Part shown: piece after piece, positions 1-49,598 of the stretch
Layout: each line of letters opens with the position of its first letter
Numbering within the stretch: position 1 is the stretch's first letter
Origin: Pseudopedobacter sp.
GTDB taxonomy: Bacteria; Bacteroidota; Bacteroidia; Sphingobacteriales; Sphingobacteriaceae
Direction of reading: 5' to 3'
Assembly: GCA_014378105.1 (NCBI GenBank)
Contig: JACMOI010000080.1
Span: 1-49,598 of the forward strand
Length of the DNA stretch: 49,598 nt
Notes under the pieces: generated by a model
Told to the model about the DNA's origin: nothing
Databases searched by the model: none
Seen by the model: the letters and a program-made list of their open reading frames with translations, nothing else
Position numbers and translations under genes: made by a program

Positions 1-157
1 CCCAGCAATTGCCATTAGCAAAATAGTAAAGGAAGAAAATTTAGACTTTTTAGTGATGGGAGCACACGGACATAAAGGATTTAAAGATTTGCTTTTAGGC
101 ACAACGGTAGATGCAGTTCGTCATAAAATTAAAATCCCGGTTTTGATAGTGAATTAA
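1..157 (+). CDS. Universal stress protein domain, C-terminal end (partial)
   Basis: The 5' end is outside the window; 51 codons and a TAA stop at 155-157 remain. The visible part carries the ATP-binding signature of the UspA fold, G-x2-G-x9-G-T (GAHG, nine residues, then GTT), followed by a VRH segment and the closing beta strand IPVLIV. What is known: the family binds ATP and acts in stress responses. In many Bacteroidota a very similar domain is fused to the C-terminus of NRAMP (MntH-type) metal transporters, and the wording HKGFKDLLLGTTVD fits that version, so this could be the tail of a transporter rather than a stand-alone stress protein. The fusion is my inference. Confidence 0.8.
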   Translation, partial: PAIAISKIVKEENLDFLVMGAHGHKGFKDLLLGTTVDAVRHKIKIPVLIVN

Positions 158-166
158 TTAGGCTTA

Positions 167-1018
167 TCATTTCAAATAAAATGAATCCCCATTAGTGAAA
201 ATACTAAAGTTTAGATCCTGAAACTTGATTAAACCTTTGTCATTGATGCTCAGATTAATTGGTTTAGACATTTTAATAACTTGCCCCTCACCTACCACTC
301 TTATCCTATTTTGATGAACCACAATGGCTGTGGACTCATCAATACCTATACAATCATAATTAGGATATGCATTTAATGCGGAGATTAATCGATTATACCT
401 ACTCCTTTTTACAAAATGTTGATCTATAATTATTGAATCTAAAAGTCCTAATCCTTCCTTAAATTCGATATTTTTATCAACGATTTTATTGAATGTTGAA
501 CTATAAGTAGAATCTCCTACCAGTTGATTTCCGGTAATCATATATTTACTCATTACAGCAGCCCCAGCACTTGTTCCTGCAATGGTACTTCCATTTTTAT
601 ACGCTCTTTTTATGGCATCAATTATTGGTGTGTTTTTCACAGCATCCATAAATCTATTTTGATCTCCACCTGGGATGTAAATAATTTTTGCCGTTCCAAT
701 AGAATCTAACCAAGTTGGATCATTTGGCCTTAAATTCTTGAAATTATACACCTCATTTGAGCATGCGCCATTTAATTGCTGGGAAATACTTATAAATGCA
801 GAATCAGGGATACTGGTTGCCATAGGTAACACAACTATGAAATCATTTCTTCGCATTTCTGCTGTTTTTACTAAATTATCAATTAACTCCGCTGACCGTT
901 CTCCTCCTCCGATGATAAATAAATTTCCTTTTGGATAATTATTAAACTGCGCTTTAGCTGTAAAGCTCATGAAAAGTAAAATGTATGTTAAACCTAGCTG
1001 TAAAGACTTTCTTATCAT
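167..1018 (-). CDS. Cyanophycinase-like peptidase, family S51 (secreted)
   Basis: Type 1 glutamine-amidotransferase fold serine peptidase. Visible motifs are the N-terminal FIIGGGERS, the IPGGDQNRF loop, the nucleophile elbow GTSAGAAVM (Ser) and the downstream DQHF with a following Arg. These match cyanophycinase and peptidase E relatives. An N-terminal signal peptide (MIRKSLQLGLTYILLFMSF..AKAQ) suggests export to the periplasm or beyond. The start is set at 1018, not at the upstream Met (1075), because the upstream extension is not signal-like and a TATATTTG promoter box lies at 1046-1053, inside that extension. The length, 283 aa, suits the family. The substrate is unknown; cyanophycin itself is not implied, and another beta-aspartyl peptide is equally possible. 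Confidence 0.82.
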   Translation of the reverse strand: MIRKSLQLGLTYILLFMSFTAKAQFNNYPKGNLFIIGGGERSAELIDNLVKTAEMRRNDFIVVLPMATSIPDSAFISISQQLNGACSNEVYNFKNLRPNDPTWLDSIGTAKIIYIPGGDQNRFMDAVKNTPIIDAIKRAYKNGSTIAGTSAGAAVMSKYMITGNQLVGDSTYSSTFNKIVDKNIEFKEGLGLLDSIIIDQHFVKRSRYNRLISALNAYPNYDCIGIDESTAIVVHQNRIRVVGEGQVIKMSKPINLSINDKGLIKFQDLNFSIFTNGDSFYLK

Positions 1019-1045
1019 TTTAAAAAATTTTAACCTGTATGTTAT

Positions 1046-1053
1046 CAAATATA
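1046..1053 (-). promoter_or_regulatory. Bacteroidota -7 box for the S51 gene
   Basis: CAAATATA on the + strand reads TATATTTG on the minus strand, an exact TAnnTTTG match. It places transcription start near 1040, about 20 bases before the chosen ATG (1018). No clear -33 TTTG is seen at the usual distance. Confidence 0.5.
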
Positions 1054-1159
1054 GATATGTTGCAAAATATGGCACCTATATTTTTGAATTATTTTATTCA
1101 ACTGATCTTTTAATAATGAATGCTTCCTTCTATTTCGAGTTTAAAGCTTATTAAAATTT

Positions 1160-1167
1160 TATCTTTG
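1160..1167 (+). promoter_or_regulatory. Bacteroidota -7 box for smpB
   Basis: TATCTTTG matches TAnnTTTG exactly. The expected start point is about 1174, giving a leader of roughly 14 bases that still contains the purine-rich AGAGAAAGAG before ATG 1188. Confidence 0.55.
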
Positions 1168-1187
1168 CAAAGATAAAAGAGAAAGAG

Positions 1188-1637
1188 ATGGCATCAGATA
1201 TAAATATTAGAAATAAAAAAGCAAGTTTTGAGTATCATATTCTAGAGACTTTTGTTGCGGGAATTAAACTTTTGGGCACCGAAATAAAATCTATACGCGA
1301 AGCTAAAGCTAATATTAGCGATGCCTTCTGCACTTTTATAAATGGTGAGTTATATGTTAGAAATCTCCATGTTTCTGAATATTCGCATGGTTCTTTCTAT
1401 AACCATGAAGCGAAAAGAGATCGTAAATTGCTACTCACAAAAAAAGAGTTAAAAAAATTATTAATTAAAAGTGAGGATAAAGGATTAACCATTGTTCCTT
1501 TAAAAATATTCATTAGTGATAGAGGGTTTGCTAAAATGGAAATTGCACTGGCACAAGGAAAGAAAGCTTTTGATAAGAGAGATTCTATAAAAGAACGCGA
1601 TGTAAAAAGAGAGATGGATGCAGCAATGAAAAGATAG
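1188..1637 (+). CDS. smpB: SsrA-binding protein SmpB
   Basis: Partner of tmRNA in trans-translation: it binds the tRNA-like domain of SsrA and delivers it to stalled ribosomes. The 149 aa length is standard. Recognisable family segments are the N-terminal NKKASFEYHILETF, GTEIKSIR near residue 30, and the basic C-terminal tail KAFDKRDSIKERDVKREM, which enters the mRNA channel in characterised homologues. It is transcribed divergently from the S51 gene and convergently to pcm. The tmRNA gene is not in this window. Confidence 0.97.
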   Translation: MASDINIRNKKASFEYHILETFVAGIKLLGTEIKSIREAKANISDAFCTFINGELYVRNLHVSEYSHGSFYNHEAKRDRKLLLTKKELKKLLIKSEDKGLTIVPLKIFISDRGFAKMEIALAQGKKAFDKRDSIKERDVKREMDAAMKR

Positions 1638-1667
1638 TTATCGGAATAGTTTATTAGTTGAAACAGC

Positions 1668-1687
1668 ACTAACTAACTAACTAACTA
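1668..1687. repeat. ACTA tetranucleotide run, about 5 copies
   Basis: A short tandem run of ACTA units lies between the convergent smpB and pcm genes. It is a simple repeat in non-coding sequence that could vary in length; no function is indicated. Confidence 0.6.
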
Positions 1688-1707
1688 TCCAGCCAACTAA
1701 ATAAAAA

Positions 1708-2364
1708 CTACCAAGCCTGATCGCCCAAAAGTGGTACAAACCTAAACGTATCTAAAATAATTTTGTCGAAATCATTTTCGCTTACGCGGATAACCGTTAC
1801 CATTTTTTGCTCTTTCTCGTCTCCTACTGGGATTACTAAAATCCCTCCTATTTTCAACTGCCTTAAAAGTATTTGAGGGACCAAAGGTGCGCCTGCGGTG
1901 ACAATGATTTTATCGTAAGGTGCATGCTCGGCAATTCCTTTTGAGCCATCCCCTAGAAAGAATTCAGCTTTATAGCCAATATGAGGTAATACCTGTATGG
2001 TGCGATCGTATAATTTTTCTTGTCGCTCAATAGTATAGACTTTTGCTCCTAACTCTAGTAGTATACAAGTTTGATAGCCGCAGCCCGTACCAATTTCGAG
2101 AACTTTATCCCCTTTTTTAATATGAAGAAGTTCGCTTTGATAAGCAACAGTATAAGGGTTGGAGATCGTTTGCCCGGCACCAATAGGAAAAGCTTTATCC
2201 AAATAGGCTTGCACCCAAAAAGTTTCATCAAAAAAGTAATGTCTTTTAACTTTACCAATCGCTGCTAAAACTTTTTCATCGCTTATCCCTCTTTTCTTTA
2301 AGTCATCAACAAGCTTTTTCCTAGCTCCTCTTTCGCGATAATTATCTACAAACTTATATGCCAT
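1708..2364 (-). CDS. pcm: Protein-L-isoaspartate O-methyltransferase
   Basis: Uses S-adenosylmethionine to methylate isoaspartyl residues so that they can return to aspartate, a protein-repair reaction. The SAM-binding motif I, VLEIGTGCGYQ, is near residue 90. The family's AFPIGAGQTISNP segment, which approaches the substrate, precedes it, and VTAGAP and LLRQLKIGG follow. The start is taken at the second Met (2364, MAYKFVDN), giving 218 aa, because a TATTTTTG promoter box sits directly upstream at 2371-2378 and overlaps the region of the first Met. The gene stands alone and converges on smpB. Confidence 0.95.
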   Translation of the reverse strand: MAYKFVDNYRERGARKKLVDDLKKRGISDEKVLAAIGKVKRHYFFDETFWVQAYLDKAFPIGAGQTISNPYTVAYQSELLHIKKGDKVLEIGTGCGYQTCILLELGAKVYTIERQEKLYDRTIQVLPHIGYKAEFFLGDGSKGIAEHAPYDKIIVTAGAPLVPQILLRQLKIGGILVIPVGDEKEQKMVTVIRVSENDFDKIILDTFRFVPLLGDQAW

Positions 2365-2370
2365 GCTCAG

Positions 2371-2378
2371 CAAAAATA
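2371..2378 (-). promoter_or_regulatory. Bacteroidota -7 box for pcm
   Basis: CAAAAATA reads TATTTTTG on the minus strand, an exact TAnnTTTG match. It ends only six bases before the chosen ATG, so the transcript would have little or no leader. Confidence 0.45.
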
Positions 2379-2608
2379 GAATCTCAAACCGAAATTTATG
2401 ATATTTTATTAGGTTTACAGGGAATAAATTTGTTTTGAATGGAAAATCAACCTTTTTCTTTTATGGTGAAAAAAATTATAAATTTCTATAGTTGATAAAT
2501 CCAAAATAAGTTAAAAACTAGAAGGGTAATAGAACATGAAATAATTTAAGCCCATCTAAATTATTCTTGTTTTAAACATATATGGAAAATAAGCTCTATT
2601 TTTAGGTA

Positions 2609-3283
2609 ATGAAAATTACGTCTTCTATTATTTTCTTCTGCTTATTATTTTCTTTATCTGCTCAAGCTCAATCTAGCTATGAATACTCGCTTGGTTTAAA
2701 AATATTATCCGTTGAGGAATTTCCGAAAATATTAAATGGTGTAAAAGGGAAATCTAACTATTATTTAGAGCCCAGTAAAGGGCTCATTTTTAAAGCTAAC
2801 GATAATCAAATTAGCTACAGATTTCAGGTTTATACTTATAATAATAAAGATTTTAGCTTTAAAAATGAATGTGAAACTTGTGAAATTATAACCGGCAATC
2901 ACAAATCATTAGATATAAAATTTGGTTTCGAGCGCAGTGTGATTTACAGCAGACTACAACCTTTTTATGGCCTTGATTTAGGATTTAAAAAAGTAAATTT
3001 TGAGGGAACATCAAAAGATGCAAATAATAGTGATTTTCTATATAATGCCAACGTAGAAAAGAATGGAGCTTTAGTTTATCCTTTTGTAGGTTTAAAATTC
3101 AATATTATTCCTGTTTTAAGTTTAAGCATCGAATCTGGAATTGATTTTTATTATAGCGATGATAAGGAGGTGAAATCAGGTCAAAATAATAATCTTTACT
3201 CTTTAAATCATTACAGAAGATGGGAGTTCGCAACTAGGCCAATTGGTTTATTAAGTTTACAATATAGTTTTGGCAGGAACTAG
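2609..3283 (+). CDS. Predicted outer-membrane beta-barrel protein, unknown function
   Basis: A 224-residue protein with a clear signal peptide (residues 1-21, ending SAQAQ). The mature part alternates hydrophobic and polar residues in short strands separated by polar turns, typical of a small outer-membrane barrel, for example LQPFYGLDLGFKK and YPFVGLKFNIIPVLSLSIES. A CETCE pair of cysteines near residue 93 may form a disulfide. It stands alone between divergent pcm and convergent priA, with 235 bases of leader DNA in which I see no strong promoter. No specific family is recognised. Confidence 0.7.
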   Translation: MKITSSIIFFCLLFSLSAQAQSSYEYSLGLKILSVEEFPKILNGVKGKSNYYLEPSKGLIFKANDNQISYRFQVYTYNNKDFSFKNECETCEIITGNHKSLDIKFGFERSVIYSRLQPFYGLDLGFKKVNFEGTSKDANNSDFLYNANVEKNGALVYPFVGLKFNIIPVLSLSIESGIDFYYSDDKEVKSGQNNNLYSLNHYRRWEFATRPIGLLSLQYSFGRN

Positions 3284-3285
3284 AT

Positions 3286-5766
3286 TTAATATGGATCAAC
3301 ATCTACTTGAACAAATATTCCATTATTTATATTATCTGATTCAAAATCTGCTATTTTTTCTTTAATTAAACTCTTAATTTTTGTAACCGATTGGTTTTTC
3401 CAATCCATTTTAATGATGATAGTTTGGATATAATAATTCCTGATTCTTCCTATTAAAGGTGATTGAGGACCTAAAACCATCTCTCCTAAATGATGTCTCA
3501 AAAGCTTTCCTAAATTATCAGCCATCAATAATAGCTTTCCTAAATCTTTGTGCTTTAAATCAATATGAATTATTTTGTAATAAGGAGGATATTTAAATTG
3601 TTTTCGTTCGATCATTTCTTCACGATACATGCCCTCATAATCATTATCCACAATCTGCTTAATAATTCTATGTTTTACATCATAAGTTTGGATAATTACT
3701 TTCCCTTGCTTATTTCTTCTACCTGCTCTTCCTGCTACTTGAGATAGCATCTGAAAACTTCTTTCATAAGCTCTAAAATCAGGAAATTGAATAATACTAT
3801 CAGCATTAATAATTCCAATTAAAGTGACATTATCAAAATCAAGACCTTTAGCTACCATTTGAGTGCCCACTAAAATATCAATCTTCTTATCTTCAAAATC
3901 ATTTAAAATAATGGAATGTGCATTTTTATTTCTGGTGGTATCGTAATCTAACCTCGCAATTTTCGCTTCTGGCAAAATCACTTTTAAATCATCCTCCACT
4001 TTTTCGGTACCTAAACCTTTGTATTCAATATGCTTAGAGCCACATGCTGGACATTCTGTAATATTTTCTTCTTTATAACCACAATAATGACAGTGCAATT
4101 TCCCAGAAGCCTTATGGTAAGTCAAACTCACATCACAATTGATACATTTTGGAGTATTACCACAAGTTTTACAAATTAAAACGGGGACATAACCTCTCCT
4201 ATTTTGAAAAAGTATGATTTGCTCTTTTTTGTCTAATTTCTCTTGAATCTGTTTAAGCAGTACACTTGTGAAATTCTCCTTTATTAACTTTCTGCTTCTT
4301 TCTTCCGAAATGCTGACCACTTCAATATCAGGCATTTTCACTCCTCCATATCTGATTGTCAGCTTTACCAAACCATATTTACCATTTAAAGCATTGTAGT
4401 AAGTCTCTAAAGCTGGCGTGGCTGACCCTAAAAGTAATTTGGCGTTAGTTAATGCTCCTAAAACAATCGCAGCGTCGCGGGCATTGTACCGAGGTGCAGG
4501 ATCATATTGCTTAAAACTTGCCTCATGTTCTTCATCAACTATAATTAATCCCAAATCAGAAAAAGGAAGGAATATAGAAGACCTTGCTCCTAGAACAATT
4601 TTAATTTCATTATTTAACACTTTCTGCCAAATTTCTGCCCTTTCATTATCATTAAACTTACTATGATAAACGATAATTTGATTGCCAAAATAAACCTGAA
4701 GTCTTTCAATCATTTGACCTGTTAAAGCAATTTCTGGTAAAAGATAAAGCGCTTGCTGTCCTTTTTCTAAATACTCTTCAATGAGTCTAATGTAGATTTG
4801 GGTTTTACCCGATGAGGTGATGCCATGTAAAAGCGTTACGCTTTTATCAATAAAAGATTCATTAATCTGTTTGAGTGCTTTTAATTGATGATCGTTAAGT
4901 ATAAAATCAGAAGGAATAGAATTGTCACCTTCGGCAAAACGGCTCACAACTTTATCCTTTTGAATAAATATATCCTTATCTATTAACGCTTTAACTATCC
5001 CACTGCTAACGCTAGCAGCTTCTAAAAGATCAGATTTTTTAATCTCTGTCTTTTCCTTCTTTAGTTTTAGGTAGGCTAACAAAGCATCTAATTGTTTCGG
5101 TGCTCTTTCTAAAATTTCAAAAAGTTGTTTAAGATTTTCCTTATCATCATAAAAATCATTTAACTGGATGATGGCAACTCTTTTAGGCTGATATTTTTCA
5201 CTGATCTCTTCAGAAATAAAAATAATTTTCTTTTCTAAAAGAGATTTTAATAACGGGAAGACTGATTTTTGAGCTAAAATTTTAGTGATCTCATTGATAC
5301 TCAACTCGTGTCTCAGTTCTAATGCGTCAAGAATAAGAAACTCCTTATCATTTAATAGGTTTCTATCAAATTCATGTTCGAGGTTTAGGATTATACGAGT
5401 TTCACTTGCTAGTTTTAATGCTGATGGTAATGCCGCAGCCATTACCTCACCTAAAGTACAGAGGTAATAATCAGCAATCCAATGCCAAAATTTTATTTGT
5501 GTTTCCGAAACTATCGGTTGATCATCAATAATATCCAATAGATATTTAGCTTCATATTTTTCAGGAGCTAGTTTAGAAACCTTATAGATGATTGCTGTAT
5601 AAATTTTGCTTTTACCAAATTGTACAACCGCCCTTCGGCCCTGCTGTGCATAAGAATTAAGGTGGACAGGCACTCGATAAGTATAGGTTTTAGGAATTGC
5701 TAAAGGCAATATGACCTCAACAAACAAAGTTTGATGATTTAACTCACCTATTTCAAAGTCTATCAT
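3286..5766 (-). CDS. priA: Primosomal replication helicase PriA
   Basis: Restarts stalled replication forks: a 3'-5' superfamily 2 helicase that recognises branched DNA and loads the primosome. The 826 aa chain has the N-terminal 3'-DNA-binding region (LPLAIPKTYTYRVP), Walker A GITSSGKT, the DEEH box, and the eight-cysteine zinc cluster in pairs (CKTC, CINC, CHYC, CPAC) between helicase lobes. It ends with the GTQMVAKGLDF and QVAGRAGR motifs. The start codon directly abuts the stop of the DUF423 gene upstream, so the two are probably co-transcribed. Confidence 0.97.
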   Translation of the reverse strand: MIDFEIGELNHQTLFVEVILPLAIPKTYTYRVPVHLNSYAQQGRRAVVQFGKSKIYTAIIYKVSKLAPEKYEAKYLLDIIDDQPIVSETQIKFWHWIADYYLCTLGEVMAAALPSALKLASETRIILNLEHEFDRNLLNDKEFLILDALELRHELSINEITKILAQKSVFPLLKSLLEKKIIFISEEISEKYQPKRVAIIQLNDFYDDKENLKQLFEILERAPKQLDALLAYLKLKKEKTEIKKSDLLEAASVSSGIVKALIDKDIFIQKDKVVSRFAEGDNSIPSDFILNDHQLKALKQINESFIDKSVTLLHGITSSGKTQIYIRLIEEYLEKGQQALYLLPEIALTGQMIERLQVYFGNQIIVYHSKFNDNERAEIWQKVLNNEIKIVLGARSSIFLPFSDLGLIIVDEEHEASFKQYDPAPRYNARDAAIVLGALTNAKLLLGSATPALETYYNALNGKYGLVKLTIRYGGVKMPDIEVVSISEERSRKLIKENFTSVLLKQIQEKLDKKEQIILFQNRRGYVPVLICKTCGNTPKCINCDVSLTYHKASGKLHCHYCGYKEENITECPACGSKHIEYKGLGTEKVEDDLKVILPEAKIARLDYDTTRNKNAHSIILNDFEDKKIDILVGTQMVAKGLDFDNVTLIGIINADSIIQFPDFRAYERSFQMLSQVAGRAGRRNKQGKVIIQTYDVKHRIIKQIVDNDYEGMYREEMIERKQFKYPPYYKIIHIDLKHKDLGKLLLMADNLGKLLRHHLGEMVLGPQSPLIGRIRNYYIQTIIIKMDWKNQSVTKIKSLIKEKIADFESDNINNGIFVQVDVDPY

Positions 5767-6153
5767 TTATTTATCTTTCACAGCAGCCAACAACAAACTT
5801 AACCATCCTAAAATAAAAAATAAACCTCCAACCGGAGTGATAGGACCAAGAAAACTAACTGACTCCCAATGAAAAACATTTTTTAAAGCCATCAAATATA
5901 AAGAACCACTAAATAGTATGATTCCGGCTACAAAGCAGTAAGATGAAAAATTGATGATGTTATTTTTAAACCGGGCAAAAGTAGATAGAAACAAGAGTGC
6001 AAAAGTGTGGTAAAAATGATATTGAACAGCAGTATGCCAGATCTCCATCTCATCCGTTGTAAGAATCTTCTTTAAGCTATGTGCGCCAAAGGCACCAAAA
6101 ACTACGGCTAACATTCCGAAAATTGCGGCTGATATAATAATTCTTTTATTCAT
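5767..6153 (-). CDS. DUF423 (YgdD-like) small membrane protein
   Basis: A 128-residue integral membrane protein with about four hydrophobic helices. It begins with a membrane helix containing the family hallmark FGAFGAHSLKK and continues to WHTAVQYHFYHTFALL and FSGSLYLMAL, then GPITPVGGLFFILGW, all typical of DUF423. Its molecular function is unknown. It is the promoter-proximal gene of a two-gene unit with priA. Confidence 0.9.
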   Translation of the reverse strand: MNKRIIISAAIFGMLAVVFGAFGAHSLKKILTTDEMEIWHTAVQYHFYHTFALLFLSTFARFKNNIINFSSYCFVAGIILFSGSLYLMALKNVFHWESVSFLGPITPVGGLFFILGWLSLLLAAVKDK

Positions 6154-6222
6154 TTTTAAGGTTTCAAGGTTTCGCTAATTTAATAAAGATGAATCCAATT
6201 TTCAGCCTTCAATTCAAAAATC

Positions 6223-6230
6223 TATTTTTG
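6223..6230 (+). promoter_or_regulatory. Bacteroidota -7 box for the 6251-9380 gene pair
   Basis: TATTTTTG matches TAnnTTTG exactly. The predicted start point leaves about 14 bases of leader before ATG 6251. Confidence 0.5.
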
Positions 6231-6250
6231 TTGCTAAGGATATTTTAAAA

Positions 6251-7882
6251 ATGAAGAAGATTATAGTGATCATAAGTTTACTTTTTTTAGGAATAATTGC
6301 GGTTACTTGGCTTTACTTTAAAAGTATGTCAGGTGTAGAAGGATCCAAGGAAAGTGTGTTTAAAGTAATCCCTGATAATGCTTCTCTAGTTTTTGAATAT
6401 AAAAATGAAAACTCATTTTACGATATTTTTAAAGATTTTGGTCTTTTTAAAGACGTTTTAGGAAACCAAAGTATAGATCATTTAGGTGCATTAAAAAGAA
6501 TATTTGTTGATGATAAATCAATATCTGGCGTGTTTAATAAAAGTGATTTGTTCTTTTCTATTCATCAAACAGGAAAAAGTAAGTCAAATATTTTAATAAT
6601 TGCCCCTTTTGGTAAAGATTTGAATTTATCAGAATCTGAAATGATTGAGTTAATAAAGACGAAATATAAAATAATCAAAGATTCATCTGCTTCAGATCAT
6701 TCCTATCAAATTGCTTTCAGTAATCAATCTAATTTCCACTTCTATATCCATCAAAAAACATTGATAGGAAGTTTTGACAAAAGCTTAGTTGAAGAAAGCA
6801 AAGCGAAATTAACAAATGGGAAATCTGCTAACCAATTCAAGATAGATTTTACGAATCCAAGAAATAGAAATTCAATTGCCAATCTTTACATCAATTTTGC
6901 TAAGCTCCCTAATTTTTTAAATAATTTCTCCTCCAGAAAAAATCCTGCAGAGACTTTTTCATTAAAATCTATCGATGCAACAGCTTCTTTAAACATCAAT
7001 TATCAAAGCAATGCTTTTATGTTTAGCGGGATTACTGAAGTGAATCAAAAAGCGACTAACTATTTCAATCTATTCTTAAATCAACAGCCTGGACAAAATA
7101 CTTTGCGGAATATTATTCCGAATGATGCAGCAGATTATTCTTTTTTTTATGTCTCAGATTTTAAAAGGTTTAGAAAAGGTTTAGATAATTTATTTATTTT
7201 AAGAAAAGAATCAGAAAAACTAAAAACTCAGTTAGAAAATATAAGAACTAAACATTCTATAAATATTGATCAAGAATTGTTACCAGTTTTAGCAAACGAG
7301 TTTGGTGTTGTCCAATTAGCCTCTGGCGATAAAATTGGAATTGTAAAAACAAATAATACCAACCGGTTATCCTTCTTATTATCCACTATCAGTTCTCCAT
7401 CTGAAGATCAAATTAAACACTTTGATGATTCATTTTTACTTTATTATTTCTTAGGCGACCCATTCAAGTATTTCCGCAGACCTTATTATGCAATTGTAGA
7501 AAACCATCTAATTGTTGCAAATAATAGCAGTGCTTTAAAAAGATTTTTAAATAGTTATAAAAAGCAAGATTTCTTAATCAGAACGGATAAAAACATTGTT
7601 TTTCAGCAATATTTATCAAATCAGGGGAATATATTTTATTTTATCCATAACAGCAATTCAAAAGCTATTATCAGTTCCTTTTTAAATTCTACTTCTTATA
7701 CGGCTTTTAAAAGTGACGATTTTAAATGGACAGATATTTATGGTTTGGCGATTCAATTTAGTTCAGACAAAGACCGATTCTTTACCAATCTATATATGAG
7801 TAAAATACCCTACCAAGGTCAATTGCTGCCAAAAGTTGATTCATTGATGATTGACTCGCTTACGCAATCAAATAAAAAATAG
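6251..7882 (+). CDS. Membrane-anchored protein of unknown function (DUF3352-like)
   Basis: 543 residues with a single N-terminal membrane helix (residues 3-24) and a long extracytoplasmic part. After the anchor come IPDNASLVFEY, repeated strand-rich blocks, and late segments on the theme YYAIVENHLIVANNSSALKRFL. The layout resembles DUF3352-type proteins, but the match is from memory and weak. It lies 31 bases upstream of the next gene in the same direction, so the pair is probably one transcript acting in the cell envelope. Function is unknown. Confidence 0.6.
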   Translation: MKKIIVIISLLFLGIIAVTWLYFKSMSGVEGSKESVFKVIPDNASLVFEYKNENSFYDIFKDFGLFKDVLGNQSIDHLGALKRIFVDDKSISGVFNKSDLFFSIHQTGKSKSNILIIAPFGKDLNLSESEMIELIKTKYKIIKDSSASDHSYQIAFSNQSNFHFYIHQKTLIGSFDKSLVEESKAKLTNGKSANQFKIDFTNPRNRNSIANLYINFAKLPNFLNNFSSRKNPAETFSLKSIDATASLNINYQSNAFMFSGITEVNQKATNYFNLFLNQQPGQNTLRNIIPNDAADYSFFYVSDFKRFRKGLDNLFILRKESEKLKTQLENIRTKHSINIDQELLPVLANEFGVVQLASGDKIGIVKTNNTNRLSFLLSTISSPSEDQIKHFDDSFLLYYFLGDPFKYFRRPYYAIVENHLIVANNSSALKRFLNSYKKQDFLIRTDKNIVFQQYLSNQGNIFYFIHNSNSKAIISSFLNSTSYTAFKSDDFKWTDIYGLAIQFSSDKDRFFTNLYMSKIPYQGQLLPKVDSLMIDSLTQSNKK

Positions 7883-7913
7883 CAATTTTAACTTTTAAAA
7901 ATTAAATTTAGAG

Positions 7914-9380
7914 ATGAAGAAAAGTTTATTTCTGTTCTTTATTATTTTGACGCCAATACTTTCTTGGGCGCAAAATATTTCACTTACTCATTCCGGAACT
8001 TTATACGATGCCTCAGAAAATCCTGTTCAAAAAAGTTTTCAAATAGATTTGAGTAGAAAGTATCAAGTCACCATGCTTCCTGCTATTAATGTTTTTATTT
8101 ATTTTAAAGGAGATGCTACCAATTCTTTTAAAAACCTACTCATTAATAAGACTTTAATAGGCGCCGATTTTTCTAAAGTCACCCTTGGCAACGCAAATTC
8201 CAATCAAATCAATCTTAATGGAAATTTATATTTATTTAATTACAGGATTTTTAGAACTTTAGATTACAACAGAGAGTTAGGTTTTTCACTCCAATTTAAA
8301 GACGAGGCAAATGGAAATATCACTAATGAGACTTTTGCCTTATTGGACTCCTATCAAAATTTTAAAAAATCATCTTATCAAGATATTTTAAATAGCAATG
8401 GATACAATCAATCCTACTGGCAACTAAGTGTAAACTATAGAGAAAATTATAATGATAAATGGGCTTTTGGAGGAAAATTTAGCTTATTAGATGGTGCTAC
8501 TTACAATAAAATTGATATACAATCATCTGGTATTCAAATTTTTTCGAATAATTCTTTTGAAGTACCCCTAGTTGGAAACTACACTTCGAGTTTTGGGAGA
8601 GATAGTTTTACTTATAAGAAAATTCTACCTGATTTAAGAAACATGGGCGCTGCAATAAGTGCTGGAGTTTCTTACACTTCTAAAAAAGGAACCTATCTAA
8701 CTTTCAATATCAAGGATTTAGGATTTATACATTGGAGTAAAAAGACATCATATTACAATTTTGATAATACTATTAGAGTTGAAAATGCAAACTCAAATGA
8801 TGCAAGCTCTAGATTTTTTAGTGACTTTGGAAAAATTATGAATAACAATGAAAGCAAAAAAAGATTTAACTCTTTAATTGATACAAAGTTAGATTTTGCT
8901 GCATCTAAAAATTTCGATTTTTACACCCCAGTTTTTGTAATCTCTAAAAGTGTCTTTAATCAAAATGGACAAATTGCACTTCTTAATAACCTAAGAAGAA
9001 ATGCTTTTGTATTTAGTTTCAACCAAATTTATGATTTTAGAACGCTATGGAATTTTGGAAGCCAAATACTTATTCAATCAGCAAATGCTGAGTTTTATTT
9101 AGGCTCTGAATCTATATTTCCTTCTTCTCAGCTAGCAAAGAGCTATTTTAAAAAGGATTTAAACTCGGCTGGAAACTCTAAAGCAAATTTTTATTTAGGA
9201 TTGAATGTGAAGTTTGGTAGAAAAATGCAAACCATTGGTAACGCTGACGAAATTCCTGGTTTAAATGATGAAGAAACTGGATTTGTAGTACGCTTATCTA
9301 AAAAAGATAAAAGAGCGGCTCAAAAAAAGGCTAAACAAATTAAAACTAGGAGAAAAAAGAATAATAAACGAAATAATTAG
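7914..9380 (+). CDS. Predicted outer-membrane barrel protein (DUF5723-like)
   Basis: 488 residues with a signal peptide ending at LSWAQ (residues 1-19). The body has the layout of DUF5723 family proteins of Bacteroidota: a segment like FQIDLSRKYQVTMLPAINVFI, an NLYLFNYRI strand, and many predicted amphipathic strands such as LGLNVKFGRKMQ. The C-terminus, after about residue 440, is an extended lysine/arginine-rich tail (KKDKRAAQKKAKQIKTRRKK), unusual after a barrel and presumably outside the membrane. Its 3' end overlaps the convergent tsaB by four bases. The family assignment is tentative. Confidence 0.6.
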   Translation: MKKSLFLFFIILTPILSWAQNISLTHSGTLYDASENPVQKSFQIDLSRKYQVTMLPAINVFIYFKGDATNSFKNLLINKTLIGADFSKVTLGNANSNQINLNGNLYLFNYRIFRTLDYNRELGFSLQFKDEANGNITNETFALLDSYQNFKKSSYQDILNSNGYNQSYWQLSVNYRENYNDKWAFGGKFSLLDGATYNKIDIQSSGIQIFSNNSFEVPLVGNYTSSFGRDSFTYKKILPDLRNMGAAISAGVSYTSKKGTYLTFNIKDLGFIHWSKKTSYYNFDNTIRVENANSNDASSRFFSDFGKIMNNNESKKRFNSLIDTKLDFAASKNFDFYTPVFVISKSVFNQNGQIALLNNLRRNAFVFSFNQIYDFRTLWNFGSQILIQSANAEFYLGSESIFPSSQLAKSYFKKDLNSAGNSKANFYLGLNVKFGRKMQTIGNADEIPGLNDEETGFVVRLSKKDKRAAQKKAKQIKTRRKKNNKRNN

Positions 9381-10069
9381 TTCGATTTCTTTTTCCCTGC
9401 AATAAAATCTTTTAGATAAAAAGGCTCAAAATACGCTACATCTACAAAATCTTTTTGAAGATATTTTTGATGAGCTATTGCTGATAAATATTTAGCTGAA
9501 TTTTCAAAATCATCAATTAATCTAGCATTCAAATGAGTACTTAGAAAAGATTCACATTTCGTGGCACCATCTCCAAAGAAATAAATTACATGACTATCTA
9601 ACACTTCTTTAAAGCTATTTTCATCAATGATTTCTGCTTTAGTTTCTAAAACAACAGCTGTTTTTGAATTATAAATGGCACAATAAACTTCCATTCTTCG
9701 AGCATCTATCATGGGACAAAACAAAGTATCAGGATTAACTGAGAAATGATTGCTCAAAAACCCTGATGACATCGCTTCTAAAGTGTTTATAGCAATCAAG
9801 GGGATATCTAAGGCATAACACAAACCCTTTGCAGTAGAAACGCCTATTCTCAAGCCTGTATAAGAACCCGGACCCATACTAATTGCAATTGCATTTAAAT
9901 CCGAAAACTGGTAGTTATTTTTCTTCATCAATTCATCAATAAAAAGAGTGATAACTGATGCATGAATATTTCTTTCTGTACGTTCGATAAAATCTAAAAC
10001 AACTCCGTCTTTTGCTAAAGCGACAGAGCAAGTTTGAGTTGCCGTTTCAATTTGTAAAATTAGTGCCAT
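9377..10069 (-). CDS. tsaB: tRNA threonylcarbamoyladenosine biosynthesis protein TsaB
   Basis: Non-catalytic partner of TsaD in the complex that adds threonylcarbamoyl to A37 of ANN-decoding tRNAs. The 230 aa ASKHA-fold protein opens with LILQIETATQTCSVAL and carries ISMGPGSYTGLRIG and STAKGLCYALDIPLIAINTLEAM, the classic TsaB signature, followed by CPMIDARRMEVYCA. It is the last gene of the rpmH-rnpA-yidD-tsaB run, 19 bases after yidD. Confidence 0.95.
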   Translation of the reverse strand: MALILQIETATQTCSVALAKDGVVLDFIERTERNIHASVITLFIDELMKKNNYQFSDLNAIAISMGPGSYTGLRIGVSTAKGLCYALDIPLIAINTLEAMSSGFLSNHFSVNPDTLFCPMIDARRMEVYCAIYNSKTAVVLETKAEIIDENSFKEVLDSHVIYFFGDGATKCESFLSTHLNARLIDDFENSAKYLSAIAHQKYLQKDFVDVAYFEPFYLKDFIAGKKKSN

Positions 10070-10088
10070 TGTACAATTTTAATAAAAA

Positions 10089-10322
10089 TTAAGGAACCGG
10101 ATCATAACCATGTTTATGACTCCATGGATGGCACCTTCCTAATCGTTTTAAAGTAAGAAAACCACCCTTAAAAGGACCATATTTCTTAATAGCCTCGACT
10201 CCGTATTGAGAACAAGTAGGACTAAAACGGCATGATGCACCAGTTAGAGGAGAAATTAAGTATTGATAAGCTTTGATTAAAATCAAAAATAATAATCCTA
10301 TAATATTTTTAATGATTTTCAT
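10089..10322 (-). CDS. yidD: Membrane protein insertion efficiency factor YidD
   Basis: Small protein (77 aa) that assists YidC-dependent membrane insertion. After a hydrophobic or amphipathic N-terminus ([19 protein letters not shown]) comes the invariant core [15 protein letters not shown] and GRCHPW with three conserved cysteines. It overlaps the end of rnpA by 14 bases, the standard arrangement for this pair and suggestive of translational coupling. Confidence 0.95.
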
Positions 10323-10713
10323 GCTCTTCCAATTTTTTTAATAATAAACTAAAGGTCGCTAAAAGCTTCTTTTGGATAAAATCAAAATCGTGAATTTGAT
10401 TACCAACATAATTTAAACTCAATAAAATTTTATTGTTTTGTAACTCAGGATAAAGATACTGTCCTTTGCTCAAGCGATAAGCTTCCTTAATTTTTCGTTT
10501 AATAGCGTTTCTGTCAACACTAGACCTAAAGCGTTTTTTTGGAACTGCAGTTAATAACTGAACAGGAAAATCTTGATCCAAACTTGAAGAATGAATCCAA
10601 GTCACTCTAAATGGGTACAATAAAAAAGAAGAACCGCTATTAAAAAGCTTCTTTAGCAACTTTTTACTACATAACCGTTCTTCTTTTTGAAAACTATATA
10701 TTTTGGATGCCAT
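10309..10713 (-). CDS. rnpA: Ribonuclease P protein component
   Basis: Protein subunit of RNase P, which matures the 5' ends of tRNAs with the RNA subunit. 134 aa with the start [17 protein letters not shown] and the basic RNR-type motif in the form [17 protein letters not shown] near residue 80, then [10 protein letters not shown]. It follows rpmH by 63 bases on the same strand, with two overlapping inverted repeats in that gap that end at its start codon. Confidence 0.95.
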
Positions 10714-10764
10714 TTACCGAGGGCTTAAACAGATTTAAACGTCGGTAATTATCAAATGATAATT
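10714..10764 (-). promoter_or_regulatory. Two overlapping hairpins in the rpmH-rnpA gap
   Basis: TTACCGA (10714-10720) pairs with TCGGTAA (10742-10748), and AATTATC (10747-10753) pairs with GATAATT (10758-10764). The two stems share bases 10747-10748, so the complete stems exclude each other. The first stem touches the rnpA ATG (10713). This could tune rnpA translation relative to rpmH or mark a processing site. Only the pairing is seen; the role is inference. Confidence 0.45.
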
Positions 10765-10776
10765 AAGCAAACAAAA

Positions 10777-10935
10777 TTATGCTTTGTGACGACGTTCGTC
10801 TGATACTGTTAATCTTTTTCTGCCTTTTGCTCTTCTAGAAGCTAAAACTCTTCTACCATTTGCGGTAGACATTCTTTCTCTGAAACCGTGTTTATTTCTT
10901 CTTTTTCTTTGAGAAGGCTGGAATGTTCTTTTCAT
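10777..10935 (-). CDS. rpmH: 50S ribosomal protein L34
   Basis: A 52-residue, very basic protein of the large ribosomal subunit, read directly from the minus strand. It begins [19 protein letters not shown] and continues [20 protein letters not shown], the universal L34 pattern, ending DERRHKA before TAA (10777-10779). It heads the rpmH-rnpA-yidD run and has a good Bacteroidota promoter 40 bases upstream. Confidence 0.98.
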
Positions 10936-10973
10936 GATGCTGTATTATAAATCTCTGTTTTAAAACAAGAATG

Positions 10974-11005
10974 CAAATATAGGCTTGTTTTTCTTTAATT
11001 GCAAA
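10974..11005 (-). promoter_or_regulatory. rpmH operon promoter
   Basis: On the minus strand TTTG (11005-11002), 20 bases, then TATATTTG (10981-10974). This is the best complete -33/-7 match in the window. The predicted leader to ATG 10935 is about 32 bases. Confidence 0.7.
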
Positions 11006-11018
11006 AATGAATCGAAAT

Positions 11019-11435
11019 TTATTTGGACTTTAATAAATCTCTTATTTCCGACAATAGCGTTTCTTCATTACTAGGTGCAGGAGGTACCGAAGGTGCTTCT
11101 TCTTCTTTGCGTTTCATTTTATTTACAAACTTCACCAACAAAAACATAAAAAAAGCTACAATTATAAATTCTAAAGTTACAGTTAAGAACTCGCCATATT
11201 TTATTGCAACTTCGCCTAATTTTCCAGTTCCATCGGCTGCAATTTCAGCTGGTTTTAGTACATATCGCCAGTCAGAAAAATCTTTCCCCTTAATCATCCC
11301 CACCAAAGGCATTACCATGCCATTAATAAATGATGATGTTACTTTTATAAAGGCAGCACCCATTACAAAACCTATCGCAATATCGACAAGGTTACCTTTT
11401 ACTGTAAAATCTTTAAATTCTTTAACAAATCCCAT
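11019..11435 (-). CDS. mscL: Large-conductance mechanosensitive channel MscL
   Basis: Inner-membrane pentameric channel that opens under membrane tension to release solutes during hypo-osmotic shock. 138 aa with the N-terminal amphipathic FVKEFKDFTVKGN, TM1 (VDIAIGFVMGAAFIKVTSSF), a periplasmic loop, TM2 (FLTVTLEFIIVAFFMFLLV) and a cytoplasmic helix NEETLLSEIRDLL. All elements are in the usual order and length. It ends 14 bases from the rpmH promoter, with no obvious terminator between. Confidence 0.96.
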   Translation of the reverse strand: MGFVKEFKDFTVKGNLVDIAIGFVMGAAFIKVTSSFINGMVMPLVGMIKGKDFSDWRYVLKPAEIAADGTGKLGEVAIKYGEFLTVTLEFIIVAFFMFLLVKFVNKMKRKEEEAPSVPPAPSNEETLLSEIRDLLKSK

Positions 11436-11544
11436 ATTTAAATTTTATTGATGAAAAACTAAATTAAATAAATGAAAACTAATTGGACTATTTTATTTCT
11501 TAATAAAGGCTCAAAAATTCATACGACATTTTAATTCCTTTGAT

Positions 11545-11552
11545 TAACTTTG
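11545..11552 (+). promoter_or_regulatory. Bacteroidota -7 box for rpoN
   Basis: TAACTTTG matches TAnnTTTG exactly. It lies inside the reading frame upstream of ATG 11570, so translation must begin at 11570 or later if this box is used. Confidence 0.5.
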
Positions 11553-11569
11553 GAGATACTTCAATATTT

Positions 11570-13039
11570 ATGCTTAAACAAAATCTTCAACAAAAGCTTC
11601 TACAAAAATTATCACCACAGCAGATACAATTCATCAAATTGCTTCAAGTTCCTACGGTGTCTTTAGATAGCAGAATTAAGGAAGAGCTGGAAGAAAATCC
11701 TGCGCTAGAAGATACCAGTTTAGCAGACATGAATGAACCTGTAGAAGAGTATCCGGATAAAGATCCTGATGATTTTAAAGGTGAAGAAAGTGAAGAAAAT
11801 TTTGATGAATTTAATGTAGATGATTACCTGCAAGATGATAACATCAATGACTACGGTAGCAAATACGACAACAATGACGACGATGAAGATAAAAAAGAAC
11901 TCCCAATTGCTGTTAGTAACACCTTCTTTGAAAATCTGCAGGCTCAACTAGATTTAGTGCCTTTAGATGATAAAGAGTACCTGATTGCCCAGCAAATAAT
12001 TGGCAGTTTAGATGATGATGGATATTTGAGAAGACCTCTACCCTCTTTAATTGATGATTTAGCTTTCTCGCAAAATGTTCTTGCAGAAGACGAAGAAGTT
12101 GAAGATTTATTAAAAGTTATACAAACTTTTGATCCTTCGGGTATTGGTGCGAGAGATTTACAAGAATGTCTACTTATCCAACTCAGAAAAAAAGATCAAA
12201 GTAATATCCTGATTGAAAAGGCTATACAAATTGTTGAAGATTATTTAGAAGAGTTTACCAAAAAGCATTATGATAAGCTGGAAAAGAGTTTGAATATTGA
12301 TTCAGACGAATTGAAAGATATTGTTGGAGAAATTTTAAAATTAAACCCAAAACCTGGCGATTCGGGTGCATCTAATTTAAAACAGATGCAAGTTATTCCT
12401 GATTTTCATATCGTGAAGAATGATGGTGTTTTAATTTTAACATTAAACTCTAAAAATGCGCCAGAACTTAGGGTGAGTAAATCTTACCAAGAAATGTTCG
12501 ATCATTATGATAAAACGTCTGAAAAAGACAAAAAATTAAAAGAAGCAGTTCAGTTTGTGAAACAAAAGCTTGATTCGGCAAAATGGTTTATTGATGCCAT
12601 TAAACAACGTCAACAAACGTTGTTGAAAACCATGAATGCGATTATGAACTATCAATATAATTTTTTCTTGTTTGATGGTGATGAACGTCATTTAAAACCC
12701 ATGATTTTAAAAGATATCGCCGATAGAATTGGTATGGATATCTCCACAGTTTCTAGGGTAGCCAATTCAAAATATGTACAAACAGAGTTTGGAACTTACC
12801 TTCTGAAATCATTCTTTTCTGAAGCGATACAAACCGAAAGTGGTGAAGAAGTTTCTAATAAAGAGGTGAAGAAAATTTTGGAAGAATGTATTGGTAGAGA
12901 AGATAAATCTAAGCCTTTGGCTGATGAAAAATTAACTGAAATACTAAAAGACAAAGGTTACAATATTGCCAGAAGAACTGTTGCTAAGTACCGAGAACAA
13001 ATGGGGATTCCTGTGGCAAGGTTAAGAAAAGAGCTTTAG
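11570..13039 (+). CDS. rpoN: RNA polymerase sigma-54 factor RpoN
   Basis: Alternative sigma factor recognising -24/-12 promoters and needing AAA+ activators. 489 aa. Region I opens with MLKQNLQQKLLQKLSPQQIQ; an acidic region II (residues about 50-110, rich in D/E) follows. The core-binding domain has DLQECLLIQL and PKPGD, and the C-terminal RpoN box reads ARRTVAKYRE. The start is at 11570, because the ten codons before it overlap the promoter box and homologues begin MLKQ. It stands alone between the divergent mscL and the convergent PorP/SprF gene. Confidence 0.96.
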   Translation: MLKQNLQQKLLQKLSPQQIQFIKLLQVPTVSLDSRIKEELEENPALEDTSLADMNEPVEEYPDKDPDDFKGEESEENFDEFNVDDYLQDDNINDYGSKYDNNDDDEDKKELPIAVSNTFFENLQAQLDLVPLDDKEYLIAQQIIGSLDDDGYLRRPLPSLIDDLAFSQNVLAEDEEVEDLLKVIQTFDPSGIGARDLQECLLIQLRKKDQSNILIEKAIQIVEDYLEEFTKKHYDKLEKSLNIDSDELKDIVGEILKLNPKPGDSGASNLKQMQVIPDFHIVKNDGVLILTLNSKNAPELRVSKSYQEMFDHYDKTSEKDKKLKEAVQFVKQKLDSAKWFIDAIKQRQQTLLKTMNAIMNYQYNFFLFDGDERHLKPMILKDIADRIGMDISTVSRVANSKYVQTEFGTYLLKSFFSEAIQTESGEEVSNKEVKKILEECIGREDKSKPLADEKLTEILKDKGYNIARRTVAKYREQMGIPVARLRKEL

Positions 13040-13138
13040 ATTAATCCCTAAAGTGAGTTTTTATATTTAAAAACCTTCTTAATGTTAAGAATACAAAAAA
13101 ATATGGAAATTATTTTAAGTTGCAGCAAAGGATAATTC

Positions 13139-14152
13139 TTACCAAAGTTTTTGTGGACAGGTAACTTTATAATGATTATTTAACATTAATCCTAAAACGA
13201 TTTCATGCGTTCCTCTTGATACTGTATTTAATGCGGACGTTGTAAAATCATACGAATAACTTACGTTGAATAATGAGCCTACATTGAAACCCAATAATCC
13301 AGAAAAAGAATCGTCTTTTCTATAAGCCCCACCCACCCAAATTTTATCTCTAAAAGCTATTTTGGTATTAAAATCTATCCCTAAAGGTGCTGGCTTAACG
13401 TACTTTACCATCACCGAGGGAATCACGGTGATATCATCATTTAACCAAAACCTGTATCCTGTGGTTACAAAAGCATGAGGAACAGTTTTACCAGAATTAT
13501 AGCTAGAATTATCTGAAAAAGATAAAGTTTGAGGCAACAACTGTTGAACCGACGCTCCAAAGAAAAACTCAGCAGAATACAACCAAACACCAATATTAAT
13601 ATCTGGCTTTAAACGATTAATCGTCCCACTGTTAGCGATTGCAGGATCAATGGGGTTTTCTAAAGTTAAATCTGCGGTATTTAAACTCACTTTTGATATC
13701 CCTGCTCCAACACCCAGTGCTAAGTTTAAACGTGGCGCTAAACCTAAATGATAGGCGTAGGTGATATCGAAAGTAGTATTACTCAACGGACCTGTTTTAT
13801 CAACTACGGCAACAATTCCTATTCCATGATGAGGATCAGAAGCTTGATAATCACTTTTATAACTTTTACCTAAAGGATTTTCTCCCACCATACCGAAAGA
13901 GGTTGCGCTACCCCAATCGTTACTTTTACCCAATGGCATATGTGCAGTTAAATAAGAAGTAACGGGAGCATTTTGTAAACCTGTCCACTGCTGCCGATAA
14001 CCTGCCTTTACGTCTATATAGTTCTCAATACCCGTAATTGCAGGGTTGATGATATAATTATTTAAAATATATTGAGTATACTGAGGCTTTTGTTGAGCAA
14101 CCGTAATTTTGCAAATACCAATCAGAATAATAAAAATTTTGAAAAATCTCAT
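13139..14152 (-). CDS. PorP/SprF family type IX secretion membrane protein
   Basis: Outer-membrane barrel of the PorP/SprF family; in Flavobacterium johnsoniae, SprF is needed to secrete the giant adhesin SprB. 337 aa with a signal peptide (ending VAQQ). The family opening PQYTQYILNNYIINPAITG is followed by GYRQQWTGLQNAP, then regular strands. It overlaps the stop of the large PKD protein upstream by four bases (14149-14152), so the two are translationally coupled. Such pairing usually means this protein docks or exports that partner. Confidence 0.93.
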   Translation of the reverse strand: MRFFKIFIILIGICKITVAQQKPQYTQYILNNYIINPAITGIENYIDVKAGYRQQWTGLQNAPVTSYLTAHMPLGKSNDWGSATSFGMVGENPLGKSYKSDYQASDPHHGIGIVAVVDKTGPLSNTTFDITYAYHLGLAPRLNLALGVGAGISKVSLNTADLTLENPIDPAIANSGTINRLKPDINIGVWLYSAEFFFGASVQQLLPQTLSFSDNSSYNSGKTVPHAFVTTGYRFWLNDDITVIPSVMVKYVKPAPLGIDFNTKIAFRDKIWVGGAYRKDDSFSGLLGFNVGSLFNVSYSYDFTTSALNTVSRGTHEIVLGLMLNNHYKVTCPQKLW

Positions 14153-17100
14153 CTAATCACCGTAACAGAACCCGTGAATGGTTTATCCCCATTCTTTGGA
14201 TCAATAATATAATAATAAACGCCAACGGGTACCTCTTTACCCTTCGTTTTTCCATCCCAAGGGACATCATAGCCTGTTGAGTTAAATACGGGATTGCCAA
14301 ATCTGTTAAATATGGTAATTTTTGCATTAACATAAGTTTCTAAATATTTTATATTCCAAGTATCGTTAACACCATCGTTGTTAGGTGTAAAAGTATTTGG
14401 AATTTCAGGTAATCCGGCAACAATAACGTTAACTTGAGCTGTTTCTATACAACCATCTGAAGATGTTACAGTTAAATTATAGGTGGTTGTTTCTTTTGGA
14501 GAAGCAATTGGATTTAGTATTTTATCGTTACTCAAACCTGAAGAAGGTTGCCACTGATAACTTAAGCCTTCGCCTTTGGCGCTTGCTTTAAGGATGGTTT
14601 GCCCACCTAATAAAATTACTGCATCGGCGGCTCCAATAGAAATTATTGGAACGGGAAAAACTGTGATATTTTGCTTTTTTGTATCAGTGCAACCGTTAGT
14701 CGCTGTAAAAGTATAGGTAATTTCAGAGGTTCCCAATCCTGTGTCTATAGGGTTAAAATAGCCATCGGGTGAAACCCCCTTGCCAGTAAAAACTCCCGAT
14801 CCTTTAATTCCGCTAAGCTCTGTGGCTTCCTTAATTTTGAATGGATTAATATTCAAACACGTACTTGGTATAGGATCAAACCTAACATCAGGACTGCCTT
14901 TTATTTTAATGTCAAGAGGATAATCTTTAAAGCAAATAGCGCCAGAATAAGCCCTTAAACGTACTTTATAAGTCAAATCATCTTTAGAAGCTGGATATTT
15001 GAATTGATAAATAGCATTGGGCTTAGGATTTATTATGGTAGTTACACTATCCGTTAATGAGCCCGTATAATTGTAAATCCACTCTAATTTGGTGATTTTG
15101 CCAGGATTAACTTTTGATAAATCTTGAAATTGAACGGGTTGATTGCTACATAGTTTTTTAATATTAATGACATTAAAATCAGCTTTAGGCTGACTTCCAC
15201 TTATGGTAATTTGTTTTGGAAAAACTGTTTTACATCCATTAAATGAAACTGCAATTAATTTCACCGTATAAATATTTGGCGAGGCATATTGATGTAAAAC
15301 TTCTGGACTAGAACTGGCAGCGCTTATAGGAGTTCCATCACCAAAATCCCATTGATAGGTATTTACATCTAATGAAGTAGTGATAGCTACAAATTTTACT
15401 TGATCAGAAAAACAGGCTGCTGGATCAGCAAAATCTATCACAGGCGAACCATAAATAGTTTTCGATTTGCTGATTATTGATTCGCACCCTGCTTCTGTCG
15501 ATATTTTCATTGTAATTACATAATTACCAGGTTTTTGATAAATATGAATAGGATTTTTTATATCAGAAGTGGTGCTATCACCAAAATCCCATAAATAAGA
15601 AGTGACTCTGTTTCCATTTTGGGCAGAATTATCTGTAAATTGAATATTTTGTTGAACGCATGAAACATTTTCTATTGAGAAACTAGCAACTGGTTGGGCG
15701 AAAATTTCTATGGGTAAAGAAAAAACATTCGAAACACAAGCAACATCGTTTTTAACATATAATGAGACCTGTTTAATGCCCGTAGTGGTGAAAACATGAT
15801 TAGGATTTTTTTCTGTTGATTGGGGTGTTCCATCACCAAAATCCCAAAAGTAATTTAAAATATCAGCTGACGGATTTTTTAGAGTATAAGCGACTGATGT
15901 ATTGATACAACCTTTTTCATTGGGATTAAATTCTGTTAATGGTGGTGGATCATAGATTATAAAATCAAAATTTAGAGTGACATCACCAGATGGGCAACCA
16001 CCTGCAGATGCTGGCTGCGTGGCAACTATCGTTATCTTCTTTTTGCCAGTTGTGGTATAAATTTTACTCACTGGCAGTCGATACTCAAATAATAATTTTC
16101 CATTTATAGGAATTGGTTTGGCTACTAAATTTCGTCCTACTTGTGTAAATGTAGGATCACCAGCTTCTAAAGTCCAAACTAATTTAGTGGCCATATAAGG
16201 TAAAACCAATTTGAAATCAAATTTCTCATCTGTACAAGCATTTGGAATAGCTTCATTTGTGCCTGGTCTTACCGCATTAACAAAAGTAGAAGCTGCTAAA
16301 TTAGTACCTGCAGAGTATGCATAAGATTCGAAATCACCAAAACCATAGGCCATGGCATTAAAGCCAACATCAGCAGTTAAGTTAAAGTTAGTCCCCCCAA
16401 TGAGCGTTAAATTAATTTGGGCATATGAATAGAGATTATTCCCTGGTACTTGACTAAATCTGGCACTAAAATCTGTCCCATTAATTTTAAATGACTTAAC
16501 TCCAGTTGTTGGAATCATCACGTTTATAAATTGCTCGGTAATGGCCAATTTGGTAGATGAATACATCGTTACGTCCTTGATGCTGTACTCCAACGGATTT
16601 AGAATCACCATATCTGGATCACTAGGAATCTTGGTTCTTCCGTAGTTTCTAGAATCTGCACAGTATTCTGTTAAAGCATATTCAGCAACCATTACTGGTT
16701 GATCAGCAGTAATTAAACCTACATCGGTGAGTGGTTTTGTTTCATAAAACTCACCTGCATTTAATGAAACATTTGAACCTGCTATACTAACAGTGGTGTT
16801 ATTTACTGACGCTAAAATTCTAAAAATAGCACCTGTATTTCTTTCAGAAAATGGGATTAAAGGAAATTTTTGCCCCCAGCTTTCTAAGGGATACAGCTGC
16901 TGAAATAAGGGATCATAAGATGGATTAAGAGCGGTATTAGTGTTGCTTCCGGAAGGGAAACAGCCAGGCGCTAAGATAGCTAAGGCAGAACTTCCAGAAA
17001 ATGTCGCAAACCGCTTACAACTTGAGGTACTGGCATCAACTTCTATAAGAGTCCCACTAATATCTTGGTCATTTTGATATTGATAAACATCACCTACATT

Positions 17101-17676
17101 AGCTAATGTAACCGTTAATGGAGTTGGTTGCACTACGCCATTGAGTCTTAGGGTAATATTCAATTTTGTATTGGGCTCCACACAAACAACTTCGAACTGA
17201 GATTTCGAACCTCCTGTGTTGTACTGTTGACTATAAGCGATTGTGTAATATTTTTGCCCTAAAGCTTCCACTGGTAACACTAAAGTAGCTGCTGATCTTG
17301 CCCCTGCAAAAACATGGGCATAAACGACAGCCTTTGGCTGACCAGCATCGATTAAAACTCGTATTCCTTGATTGATATAAGTACCCATAGTGGGTAAATA
17401 AGAAGCATTCCTATCAACCTTAACCTCGGTTACCGTATTCGCTGTAACGTTGAAGCGTACAGAATAATTAGTCCCACAAGTCACTACCCCACTTGTATTA
17501 TATTTAGAAGTTATAAAAACTGATAGAGATGCTAATTGTGGATTATTAATATTCCCCGCAGGAATATGAGATGCAAAACAAACCCAAAACTCAGTCCCTT
17601 CATTAGAAATATTTTGTGCAAATATTTTTAATGAGCAAATAAATAAAAGGGATAAGCTTGTAAAAAATAATTTCAT
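14149..17676 (-). CDS. Giant PKD surface protein, T9SS type B sorted (smaller paralogue)
   Basis: 1175 aa secreted protein. Signal peptide 1-20; an IgGFc-binding-like N-terminal half (about 24-470, starting EGTEFWVCFASHIP); PKD-type domains from about 575 onward with NYFWDFGDGTP, SYLWDFGDST and TYQWDFGDGTP. Further Ig-like blocks follow, then a type B type IX sorting domain in the last 85 residues (IPNTFTPNNDGVNDTW, WDGK, GVYYYII). It is predicted to be exported through the type IX system to the cell surface or medium, where such proteins often act in adhesion or gliding. It lies about 100 bases after its larger paralogue. Confidence 0.92.
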   Translation of the reverse strand: MKLFFTSLSLLFICSLKIFAQNISNEGTEFWVCFASHIPAGNINNPQLASLSVFITSKYNTSGVVTCGTNYSVRFNVTANTVTEVKVDRNASYLPTMGTYINQGIRVLIDAGQPKAVVYAHVFAGARSAATLVLPVEALGQKYYTIAYSQQYNTGGSKSQFEVVCVEPNTKLNITLRLNGVVQPTPLTVTLANVGDVYQYQNDQDISGTLIEVDASTSSCKRFATFSGSSALAILAPGCFPSGSNTNTALNPSYDPLFQQLYPLESWGQKFPLIPFSERNTGAIFRILASVNNTTVSIAGSNVSLNAGEFYETKPLTDVGLITADQPVMVAEYALTEYCADSRNYGRTKIPSDPDMVILNPLEYSIKDVTMYSSTKLAITEQFINVMIPTTGVKSFKINGTDFSARFSQVPGNNLYSYAQINLTLIGGTNFNLTADVGFNAMAYGFGDFESYAYSAGTNLAASTFVNAVRPGTNEAIPNACTDEKFDFKLVLPYMATKLVWTLEAGDPTFTQVGRNLVAKPIPINGKLLFEYRLPVSKIYTTTGKKKITIVATQPASAGGCPSGDVTLNFDFIIYDPPPLTEFNPNEKGCINTSVAYTLKNPSADILNYFWDFGDGTPQSTEKNPNHVFTTTGIKQVSLYVKNDVACVSNVFSLPIEIFAQPVASFSIENVSCVQQNIQFTDNSAQNGNRVTSYLWDFGDSTTSDIKNPIHIYQKPGNYVITMKISTEAGCESIISKSKTIYGSPVIDFADPAACFSDQVKFVAITTSLDVNTYQWDFGDGTPISAASSSPEVLHQYASPNIYTVKLIAVSFNGCKTVFPKQITISGSQPKADFNVINIKKLCSNQPVQFQDLSKVNPGKITKLEWIYNYTGSLTDSVTTIINPKPNAIYQFKYPASKDDLTYKVRLRAYSGAICFKDYPLDIKIKGSPDVRFDPIPSTCLNINPFKIKEATELSGIKGSGVFTGKGVSPDGYFNPIDTGLGTSEITYTFTATNGCTDTKKQNITVFPVPIISIGAADAVILLGGQTILKASAKGEGLSYQWQPSSGLSNDKILNPIASPKETTTYNLTVTSSDGCIETAQVNVIVAGLPEIPNTFTPNNDGVNDTWNIKYLETYVNAKITIFNRFGNPVFNSTGYDVPWDGKTKGKEVPVGVYYYIIDPKNGDKPFTGSVTVIR

Positions 17677-17779
17677 CTAAAATTTTAGCGCTGAGCAGTT
17701 TAATTAAAAATAAACCTAGTAATCACTTTAAAATTATCTTAAAACTATTATCATATACTCTAAAACAATGATTTTAGTT

Positions 17780-20700
17780 TTATCTTACTAATAATACGGA
17801 GCCCGTGTATTTTAAGCTCCCATTATTAGCCGTAATAATGTAGTAGTAAGTTCCAGTTGGTAAATCCACTCCATTTAACCTTCCATCCCAAGGCTGCGTG
17901 TATTTATCAGCTTGAAACACATCTATACCATACCTATTAAATATTTTTACAGTTGATGATGGATAACTTTCTAGATATTTTATGCTCCAAGTATCATTCA
18001 CACCATCTCCATTGGGCGTAAAAGTGTTTGGTATTTCTGGGTATTTCAAAACTTTTATAAAAACATCATCTATGATTATACATCCATCATCGCTGGTTAC
18101 TGTTAGCGTATATTTAGTATCTTCCTTTGGTGATGCAATTGGATTTAAAATATCATCATGATCTAAATAACCCGATGGTGTCCATTTATAGGTCACATTT
18201 TTTCCAGATGCAATAGCATCTAATTTGACTTCTCCACCTATCAATATGGTATGGTCGGGTCCTGCATCAACTGTTGGTGTAGGATTTACCGTGATATTTT
18301 GTGTTTTAATATTGAGGCATCCATTGTCCCCTGTAAAAGTATATGTGATGGGATGTGTACCAACACCGGCAGTAAAAGGAGAAAACAAGCCACTGCTACT
18401 AATCCCTTTTCCACTATAATTTCCTGAACCTGAAAAGCCCGTAATTTCTGCTGCTTGGGTAATTAAATATGGAGGTTTCTCCTCACATACCTGAGGAATA
18501 ATATTAAAGATCACATTTGGAACAGCTTTTAAAATAATTGTTTTGATATATTCACTTTCGCAACCATTTACCGAAAAGACTTTCATCTTTACATTAACGT
18601 TTTTTGTGAATGGAGAGTTGAAAGTTGGATAAGAAAATTCATAAGTTTTACTAGTCGCACTTCTAAGTAAAGGAGAATTATCTATCAATTGATAATTAGC
18701 ATTATTTGGAAAACTCTCATTATCAAAATACCATTCAATTTTTGACAATTCACCAAAACTTAGGGTAGTTGAATCTGTAAATAAAACTTTTTGATCGCTA
18801 CATAAGCTAAGTTCGTTTGAAACTGAAAAATTAGGAACAGGTATTGCGCCTTCAACTTTAAAGACTTTACTAACCATTGCTGTACATCCATTTGCTGAAG
18901 TTACTATTAGAGTGATTATATAATTTCCAGCTACAGTATAATGATGAACAGGATCTTGGTTTGTGGCTGTATTATTGGTTGAGGTAGAATCTCCGAAATT
19001 CCAACTATAGCTCATATTTGATACTCCGCCTAAATAAGTAGAGGCATTTTTAAATTGCGCATCTCCGCCAGGCAAACAAGAATTGGGAATAGAAAAATCA
19101 GCCTTTGGAACCGCCTTTAAAATTATCTCTTTCGAAATTGTACTTATACAAGTAGCTGAATTACCAGAATAGGTTGTCATTTTAACAATCACCTTTCTTT
19201 GAGCAGGGCTAAAGAAAGTGGGGTATTTATGGGTGTATATCTTTGGAATATCTGCTCTTTTTGCAGGTTGATTATCTGTCTCTACAATCGTTGGTGTAGC
19301 ATCATCAAAATACCAATCTATTCTGGTTATTTGTCCAAAATCAATTGAGGAGCTATCTTTAAAAGCCACAAACTGATCGGAACATAGAATATTTTCGTTT
19401 TGAGCTATAAATGCCGATTTAGGAGTACTTCCATTTACCGTAAAAACCTTTGTAATTTCAGCCACACATCCCACAGCACTGGTGACAATTAGTTTCACAT
19501 TATAATCGGCAGCTGCCAGATATTTATGTGAAGGATTTTTAAGCGCTGAGGTGTTTGTTGTAGAAGTTGGATCGCCAAAATTCCATTTATAGGTTAAATT
19601 AGAATTATCCGAAATGGTAGTGGTGTTGGTGAATTGAGCTGATGCATCATCCAAACAAACGTTAGGTGTTTCAAAATTGGGAATTGGAGATGGCTGAATG
19701 GTAATTGGATTTACGATTGTTTGAGAACATCCTAAATCTGTGGTGATAGTTAAAGTAACATTATAAGTTTTTGCGGTATTAAAAATATGGGTTGGATTTT
19801 GAATCGTTGAAGAATTACTAGGAGATGTTGGATCGCCAAAATCCCAATTCCATTTATTGATAACTCCATTTCCTGTGTAGGATTGATCTGCAAACTGTAA
19901 AGCAATCCCTTGGCAGCTTGGCAAAGCTGTCGTAAACTTCGCGACAGGTAAAGCCACTACTAGGACATCTTTTGTAACCACATCAGACCAGCAACCTGTA
20001 TTGTATTTAATGGAAAATTTTACTTTTTTAATTCCTGGTGTCGTAAATGTGAATTTTGGGTCTTTTGAAGTGGAAATGCCCTCTGCATTAAAATCCCATA
20101 AATAATTTGTAACGGAAGCCTCATCTGGATCAGTCTGATGAACAAATGAGACTTCACTATTTACACAGCTTTGTGCTGGGGCGGTAAAAGCCGAAACTGG
20201 TTTTGGGTTGATAATTAAATCAAAAGAAAACTCATCTCCAGTGCCGCAAGCATCTATTGTTGGTTTAATCACATTGGCCGTAAAATTATAGGTATTTGGC
20301 TGGGTAAAAATTAAATCTTTTGCCAATAAATAGGTATAGGTGATTTCTCCGTTAACATTGGTATTTTTGCTAATTAGCACAAGAGTTATTGGTTTTGAAC
20401 CATTACCATCTCCTTTATCTAGGTTAATATCTACAGGCTGATAGGGTAATTTTACAGTTAATGTATAAGCATTTCCTACACAGCCTGTTTGTACCACTTC
20501 ATTATTTACTTGATCAATTGGAACCACACCAAATGCCGTTAAATTAGCACCTGCTGAATATCCGTAAGATTCTGCATTTCCAAAACCATAAGCAATTGCA
20601 TTAAAACCAACATCGGAAGATAAGTTATGTGTTCCCTCTTGTACTGATATTTTAGCATAAGAATAAGCAGCATTATTTGGAACTGGCGAAAAGCTGCTTG

Positions 20701-21904
20701 ATGTATTTATACCATCTAATTTAAAACTAGCAACGCCATCCGTTTTAATGACCACATTTATAAAATGTTTTAATATTTTAAATCTGCCAGTAGAGTACAT
20801 GGTAATTTGGGTGAGTGTTTGTTCTAAAGGATTTAGGTAAATCATTTCTGGATCACCAACATCGCCACTTATTCCGTTACAACTGATTGACTTTCCTTGT
20901 GTAACAGCATATTGTACCACCTGAATAGGTTTATCAGAACTTATTTCATCTATTTGTTGTGAGGCAAAATCATAATAAAAATTATTAGTAAAATTTACAA
21001 CTACCCCATTCCGCTTTACAACCGCATTAACATCACTTTTTAAAATTCTATAAATCACAAAGTTGCGCTCCATTTGCGGTACTGTGATAAAATTTTTACC
21101 CCATGTAGCAGTTGGGTATGCTTGCTGAATAAGATTATCTGCGGATCCGGGATTAGCTCCTATAAAATTATAATTCAAACAATTAATAGCGATTTTGCTA
21201 CTCCCAGAAAATACAGCAATTTTTTTACAGGTCCCGTTAGAAGATATAGATTTTATTCTAGATCCTGTTAAGTCTACCCCACTAGAATTACTACCATTAT
21301 CCGTATAATTTCCTAAAACATTATAAATTTCCCCTTTATTTAAGGTTATCTGAGTAGTAGTGTTGGCTGCCCATCCATTTTGAGTATCGCCAGATGGTGT
21401 TATTTCCACAGTTGTTTTATCTTCTACAGCCACTACAAAAAACCAAGAGACAGCTCCTTTAGAATTAGATATTTGCGTATAATTAATAGAATAATAATCT
21501 TTTCCTAAGGTGTTAACAGGCAGAACTAATGTTGCCCCAGACACTGAACTATCATAAATATGGGCGTAAACAATAATGGGTTTTAAAGAAGTCACATGAA
21601 TTCCATTTGGAGAAAGGCCGAAAACGTTTAAATGTGCTGCAGTTGGAATATCCACCGGAACAACAGTATTGGCTACGACATCAACAGTTTGAGAAAAATT
21701 AAGAGCGGGTATAGTAACCGTACTTTTTGTATTTACATCTGAAGTAATGTACAAAACCATATTACCTACAGAGGTATGTTTACCATATCCCAACCAAAAA
21801 TCAGTACCCTTGTTTGAAGAACCTTGGGCAAAAACCTGGCTATCGATAAGAAAAAAAGAAAAAATAACCCACAAAAGGCATAGGTAATTAATTGGTCTCT
21901 TCAT
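17780..21904 (-). CDS. Giant PKD surface protein, T9SS type B sorted (larger paralogue)
   Basis: 1374 aa, same plan as the following gene: signal peptide (1-27), IgGFc-binding-like region (about 30-460, starting KGTDFWLGYGKHT), PKD array, and a type B sorting domain at the end (IPNTFTPNGDGVNDTW, WDGR, GTYYYII). The extra length comes from the PKD array. There a WNFGD-type PKD domain and a second module marked LCSDQ...WYFD occur as a pair and are then repeated, indicating internal duplication. This is probably the first gene of a unit with the smaller paralogue and the PorP/SprF gene. I see no clear promoter box before it. Confidence 0.92.
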   Translation of the reverse strand: MKRPINYLCLLWVIFSFFLIDSQVFAQGSSNKGTDFWLGYGKHTSVGNMVLYITSDVNTKSTVTIPALNFSQTVDVVANTVVPVDIPTAAHLNVFGLSPNGIHVTSLKPIIVYAHIYDSSVSGATLVLPVNTLGKDYYSINYTQISNSKGAVSWFFVVAVEDKTTVEITPSGDTQNGWAANTTTQITLNKGEIYNVLGNYTDNGSNSSGVDLTGSRIKSISSNGTCKKIAVFSGSSKIAINCLNYNFIGANPGSADNLIQQAYPTATWGKNFITVPQMERNFVIYRILKSDVNAVVKRNGVVVNFTNNFYYDFASQQIDEISSDKPIQVVQYAVTQGKSISCNGISGDVGDPEMIYLNPLEQTLTQITMYSTGRFKILKHFINVVIKTDGVASFKLDGINTSSSFSPVPNNAAYSYAKISVQEGTHNLSSDVGFNAIAYGFGNAESYGYSAGANLTAFGVVPIDQVNNEVVQTGCVGNAYTLTVKLPYQPVDINLDKGDGNGSKPITLVLISKNTNVNGEITYTYLLAKDLIFTQPNTYNFTANVIKPTIDACGTGDEFSFDLIINPKPVSAFTAPAQSCVNSEVSFVHQTDPDEASVTNYLWDFNAEGISTSKDPKFTFTTPGIKKVKFSIKYNTGCWSDVVTKDVLVVALPVAKFTTALPSCQGIALQFADQSYTGNGVINKWNWDFGDPTSPSNSSTIQNPTHIFNTAKTYNVTLTITTDLGCSQTIVNPITIQPSPIPNFETPNVCLDDASAQFTNTTTISDNSNLTYKWNFGDPTSTTNTSALKNPSHKYLAAADYNVKLIVTSAVGCVAEITKVFTVNGSTPKSAFIAQNENILCSDQFVAFKDSSSIDFGQITRIDWYFDDATPTIVETDNQPAKRADIPKIYTHKYPTFFSPAQRKVIVKMTTYSGNSATCISTISKEIILKAVPKADFSIPNSCLPGGDAQFKNASTYLGGVSNMSYSWNFGDSTSTNNTATNQDPVHHYTVAGNYIITLIVTSANGCTAMVSKVFKVEGAIPVPNFSVSNELSLCSDQKVLFTDSTTLSFGELSKIEWYFDNESFPNNANYQLIDNSPLLRSATSKTYEFSYPTFNSPFTKNVNVKMKVFSVNGCESEYIKTIILKAVPNVIFNIIPQVCEEKPPYLITQAAEITGFSGSGNYSGKGISSSGLFSPFTAGVGTHPITYTFTGDNGCLNIKTQNITVNPTPTVDAGPDHTILIGGEVKLDAIASGKNVTYKWTPSGYLDHDDILNPIASPKEDTKYTLTVTSDDGCIIIDDVFIKVLKYPEIPNTFTPNGDGVNDTWSIKYLESYPSSTVKIFNRYGIDVFQADKYTQPWDGRLNGVDLPTGTYYYIITANNGSLKYTGSVLLVR

Positions 21905-22011
21905 TTAAGTGTGTAAGAATATTGACTAAAAAATCTCAGAAAGGATGAGTCAATAATTTCTAAAAATAGCTAAATTTTAATAGCTTCCTACTATCCGCTT
22001 AAAAAGGAAAA

Positions 22012-22037
22012 AACCCTCTTCGCAAATTAAGAGGGTT
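22012..22037 (-). terminator. Terminator of the DbpA-like helicase gene
   Basis: Stem AACCCTCTT / AAGAGGGTT (9 pairs, 8-base loop). On the minus strand it is followed by a T-rich run (the complement of the A-rich bases 22001-22011). It lies 38 bases past the helicase stop. Confidence 0.8.
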
Positions 22038-22074
22038 CACTTTATAGCATTTAATAAGGATGGATAATTGGAGG

Positions 22075-23397
22075 TTATTCGTCTACCCCAATTTTATATT
22101 TCTTACCTTTAATTTTTTCATTTCTTATCAAGCTCAGCGCTTGGTTTACTCTTTTTCGATTCACCGCAACATAACTCATGTGGTCAAAAACTTCAATCAA
22201 GCCTATCTCGTCTTTATTCAAATTCGCTTTTTTATAAAGTAAGCCCACAATATCAATTTTGTTAATCTTATCCTTTTTGCCAGCAGCAAAATAAATAGTA
22301 GCCCACCTACTCGGCTCAAATAGTTTAAAATCTTCAATCTCCGTAACTTCTTCAATAGGTTCTAAAACGTATGCTGGGGCATATTCCTCATCGGCTAAAA
22401 GTAAATAAGCTTTTCCGCTCGCTTTCATTCGGGCTGTTCTTCCGTTTCTATGGGTAAAAGATTCTTCGGTAAACGGAATTTGGTAATGGATGACTTGTTG
22501 CACATCAGGAATATCTAATCCGCGAGAAGCCAAATCAGTAGTCACCAAAACCGCATGCGTTCCGTTTCTGAATTTCACCAATGCTTTTTCTCGATCAGGC
22601 TGATCCATGCCTCCATGGTAAATCCCGTTACTCATTCCTTTATCCCATAATATATCGCTTACACGCTCAGCCGCCTCACGATGGTTACAGAAAATCAATG
22701 TTGGTCCTTCGGGATGTTCTGAAACTACCTGCATTAATAACTTTAACTTGTCTTTTGATTTGGTATGTAAAACCTTTAAAGCTAATTCTGGCGATTGCTG
22801 TTCATCAGAAAGAAAATTCACCATTGCTAGGTTATTCACCTGAGCAAATGCTGGCACTTCTTCCATTTTTGTGGCCGAGGTTAATATCTTTTGTTTGATG
22901 TTGACCAGATTCTCGATGATCATTTCCATTTCTACCTGAAAACCTAGTTCCAAGGATTTATCAAACTCATCTAACACCAAATATTCCACTTCCGTGGGAT
23001 CAAAGTTTTCATGTTTAATGTGATAAGAAATTTTTCCAGGTGTACCGATAATCACCGATGGTGTTTCTGATAAACTTAAACTTTCTGTTTTTGTACTGTG
23101 TCCCCCATAAATACAAGTTACCTTAAAACCCGATTGTAAAGACCTGAAAACCTGCTCAATCTGTAAAGCCAATTCGCGAGATGGTATAATCACCAAAACC
23201 TGAACTTTCTTTAAATCCTTTTCCAATCTATTTAAAAGAGGTAAAAGAAAAGCCAGTGTTTTTCCAGAGCCTGTGGAAGATAATACCATCACGTCTTTAT
23301 GGGCGTCAATAGCTTTTTGAGTTGCTATTTGCATCTCGTTTAACTCGTGGATATTTAATCGCTTTAGGGTTTCTTTAATGGAGTCAGAATTTTTCAT
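22075..23397 (-). CDS. DEAD-box-type RNA helicase with DbpA-like C-terminus and DEFD box
   Basis: 440 aa superfamily 2 RNA helicase. Motifs: SSTGSGKT (I), PSRELALQ (Ia), TPGK (Ib), DEFD (II, instead of DEAD), SAT (III), TTDLASRGLDIPDV (V) and HRNGRTAR (VI, usually HRIGRTGR). The last 75 residues (from about RWATIYFAAGKKDKI) resemble the DbpA RNA-binding domain, which in Escherichia coli targets hairpin 92 of 23S rRNA during 50S assembly. A role in ribosome assembly is therefore likely. It is divergent from the SpoU gene with only 66 bases between. Confidence 0.88.
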   Translation of the reverse strand: MKNSDSIKETLKRLNIHELNEMQIATQKAIDAHKDVMVLSSTGSGKTLAFLLPLLNRLEKDLKKVQVLVIIPSRELALQIEQVFRSLQSGFKVTCIYGGHSTKTESLSLSETPSVIIGTPGKISYHIKHENFDPTEVEYLVLDEFDKSLELGFQVEMEMIIENLVNIKQKILTSATKMEEVPAFAQVNNLAMVNFLSDEQQSPELALKVLHTKSKDKLKLLMQVVSEHPEGPTLIFCNHREAAERVSDILWDKGMSNGIYHGGMDQPDREKALVKFRNGTHAVLVTTDLASRGLDIPDVQQVIHYQIPFTEESFTHRNGRTARMKASGKAYLLLADEEYAPAYVLEPIEEVTEIEDFKLFEPSRWATIYFAAGKKDKINKIDIVGLLYKKANLNKDEIGLIEVFDHMSYVAVNRKRVNQALSLIRNEKIKGKKYKIGVDE

Positions 23398-23451
23398 TGC
23401 TACAAATATCCAATAAATTATCTGGTTGATGGCAATTTCATTTCTCCCTAT

Positions 23452-23459
23452 TATCTTTG
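23452..23459 (+). promoter_or_regulatory. Bacteroidota -7 box for the SpoU methyltransferase
   Basis: TATCTTTG is an exact TAnnTTTG match. It ends only four bases before ATG 23464, so the transcript would start at or within a few bases of the start codon (leaderless or nearly so). Confidence 0.55.
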
Positions 23460-23463
23460 TACT

Positions 23464-23994
23464 ATGAGAAAACTAAAGCTTGACGAGCTAAACCGTGTAA
23501 GTGTTGATGAGTTTAAAGAGCAACAGAAACTTCCTGTTATAGTTGTTTTGGATAATGTACGTAGTTTAAACAATGTAGGCTCGGCATTTAGAACGGCGGA
23601 TGGTTTTGCGATTGAAGCCATTTATTTATGTGGTATTACGGCCCAGCCACCTCATCGCGAAATAGAAAAAACAGCCATCGGAGCTACTCAATCTATAGAA
23701 TGGAAGTATTTTGAAAATGTAATTGATGCTGTAAATCATCTGAAAGAAAATCATTTTAAAATAATCGCGATCGAGCAAGCCGAGAGCAGCATTAGCTTAA
23801 CAGATTTTAGTCCTAAAAAAAATGATAAATATGCTTTTTTCTTTGGAAATGAAGTCAACGGCGTTAGTGAAGAAGTGATGCAAAACATTGATAGTTGTAT
23901 AGAAATCCCACAGTTTGGGACCAAACATTCATTTAATATCGTGATTAGTACTGGAATTGTTTTATGGGATTTTTACAGTAAGTTTATTAAATAG
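23464..23994 (+). CDS. SpoU/TrmH-family RNA 2'-O-ribose methyltransferase
   Basis: 176 aa SPOUT-fold enzyme that methylates a ribose 2'-hydroxyl of tRNA or rRNA with SAM. The three SpoU motifs are present: VLDNVRSLNNVGSAFRTAD (motif 1), FFFGNEVNGVSEEV (motif 2) and SFNIVISTGIVLWDF (motif 3). It has only the catalytic domain without the extra N-terminal domain of RlmB. The tRNA or rRNA target cannot be told. Its neighbour across the short divergent region is a ribosome-assembly type helicase. Confidence 0.9.
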   Translation: MRKLKLDELNRVSVDEFKEQQKLPVIVVLDNVRSLNNVGSAFRTADGFAIEAIYLCGITAQPPHREIEKTAIGATQSIEWKYFENVIDAVNHLKENHFKIIAIEQAESSISLTDFSPKKNDKYAFFFGNEVNGVSEEVMQNIDSCIEIPQFGTKHSFNIVISTGIVLWDFYSKFIK

Positions 23995-24002
23995 ACTTCA
24001 CT

Positions 24003-24035
24003 AAAAAAAAAGGAAATCAGTAAACTGATTTCCTT
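24003..24035 (-). terminator. Terminator of the gltB-gltD unit
   Basis: Twelve-pair stem AAGGAAATCAGT / ACTGATTTCCTT (24010-24035). On the minus strand a T-run follows (the A-run 24003-24009). It lies 25 bases past the gltD stop. On the plus strand the stem is followed by A residues, so it mainly serves gltD. Confidence 0.85.
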
Positions 24036-24059
24036 AAAAAATTTCAGTCTTTTGAAATT

Positions 24060-25541
24060 TTAATAATCAGCTTCTTCAAACAAGTCGATAGCTTCTTTAC
24101 TTTCTAAAGAAGAATGGCCCATTAAAAATAAATCTATTCTTCTGGCGGCTTCTCTACCTTCAGAAATTGCCCAAACCACTAAAGATTGTCCTCTACGCAT
24201 ATCGCCGGCAGCAAAAACTTTACCTACAGACGTTTTAAAATCTCCTTCAACAGCGTTTACATTTTTTCTTCCATCTAAGGTCAAGCCTAATTGTTCTACC
24301 ATCCCTTCATATTGTGGATTCATGAAACCCATTGCCAAGAAAACTCTTTGACAAGGAATTGTTCTTGCTGTTCCCGCGACTTCAGAAAATTTTATTGACC
24401 GACCTAAGAAATCTGTTTCCCATTCCACATCAACAATTCTCAATTCTTTTAACTCTCCATTTTCGTCTCCAATAAATTCTTTGGTATTTATACCCCAAAA
24501 CCTTTGACAACCTTCTTCATGTGAGCTAGTAGTTTTTAAAAGCATTGGATATTGCGGCCAAGGCATATTTTCGGTCCTGTCTTTTGGCGGTTGAAACATC
24601 AATTCAAATTGAGTGATTGATTTTGCACCTTGGCGATTAGAAGTTCCAACACAGTCTGAGCCTGTATCTCCGCCACCTATTACGACTACATCTTTACCTT
24701 TTGCGAAAATTTCTTCCTCCGTAACTTTTATACCACTCACCCGCTTATTTTGTTGTTTCAAGAATTCCATCGCAAAATAAACTCCTTTTAATTCCCTTCC
24801 GGGAATGGGTAAATCTCTTGGAACGGTTGAACCTCCGGCCAAACAAACAGCATCAAAATCTCTCACTAAATCTCTGGCGTCAATATCTTTACCTATTTCA
24901 GTATTGCATTTAAACTCAATTCCACTTTCCTCCATTATCTTCACACGACGACGAACAACTTCTTTGTCTAATTTAAAATCAGGAATTCCATAACGCAAAA
25001 GACCACCTGGTTGATCATCTCTTTCGAAAACCGTTACTTGGTGTCCCACTTTATTTAATTGTACTGCAGCTGCTAAACCAGCAGGACCAGAACCCACAAC
25101 TGCCACGGTTTTACCTGATTTTAATATTGGAGAAAATGGTTTAACATAACCTTGCTCAAAAGCAATCTCAATGATATGTTTTTCAATTTCTTCAATGGCT
25201 ACTGCCGGTTTATTAATTCCTAACACACAAGCAGATTCGCATGGTGCAGGACAAATTCTACCTGTAAACTCTGGAAAGTTATTGGTTGAGCTCAAAATTT
25301 TATACGCCTCTTTCCAATTTTGTTTATAAACAGCGTCATTAAACTCGGGAATAACATTCCCTAGTGGACAACCATTGTGGCAAAATGGAATGCCACAGTT
25401 CATGCATCTTGCCGACTGTTCGTTGAGTTTTTCATCGGAATACATTCCAATAAATTCTTTGTAGTTTTTTACTCTATCTTGAGCAGGTACTTTTTCAGGA
25501 AGCTCTCTTCCGTACTCTTTAAATCCTGTTACTTTTCCCAT
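24060..25541 (-). CDS. gltD: Glutamate synthase small (beta) subunit
   Basis: Passes electrons from NAD(P)H through FAD and iron-sulfur centres to the large subunit for glutamate synthesis from glutamine and 2-oxoglutarate. 493 aa. N-terminal 4Fe-4S cysteines are in CMNCGIPFCHNGCP and CPAPCESAC. The FAD-binding motif VVGSGPAGLAAA follows, then a second nucleotide site VIGGGDTGSD, and the C-terminal FAD segment GKVFAAGDMRRGQSLV. It begins one base after the gltB stop. Confidence 0.97.
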   Translation of the reverse strand: MGKVTGFKEYGRELPEKVPAQDRVKNYKEFIGMYSDEKLNEQSARCMNCGIPFCHNGCPLGNVIPEFNDAVYKQNWKEAYKILSSTNNFPEFTGRICPAPCESACVLGINKPAVAIEEIEKHIIEIAFEQGYVKPFSPILKSGKTVAVVGSGPAGLAAAVQLNKVGHQVTVFERDDQPGGLLRYGIPDFKLDKEVVRRRVKIMEESGIEFKCNTEIGKDIDARDLVRDFDAVCLAGGSTVPRDLPIPGRELKGVYFAMEFLKQQNKRVSGIKVTEEEIFAKGKDVVVIGGGDTGSDCVGTSNRQGAKSITQFELMFQPPKDRTENMPWPQYPMLLKTTSSHEEGCQRFWGINTKEFIGDENGELKELRIVDVEWETDFLGRSIKFSEVAGTARTIPCQRVFLAMGFMNPQYEGMVEQLGLTLDGRKNVNAVEGDFKTSVGKVFAAGDMRRGQSLVVWAISEGREAARRIDLFLMGHSSLESKEAIDLFEEADY

Positions 25542-25542
25542 C

Positions 25543-28500
25543 TTAATAAATTGATTCTAATTGCTGCTTTTCCGCTAATACTCTTTTAAATTCTTTAGGG
25601 AATACCTTAATGAATTTTGCTGATTCATCATTCCAATGTTCTACTAAAAATTTAGCTACAGCACTTTGAGTTAATTGATCATGTTTCTTTAATAACTTAA
25701 TGATTAATTCTTCATCCTTCACATTTAAAGGGTCTAAATCAACCATTTCTCTGTTACAGTTGTCAACAAAAGTTCCATCAATATCATATATCCAAGCAAT
25801 TCCACCACTCATACCGGCCGCAAAGTTTCTTCCAGTTTTACCAATGATTAAAGCCTTGCCGCCTGTCATGTATTCACATCCATGGTCACCAACTCCTTCT
25901 ACAACTGCAGTAGCACCTGAGTTTCTAACTGCGAAACGTTCACCTGCTTGCCCTCTAATAAACAACCCTCCAGAAGTTGCTCCGTAAAGCACAACATTTC
26001 CAACAATGATATTATCTTCGGGAACAAAAGTGCTTTCCTTAGCGGGATAAATAGCAATTTGAGCTCCTGATAACCCCTTACCCACATAATCATTTGCTTC
26101 ACCTTCCAATTCAAAAGAAATACCTTTAGCCGCAAAAGCACCAAAACTTTGACCAGCAGAACCAGAGAATTTAAAATTGATGGTATTATCTGGAAGACCA
26201 TTTGAGCCATAAATTTTTGCAATCTCATTTGACAAAAGAGTACCAACAGTTCTATCTGTATTCTTTAGTTGGAAAGTTCCAAAAACTGGAGTTTTACTTT
26301 CTAAAGCTACTTTTGAAGCTGCTAACAATTTCCAATCAATGATATCGTCCATTCCATGGTCTTGCGTTTCACTATTGTAAAGCGTTAATCCTTTTGGATA
26401 AATCATGGGATGAAGCATTGCAGAAAAATCTAATTTTTTAGCTTTCCAATGCGTGATACCTTCTTTCATTTTCAAAAACTGAACTCTTCCCACCATTTCA
26501 TTAATGGTTTTAAAGCCTAATTCAGCCATGATTTCACGTAGTTCCTGAGCCATAAAATTGAATAAATTCACCACATGTTCTGGCCTGCCGCTAAATAGCT
26601 TTCTTAATTCAGGATCTTGAGTAGCCACGCCAACTGGGCAGGTATTTAAATGACACTTGCGCATCATGATACAACTACCTGCAACCAAAGCTGCGGTAGC
26701 TACACCCCATTCTTCAGCACCTAACAAAGCTGCAATGGCCAAATCGCGACCAGTTTTCAATTGTCCATCAGTTTGTAAAACAACGCGACTTCTTAATTTA
26801 TTCTTTACCAATGTTTGATGTGCTTCGGCTAAACCAAGTTCCCAAGGTAAGCCGGCATGTTTTACTGAACTCATTGGCGAAGCGCCTGTTCCGCCATCGT
26901 AACCTGCAATTAAAATCACATCTGCATGTGCTTTTGCTACACCTGCTGCAATGGTTCCAACACCCGCTTTAGAAACCAATTTCACATTGATTCTTGCTGC
27001 TCTATTTGCATTTTTCAAATCGAAAATTAGTTGCGCTAAATCTTCAATAGAATAAATATCATGATGAGGAGGTGGAGAAATTAATCCCACCCCTGGCGTG
27101 GAATGACGAACTTTTGCAATCCAATCATCGACTTTATGGCCTGGTAATTGTCCGCCTTCACCAGGTTTCGCACCCTGCGCCATTTTAATCTGTAACTCAT
27201 CAGCATTGGTTAAATAATTGATGGTTACCCCAAATCTTGCAGAAGCAATTTGTTTAATGGCAGATCGCATAGAATCACCATTTGGCATGGTTTCAAAACG
27301 CATTTCATCTTCACCACCTTCGCCAGTATTACTTTTTCCACCGATACGATTCATGGCGATAGCAAGCGTACTATGTGCTTCATGGGAGATGGAACCGAAA
27401 GACATTGCTCCGGTTGCAAAACGCTTCATGATACTTTCTACAGATTCAACAGCATCAATAAGTATTGGCTCTAAATGTTTTGCGAAGTCAAGCAATCCAC
27501 GTAAAGTATACATTTTATCCTTTTGATTATTTACAGCTGAAGCATACTTTTTATAGGTATGATAATCGCCCATTTTAGTGGCATGCTGTAATAGATGGAC
27601 TGTCGTTGGATTAAATAAATGGGCTTCCCCTCTACGTTTCCACTGATATATACCACCTTCTGGTAATAGTTGATCAGCATCACCTTTAAACCCATTAATA
27701 TGTTTAAATAAAGCTTCACGAGCCAACTCATCTAAACCTAGTCCCCCAATTCTACTAACGGCTCCACAAAAATATTGATCAACAACTTGCTTATTGATAC
27801 CTAAAATTTCAAATACCTGCGAACCATGATAAGATTGCAAAGTCGAGATTCCCATTTTCGAGAATATTTTCAATAATCCATCACAAACGGATTTTACATA
27901 GTTTTTAACTAATATTTTTTCATCTAAATCAGTTTCTAATTTGTCTTCTTTTAATGCTTGTATAGAAGCTAAAGCCAAATAAGGATTTATCGCGGTAGCA
28001 CCAAATGCCAATAAACAAGCAAAATGGTGAACTTCCCAAATATCACCTGCTTCAACTACCAAGCCTACCGCACCTCTTAATCCTTTTTTTATCAGATGAT
28101 GATGTATAGCAGAAACAGCTAATAAGGAAGGAATTGGTGCATGCTCAGAATCAATTGCTCTATCAGATAAAATTAAAACCTCGAAACCATCGTTTACCGC
28201 ATCTTCTGCATAACGGCATAATCTGTCGATTCCGTTCTGCATAGACCCTAATAATCCATCAGCTTTAAAGTAGGTTTGTAATGTTTTAGCATGAAATAAG
28301 CCAGTATCAATACTTCGTAATTTTTCTAACTCATTATCTTTTAAAATAGGTTGTTGAAGTGTCACACAATGGCAATGCATTTTATCTTCATCCAATATAT
28401 TTCCATTGTTTCCGATGAAAGTTGCCAAACTCATCACCAAACGTTCTCTAATTGGGTCAATTGGGGGATTAGTAACTTGAGCAAAAAATTGCTTAAAATA

Positions 28501-30060
28501 ACTTGAAATATGCTGAGGACGATCTGACAAAACAGCCAAAGGAACGTCTGTACCCATAGAACCAATGGGTTCTTTACCATCTAAGGCCATTGGCTTAATA
28601 ATGGATTCTATATCCTCCCTGCTATATCCAAAAACTTTTTGATACCTGTAAACAGACTCTTTAGACATTCCCGTAAAAGAAACTCTTGGCTCTGGAAGTT
28701 CTTCTAATCTAATTTTATAATTTTCTAACCATGTGCCATAAGGTTGACGACCAGCTATTTTGTATTTAATCTCTTCATCAGTAATAATTTGACCATGTTC
28801 AATGTCTATTAAGAACATTTTACCTGGTTGTAATCTTCCTTTTCTGATGATTGTTTTTTCGTCTACAGCTAGTACACCAGCTTCTGATGCTACAATTACT
28901 CTATTATCATTGGTAATCACATATCGTAATGGACGGAGACCGTTTCTGTCTAAAATTGAACCTATTAATTTCCCGTTGGTGAAAGTTAATGCTGCTGGAC
29001 CATCCCATGGCTCCATTAAAGTAGCATGAAACTCGTAAAATGCTTTCTTGATTGGATCCATTGCTTCATTTCCATCCCAAGCTTCTGGCACTAACATCAT
29101 CATTACATGTGGCAGCGACCGACCAGAATGCATCAATATCTCAACTATATTGTCTAAACAAGCAGAATCTGATTGATTATTATCGATTACAGGTATAATC
29201 ATATCCATTTCTTCGCTAGTGAAGAAAGGAGAAACGTAGGATCTTAATCCAGCATAAAACCAATTTAAGTTACCTGTTAAAGTATTGATTTCTCCATTAT
29301 GAGAAATATAGCGGAAGGGCTGAGCTAGTCTCCATGATGGAAAAGTATTGGTAGAGAAACGCGAGTGAATCATTCCGAAAGCAGAAGTCAATCGCTCATC
29401 TTGCAAATCGTAATAATATTGACGAACTTGATAAGTGGTTAATTGACCTTTATAAACAATTACTCTGGATGATAGGGATGTAAAATAAAACTCTCCTTCC
29501 CCCTCAGCTAAAGTTTCATTTAAAGTTCTAGAGATTAATCTCCTTAATATATAAAGTTTACGTTCAAAATCATCGTTATCAATTATGTGCGGAGGTTTTC
29601 CTATAAAAATTTGCTTAACAGATGGCTCTACAGATCTTGAAGTTTCGCCGACTACATTAGAATTTACAGGAACTTTTCTATAACCTAAAACCGGAAGGTT
29701 TAACTTTTTAGCACAAGATTCTATTATTTTTCTTACTGCCTTTCTTGATGGAACATCCTTAGGCATAAACATCATACCTATACCATAATTTCCTGGTTCT
29801 TTTAAGTCGATTGCATGGATCATACATTCGTCTAAGAAAAACTCATGAGGAATTTGTATCATAATTCCAGCTCCATCACCACTATCTGGATCACACCCAC
29901 AAGCACCTCGGTGCTCCATATTTTCGAGCATAGTTAACGCATCAACTATGATTTGATGTGACTTTTTACCATTAATATTCGTGATAAATCCGGTACCACA
30001 GGCATCATGTTCAAACTTTGGATCGTATAAACCTTCTGGCTGTTGATTAAGTTGATTCAT
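25543..30060 (-). CDS. gltB: Glutamate synthase large (alpha) subunit
   Basis: Makes glutamate by hydrolysing glutamine, channelling ammonia and reducing the imine on FMN. 1505 aa. The class II amidotransferase cysteine is Cys21 (HDACGTGF), normally exposed by removal of the short propeptide. The FMN/synthase half contains NTGEGGEDEMRF, KPGEGGQLPGHKV and the 3Fe-4S cysteines CIMMRKCHLNTCPVG; the C-terminal beta-helix domain has GATSGGLFIRGQAGERF. It is the first gene of gltB-gltD. A 360-base non-coding region lies upstream. Confidence 0.97.
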   Translation of the reverse strand: MNQLNQQPEGLYDPKFEHDACGTGFITNINGKKSHQIIVDALTMLENMEHRGACGCDPDSGDGAGIMIQIPHEFFLDECMIHAIDLKEPGNYGIGMMFMPKDVPSRKAVRKIIESCAKKLNLPVLGYRKVPVNSNVVGETSRSVEPSVKQIFIGKPPHIIDNDDFERKLYILRRLISRTLNETLAEGEGEFYFTSLSSRVIVYKGQLTTYQVRQYYYDLQDERLTSAFGMIHSRFSTNTFPSWRLAQPFRYISHNGEINTLTGNLNWFYAGLRSYVSPFFTSEEMDMIIPVIDNNQSDSACLDNIVEILMHSGRSLPHVMMMLVPEAWDGNEAMDPIKKAFYEFHATLMEPWDGPAALTFTNGKLIGSILDRNGLRPLRYVITNDNRVIVASEAGVLAVDEKTIIRKGRLQPGKMFLIDIEHGQIITDEEIKYKIAGRQPYGTWLENYKIRLEELPEPRVSFTGMSKESVYRYQKVFGYSREDIESIIKPMALDGKEPIGSMGTDVPLAVLSDRPQHISSYFKQFFAQVTNPPIDPIRERLVMSLATFIGNNGNILDEDKMHCHCVTLQQPILKDNELEKLRSIDTGLFHAKTLQTYFKADGLLGSMQNGIDRLCRYAEDAVNDGFEVLILSDRAIDSEHAPIPSLLAVSAIHHHLIKKGLRGAVGLVVEAGDIWEVHHFACLLAFGATAINPYLALASIQALKEDKLETDLDEKILVKNYVKSVCDGLLKIFSKMGISTLQSYHGSQVFEILGINKQVVDQYFCGAVSRIGGLGLDELAREALFKHINGFKGDADQLLPEGGIYQWKRRGEAHLFNPTTVHLLQHATKMGDYHTYKKYASAVNNQKDKMYTLRGLLDFAKHLEPILIDAVESVESIMKRFATGAMSFGSISHEAHSTLAIAMNRIGGKSNTGEGGEDEMRFETMPNGDSMRSAIKQIASARFGVTINYLTNADELQIKMAQGAKPGEGGQLPGHKVDDWIAKVRHSTPGVGLISPPPHHDIYSIEDLAQLIFDLKNANRAARINVKLVSKAGVGTIAAGVAKAHADVILIAGYDGGTGASPMSSVKHAGLPWELGLAEAHQTLVKNKLRSRVVLQTDGQLKTGRDLAIAALLGAEEWGVATAALVAGSCIMMRKCHLNTCPVGVATQDPELRKLFSGRPEHVVNLFNFMAQELREIMAELGFKTINEMVGRVQFLKMKEGITHWKAKKLDFSAMLHPMIYPKGLTLYNSETQDHGMDDIIDWKLLAASKVALESKTPVFGTFQLKNTDRTVGTLLSNEIAKIYGSNGLPDNTINFKFSGSAGQSFGAFAAKGISFELEGEANDYVGKGLSGAQIAIYPAKESTFVPEDNIIVGNVVLYGATSGGLFIRGQAGERFAVRNSGATAVVEGVGDHGCEYMTGGKALIIGKTGRNFAAGMSGGIAWIYDIDGTFVDNCNREMVDLDPLNVKDEELIIKLLKKHDQLTQSAVAKFLVEHWNDESAKFIKVFPKEFKRVLAEKQQLESIY

Positions 30061-30420
30061 TAAAATTTATTTTAGTTTGGGTTTGGAGCTTTAAATTATG
30101 AATTTAATTTCAGCTGTAATAAATGAGTCGATTTTTTATGAAATCCTTAATATTTATACGAAAAAGGACGGTTATAAATTATAATTTTATTAAAAAATAG
30201 CGCTATTAATTATATAATTTTAAATTTTATCAGCTATAAAAGTTAAATTTATCATACTTATAAATCTCTAAAATCTTATTAAAACATCATTTTTAATTGA
30301 TTATATAAAAAAATATCAAAATTTAGACCGTTTCTTATTTTGGTATATATAATGCTTGCATAATAAAAAATTATGCTGATTTATATTTATTAACTTCGTC
30401 AAAAATAGAATTAGGTTCAA
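30061..30420. other. Non-coding region between divergent gltB and gmhB
   Basis: 360 bases, very AT-rich, with no credible reading frame. It holds a 12-base perfect palindrome AATAGCGCTATT at 30196-30207. Near the gmhB end two promoter-like boxes nearly abut: TAACTTCG (30391-30398, + strand, one mismatch to TAnnTTTG) for gmhB, and TATTTTTG on the minus strand (30407-30400), which could give gltB a leader of more than 300 bases. The length suggests regulation of gltB by nitrogen status, but no known riboswitch fold is recognised. Confidence 0.5.
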
Positions 30421-30906
30421 ATGGCAAGAGCAGTATTTTTAGATAGAGACGGTGTTATAAATAAAGAGTTAGGCGATTATGTTTGCCGTTTAGAGGATTT
30501 TCAAATTTTAACCCATAACTATGACTTCCTTCTTGAAATTCAGAAGCGTGGATACCTAATTTTAGTAGCTACCAATCAAGGAGGATTAGCTAAGGGATGG
30601 TATACAGTTGATGAGTTAAATAAAATGCATGATCACTTAAAAGCTGACTATGCTAAACATGGAATCACCATTACTAATATTTACTATTGTCCCCATCACC
30701 CCAATTTTACTGGACCATGTGATTGTAGAAAGCCAAAACCAGGAATGCTTTTACAAGGCGCTAAAGATTATCAATTAAACCCCTCTGAATGCTATTTTAT
30801 TGGCGATAAACCGACTGATGCAGAAGCCGCTGAGGCTGCTGGAATGACTGGAATTCAGGTAGCAATTGATCAACCGTTGGGTGAAATTTTACATTTAATC
30901 AAATAA
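30421..30906 (+). CDS. gmhB: D-glycero-D-manno-heptose 1,7-bisphosphate 7-phosphatase
   Basis: HAD-superfamily phosphatase in the ADP-heptose pathway for lipopolysaccharide core or surface glycans. 161 aa. The catalytic FLDRDGVIN lies at residues 6-14, VATNQGGLAKG gives the second motif, and a zinc-binding loop carries CPHHPNFTGPCDCRKPKPGM. GDKPTDAEAAEAAGM is the Mg-binding end. Related HisB-type phosphatases share this layout, so histidinol-phosphatase is the alternative, but the short length and loop favour GmhB. It is 54 bases upstream of the toxin-antitoxin pair. Confidence 0.88.
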   Translation: MARAVFLDRDGVINKELGDYVCRLEDFQILTHNYDFLLEIQKRGYLILVATNQGGLAKGWYTVDELNKMHDHLKADYAKHGITITNIYYCPHHPNFTGPCDCRKPKPGMLLQGAKDYQLNPSECYFIGDKPTDAEAAEAAGMTGIQVAIDQPLGEILHLIK

Positions 30907-30926
30907 TTTTTTTTATACAAATTAAA

Positions 30927-30945
30927 TTTGACTATTTTTGTCAAA
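30927..30945 (+). promoter_or_regulatory. Promoter and probable operator of the Xre-MNT/HepT pair
   Basis: The -7 box TATTTTTG (30933-30940) is embedded in an inverted repeat TTTGAC-N7-GTCAAA (30927-30945). A dimeric Xre-type protein bound there would cover the promoter, giving autoregulation. A shorter TTTG-N2-CAAA lies at 30951-30960, next to ATG 30961. Confidence 0.5.
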
Positions 30946-30960
30946 ATATATTTGTTCAAA

Positions 30961-31548
30961 ATGGAAACTTTTGGTAGTCTTATTAAAAATTTAAGAGAAA
31001 GCAAAAAATTACCGCTACGTGTTGTTTCTGCGTACTTGGACATTGATCAAGCTATTTTAAGTAAAATAGAAAGAGATTTGCGCAAAGCAAATCGGGATTT
31101 AGTGATTAAACTTTCTACTTATTTTGAAATTGATAAAAATGAGTTATTAGTAGCTTGGTTGTCAGACAAATTGGTTCTTGAGTTAGAGGATGAAGAAATA
31201 GCTTTAAAAGCTTTACAATTAGCCGAAGAAAAAGTAGTCTATCACACCAAAAAAGCATCTTCAATTAATATAATTGACTCTATAAAAAAAACATTAGCAT
31301 TTGATGGTAGAGTAAATATGGCTTGGTTGTTTGGATCAGTTGCTAGAGGTGAGGACAACCATAAAAGTGATATTGATTTGATGGTTGAGCTAAAAGATGA
31401 TAAAAAATATTCGATGTTTGATTTATTAGACTTAGAATATATTTTAGGAAAACCTATTAACCGCAAAATTGATTTAGTAGAAAAAGGCTATTTAAAAGAG
31501 TTTTCTCAACAATCTGCCGACAACGATTTTATAAAAATATATGGATAA
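30961..31548 (+). CDS. Xre helix-turn-helix fused to MNT nucleotidyltransferase (MntA-type antitoxin)
   Basis: 195 aa in two parts. Residues about 4-60 form an Xre-like helix-turn-helix (LIKNLRESKKLPLRVVSAYL, DQAILSKIERDLR). Residues about 105-190 form a minimal nucleotidyltransferase with LFGSVARGEDNHKSDIDL, the GS...DxD signature of MNT antitoxins. In characterised HEPN/MNT pairs the MNT protein adds AMP to a tyrosine of the HEPN toxin and silences it. Here the fused DNA-binding domain should also repress the operon. ATG 30961 was chosen because the frame upstream begins with TTG and overlaps the promoter. It overlaps the toxin gene by eight bases. Confidence 0.9.
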   Translation: METFGSLIKNLRESKKLPLRVVSAYLDIDQAILSKIERDLRKANRDLVIKLSTYFEIDKNELLVAWLSDKLVLELEDEEIALKALQLAEEKVVYHTKKASSINIIDSIKKTLAFDGRVNMAWLFGSVARGEDNHKSDIDLMVELKDDKKYSMFDLLDLEYILGKPINRKIDLVEKGYLKEFSQQSADNDFIKIYG

Positions 31549-31879
31549 GATATCTTTAAAAGAGAGAATTATCCATATTTCTAATGCCATTGAACTGATT
31601 GAAGAATTTGTTTCTGGAATTGATGAGGCAAATTTTTTGAGTGACATTAAACTTCAAAGCGCTGTACAATATCAATTTTTAATCATTGGAGAAGCTGTGA
31701 AATATTTAGACATTTCAATTTTGGAAAAATATTCTTACCCTTGGCACATTCCACGATCTTTTAGGAATTTTATTATTCACGAGTATCATGGTGTGAAAAT
31801 GGAGCGTATTTTTTATGCTGCTAACGATTTATTTGATTTAAAAACTAAGATTAAACTGATTTTGAAAAACGAGGTTTAA
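31541..31879 (+). CDS. HEPN-domain RNase toxin, HepT/DUF86 family
   Basis: 112 aa all-helical HEPN protein. The RNase motif R-x4-H-x-Y is complete: Arg75, His80 and Tyr82 within RSFRNFIIHEYHG. In the Shewanella HepT/MntA system the equivalent Tyr is the AMP-accepting site and Arg/His form the RNase centre. The WHIPRSF lead-in is typical of DUF86. The eight-base overlap with the antitoxin gene implies coupled translation. Its 3' end overlaps the convergent ypdA by four bases. The RNA target is unknown. Confidence 0.9.
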   Translation: MDKISLKERIIHISNAIELIEEFVSGIDEANFLSDIKLQSAVQYQFLIIGEAVKYLDISILEKYSYPWHIPRSFRNFIIHEYHGVKMERIFYAANDLFDLKTKIKLILKNEV

Positions 31880-32847
31880 CTAATTTTTTGTTCACTTAAA
31901 ATATTCTCAATAATTAAATCAGCATGTTCTCTGGAATTTTCTATAAACCATAAATGCGTATCCATACCGCCACAAACTACACCTGCTAGATACAAACCTT
32001 TTTTATTGGTTTCCATGGTTTGTGTATTATGTTGAGGGTATTTCTTTCCGTCGTTACTTAGCTCTACCCCTACTTTATCTAAAAAATCAAAATTGGGTTG
32101 ATAACCTGTTAAAGCCAAAACAAAATCATTTGCAATGGTTATTGTTCCATCCGGCGTTTCAATATCTACTTCGTTATTTCTTACTTCTTTAAGATTTGCA
32201 TTGAAATATGCTTTGATACTTCCTTCTTTAATCCTGTTAACTACATCAGGTCTTACCCAATATTTTACACGTTCACCAACTTCATCTCCACGAATTACCA
32301 TTGATACTTCGGCACCTTTACGGTAACATTCTAAAGCGGCATCTACGGATGAATTACTGGCACCTACTACCACAACTTTTTGCATGGCATAATAGTGTGG
32401 ATCATTGTAATAATGTGATACTTTAGATAAGCTTTCGCCGGGTATATTCATTAAAGCTGGCAAGTCATAAAAGCCGGTTGAAAGGACAATGTTATTAGCT
32501 TGATAATCTCCTTTTGATGTTTTGACCATAAAATTTTTACTTTTATCTACCTTTAAAACTTCTTCAAAAAGATGGATGTTTAATTCGAATTTTAAAGCTA
32601 TTCTTCTGTAATATTCTAGCGCTTCTGACCGAGTTGGTTTTGGATTATTTGATACGAATGGAACTCCACCAATCTCTAACTTTTCTGAAGTGGAGAAGAA
32701 AGTCATGTTTTGAGGATAGTTATATATCGAATTTACCAAGCATCCTTTTTCTATAATAAGATAGGTCAAACCAGCTTCTTTTGCTTTAATCCCGCAGGTT
32801 AAACCTATTGGTCCGCCGCCTATAATAATGATATCAAAATGTTTCAT
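31876..32847 (-). CDS. ypdA: YpdA-type bacillithiol disulfide reductase
   Basis: NADPH- and FAD-dependent oxidoreductase that in Firmicutes reduces bacillithiol disulfide; many Bacteroidota carry homologues. 323 aa. The N-terminal FAD motif IIIGGGPIGLTCG is at residues 6-18; the family-typical NYPQNMTFFSTSEKLEIGG follows, then the NADPH motif VVVGASNSSVDAA and C-terminal LAGVVCGGMDTHLWFIEN. It lacks the CxxC of thioredoxin reductase, as expected for YpdA. A TACTTTTG box lies upstream at 32908-32915. Confidence 0.9.
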   Translation of the reverse strand: MKHFDIIIIGGGPIGLTCGIKAKEAGLTYLIIEKGCLVNSIYNYPQNMTFFSTSEKLEIGGVPFVSNNPKPTRSEALEYYRRIALKFELNIHLFEEVLKVDKSKNFMVKTSKGDYQANNIVLSTGFYDLPALMNIPGESLSKVSHYYNDPHYYAMQKVVVVGASNSSVDAALECYRKGAEVSMVIRGDEVGERVKYWVRPDVVNRIKEGSIKAYFNANLKEVRNNEVDIETPDGTITIANDFVLALTGYQPNFDFLDKVGVELSNDGKKYPQHNTQTMETNKKGLYLAGVVCGGMDTHLWFIENSREHADLIIENILSEQKIS

Positions 32848-32907
32848 TTTAACTAATAAAGCCTAAACTAAAAATTTGTTTTTGATAACTAGTTTAATGA
32901 GATGGTA

Positions 32908-32915
32908 CAAAAGTA
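32908..32915 (-). promoter_or_regulatory. Bacteroidota -7 box for ypdA
   Basis: CAAAAGTA reads TACTTTTG on the minus strand (exact TAnnTTTG). The expected leader to ATG 32847 is about 50 bases. Confidence 0.45.
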
Positions 32916-32942
32916 AAAATGACCTTTGTTAAATAAACCTGA

Positions 32943-33038
32943 TTGCAACGGAAAGCCCACAATGTAGCGGAGCGAAATGAAGGACTTGTAGAGAAAAGCA
33001 GGGCTAGCGGTAAATAGCTGAAGTGAAGTTGCTTTTCT
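32943..33038. repeat. Candidate dispersed intergenic repeat element
   Basis: This stretch is richer in G and C than the DNA around it and has its own structure. TTGCAACGGAAAGC (32943-32956) recurs imperfectly as TTGTAGAGAAAAGC (32986-32999), and AGAAAAGCA (32992-33000) pairs with TGCTTTTCT (33030-33038). The wording resembles intergenic repeats I have seen in Sphingobacteriaceae genomes, but copy number cannot be tested from one window. Confidence 0.4.
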
Positions 33039-33046
33039 AATTAATT

Positions 33047-33496
33047 TTATCCTCTGAATTTATCAAGCAGACTGCTCAATTGTTGAGCTTCTTCATCGTT
33101 AATATTATTTTTAAGCCCTTCTATCATTGCATTTTCCATATGAACACTTTCTAAAAGTTTTAAACCTTTGTCGGTAATTTGGATGTCGACAGATCGGCGA
33201 TCTTTACGGTTGATGGATCGAGTTACTAAGTCTTTTTGGACCAATCTATCTACGATACGCGAGGCATCGCACATTTTATCGAGCATTCGCTCTTTAAGAA
33301 TATTTATGGTAGCTGGTTGTGGATGTTGACCACGTAAAATGCGTAAAATGTTAAATTGTTGGTTGGTGATGTTTGATTTATCTAACTCTACCTTAATGAG
33401 GTTATTTAGCCAATTATAAGTGTAAATTATGTTAATAGAAGCTTTATGGTAATTATTTGTAAACTTGGTACTTTTAATTTCTTTCTCAATCTCCAT
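33047..33496 (-). CDS. MarR-family transcriptional regulator
   Basis: 149 aa winged-helix repressor-type protein. The DNA-binding core runs from about NITNQQFNILRIL through KERMLDKMCDASRIVDRLV to the wing RSINRKDRRSVDIQITDKG, the conserved MarR wing pattern. Flanking helices would dimerise. The ligand is unknown; no partner gene shares its operon. The candidate repeat element separates it from ypdA. Confidence 0.92.
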   Translation of the reverse strand: MEIEKEIKSTKFTNNYHKASINIIYTYNWLNNLIKVELDKSNITNQQFNILRILRGQHPQPATINILKERMLDKMCDASRIVDRLVQKDLVTRSINRKDRRSVDIQITDKGLKLLESVHMENAMIEGLKNNINDEEAQQLSSLLDKFRG

Positions 33497-33511
33497 AACA
33501 GCTAATTTAAA

Positions 33512-33679
33512 TTAAATCTCCTTTTGCTGGTAATTTTTTTTATCAATTTTTTTCTTATAATTCCAAGGGCAATGTTTACAACCATTTTTACAGCAAAAAC
33601 CACGCTTTAAATGATGACTTTCTGTAAAAACAAAATTGCCATCTTCATTAATATAATAATCTTCCTGTTCTTTAAGCAT
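33512..33679 (-). CDS. DUF5522 cysteine-containing mini-protein
   Basis: 55 residues read directly from the minus strand. The sequence runs EDYYINEDGNFVFTESHHL, then GFCCKNGCKHCPWNY and a lysine-rich tail. The YYIN..G..VFTE..HL..G.CC.NGC.HCP pattern is the DUF5522 family; its four closely spaced cysteines suggest metal binding. The start codon directly abuts the stop of the MBL-fold gene upstream, so they are co-transcribed. Function is unknown. Confidence 0.88.
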   Translation of the reverse strand: MLKEQEDYYINEDGNFVFTESHHLKRGFCCKNGCKHCPWNYKKKIDKKNYQQKEI

Positions 33680-34615
33680 CTATAAAATTTTCACTTTTAA
33701 AGAGTTGCTAAAATATGTTTTTAACGAACTTCCGTCTCCATGAATTGTCCACACTTCCTTAGGTTCTACTTTTTTAATCGTTTGGAGGATATCATTCCAA
33801 TCTACATGATCCGAAATAAAAAGTGTTTCATCATTTCCTCTTTGTAGGTTTTCCCAGCCTGAGGCGAATATTTTTACAACTCCAGTCGCTTTATTATAAC
33901 TATCGAAAGTTAAAGGAGGCACCATATAGATTTGATTTTTTGAATTTTCTTTGAATGCTTTGCGCTGATAATGTTGAAAATTTCCCAAATCGATCCCTTC
34001 TGATTGATAAAGTTGATGCACTGGATGAATAGAATAATGTAAGGATATTTGTTTTTGAGGGCAATATCTATGAATAAGATTAGTGAGTCTTTGCGCTTTA
34101 CCTAAACCATAAACTCCCAATAAAATATTGCTTTCAATATCATTTAGTTTTTTGATTTCTTCATCAGGATTTGGATGTTGAGTTAGTGGGTTCGCAAATG
34201 TAGTTTCGGTAATCAACACATCAGCTTTACAAAATTCTATTGCTTCACAAGTTTCATCAGGCTGTAATTTATAATCTCCTGTAAACAGATAAATCACCCC
34301 GTCAAACTCCATCTTTATCATAGCAGAACCTAATATATGTCCTGCAGGTAAAAAGCTGAGTTTAACTTCACCTAATTGAAATTGTTGATGATAATTTATC
34401 GGATTAAAATATTTTGCCGCATTTTTCTTTAAACGAAGCTGCATAATTTTTTGTGTTTGGGGCGTACAATAAACATCCTGATTTCCAGGTCGAGCATGGT
34501 CTCCATGAGCATGAGAAATAACTGCTTTTGCAACTGGTATTAAAGGGTCGATATAAAAATCGCCATAAGAACAATATAGCCCTTCTGGCACTTTAATCAA
34601 AAAATCAGCTTTCAT
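33680..34615 (-). CDS. MBL-fold exonuclease-like protein (ligase-associated exonuclease type)
   Basis: 311 aa metallo-beta-lactamase fold protein. The metal motif SHAHGDHARPG is at about residue 34. FLPAGHILGSAMI and FTGDYKLQPD supply further ligands, and IHGDGSSLKTY is near the C-terminus. This order matches the DNA-ligase-associated exonuclease/mRNA 3'-end-processing-like family; no ligase gene is adjacent here. It overlaps coaE by 11 bases and abuts the DUF5522 gene. The nuclease activity is inferred from the family. Confidence 0.8.
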   Translation of the reverse strand: MKADFLIKVPEGLYCSYGDFYIDPLIPVAKAVISHAHGDHARPGNQDVYCTPQTQKIMQLRLKKNAAKYFNPINYHQQFQLGEVKLSFLPAGHILGSAMIKMEFDGVIYLFTGDYKLQPDETCEAIEFCKADVLITETTFANPLTQHPNPDEEIKKLNDIESNILLGVYGLGKAQRLTNLIHRYCPQKQISLHYSIHPVHQLYQSEGIDLGNFQHYQRKAFKENSKNQIYMVPPLTFDSYNKATGVVKIFASGWENLQRGNDETLFISDHVDWNDILQTIKKVEPKEVWTIHGDGSSLKTYFSNSLKVKIL

Positions 34616-35204
34616 TACTCAATATTAAAAGCTTTTTATGTAAATCTAGAACTTGATTGATGACTAATTCTTCTTCGTTATTTTGGATAAAAAAATCGGC
34701 CATTGCTTCTTTCTTTTCTTCTGAAAATTGATTTTTAATTATTTTCAATACTTTTTCTTTTGAGATTTGATCACGATTCATCACTCTCTTTATTCTTAAT
34801 TCTAATGGACAAGAAACTAAAATATTAAACTTGTTTTGTTGGTATGAACCACTCTCGAAAAGTAATGCGGCTTCTTTTAAAATGAAAGGAGATTTTTGTT
34901 GAGATGACCAACTTTCCATAGCTCTAAAAACTGCAGGATGAACAAAACTATTTAGTTTATTCAATTGATTAGTATCTTTAAAAACGATATCTGAAATGTA
35001 TTTTCGGTTTAGACTACCATCTTCAAAATAAGATGGAGCACCAAACTCCGATTTAATCTCTTCAACTAGAATTTTATCAGAAATCATCAACTTTTTAGCT
35101 TCATCATCTGCATAAAAAACTGGGATACCTAACAGTTCGAAAATATGGCAAACTGTCGTTTTTCCACTTCCTATTCCGCCTGTGACTCCAACTTTCAAAC
35201 TCAT
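34605..35204 (-). CDS. coaE: Dephospho-CoA kinase
   Basis: Phosphorylates the 3'-hydroxyl of dephospho-CoA, the last step of coenzyme A synthesis. 199 aa with P-loop GVTGGIGSGKTTV at residues 6-18, FYADDEAKKLM, the HPAVFRAM segment and the lid region RVMNRDQISKEKV. It overlaps the ybbR gene upstream by four bases and the MBL gene downstream by 11, so the three are one translational unit. Confidence 0.96.
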   Translation of the reverse strand: MSLKVGVTGGIGSGKTTVCHIFELLGIPVFYADDEAKKLMISDKILVEEIKSEFGAPSYFEDGSLNRKYISDIVFKDTNQLNKLNSFVHPAVFRAMESWSSQQKSPFILKEAALLFESGSYQQNKFNILVSCPLELRIKRVMNRDQISKEKVLKIIKNQFSEEKKEAMADFFIQNNEEELVINQVLDLHKKLLILSNES

Positions 35205-36148
35205 CTTTTGATCATGAAATTAACCTGTAAAGGATCTGTCCTTCTGATTCTAGTAAAAGCTCTCTTCTTTGTGATTTGGACAGGAAGTTGGTTCGCATTA
35301 TCGTATTTCCAAAGATTTAAATCTACCACCGCATCAAAATTATCTTCATGCACAATTGAATAATCAGAAAGTGAAACCATAAAAGTGATTTTAACTTTAT
35401 CTGGTACCAATTTTACATTCAAATACTGTTTGTTATTGATTACTTTGATAGGAATAAACAATACTTTTTCTGTAAACTGCTCCACTGGTATTTTAATCTC
35501 TGCATTTGCAGGGAAAATGATAATATTTGCTTCACCAGGCTTTTTTAAAGCAACTTTATCTAAAATGGTTGCTTTTATTTTCTTCATTACAAATGTATCG
35601 GTATCCCAATACTTTATTTTGTCTAAAACTTCTTGAGGGCCCGTTACGGTAACAAAGTCAGGCTTTAGTATAGTTTTAGCAGACTGTCCAAATTGATTTA
35701 CAAAATTTAAATCGTTAGATAATCTAATAGGAACTCTCTTAACTTTTCGAGTTGTAAAGTCAAAGTATAAAGTATCTGGCTTTACACTTCTAATTTTTTG
35801 ATCAGAAGAATATGAATTATTAATGCTGTACAATTGGTCGCTAAACGTAACAAAGTTTTTGCGTTCAAGGGCTTTTAAGTCTACTTTAACCTCTTTAGGA
35901 TAAAACCGAAGTTTTGTAAAAAGTAATTGCCACCCACTTCCTTGAATGTCTAATAAAACAGTGTCTGATTGTAATGGATTAAATGCTTTGTTTTGAGGTA
36001 GATTTTTGAAGTTAACCATAGCTTTCACTTGGTATTCGTATTTATTGGACAAAGCAAAAAACAGCCATGCTCCCACTGCTAAAATTAAGCAGGTGAAAAA
36101 TATACTGAGCTTTCTACGCTCAACTGCTGATAATTTGATTAAAGCCAT
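35201..36148 (-). CDS. YbbR-domain membrane-anchored protein
   Basis: 315 aa with one N-terminal membrane helix (about 13-31, IFFTCLILAVGAWLFFALS) and a beta-rich extracytoplasmic part with two or more YbbR-like repeats, for example FVTVTGPQEVLDKIKYWDTD. In Firmicutes the YbbR protein CdaR regulates a diadenylate cyclase; no such gene is adjacent here. It is first in the ybbR-coaE-MBL-DUF5522 unit and has its own promoter box. Confidence 0.82.
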   Translation of the reverse strand: MALIKLSAVERRKLSIFFTCLILAVGAWLFFALSNKYEYQVKAMVNFKNLPQNKAFNPLQSDTVLLDIQGSGWQLLFTKLRFYPKEVKVDLKALERKNFVTFSDQLYSINNSYSSDQKIRSVKPDTLYFDFTTRKVKRVPIRLSNDLNFVNQFGQSAKTILKPDFVTVTGPQEVLDKIKYWDTDTFVMKKIKATILDKVALKKPGEANIIIFPANAEIKIPVEQFTEKVLFIPIKVINNKQYLNVKLVPDKVKITFMVSLSDYSIVHEDNFDAVVDLNLWKYDNANQLPVQITKKRAFTRIRRTDPLQVNFMIKR

Positions 36149-36181
36149 TATTCTCTCTATTCACTTTTCGGTATCTAAAAC

Positions 36182-36189
36182 CAAATTTA
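36182..36189 (-). promoter_or_regulatory. Bacteroidota -7 box for the ybbR-coaE unit
   Basis: CAAATTTA reads TAAATTTG on the minus strand (exact TAnnTTTG). It lies just past the yajC terminator and about 33 bases before the ybbR ATG, so the unit is separately transcribed. Confidence 0.55.
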
Positions 36190-36190
36190 T

Positions 36191-36226
36191 AAAAAAATGC
36201 CGTATCAGATTATGATTACGGCATTT
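36191..36226 (-). terminator. Terminator after yajC
   Basis: Stem AAATGCCGTA / TACGGCATTT (10 pairs, 12-base loop; 36195-36226). On the minus strand a T-run follows (A-run 36191-36197). It begins 21 bases after the yajC stop. Confidence 0.8.
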
Positions 36227-36246
36227 CTATTTAAAGCCTTAAATAT

Positions 36247-36546
36247 TTAAGCGTTTAATGTTTTTGATGAATCTAAAGATACTGCAGATTTGTCGAATCT
36301 TATTTTACCCCCACCTTCGGTTTCTAATAAAATAGTAGTTTCATTCATATCAACTATCTTACCATGTATTCCTGCAGTAGTAATTACTTTATCTCCTTTT
36401 TTCATTTCAGCAACGAATTTTTTATGGTCCTTCGCTTTTTTCATTTGTGGTCTAATCATAAAAAAATAAAATACAACCACAATTAAAACCATGGGTAAAA
36501 AACTCATCAAATTTGATGGAATTTGCAACAAAACAAAATTTAACAT
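36247..36546 (-). CDS. yajC: Preprotein translocase accessory subunit YajC
   Basis: Small membrane partner of SecD/SecF. 99 aa: an N-terminal membrane helix FLPMVLIVVVFYFFMIRPQ followed by KKAKDHKKFVAEMKKGDKVITTAGIHGKI, the diagnostic YajC core. It lies 25 bases after the DUF1573 gene and is the last gene before the terminator. Confidence 0.96.
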   Translation of the reverse strand: MLNFVLLQIPSNLMSFLPMVLIVVVFYFFMIRPQMKKAKDHKKFVAEMKKGDKVITTAGIHGKIVDMNETTILLETEGGGKIRFDKSAVSLDSSKTLNA

Positions 36547-36571
36547 ATTTATCTATTTAATTAATTTTTAA

Positions 36572-37003
36572 TTATTTAACTACTTCTCCTATCAAATGAA
36601 TTTGAGTTTGAGAAGGAATAGTATTAGCAGTAATGGTCACTACTTTATCTTGTAAGCCCATTTTGCCGGCACTACTAAAAACAACATTAATTTTACTTTT
36701 TTGTCCGGGCTGAATTGGATCTGTTGGTGGCTCAGGAATGGTACAACCGCAAGTGGCAACTGCATCTTTAATGATTAAAGGCGATTTCCCTGTATTCACA
36801 AAAGTAAAATTATAAGAGACCTTTTCGCCTTGCACTATTTTCCCAAAATCATAGGTGTCCTTATCGAACTTCATTACCGGAGCGGCTTCTGCTGATACCT
36901 CCGTAGTTTGAGTTTCAGACTGGATTGTTGAATTAGCTTTTTGATTTTGATTACATGACGCTAAAACAATCATTACAAACGCACTTATAAAAATTTTTTT
37001 CAT
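36572..37003 (-). CDS. DUF1573 lipoprotein
   Basis: 143 aa. The signal peptide ends in the lipobox LASC (Cys16), so the protein is lipid-anchored in the envelope. The mature domain has the DUF1573 hallmark: DTYDFGKIVQGEKVSYNF, FVNTGKSPLIIKDAVATCGC and a closing immunoglobulin-like sandwich. Such domains are common in Bacteroidota; function is unknown. It sits between nusB and yajC with gaps of 6 and 25 bases. Confidence 0.93.
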   Translation of the reverse strand: MKKIFISAFVMIVLASCNQNQKANSTIQSETQTTEVSAEAAPVMKFDKDTYDFGKIVQGEKVSYNFTFVNTGKSPLIIKDAVATCGCTIPEPPTDPIQPGQKSKINVVFSSAGKMGLQDKVVTITANTIPSQTQIHLIGEVVK

Positions 37004-37009
37004 TTCGTT

Positions 37010-37951
37010 TTACATTAATCCTCTACCAAATTTTTTTATTTTTCCATCAGCCTTTAAATCTGATAAGATTTTGTCTAAAATACCATTTATGAACGAGTTA
37101 CTCTTAGGCGTACTGAATTCTTTTGCAATTTCCAGATATTCGTTAATGGTCACTTTAACTGGAATACTGGTAAAATAAATCATTTCTGCTAAAGCCATTT
37201 TCATTAAAATAACATCTAACATTGCAATTCTGTCAGCTTCCCAATTTTTGGTCTTATCGGCTATTAACTTTTGATAAATTGCATCATTCGCTATTGTCTT
37301 TTGAAATAGATCTAATATAAACTCTCTGTCTTCTATCCAATTAGAGCTTACTTCAGCTAACTTTTGCCCACCCGTTTCAGAAGAAAAGTTTTTTAATGTT
37401 TTAGCAATCATCGCTTGCAAAACATCCTGATCTACCTGCCAATTTAGATGTTTTTCTTCTAAAGCTTGCTGTGCAAGTGTAGATTTGAGAATGACCTTTT
37501 TGAAAATGAATTTAATTAAATCTTTATCGGTATGTAATTCCTGAACAGGGTTATTGAGATAGCTCTTGTATTCTTCAGAAACTTTTAAAGTCATAAAAAG
37601 TGAGCGAGCCAGCTCTGGGTCAAAATCCCAAGAAGATCTATATTTCTTCTTTGCAGCTAAATACTCTCCATTATTCAATAGTAATTTGATGAATAGGTTA
37701 TCCATCACTTTAAGATTAGCATTTAAATCATCTTCTGTTGGAAGATGCTTATTTGATCTATCAATGGCATCAATTTCAGCATACTGAACAACATCATTAA
37801 TCAGTGTTAGCAAACTGATATACATTTCGAAAACTTGGTCAACACTTGTCAACAGATATTTTTCGAAAAGTCGAGTGTCTTTTATTTCAGCTTGCTGGTA
37901 AGCATAAATGATTTGCATTACCTTTACTCTTAGATGCCTTCTATTTAACAT
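37010..37951 (-). CDS. nusB: Transcription antitermination factor NusB (long form)
   Basis: RNA-binding factor that joins NusE/S10 at boxA during rRNA antitermination. It is 313 aa, about twice the E. coli length; the long form is normal in Bacteroidota. The start MLNRRHLRVKVMQIIYAYQQ and the C-terminal core MLDVILMKMALAEMIYF, KVTINEYLEIAKEFSTPKS, FINGILDKI are clear NusB elements; the middle is an extended helical insertion. It is the first gene of nusB-DUF1573-yajC. Confidence 0.94.
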   Translation of the reverse strand: MLNRRHLRVKVMQIIYAYQQAEIKDTRLFEKYLLTSVDQVFEMYISLLTLINDVVQYAEIDAIDRSNKHLPTEDDLNANLKVMDNLFIKLLLNNGEYLAAKKKYRSSWDFDPELARSLFMTLKVSEEYKSYLNNPVQELHTDKDLIKFIFKKVILKSTLAQQALEEKHLNWQVDQDVLQAMIAKTLKNFSSETGGQKLAEVSSNWIEDREFILDLFQKTIANDAIYQKLIADKTKNWEADRIAMLDVILMKMALAEMIYFTSIPVKVTINEYLEIAKEFSTPKSNSFINGILDKILSDLKADGKIKKFGRGLM

Positions 37952-38008
37952 TTTTTAAAGAACGAGTGGTTAAAATAACCTAATTATTACTATTTGAAAT
38001 TTTATCTT

Positions 38009-39097
38009 TTAATAAGATGATTTTATTTTCTTGATATCTGCAATTCTTTTTTCAGCGATTTGATTTGCAGCAATGATGGTTGGAATATTTTCTGATTTTG
38101 ATTTTTTCAATACCTCTCTAGTGGCTTCATAAATATTCTCGGCTAATTGCATGGTTCTTTTCTTATTATATCCCTTTAACTCCGAATAAACATTAATTAA
38201 TCCTCCGGCATTAATTAAATAATCGGGAGCATAAATTATCTCTTTTTCAAGAAGCAATTTAGCGTCCTCCTTTTCATCAGCCAATTGATTGTTTGCAGAT
38301 CCAGCAATGATTCGACATTTCATACGACTTATCGTCTCAGAATTTACAGTAGCTCCTAAAGCACATGGAGCATAAATATCAAAATCTAAATCAAATAGAT
38401 TATTATTATTTACCATTTCGGCACCGTATTTTTTAGCTACTCTAATCAAACGCTCATCATTAATATCGCTGACATATACCTTCGCATTTTCATTTCTAAG
38501 TAATCCTACTAAGTGCTCACCAACATGCCCAGTTCCTTGTACTGCAACTGATCTTCCAGCAAGGCTGTCAGTTCCATAAAGCTCTTTAACGCAAGCTTTA
38601 ATTCCCATAAAAACTCCTTTTGCTGTAACTGGCGAAGGGTCGCCGCTACCGCCAATAGATTCAGGAACGCCAGTAACATATTTAGTTTCCATACGGATAT
38701 ACTCCATATCCTTTGGACCAGTCCCTACTTCTTCAGCTGTTATGAATAAACCATTTAAATTTTCGATGAAACGTCCAAATCTTCGCATTAAAGCTTCTGA
38801 TTTGTCGGTTCTGCTATCCCCAATAATTACAGCTTTTCCCCCGCCTAAATTCAACCCTGTAATCGCGGCTTTGTAAGTCATGGCTTTTGACAAACGCAGT
38901 ACATCATTCAATGCCTCCGCTTCGGTTTGGTACGACCACATTCTTGTCCCACCAACAGCGGGACCTAAAGTTGTATCATGAATGGCAATAATTGCCCTTA
39001 AACCAGTGTCATCGTCTTTACAAAACACTACCTTTTGATGCCCGAAAACGCTGAGTTGATTAAATATCGAATTTGTTTCTAACTGAATTGAAGACAT
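38009..39097 (-). CDS. Leucine/Glu/Phe/Val-type amino acid dehydrogenase
   Basis: NAD-linked oxidative deamination of a branched-chain (probably leucine) amino acid. 362 aa. The active-site lysine segment is MTYKAAITGLNLGGGKAVI; TAEEVGTGPKDM and the nucleotide-binding VQGTGHVGEHLVG follow, and the C-terminal segment YAPDYLINAGGLINV closes the fold. The length and GGGK wording favour leucine dehydrogenase over hexameric glutamate dehydrogenase. The start at 39097 (MSSIQLET) was chosen over 39124 because a promoter box ends only two bases before the upstream Met. Confidence 0.9.
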   Translation of the reverse strand: MSSIQLETNSIFNQLSVFGHQKVVFCKDDDTGLRAIIAIHDTTLGPAVGGTRMWSYQTEAEALNDVLRLSKAMTYKAAITGLNLGGGKAVIIGDSRTDKSEALMRRFGRFIENLNGLFITAEEVGTGPKDMEYIRMETKYVTGVPESIGGSGDPSPVTAKGVFMGIKACVKELYGTDSLAGRSVAVQGTGHVGEHLVGLLRNENAKVYVSDINDERLIRVAKKYGAEMVNNNNLFDLDFDIYAPCALGATVNSETISRMKCRIIAGSANNQLADEKEDAKLLLEKEIIYAPDYLINAGGLINVYSELKGYNKKRTMQLAENIYEATREVLKKSKSENIPTIIAANQIAEKRIADIKKIKSSY

Positions 39098-39126
39098 ATA
39101 GGAAAAAATGATTCGTCGTTTCATGG

Positions 39127-39134
39127 CAAAAGTA
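39127..39134 (-). promoter_or_regulatory. Bacteroidota -7 box for the amino acid dehydrogenase
   Basis: CAAAAGTA reads TACTTTTG on the minus strand. The expected transcription start (about 39120) falls downstream of ATG 39124 and gives about 20 bases of leader to ATG 39097. Confidence 0.5.
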
Positions 39135-39288
39135 GCTGTTATTTTTTAAATAATTGAATTATAAAAAAGAAGTTGGCTTTAATTGCAGCATTAATATGAT
39201 TTCTTTATAAAAAAATGCTGTAGAATTTTAATTGAGAACTCTTGATCCTCTTTTGTGTTTAAGCTCTGGATAAACACCAAACTAATAT

Positions 39289-39296
39289 TAACTTTG
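39289..39296 (+). promoter_or_regulatory. Bacteroidota -7 box for the ABC exporter
   Basis: TAACTTTG matches TAnnTTTG exactly; it ends eight bases before ATG 39305, predicting a near-leaderless message. Confidence 0.5.
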
Positions 39297-39304
39297 TATA
39301 TCAT

Positions 39305-41092
39305 ATGAAGGAACTCGCGTACTTAAATAAATTCTTTTTCAAATACAGGTGGAAACTATTACCAGGAGTAATATTTGTTATTATTTCGAATTTCTTTGCA
39401 GTGTTGCCTGCGCAAATAATCCGATTGGCTTTTGATTTAGTTACTGATAACATTGCTTTGTATCGATTATTTAATGGTTTTGATCGTCAAAGTTTAGTTT
39501 TATCAATCTTTGGTAACAGCCTTTTATTTTTTGGTGGATTGGTTTTGTTGGTAGCATTAATAAGAGGTTCATTTTTATTTTTTATGCGCCAAACGATCAT
39601 CCTCACTTCTAGGCATATAGAGTTTGATTTAAAAAATGAGATCTATGCACATTACCAAAGATTATCATTGGCTTTTTATAGAAGAAATAACACAGGTGAC
39701 TTAATGAATAGAGTGACCGAAGACGTAAGTAGGGTGCGGATGTATATTGGGCCGGCTATAATGTACACCATCAATACCACGATTTTATTTATTCTAATCA
39801 TCATTGCGATGTTTAGCGTAAATGTAAAACTGGCTACCTATTGTTTAATTCCTTTGCCCATTTTAGCAATAACTATTTATTTTGTAAATAGCATTATCAA
39901 TAAAAAAAGTGAGCTTATCCAACAAAGATTAAGCAGTTTATCTTCTTTTGTCCAAGAGACCTTTTCGGGGATAAGAGTGGTGAAATCTTATGTGCGAGAA
40001 GATAGTGTGAGAAATGGGTTTGCCACTGAAAGTGAGCATTATAAAAACGAATCACTTTCGTTAGTTAGAGTGCAGGCATTCTTTTTCCCAATTATGCTTT
40101 TAATGGTAGGTTTAAGCACCATTATCACCATATATATAGGTGGTTTACAGGTGATGGATGGAAAAATAAGCTCCGGAAATATTGCTGAGTTTATTGTTTA
40201 TGTCAATCAGTTGACTTTTCCAGTAACTTCTCTTGGATGGGTGACCTCTTTAATTCAAAGAGCTGCGGCTTCCCAAAAACGAATCAATCAATTTTTAAAA
40301 ACAGAACCAGAAATTAATAATCCAAACCCAAATCCATTAAAGGTAAATGGAGATATTTCTTTCGAGAACGTAAGTTTTACTTATCCTGATACTGGAATAA
40401 AAGCTTTAAGAAATGTTTCATTCGAAATTAAACAAGGTGAGCTATTAGCAATCATCGGTAGAACGGGCTCTGGAAAATCAACCATAGCTAATTTAATTAT
40501 GCGAATGTATGATGTAGACAAAGGAGAAATAAAAATTGATGACACGAACATCAAATATATTAATTTGGAGGATTATAGAAGTCAAACTGGCTTTGTGCCT
40601 CAAGAGGTTTTCCTTTTTTCAGATACCATTGCTAGAAACATTGCTTTCGGACAAAATGAATTAGACAATCATGCAGTGGAAATAGCTGCTCAAAATTCTG
40701 CGGTCTATAAAAATATCATGGAGTTTGATAAAAAGTTTGAGACCTTTATTGGAGAAAGAGGAATTACGCTATCAGGAGGGCAAAAACAGCGTGTTTCTAT
40801 TGCTAGAGCTATCATTAAAGAACCTCAAATTTTAATTTTTGATGATTGTCTTTCTGCAGTAGATACCAAAACGGAAGAAGAGATATTGAGTAATTTAGGG
40901 AAAGTGATGAAAGGTAAAACCAGTATTTTAATTGCTCATCGGGTATCAACCATAAAAAATGCTGATAAAATTTTAGTACTTGAAGATGGCGAAATAGCTG
41001 AACAAGGAACTCACTCGTTCTTAATGCATAAAAAAGGGATTTATCACGAACTTTATGAAAAACAACTCTTAGAAGAAGAACAAATCTCCTAA
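39305..41092 (+). CDS. ABC exporter, fused permease and ATPase (MsbA/multidrug type)
   Basis: 595 aa half-transporter. An N-terminal six-helix membrane domain (about 1-320) is followed by an ATPase domain with Walker A GRTGSGKST, Q-loop, signature LSGGQKQR and Walker B ILIFDDCLSAVD. The residue after Walker B is Asp where a catalytic Glu is usual (DD instead of DE), as in the weak site of heterodimeric exporters. The partner, if any, is not adjacent. The substrate is unknown: lipid, peptide or drug. Confidence 0.93.
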   Translation: MKELAYLNKFFFKYRWKLLPGVIFVIISNFFAVLPAQIIRLAFDLVTDNIALYRLFNGFDRQSLVLSIFGNSLLFFGGLVLLVALIRGSFLFFMRQTIILTSRHIEFDLKNEIYAHYQRLSLAFYRRNNTGDLMNRVTEDVSRVRMYIGPAIMYTINTTILFILIIIAMFSVNVKLATYCLIPLPILAITIYFVNSIINKKSELIQQRLSSLSSFVQETFSGIRVVKSYVREDSVRNGFATESEHYKNESLSLVRVQAFFFPIMLLMVGLSTIITIYIGGLQVMDGKISSGNIAEFIVYVNQLTFPVTSLGWVTSLIQRAAASQKRINQFLKTEPEINNPNPNPLKVNGDISFENVSFTYPDTGIKALRNVSFEIKQGELLAIIGRTGSGKSTIANLIMRMYDVDKGEIKIDDTNIKYINLEDYRSQTGFVPQEVFLFSDTIARNIAFGQNELDNHAVEIAAQNSAVYKNIMEFDKKFETFIGERGITLSGGQKQRVSIARAIIKEPQILIFDDCLSAVDTKTEEEILSNLGKVMKGKTSILIAHRVSTIKNADKILVLEDGEIAEQGTHSFLMHKKGIYHELYEKQLLEEEQIS

Positions 41093-41170
41093 AGTTTATA
41101 CCTATAATTTGGAACTTTAATAATTTCTTTCTTTATTTAACCTATCAAAACTTAATTATATCACATTCAA

Positions 41171-41497
41171 ATGGGAGATTACGAAAACAGAGAAAGAGAA
41201 GAAGTCTTTTCAAAAAAGGTTAGAGCGGGAAAAAGAACCTACTTTTTCGATGTAAAAGCAACAAGGTCTAACGATTACTACGTTACTATCACCGAGAGCA
41301 AGAAGAGATTAGAAGATGGTGTGTTCATTAAACACAAAATTTTCTTGTATAAAGAAGATTTTGAAAAATTTGCTGAAGGTTTAACAGAAACTGTTGAATA
41401 TATCAAATCACATCAAGAAGTTGTTGAGAAAAGATACGAGTTTAATCCAGATGTTGCTACTGCAAAAACTGATGATGATTTTTCTTTCGATATTTAG
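41171..41497 (+). CDS. DUF3276 / PUR-alpha-like nucleic-acid-binding protein
   Basis: 108 aa protein of the PUR family in Bacteroidota, thought to bind single-stranded nucleic acid. The core runs from VFSKKVRAGKRTYFFDVK through DYYVTITESKKR to HKIFLYKEDFEKFAEGL, followed by an acidic tail DDDFSFDI. It is monocistronic with a strong terminator after it. Confidence 0.92.
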   Translation: MGDYENREREEVFSKKVRAGKRTYFFDVKATRSNDYYVTITESKKRLEDGVFIKHKIFLYKEDFEKFAEGLTETVEYIKSHQEVVEKRYEFNPDVATAKTDDDFSFDI

Positions 41498-41515
41498 TGT
41501 ATAAATAAAAAATTG

Positions 41516-41552
41516 AAAAGCCATTCTAATAGTATTAGAATGGCTTTTTTTT
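41516..41552 (+). terminator. Terminator of the DUF3276 gene
   Basis: Long stem AAAAGCCATTCTAAT / ATTAGAATGGCTTTT followed by an eight-base T-run (41545-41552), 18 bases after the stop. Confidence 0.9.
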
Positions 41553-41612
41553 ATTCTTGAAATATTGGGTATCAAAAAATTAAAAAAAAGCAATGGTTTA
41601 AATTATTATAAT

Positions 41613-41620
41613 TACATTTG
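41613..41620 (+). promoter_or_regulatory. Bacteroidota -7 box for the cold-shock gene
   Basis: TACATTTG is an exact TAnnTTTG match, 22 bases before ATG 41643. The resulting leader (about 16 bases) is far shorter than the long thermosensing leader of E. coli cspA. Confidence 0.5.
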
Positions 41621-41642
41621 TACAAATTAATAAATAACAATA

Positions 41643-41834
41643 ATGAATAATGGAACAGTAAAGTTCTTTAATTCAACCAAAGGATTTGGTTTTATTAAAG
41701 AAGACGGAACGAACAAAGAATATTTTGTACACGTTTCAGGTTTAGTAGATGAAATCAGAGAGAACGACGAAGTTACTTTCGACCTACAAGACGGAAAAAA
41801 AGGATTAAATGCAGTGAATGTTAAACTTGCTTAA
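41643..41834 (+). CDS. Cold-shock domain protein
   Basis: 63 aa CspA-family RNA chaperone. RNP1-like motif KGFGFIKED (residues 14-22) and RNP2-like EYFVHVSGL are both intact, with the opening GTVKFFNSTKGFG. It binds single-stranded RNA or DNA and melts structure. It is monocistronic with its own promoter and terminator. Which paralogue it is cannot be said. Confidence 0.96.
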   Translation: MNNGTVKFFNSTKGFGFIKEDGTNKEYFVHVSGLVDEIRENDEVTFDLQDGKKGLNAVNVKLA

Positions 41835-41872
41835 GCAGGTGTCTTAATATAAATCACAATTAATTCAACACC

Positions 41873-41901
41873 AGCCATTGCCTAAAAGCAATGGCTTTTT
41901 T
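41873..41901 (+). terminator. Terminator of the cold-shock gene
   Basis: Stem AGCCATTGC / GCAATGGCT with a six-base loop, then a T-run to 41901. A textbook rho-independent terminator 39 bases after the stop. Confidence 0.9.
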
Positions 41902-41954
41902 GTTATCAATTATCTTGAAAAGATTCGAAACTTTTTAATCCTTAATTGTTATTA

Positions 41955-41962
41955 TACTTTTG
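41955..41962 (+). promoter_or_regulatory. Bacteroidota -7 box for the ubiD-type gene
   Basis: TACTTTTG matches TAnnTTTG exactly and ends seven bases before ATG 41970, again predicting almost no leader. Confidence 0.5.
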
Positions 41963-41969
41963 TTAGCAC

Positions 41970-43811
41970 ATGGGATATAAAAGTTTAGCAGATACCGTTC
42001 AAGATCTTGAAAAAAACGGACACCTCATTCGTATCAATGAAGAAGTTGACCCCTATCTTGAAGCTGCAGCAATTCATCTTAAAGTTTACGAAAAACAAGG
42101 ACCAGCCCTCTATTTCGAAAATTTAAAGGGGAGTGAATTTCCTGCTGTATCTAATCTTTTCGGTACTATTGCTCGAAGTAAATTTATGTTTAGGGATACT
42201 TTAGATAACATCAAAACTCTGGTTGAACTTAAAAACGACCCTCTAAAAGCTATAAAAAATCCTCTAAAATATGTTGGCGTATCGTTAACTGCTTTATCGG
42301 CTTTGCCAATGAAGGTAAATAAGAGATTTGCTGCTAGTAATTTTGGACGATGCAAAATTTCTGATATTCCGGGTATTGTGAACTGGCCAATGGATGGTGG
42401 ACCATTTGTGACCATGCCTCAGGTTTACACAGAAGATATTGACAAACCAGGAATCATGAGTGCTAACCTAGGAATGTATCGCATTCAATTGAGTGGCAAT
42501 GATTATATTTTGAATGAAGAGATTGGTTTACATTATCAATTACACCGAGGAATAGGTGTTCACCAAACCAAAGCCAATGCTAAAGGGCAGCCGCTTAAAG
42601 TGAGCATTTTCATTGGCGGACCTCCATCCCATCCCTTAGCAGCAGTTATGCCTTTACCAGAGGGTTTATCTGAAATGACTTTTGCTGGCGCTTTAGGAAA
42701 CAGGAGATTTAGATATTTTTATGATGCTGAAGGTTTTTGTATTTCAGCTGACGCCGATTTCGTCATCACAGGAACTGTTGAACCGATGCAAAATAAACCT
42801 GAGGGTCCGTTTGGAGATCATTTAGGTTATTATAGCTTGCAGCATCCATTTCCATTGTTGAAAGTTCATAATGTTTACCATCGGAAAAATCCAATTTGGA
42901 GCTTTACGGTAGTTGGTCGCCCACCTCAGGAAGATACCAGCTTTGGCGAATTAATTCATGATATCACCGGGGCTGCAATTCCAAACGAAATCCCAGGCTT
43001 ACATGCGGTTAATGCAGTGGACGCAGCGGGTGTTCATCCGCTTTTATTTGCCTTAGGGAGTGAACGTTACACGCCTTATTTAAAAGAGCGCAAACCACAA
43101 GAAATCATTACCATAGCCAATCATATTTTTGGAAAAAACCAATTGAGTTTAGCGAAATACTTGTTCATTTGTGCTAAAGAAGATAATCCAGATTTAGATA
43201 TACACAACATCCATGCTTTTATGCAGCATGTTTTACAGAGGATTGATTTAAGCAGAGATTTACACTTCCAGACCAAAACTACCATTGACACTCTGGATTA
43301 TAGTGGTTCTGACCTTAATTCGGGATCAAAAGTAGCAATTACCATTGCCGGAGAAATCAAAAGAGCGTTATGGAATGAAACACCTTCTAATTTTTCTTTA
43401 CCGCATTCATTTAGTCAATTCAAAATGGTGATGTCTGGAGTTTTAGCAATTGAAAGTCCAAAATATTTGGATGATGCTACTACTTTGAAAGAAATTGAAA
43501 TCCTTAATCAGTATTTAAAAGATAAAGAATTAACAGGCTTGCCTTTAATAATTTTTTGTGATGACGCCGGCTTTACAGCCCAAACCTTGAACAATTTTGT
43601 TTGGATAACTTTTACAAGAAGTAATCCATCTCATGACATCTATGGTATAAATAGCTTTACAGAACACAAACATTGGGGTTGTAAGGGTCCCTTAATTATA
43701 GATGCTCGTATTAAACCTCATCATGCGCCACCTTTAATTTTAGATTCAAAAGTAGAAGAAAAAATCGCTGAATTAGGTAAAATAGGCGGTTCTTTACACG
43801 AGATTATTTAA
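41970..43811 (+). CDS. UbiD-family decarboxylase
   Basis: 613 aa enzyme of the UbiD family, which uses prenylated FMN to remove a carboxyl group from aromatic or alpha,beta-unsaturated acids. Family segments include LRINEEVDPYLEAAAI, GIGVHQTKANAKGQPLKVSI, IFIGGPPSHPLAAVMPLPEG and GDHLGYYSLQHPFPLL. Bacteroidota homologues of this length are usually assigned to menaquinone biosynthesis, the likely role here. A partner prenyltransferase (UbiX) is not in the window. Confidence 0.9.
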   Translation: MGYKSLADTVQDLEKNGHLIRINEEVDPYLEAAAIHLKVYEKQGPALYFENLKGSEFPAVSNLFGTIARSKFMFRDTLDNIKTLVELKNDPLKAIKNPLKYVGVSLTALSALPMKVNKRFAASNFGRCKISDIPGIVNWPMDGGPFVTMPQVYTEDIDKPGIMSANLGMYRIQLSGNDYILNEEIGLHYQLHRGIGVHQTKANAKGQPLKVSIFIGGPPSHPLAAVMPLPEGLSEMTFAGALGNRRFRYFYDAEGFCISADADFVITGTVEPMQNKPEGPFGDHLGYYSLQHPFPLLKVHNVYHRKNPIWSFTVVGRPPQEDTSFGELIHDITGAAIPNEIPGLHAVNAVDAAGVHPLLFALGSERYTPYLKERKPQEIITIANHIFGKNQLSLAKYLFICAKEDNPDLDIHNIHAFMQHVLQRIDLSRDLHFQTKTTIDTLDYSGSDLNSGSKVAITIAGEIKRALWNETPSNFSLPHSFSQFKMVMSGVLAIESPKYLDDATTLKEIEILNQYLKDKELTGLPLIIFCDDAGFTAQTLNNFVWITFTRSNPSHDIYGINSFTEHKHWGCKGPLIIDARIKPHHAPPLILDSKVEEKIAELGKIGGSLHEII

Positions 43812-43850
43812 TTTGATAAATCAAATTTTGCAATATCGATAGCAGTATTA

Positions 43851-43883
43851 ACCTTTATCTCAATTTTTAATCGAGATAAAGGT
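43851..43883. terminator. Inverted repeat after ubiD, possible terminator
   Basis: Stem ACCTTTATCTC / GAGATAAAGGT (11 pairs, 11-base loop), 39 bases after the ubiD stop, but no T-run follows on the plus strand. It may be a weak or factor-assisted terminator. Confidence 0.4.
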
Positions 43884-43893
43884 ATAGCGTATG

Positions 43894-43907
43894 CCGATAG
43901 TTATCGG
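43894..43907. repeat. Palindrome CCGATA-GT-TATCGG
   Basis: A 14-base near-perfect palindrome between ubiD and ychF, ten bases past the previous hairpin. Similar CCGATA/TATCGG palindromes occur often in intergenic DNA of Bacteroidota as I recall them; copy number is not testable here. Confidence 0.35.
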
Positions 43908-43937
43908 GAAAATGTCCAAAAATTAAATCAGAAAACC

Positions 43938-43945
43938 TATCTTTG
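43938..43945 (+). promoter_or_regulatory. Bacteroidota -7 box for ychF
   Basis: TATCTTTG is an exact TAnnTTTG match. The leader to ATG 44013 would be about 60 bases, longer than for the other genes here. Confidence 0.5.
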
Positions 43946-44012
43946 CGCCCGCAAATAGATAATTAACTATTTTCAAACCTTCAAATTGATTAATTTTCAA
44001 ATTATATAAAAT

Positions 44013-45113
44013 ATGGCTTTACAGTGTGGAATTGTTGGATTACCAAATGTTGGAAAATCTACACTATTCAATTGCTTATCAAATGCAAAAGCACAAGCGG
44101 CAAATTTTCCGTTTTGTACTATTGAACCTAATATAGGGGTAATTTCTGTGCCTGATGATCGCTTAACAAAACTTACGGAGTTGGTTAAACCCAAAAATGT
44201 TGTACCTAATACGATAGAAATTGTTGATATCGCAGGTTTGGTGAAGGGTGCATCAAAAGGTGAAGGATTAGGGAATCAGTTTTTAGGAAACATTAGAGCA
44301 ACTAATGCCATCATTCATGTTTTGAGATGCTTTGAAGACGATAACGTGATTCATGTTGATGGTTCTGTTGATCCCATCAGAGATAAAGAAATTATTGATA
44401 CAGAACTTCAGTTGAAAGATTTAGATACGGTTTCGAAAAGAATTCAGAAAGTAGAGAAAATGGCTAAAACTGGTGGTGACAAAGATGCAAAACGTACTTT
44501 TGACGTTCTTTCTGTTGTTAAAAATCATTTAGAACAGGGTAAATCTGGTCGTACAGCTCCCATCACGGAGGATGATTTCGAATTTATTGAAGATTTAAGC
44601 CTGTTAACTATAAAGCCTGTATTATACGTTTGTAATGTTGATGAAGCATCAGTAAATACAGGGAATAAATATGTGGATTTGGTAAAAGGTGCTGTAAATG
44701 GCGAAAATGCAGAGGTCTTGATTATCTCTGCTAAAATAGAATCCGAAATTGCTGAACTAGAAGATATGGAGGAAAGAGCCCTGTTTTTAGAAGATTTAGG
44801 GTTAAAGGAATCTGGGGTTGCTCAATTAATTAGAGCCGCTTATCGTTTGTTAGATTTATACACCTACTTTACGGCCGGAGTTCAAGAAGTAAGAGCCTGG
44901 ACCATTACAAAAGGATTTACGGCTCCACAAGCTGCTGGTGTAATTCACTCTGATTTTGAAAAGGGATTCATCAGGGCAGAAGTTATTAAATACAATGATT
45001 ACGTGACACTAGGATCAGAAAATGCTTGTAAAGAAGCAGGTAAATTAGGCGTTGAAGGAAAAACTTATGTGGTAGAAGATGGTGACATCATGCACTTTAG
45101 GTTTAACGTTTAA
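44013..45113 (+). CDS. ychF: Obg-like ATPase YchF
   Basis: 366 aa P-loop protein of the Obg/YchF family that binds ATP rather than GTP and associates with ribosomes and stress responses. P-loop GLPNVGKSTLFN at residues 7-18; DIAGLVKGASKGEGLGNQFL is the G3 region; the usual NKxD is replaced by NVDE, which is what shifts preference to ATP. The C-terminal TGS-like domain includes RAWTITKGFTAPQAAGVIH. The tRNA-Arg promoter lies immediately past its stop codon. Confidence 0.96.
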   Translation: MALQCGIVGLPNVGKSTLFNCLSNAKAQAANFPFCTIEPNIGVISVPDDRLTKLTELVKPKNVVPNTIEIVDIAGLVKGASKGEGLGNQFLGNIRATNAIIHVLRCFEDDNVIHVDGSVDPIRDKEIIDTELQLKDLDTVSKRIQKVEKMAKTGGDKDAKRTFDVLSVVKNHLEQGKSGRTAPITEDDFEFIEDLSLLTIKPVLYVCNVDEASVNTGNKYVDLVKGAVNGENAEVLIISAKIESEIAELEDMEERALFLEDLGLKESGVAQLIRAAYRLLDLYTYFTAGVQEVRAWTITKGFTAPQAAGVIHSDFEKGFIRAEVIKYNDYVTLGSENACKEAGKLGVEGKTYVVEDGDIMHFRFNV

Positions 45114-45117
45114 ACTC

Positions 45118-45125
45118 TATATTTG
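45118..45125 (+). promoter_or_regulatory. Promoter -7 box of tRNA-Arg
   Basis: TATATTTG (exact TAnnTTTG) ends seven bases before the tRNA 5' end at 45133. A partial -33 box TTTA lies at 45096-45099, inside ychF. The start point would be at the mature end. Confidence 0.55.
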
Positions 45126-45132
45126 AAATATT

Positions 45133-45204
45133 GCATCCGTAGTTTAATGGATAGAATGTAAGATTCCGGTTCTTACGGTACAGGTTCGATTCCTGTCGGG
45201 TGCA
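45133..45204 (+). tRNA. tRNA-Arg (anticodon CCG)
   Basis: A full cloverleaf can be drawn. Acceptor GCATCCG/CGGGTGC (one T-G pair); D-arm with AATGGATA loop; anticodon stem TAAGA/TCTTA with loop TTCCGGT, giving anticodon CCG (reads CGG); T-arm ACAGG/CCTGT with TTCGATT; discriminator A. CCA is not encoded. Length is 72. Its 3' end borders the accessory region and may be the integration target. Confidence 0.95.
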
Positions 45205-45209
45205 CAATA

Positions 45210-45240
45210 AAAAGCCTCTTAATTGAAATAAGAGGCTTTT
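45210..45240. terminator. Bidirectional-looking terminator after tRNA-Arg
   Basis: Stem AAAAGCCTCTTA / TAAGAGGCTTTT (12 pairs, seven-base loop), six bases past the tRNA. T-rich on both outer sides, so it can stop the tRNA transcript and, on the minus strand, the membrane-protein transcript. Confidence 0.85.
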
Positions 45241-45274
45241 CTGTTTTAATGTTGTTGGTATTGTTGTCTGTTTT

Positions 45275-45877
45275 TCAATCAATTCCTAAAAGCTTAACTT
45301 TCTTAACATCTAATTTAAATTTAGTTGTAATTTTATTAATGTCAGTTAAGATAGACTCCAGTTTATCTTTATTATCAATTAATCTATATTCACTAACTAG
45401 GTAATTATATTTATCCTCAGTTATGTACGGCCTAATTATATCAAGTCTTCTTTCTATTCCAGTACAAGCCTGATAATTAGAAACGGAGTTTAATATTAAA
45501 TCTGCATAAAATATATTCATTATAAATAAGATACTTACTAATAAAAATTTGGCTTTTTCAATTGATAGTTTCAATATAATTTTTTTAATATAATCTGATT
45601 CGCTCTTATTTTCATTTTTTGTTAATTTGAAAAACAAAAATAGTGTTCCGGCATATCCTAATAGAAAGATAAGAAGGCATGGGAATATTAATATTTCAGA
45701 ATATCCGTTCCCTACTTCAGAATATAAGTGATCAACATACCCTGAATAAAAAAAGGTTGCTGTCTTAATAAAAATATTACCTAAATAAAATAGAAAATCC
45801 CTCAGAAATAACTCCCAAAAACCAGAGCCGATTGCTCCTAATAAAATTACTCCAAATACCGTTTTAAAAGACTTCAT
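45275..45877 (-). CDS. Membrane protein of unknown function
   Basis: 200 aa with about three hydrophobic helices (roughly residues 6-26, 62-86 and 106-130). A 70-residue soluble C-terminal part is rich in Lys, Asp and Ile (DKLESILTDINKITTKF) and may form a helix bundle. No family is recognised. It lies at the tRNA end of the accessory region, where mobile elements often carry cargo genes. It is AT-rich like its neighbours and has no clear promoter box. Confidence 0.65.
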   Translation of the reverse strand: MKSFKTVFGVILLGAIGSGFWELFLRDFLFYLGNIFIKTATFFYSGYVDHLYSEVGNGYSEILIFPCLLIFLLGYAGTLFLFFKLTKNENKSESDYIKKIILKLSIEKAKFLLVSILFIMNIFYADLILNSVSNYQACTGIERRLDIIRPYITEDKYNYLVSEYRLIDNKDKLESILTDINKITTKFKLDVKKVKLLGID

Positions 45878-46000
45878 TAAATAAATAATTAATAAAAAAC
45901 CTAAAATAATAATTTATTAAGCTAATATTTTAATTTACAGCTTAAATAAACGTAATTTTAATATTATTAATAATCCCATTTTAATATATTTTATACCAAT

Positions 46001-46513
46001 ATGAAATCATTAAAACTACTATTTATAGCAATTTTTTTATTTTCCTGCACTAATCAACAAAAATCAAGAGCCAATACCGACAGCATTGGAGATCAATCTG
46101 AGGAAGAGTTTAGAGATAGCGCAATGGCTGCAATGAAAGAAGATTCAAATAATAGAATTTTTGGCGATACCGTTGGCTCTTACAAATCTCCAATCAGAGT
46201 TCTAAGTTCTAAAGTTGTAAAAGCAGAATACTCATCATATAGAAATGTAGAACTTACTTTCAAAAACTATTCTGATAAAAAAGTAACTGGAATTAAATTC
46301 AGATGGTACGGTGTAAATGCATTCAATGAGCCTGCCGATTTAGGAAATGACTTATTCGAAGGATATGGAGATGGGTTCACTGATAAAGAGATTAAACCTG
46401 GTAAAACTTCAACACTGACATGGGAGGCCAACAGTAGAAGGGCTAAAAAGATATTGAAGGCATGGGCTTATGAAGTTGCTTTTAATGATGGAACGAGCTG
46501 GAAAAAAGAATAA
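46001..46513 (+). CDS. Lipoprotein of unknown function
   Basis: 170 aa. The signal peptide ends in the lipobox LFSC (Cys16), so it is a lipid-anchored envelope protein. The mature domain, from about residue 65, has the strand pattern of FxLYD/DUF5780-like sandwiches: VELTFKNYSDKKVTGIKFRW, KPGKTSTLTWEAN and an ending VAFNDGTSWKK. That resemblance is weak. It is the only plus-strand gene of the accessory region and ends six bases from the terminase-like mini-gene. Confidence 0.7.
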   Translation: MKSLKLLFIAIFLFSCTNQQKSRANTDSIGDQSEEEFRDSAMAAMKEDSNNRIFGDTVGSYKSPIRVLSSKVVKAEYSSYRNVELTFKNYSDKKVTGIKFRWYGVNAFNEPADLGNDLFEGYGDGFTDKEIKPGKTSTLTWEANSRRAKKILKAWAYEVAFNDGTSWKKE

Positions 46514-46519
46514 ATTCAT

Positions 46520-46684
46520 TCATGGATTGATAGCTTTTAAAATGTTATCATTTTTTATCAATCTAACACTATTTGCTCTAATTGCATTATCACTTTTAGA
46601 GCTTGGATATGCCTTCTTATAAGCCTTGACTTTATTGCCATGCTTAATCATTTCATTAATAAAAACCCTCCACTCGTTCTTCAT
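46520..46684 (-). CDS. Terminase-small-subunit-like mini-protein (54 aa, possibly truncated)
   Basis: Read directly from the minus strand; ATG 46684 follows the preceding gene's TAA by one base. The protein (KNEWRVFINEMIKHGNKVKA, then YKKAYPSSKSDNAIRANSVRL, ending IKNDNILKAINP) has the pattern of the N-terminal DNA-binding helix-turn-helix of phage terminase small subunits: F...M..HGN...AY..AYP...D..ARAN..RL..N.NI. Full subunits are well over 100 aa, so this is either a remnant or a stand-alone DNA-binding domain. Assignment by pattern only. Confidence 0.55.
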   Translation of the reverse strand: MKNEWRVFINEMIKHGNKVKAYKKAYPSSKSDNAIRANSVRLIKNDNILKAINP

Positions 46685-46685
46685 C

Positions 46686-47075
46686 TTATCCAGCTAAAGT
46701 GTCATTTCTTAATTCCTTACTCAGTTCCAAAACTCTACGATTAAACCTTTCACCTTTAAAGTAAGCTTTACTTGAGCTAATGAAAGGCGTTATCGTTTGC
46801 CTGTGTGGCATGTTCATAACTGACGATAGTGTTAAACAAACATTATTCTCAACTTTAGTATCAAAATAGATAGTGCTAGGAGAGAATAATACTAGAATTG
46901 TGCTAATGAATAATATCCTATCCTCATAACTATCACCATAGCTAAGGCTGAACTTAGCAAACATTGGTTCGATTAAACTAGTATCGTTCAATACAGGTGT
47001 CATCTTTTCCCGAACGCTGCGGAATAGAGCGTTATCGTGAGATTCAATTACTTTACCTATTCTTGCATAGTTCAT
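46686..47075 (-). CDS. Unknown protein of the accessory element
   Basis: 129 aa, mixed alpha/beta composition, with no signal peptide; one hydrophobic stretch (ILFISTILVLFSPSTIYF) could be a buried core rather than a membrane helix. No family is recognised. It lies 44 bases after the VRR-NUC gene and one base before the terminase-like mini-gene, so it is likely co-transcribed with both. Confidence 0.6.
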   Translation of the reverse strand: MNYARIGKVIESHDNALFRSVREKMTPVLNDTSLIEPMFAKFSLSYGDSYEDRILFISTILVLFSPSTIYFDTKVENNVCLTLSSVMNMPHRQTITPFISSSKAYFKGERFNRRVLELSKELRNDTLAG

Positions 47076-47119
47076 GTCAGGTATGGTTTGTTTAGTAACA
47101 TTATATAACTGTAAAGTTA

Positions 47120-47485
47120 CTAATTAGGAATCAGAATTGCAATAGGTTTTTGATAAACAATAGATTTAATAATATTTATAAAAGTTTCTGGTTCACGTAT
47201 CACGTGTACCGGTATGCCTTGAAGCTCCCATACCTTGTGGATCTTAACCTGTATGGGGCTTACGCTTCCTATGTCTGTTTTAAATTCAAAACCGTAAGCT
47301 TTACCCATCCAAAGAAATATAATGTCAGGAACGCCAGCTATCACGCCTGAAGCTTTTAATTGCATTCCCTCTAAAACATTACGTGATCCCCCATTCGGAA
47401 CATGAAAAATTAACCCACGAGTTTGAGGCATTTCATTGTATACCGTTTGGAAGGCTTTTGCTTGTATTTGTATTTCGCTTGGCAT
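47120..47485 (-). CDS. VRR-NUC nuclease
   Basis: 121 aa stand-alone VRR-NUC domain of the PD-(D/E)XK superfamily. Visible pattern: FHVPNGGSRN, LKASGVIAGVPDIIFL (the catalytic PD), YGFEFKTDIG (ExK) and SPIQVKIHKVWELQGIPVHV. Single-domain VRR-NUC proteins are typical of phages, where they act as Holliday-junction-type nucleases during replication or packaging. The gene lies directly downstream of the iteron array and is transcribed away from it. Confidence 0.9.
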   Translation of the reverse strand: MPSEIQIQAKAFQTVYNEMPQTRGLIFHVPNGGSRNVLEGMQLKASGVIAGVPDIIFLWMGKAYGFEFKTDIGSVSPIQVKIHKVWELQGIPVHVIREPETFINIIKSIVYQKPIAILIPN

Positions 47486-47598
47486 TCAGCTAATATAAAA
47501 CAAAATAACTACATATAACGAATTTGTCACTTCGTCACCTGTTTGTCACTGCGTTTGTCACTGGTTAATATATTGTATTTCAAATAGTTATATTAAAT

Positions 47599-47616
47599 AG
47601 TGACAAAAGTGACAAA
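47599..47616 (+). repeat. Inner iteron doublet, left arm of 18-base inverted repeat
   Basis: Two abutting AGTGACAAA units form AGTGACAAAAGTGACAAA. The exact reverse complement is at 47737-47754, 120 bases away, giving a perfect 18-base inverted repeat around the AT-rich core. Confidence 0.95.
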
Positions 47617-47736
47617 AATTTCTCTATGAGTTTACTATCTATATATGTGCGATGTGTTTTTATTTTATATATGCGTTTTTATATATATATATATTTTATT
47701 ATAATTTACTCTGTGTATACTCTCAATAGTGATTTA

Positions 47737-47754
47737 TTTGTCACTTTTGTCACT
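47737..47754 (-). repeat. Inner iteron doublet, right arm of 18-base inverted repeat
   Basis: TTTGTCACTTTTGTCACT, the exact reverse complement of 47599-47616. The spacing of the units within each doublet (nine bases) differs from the 8-19 base spacing in the outer clusters. Confidence 0.95.
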
Positions 47755-47861
47755 AGATTAGTTTAAAGTATTAATATACAGATAGTTAAGTATAATTTTT
47801 TAGTGACAAACTAGGTGACAAGTAAGTGACAAATTTTATAAATAGTGACAAATTTTAACAT

Positions 47862-47893
47862 AAAAAAGCCTCATAATTTTATTTATGAGGCTT
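47862..47893 (-). terminator. Terminator between the helicase unit and the iteron array
   Basis: Stem AAGCCTCATA / TATGAGGCTT (10 pairs, eight-base loop; 47866-47893) with T residues following on the minus strand (A-run 47862-47867). It isolates the origin from helicase transcription. Confidence 0.82.
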
Positions 47894-47916
47894 AAAAAAT
47901 TATTTTTTTATTTTTT

Positions 47917-48198
47917 TTATTTAATTTTTTTATCGTATTCAGAAGTGCTACATAATAAAACATCTAAATAGTCTGTATTCTCCCATCCAAAAAAATCTAA
48001 ATTATTATTTATTGAAATAGGAATAATTAATGGTAAGCTTCGCTTATTAAGCTTCATTTTAATGAATTTAAATATCAAGAATATTTCATCCTCTGTTAAT
48101 GAGATATTCTTAGACCTATCATCCATTAACTTTCTTCCATTAAGAAATTTTGAAAGTTTTTTACCTTTGTAAACTAATTGATCTGTTAAATTTTCCAT
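47917..48198 (-). CDS. Unknown protein following the element helicase
   Basis: 93 aa, six bases after the helicase stop and just before the terminator, so co-transcribed with the helicase. It is rich in Lys, Leu and Asn, without signal peptide or clear membrane helix; the C-terminus is acidic/basic mixed (LLCSTSEYDKKIK). No family is recognised. Its position suggests a role in replication of the element, but nothing in the sequence proves it. Confidence 0.6.
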   Translation of the reverse strand: MENLTDQLVYKGKKLSKFLNGRKLMDDRSKNISLTEDEIFLIFKFIKMKLNKRSLPLIIPISINNNLDFFGWENTDYLDVLLCSTSEYDKKIK

Positions 48199-48204
48199 GT
48201 TATT

Positions 48205-49598
48205 TTATATAAATAAAAATTGTCTGTCACCTCCAGCTCCTCTTTTTTCCTCAAAATTAATCTTCTTAAATTCAAAAAATATTCTACACCATTTATAAAA
48301 AGAATTGCTTGTAAGTTTTGATTTTTGGTTTTCATGCATAAATTCATTGTACATAATAATCCTTGAAATCTGACCGAAAGGGTTATTGTTATGATCTTCT
48401 AACCAATCATTTATAAAGTCAATAAATGTAGATGATGTTTGAGCTATTAATTTCTTCTCTGGCAGGTGTATAAGCTCTTGCTGAACCAACCCTTGTAAGA
48501 TATAATGCATTGCGCATTCAGCCATGAAATTATCAAATGCATTCCATTCTTTATCATCCCAACCTGTAAACAATAACTTACCAAACTCATCAAATGGTGT
48601 ATGTTCTTTAGAATAATGTCTTGCAAGCTCTAATTCAAAGCGCCTACGGTCATTACTATTACCTTGACCACTCATTGCATAGTTTGTTGTAATAGTAATC
48701 TTAGGAGAATCCTCAAACGGTATTTTAAAAGCATCCCTATTTTTCTTTTCAACATCTATGCCCTCTGAAATTACGGAGAAAAGCTTCTCAAAATCAAAAT
48801 TCTTATTAACATCATCAAAGGCCATTATCTTAGTATCTAAATTTATCTTTTGATAAACAAAAGACTTATCAAAAGAAAACGTTTTTCCATCAAATGATAC
48901 TGACTTTTTAAAATACTTCAGTGCATTAATAAGAAGGCCTTTACCAGTACCACCCTCTGGATGATCGCTTATGACTTCATCATTAAGAATAACAGCAGGT
49001 GAGTAAGAAGGATCTTTATAATCGTTCATTAAATATCCTAAGGCTGATGTGATTGAAATGTATCTTTTAGAATCTTTTCCAGAAACATTATGAACAAAGT
49101 TTTTAAAATCACAATCAGAATTATCAGAGTAAATGAAATTTCTATTTAGAATCTGTGTGTTCCATATATATCCATCTAAATCATCGTAATCCTTTAATTC
49201 AATACCTAATGAGCTGACTTCTACAAATCCATTTAAGTAAAAAATGTATGTATTATCCTTATTATCTCTTACAAATCTAGCTTCCTCGTCTGGCAAAATA
49301 TTTAACCTTGTAGTTACATATTTTGTATTTTCCTTCATGAATTTTTCAAAAACATTACAAAGCTTTTCATAATCATCTGCTTCTTCTTCTTTTATATAGT
49401 CTTTTAGACTATCCTGAAACTGCCTATGAGTAATCATTTCGATAATTTTACCTTTAATGTGTATTACATTATCTCTATAATTAAATAGCCCTAATCTGCT
49501 CGATACATAAATTAAATTTTCATAACTAACTGATAGTTTTTCTAAATCTTCATCATACTTAATAAATGTCCCATAAGGATGATCTTCCTGAATGGCCA
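48205..49598 (-). CDS. Superfamily 3 helicase of phage D5/primase type (5' end outside window)
   Basis: At least 464 residues. The frame stays open from ATG 49437 through the window edge (upstream codons encode EDHPYGTFIKYDEDLEKL and further residues), so the true start is outside. SF3/AAA+ motifs: Walker A PEGGTGKGLL, Walker B KIMAFDDVNK, sensor KITITTNYAM and arginine finger NDRRRFELEL. Such helicases, often with an N-terminal primase, replicate phages, satellites and plasmids and bind their own origin. The iteron array lies just downstream. A winged-helix-like C-terminus (SNSFYKWCRIFFEFKK) may help binding. Confidence 0.88.
   Translation of the reverse strand, partial: AIQEDHPYGTFIKYDEDLEKLSVSYENLIYVSSRLGLFNYRDNVIHIKGKIIEMITHRQFQDSLKDYIKEEEADDYEKLCNVFEKFMKENTKYVTTRLNILPDEEARFVRDNKDNTYIFYLNGFVEVSSLGIELKDYDDLDGYIWNTQILNRNFIYSDNSDCDFKNFVHNVSGKDSKRYISITSALGYLMNDYKDPSYSPAVILNDEVISDHPEGGTGKGLLINALKYFKKSVSFDGKTFSFDKSFVYQKINLDTKIMAFDDVNKNFDFEKLFSVISEGIDVEKKNRDAFKIPFEDSPKITITTNYAMSGQGNSNDRRRFELELARHYSKEHTPFDEFGKLLFTGWDDKEWNAFDNFMAECAMHYILQGLVQQELIHLPEKKLIAQTSSTFIDFINDWLEDHNNNPFGQISRIIMYNEFMHENQKSKLTSNSFYKWCRIFFEFKKINFEEKRGAGGDRQFLFI

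What the first reader, a model, noticed from the sequence alone, without database searches (positions are those of the whole stretch)
47523..47852. Symmetric 12-unit iteron array around an AT-rich core
Seen: ten exact and two near copies of AGTGACAAA/TTTGTCACT. They are laid out as four outward left, two inward, core, two inward, four outward right. Outer spacings read inside-out are 12, 11, 8 on the left and 12, 11, 19 on the right. A core of about 80 percent A+T with a TA run sits near the centre. Known: origins of SaPI-type satellites and iteron plasmids place repeats on both sides of an AT-rich region and bind their own initiator. Inference: this is the origin recognised by the helicase encoded just upstream.
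Basis: partly seen in the sequence, partly recalled or inferred. Interest (0 to 1): 0.88.

Follow-up and report, generated by a model that had tools for sequence, protein, structure and literature searches.

The report
Mirror-image replication origin beside its helicase
A patch of twelve short DNA repeats, arranged in mirror image around an easily melted core, is most likely the starting point for copying a phage-like mobile element, and similar layouts, spelled with different letters, turn up beside related copying enzymes in a number of phages, plasmids and archaeal plasmids.

Summary
The array is real and as described: 10 exact and 2 near copies of AGTGACAAA at 47523-47852 (4 out, 2 in, 120-bp core at 80% A+T, 2 in, 4 out). 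No other exact copy lies in the window, and the genome-wide total matches a control. It sits 3' of a truncated SF3 helicase gene whose model ends in a winged helix and matches SaPI5 primase-helicase best in the PDB. Relatives carry different repeats in the same place: at one cut-off, arrays adjoin the helicase in 15 of 55 clusters (window included) against 1 of 847 control windows, itself an array; 36 of 55 show none at a laxer cut-off. A sister phage group has sites 5' instead. Two Salinibacter plasmids with near-identical helicases differ most densely in the last 24 residues, and their repeats differ. Best explanation: a replication origin of the PICI/SaPI kind, bound by the helicase C-terminus. 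New variant of a known kind. A published survey calls this layout unique to PICIs; here it occurs in phages and plasmids, and 'stem-loops' of archaeal pRN plasmids hide a 9-bp-period repeat. Function was not tested.

The parts
47523..47562 (-). outer left set: four sites (47523-47531, 47531-47539 near copy, 47542-47550, 47554-47562)
47599..47616 (+). inner left tandem pair, period 9 (47599-47607, 47608-47616)
   Evidence: same element in relatives
47617..47736 (.). A+T-rich core, 120 bp, 80% A+T, TA run 47680-47694; proposed melting region
47737..47754 (-). inner right tandem pair, inverted relative to the left one, period 9
47802..47852 (+). outer right set: four sites (47802-47810, 47814-47822 near copy, 47825-47833, 47844-47852)
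47866..47893 (-). intrinsic-terminator-like stem and T run between the helicase and 93-aa ORF on one side and the array on the other
48205..49596 (-). SF3 (D5-like) helicase with C-terminal winged helix, proposed initiator; 463 codons seen, 5' part runs off the contig
   Evidence: N-terminal part not found elsewhere in the draft genome
47917..48198 (-). 93-aa ORF between helicase and array, no confident family
47120..47485 (-). VRR-NUC-like nuclease (phrog_824/phrog_93; phage relatives annotated VRR-NUC), next gene after the array; same neighbour in L010 and L036
46686..47075 (-). 129-aa ORF, weak relative (21% identity, E 3e-10 in a single comparison) of the 141-aa ORF at the same position in L036

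Best explanation
The array is the replication origin (replicator) of a phage-derived mobile element. The neighbouring primase-helicase-type protein binds the 9-bp sites with its C-terminal winged helix. The inverted inner pairs orient two helicase assemblies head to head on either side of the A+T-rich core, the core melts, and the two helicases leave in opposite directions. Shown here: the array, its layout, its position, its restriction to this place, the predicted helicase fold with a C-terminal winged helix, and the recurrence of such layouts with different site sequences beside related helicases. Inferred: binding, two hexamers, melting, bidirectional replication.
For: Array and layout. 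Site specific to this place: (10 of 30 genome copies here; control 31). Relatives have their own repeats beside the helicase: L010 ATGACGCAA, L021 AGTGATAAA, pSR14 CTGGACCAC, pSR31 GGTGTCACA; L036 and L101; nine more shown. Control: score 6 or more in 15 of 55 helicase clusters (window included, up to six overlapping windows each) against 1 of 847 control windows, the one being Leef_1's own array; for the single window at the helicase stop 11 of 54; at score 5 or more 19 of 55, or 13 of 54 for the single window, against 7 of 847. Mirrored double-pair scan: 13 of 103 loci against 1 of 103 shuffled; five of the 13 are near-copies of one phage. The exact 9-mer is confined to the array in pSR14 (6 of 6), pSR31 (7 of 7), L036's 57-kb record (7 of 7), the 20 kb of L010's record examined (7 of 7) and the 20 kb of L011's (4 of 4); in L101's record only 7 of 12 copies of its 8-mer are in the array. 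Specificity tracks the C-terminus: pSR14 and pSR31 helicases differ at 44 of 774 columns, 4 in residues 312-750 and 10 in 751-774, and their repeats differ in the middle (GTGGTCCAG, GTGTCACAG). In a 7-locus cluster the inner-arm sequence follows the C-terminus (r 0.61, p 0.010), also given the core (partial r 0.61, p 0.0099). Fold: pLDDT 88, strand-helix-helix-hairpin at 408-462; best PDB match SaPI5 primase-helicase 7ola, E 3.4e-12, TM-score about 0.5. The layout occurs with a BT4734-like primase half (L010, L036, L021, L011) and with a half that has sub-threshold TOPRIM and zinc-ribbon matches (pSR14). Literature: a PICI rep-ori fragment maintains a plasmid and the origin lies 3' of rep (PMC6092414, passages); SaPI Rep recognises its origin with its C-terminal domain, and Cch2's C-terminal domain binds repeats 3' of its gene (PMC7581432, passages).
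Against: No binding or replication data. 36 of 55 helicase clusters have no adjacent array at the score-5 cut-off. In the sister phage group sites are 5' of the gene with fewer clean copies. Of the nine arrays only four (L219, L203, L184, L193) show the inner inverted pair as in the window; L218 has the pairs outermost, L214 a core of about 41 bp, and L194, L220 and L221 no such pair. Outer-site orientation is not constant (opposite to the inner pair in the window, the same in L010). GC skew gave no clear origin signal. Layouts, the labels for some tree rows and the arms were chosen by eye. The window's helicase is cut by the contig end, so its own N-terminal half is unseen.
Confidence: 0.86

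Rival explanations
1. Stem-loop origin: the mirror symmetry serves to extrude a cruciform or single-stranded hairpin that the helicase recognises by shape, as proposed for archaeal plasmid pRN1.
For: The strand folds far better than shuffles (z -7.8, 0 of 100). In pRN1 a stem-loop 3' of the primase-helicase is required, and one stem change was tolerated only when symmetry was restored (PMC4234260, passages).
Against: A hairpin does not need tandem copies inside each arm, yet the nine arms compared are tandem repeats of period 8-9 (identity 0.78-1.0). In several 5' arrays the outer sites lie on one side only. TGTCCA occurs four times in pRN1, all inside its stem, as two inverted tandem pairs, and five pooled pRN-family stems show a period-9 peak (0.53 against 0.17-0.33 at other lags), so pRN1 itself may be an iteron origin.
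Confidence: 0.07
2. Accessory cis element like P4 crr: the helicase binds it, but replication starts at a second site elsewhere.
For: P4 crr lies 3' of the alpha gene after a terminator and holds type 1 repeats in tandem (period 9) and inverted order; P4 also has a separate origin with the same repeats.
Against: In the complete plasmids pSR14 and pSR31 the exact 9-mer occurs in one array only (6 of 6, 7 of 7): no second cluster like P4 ori1.
Confidence: 0.05
3. Operator array for a transcription regulator of the element.
For: Promoter-like matches exist in and around the gap (12 against 7.5 expected, sd 2.8).
Against: The layout is symmetric around an A+T-rich core rather than a promoter; arrays recur beside the helicase in elements with different neighbours, and in the two sets examined the sites change with the helicase C-terminus.
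Confidence: 0.03
4. Partition (centromere) or packaging site.
For: A terminase small-subunit gene follows in L036 and a sub-threshold terminase match in L010; ParA is present in pSR14 and pSR31.
Against: ParA lies 8 kb or more from the array in both plasmids. The L021 element has the layout with an integrase, and I recognised no terminase among its ORFs of 80 aa or more (only three of them were scanned with Pfam).
Confidence: 0.02

Closest known systems
PICI/SaPI pri-rep-ori module (SaPI5 Rep; E. coli PICI EcCICFT073)
   Same: D5-type helicase with C-terminal DNA binding; origin immediately 3' of the gene; two sets of iterons around an A+T-rich region (passages). In EcCICFT073 I find tandem TGTCTACC pairs of period 9, inverted, and 11-bp-spaced sites. 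Best PDB match of the window helicase is SaPI5 primase-helicase.
   Different: In the window the tandem pairs flank the core and the sets spaced by about 11 bp lie outside; in EcCICFT073 the pairs are outermost. Carriers here include phages and plasmids, and one phage group has sites 5' of the gene. SaPI origins themselves were not fetched.
Satellite P4 alpha protein with ori1 and crr
   Same: Primase-helicase with a C-terminal winged helix that binds repeats (as stated in PMC4234260); 8-bp type 1 repeats in crr, 3' of the gene.
   Different: P4 has two regions with the same repeats; pSR14 and pSR31 have one array.
Archaeal pRN1-type plasmids (ORF904)
   Same: Primase plus SF3 helicase plus C-terminal winged helix; required element just 3' of the gene. 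Its stem arms hold TGTCCA twice at period 9, inverted around a core of about 58 bp.
   Different: Described by its authors as lacking the typical iteron structure; no exact site outside the stem in pRN1.
SCCmec Cch2 helicase and its putative origin
   Same: D5-type helicase, related to SaPI5 Rep; C-terminal domain binds the region 3' of its gene, which depends on direct repeats (PMC7581432).
   Different: Only three iterons, of 5 nt, reported, and a separate polymerase-type primase.

Membership tests
PICI/SaPI-type replication origin | Lies immediately 3' of the initiator helicase gene | tested here: met
   Array 352 bp after the helicase stop, with one 93-aa ORF and a terminator between
[quoted passage not shown]
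   definition from PMC6092414
PICI/SaPI-type replication origin | Initiator is a D5/SF3-type helicase with a C-terminal DNA-binding domain | tested here: met
   (model and fold match; binding not tested)
PICI/SaPI-type replication origin | Rep plus ori sufficient for plasmid maintenance | not testable with these tools
   needs an experiment
PICI (the element as a whole) | Integrase, divergent repressor, excision gene, pri-rep-ori in the canonical order | tested here: inconclusive
   Contig ends inside the helicase; no integrase family in the ORFs scanned between tRNA-Arg and the array; the rest of the element was not found. Not filed as a PICI.
P4-type replicon | Two separate cis regions (ori1 and crr) with the same repeats | tested here: not met
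   Single array in complete relatives pSR14 and pSR31; the window element itself is incomplete
Classical iteron plasmid (Rep_3 or RepA type) | Initiator of a Rep_3/RepA iteron-binding family | tested here: not met
   Only DUF5906 in Pfam for the neighbouring protein
pRN1-type origin | Large stem-loop 3' of primase-helicase, no iterons | tested here: inconclusive
   The window array can fold but is an iteron array; pRN-family stems prove to carry period-9 repetition

The most novel reading that the evidence does not exclude
One origin grammar serves D5/SF3 primase-helicases in bacteria and archaea: a tandem pair of sites at 8-9 bp period, inverted around an A+T-rich core of about 60-120 bp, often with extra sites at about 11-bp spacing. 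The site letters drift together with the C-terminal winged helix, giving each phage, plasmid or satellite a private origin. On this reading the 'stem-loop' origin of archaeal pRN plasmids, described as having no iterons, is the minimal form of the same thing, and the layout called unique to PICIs is widespread in Bacteroidota phages and plasmids.
Probability: 0.5. Interest if true: 0.76.

Novelty: new variant of a known kind. Interest (0 to 1): 0.66.

Why it matters
It suggests a simple sequence rule for finding replication origins beside a group of phage and plasmid primase-helicases. It extends a layout described as unique to PICIs to phages and plasmids. It supplies natural pairs, such as pSR14 and pSR31, in which origin sequence and helicase C-terminus differ while the helicase domain hardly does, so origin recognition by this helicase group can be tested directly. 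It also makes the open question of what the pRN1 protein recognises testable.

Tried and rejected
GC skew of pSR14, pSR31 and the records of L010, L036, L101 and L011 gave no clear origin signal; it may follow gene direction, which was not tested. Reading the 54-aa ORF at 46520-46684 as a terminase small-subunit fragment was rejected: E 12 against the L036 terminase. The helicase N-terminal half and the L036 terminase small subunit were sought in the draft genome and not found. A search with the pSR14 protein in viral contigs found nothing. A profile search of PDB sequences found nothing, and the single-sequence search only two weak irrelevant matches. Operator, centromere and packaging readings were placed below the origin reading (see rivals). 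The 11-bp periodicity test was chosen after seeing such spacing; it held in two lytic clusters, less in a third (L069, 7 loci, 0.45 against 0.29) and not in the L011 cluster (8 loci, 0.245 against 0.295).

Rows dropped: L019 (no downstream DNA) and L025 were not scored; L024, L026 and L027 were replaced by longer regions of the same places (L202, L183, L199). Of the matches listed I fetched 43 places with flanks, plus one (44 regions), and left the rest (e.g. G300, G269, G234, G419 and second pieces). One search returned 80 of at least 569 relatives. Of the 43 plasmid records besides pRN1 I fetched 8; of the 9 scanned, 4 hold an exact inverted tandem 6-mer (two of these, from Lactobacillaceae, look like the same array), pHEN7 and pRN2 shorter ones, pDL10 and pSSVx are weak, pHTUR06 shows none. 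In pSSVx the replication gene is not annotated in the record, so its stem was taken as the best inverted repeat in the first 900 bp and shortened by me to 18 bases.

Papers: PMC4234260, PMC7581432, PMC5862659, PMC7145576 and PMC6092414 were seen as passages only; others as search listings. That I saw no description of this layout in Bacteroidota phages or plasmids rests on the searches in an open-access library.

Full report
Observation. The core of 120 bp is 80.0% A+T and holds a TA run at 47680-47694. All 10 exact copies in the 49.6-kb window are in the array. In the 3.35-Mb draft genome 20 further copies lie on other contigs, and the total of 30 matches a reversed-pattern control of 31. So the 9-mer is not enriched as a genome-wide regulator site. 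Counting with one mismatch shows no excess over shuffles (17 against 17.9): the signal is clustering and order. Shuffles of the A+T-rich gap itself can reach 10 copies of some word (16 of 1000), so the layout and the comparison with relatives carry the weight.

Setting. Reading leftwards on the minus strand: a helicase gene running off the contig (48205-49596), a 93-aa ORF, a terminator-like stem (47893-47866), the array, a VRR-NUC-like nuclease gene and a 129-aa ORF. A tRNA-Arg gene after ychF lies at 45133-45205. The nuclease gene also follows the array in L010 (65% identity) and L036. Both are virus contigs; L036 has a terminase small-subunit gene, L010 a sub-threshold terminase match. The window element is therefore probably phage-derived; whether it is a prophage, a remnant or a satellite cannot be told because the contig ends.

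The helicase. Pfam gives DUF5906 only. The model built from an alignment of 29 sequences has mean pLDDT 88, and residues 408-462 form strand, helix, helix and a two-strand hairpin, a winged helix by my reading. The best PDB matches are chains of SaPI5 primase-helicase (E 3.4e-12, TM-score about 0.5), followed by MPXV E5, AsfvPrimPol and NrS-1 chains. Of five relatives complete at the N-terminus, four carry a BT4734-like primase half and pSR14 has sub-threshold TOPRIM and zinc-ribbon matches.

Relatives have their own repeats. Soon after the helicase stop lie ATGACGCAA in L010, AGTGATAAA in L021, CTGGACCAC in pSR14 and GGTGTCACA in pSR31; ATTACAAA in L101, and ATGACGCAA in L036 behind an intervening DUF4238 gene. 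Chromosomal relatives add nine arrays, of which L219, L203, L184 and L193 show the window's inner inverted pair; L218 has the pairs outermost, L214 a short core, and L194, L220 and L221 no such pair. The shared element, where present, is a tandem pair of sites at 8-9 bp period, a core of about 58-120 bp, and the inverted pair; core A+T exceeds the locus average in 11 of 11 arrays listed. Extra sites lie outside, often 11 bp apart. A scan for the mirrored double pair found 13 of 103 loci against 1 of 103 shuffled ones, five of the 13 being near-copies of one phage. For 144 loci in 55 clusters (70% identity), windows next to the helicase scored 6 or more in 15 of 55 clusters, against 1 of 847 control windows, that one being the array of phage Leef_1 itself. 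Up to six adjacent windows were tried per cluster; the single window at the stop gives 11 of 54. At 5 or more the counts are 19 of 55, 13 of 54 and 7 of 847. So 36 of 55 clusters show no adjacent array at the laxer cut-off.

The 5' group. In several large phages similar sites precede the helicase start. In two such clusters an 11-bp periodicity precedes the start codon: mean 0.49 (27 loci) and 0.61 (31 loci) against 0.27 and 0.285 in random stretches; a third cluster shows less and the L011 cluster none. On the tree the window, L010, L036 and L101 form a supported group, all labelled 3'. L011, L085, L028 and L108 (labelled 5') lie in the sister group with L184 (3'), and the fork that sets that group apart is weakly supported.

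Specificity seems to follow the C-terminus. pSR14 and pSR31 helicases differ at 44 of 774 columns: 4 in residues 312-750, 10 in the last 24; the other 30 lie in the N-terminal half. The helix equivalent to the recognition helix is the same in both, and the C-terminal differences fall in the wing (the mapping is my reading). Their repeats read GTGGTCCAG and GTGTCACAG on the same strand. In the seven-member cluster of L209, inner arms follow the winged-helix segment (r 0.61, p 0.010) and not the core (r 0.10), also after correction for the core (0.61, p 0.0099, all 5040 permutations). This is a small set with arms picked by eye.

Single array. In complete pSR14 and pSR31, and in the parts of the records examined for L036, L010 and L011, the exact 9-mer occurs nowhere else (6 of 6, 7 of 7, 7 of 7, 7 of 7, 4 of 4); in L101's record 7 of 12 copies of its 8-mer are in the array. 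P4, by contrast, has a second region with the same repeats. The array is therefore more likely the origin than an accessory site.

Known systems. PICI origins lie immediately 3' of rep as two sets of iterons around an A+T-rich region, and a PICI rep-ori fragment maintains a plasmid; [quoted passage not shown] SaPI Rep and SCCmec Cch2 recognise their repeats with the C-terminal domain (PMC7581432, passages). I read the E. coli PICI origin directly: TGTCTACC pairs of period 9, inverted, but outermost. The window array is thus of this kind, with a different nesting and other carriers. The pRN1 authors describe a 3' stem-loop without the typical iteron structure (PMC4234260, passages). Its arms contain TGTCCA twice at period 9, and these four copies are the only ones in the plasmid. 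Across five pRN-family stems, identity at lag 9 is 0.53 against 0.17-0.33 at other lags, and 0 of 5000 shuffles reach it; pDL10 and pSSVx are individually weak. Salinibacter pSR11 and two Lactobacillaceae plasmids show the exact inverted pair, pHTUR06 none.

Verdict. Origin function and binding are inferred, not shown. New variant of a known kind, with a bold but testable extension to archaeal plasmids.

Noticed in passing
window 45133-45205: tRNA-Arg(CCG) directly after ychF, at the left edge of the phage-like genes: a possible attachment site; no att repeats could be checked because the other end is missing.
   Followed up: partly
L036 5262-6278: A DUF4238 gene on the opposite strand sits between helicase and origin array, where L010 and the window have none: a possible cargo spot.
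   Followed up: partly
L010, L036, L021, L011 versus L032: The primase half of the protein has a BT4734-like domain in the first four and sub-threshold zinc-ribbon and TOPRIM matches in pSR14: the primase type may swap while helicase and origin layout stay.
   Followed up: partly
L032, L116, L235 (pSR14, pSR31, pSR11): Circular Salinibacter elements of 11-32 kb with a terminase family gene and ParA: look like phage-plasmids or satellites.
   Followed up: no
L021 about 3663-10190: Compact element with tyrosine integrase, HTH genes, primase-helicase and origin-like array; I recognised no phage structural gene among the listed ORFs: satellite-like.
   Followed up: partly
L209 cluster (7 loci): Helicase C-termini are far more variable than the core (as low as 14 of 45 identical while the rest is 361 of 423), as if specificity changes fast.
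   Followed up: partly
L220 and L221: Long arrays of palindrome-like sites (AGTGTACA, AGTGTCAC) with a different spacing from the other relatives.
   Followed up: no
L230 5080-5190 (pRN1): The published stem-loop is an inverted tandem repeat of TGTCCA at period 9; pRN2 and pHEN7 stems show shorter repeats at the same period.
   Followed up: yes
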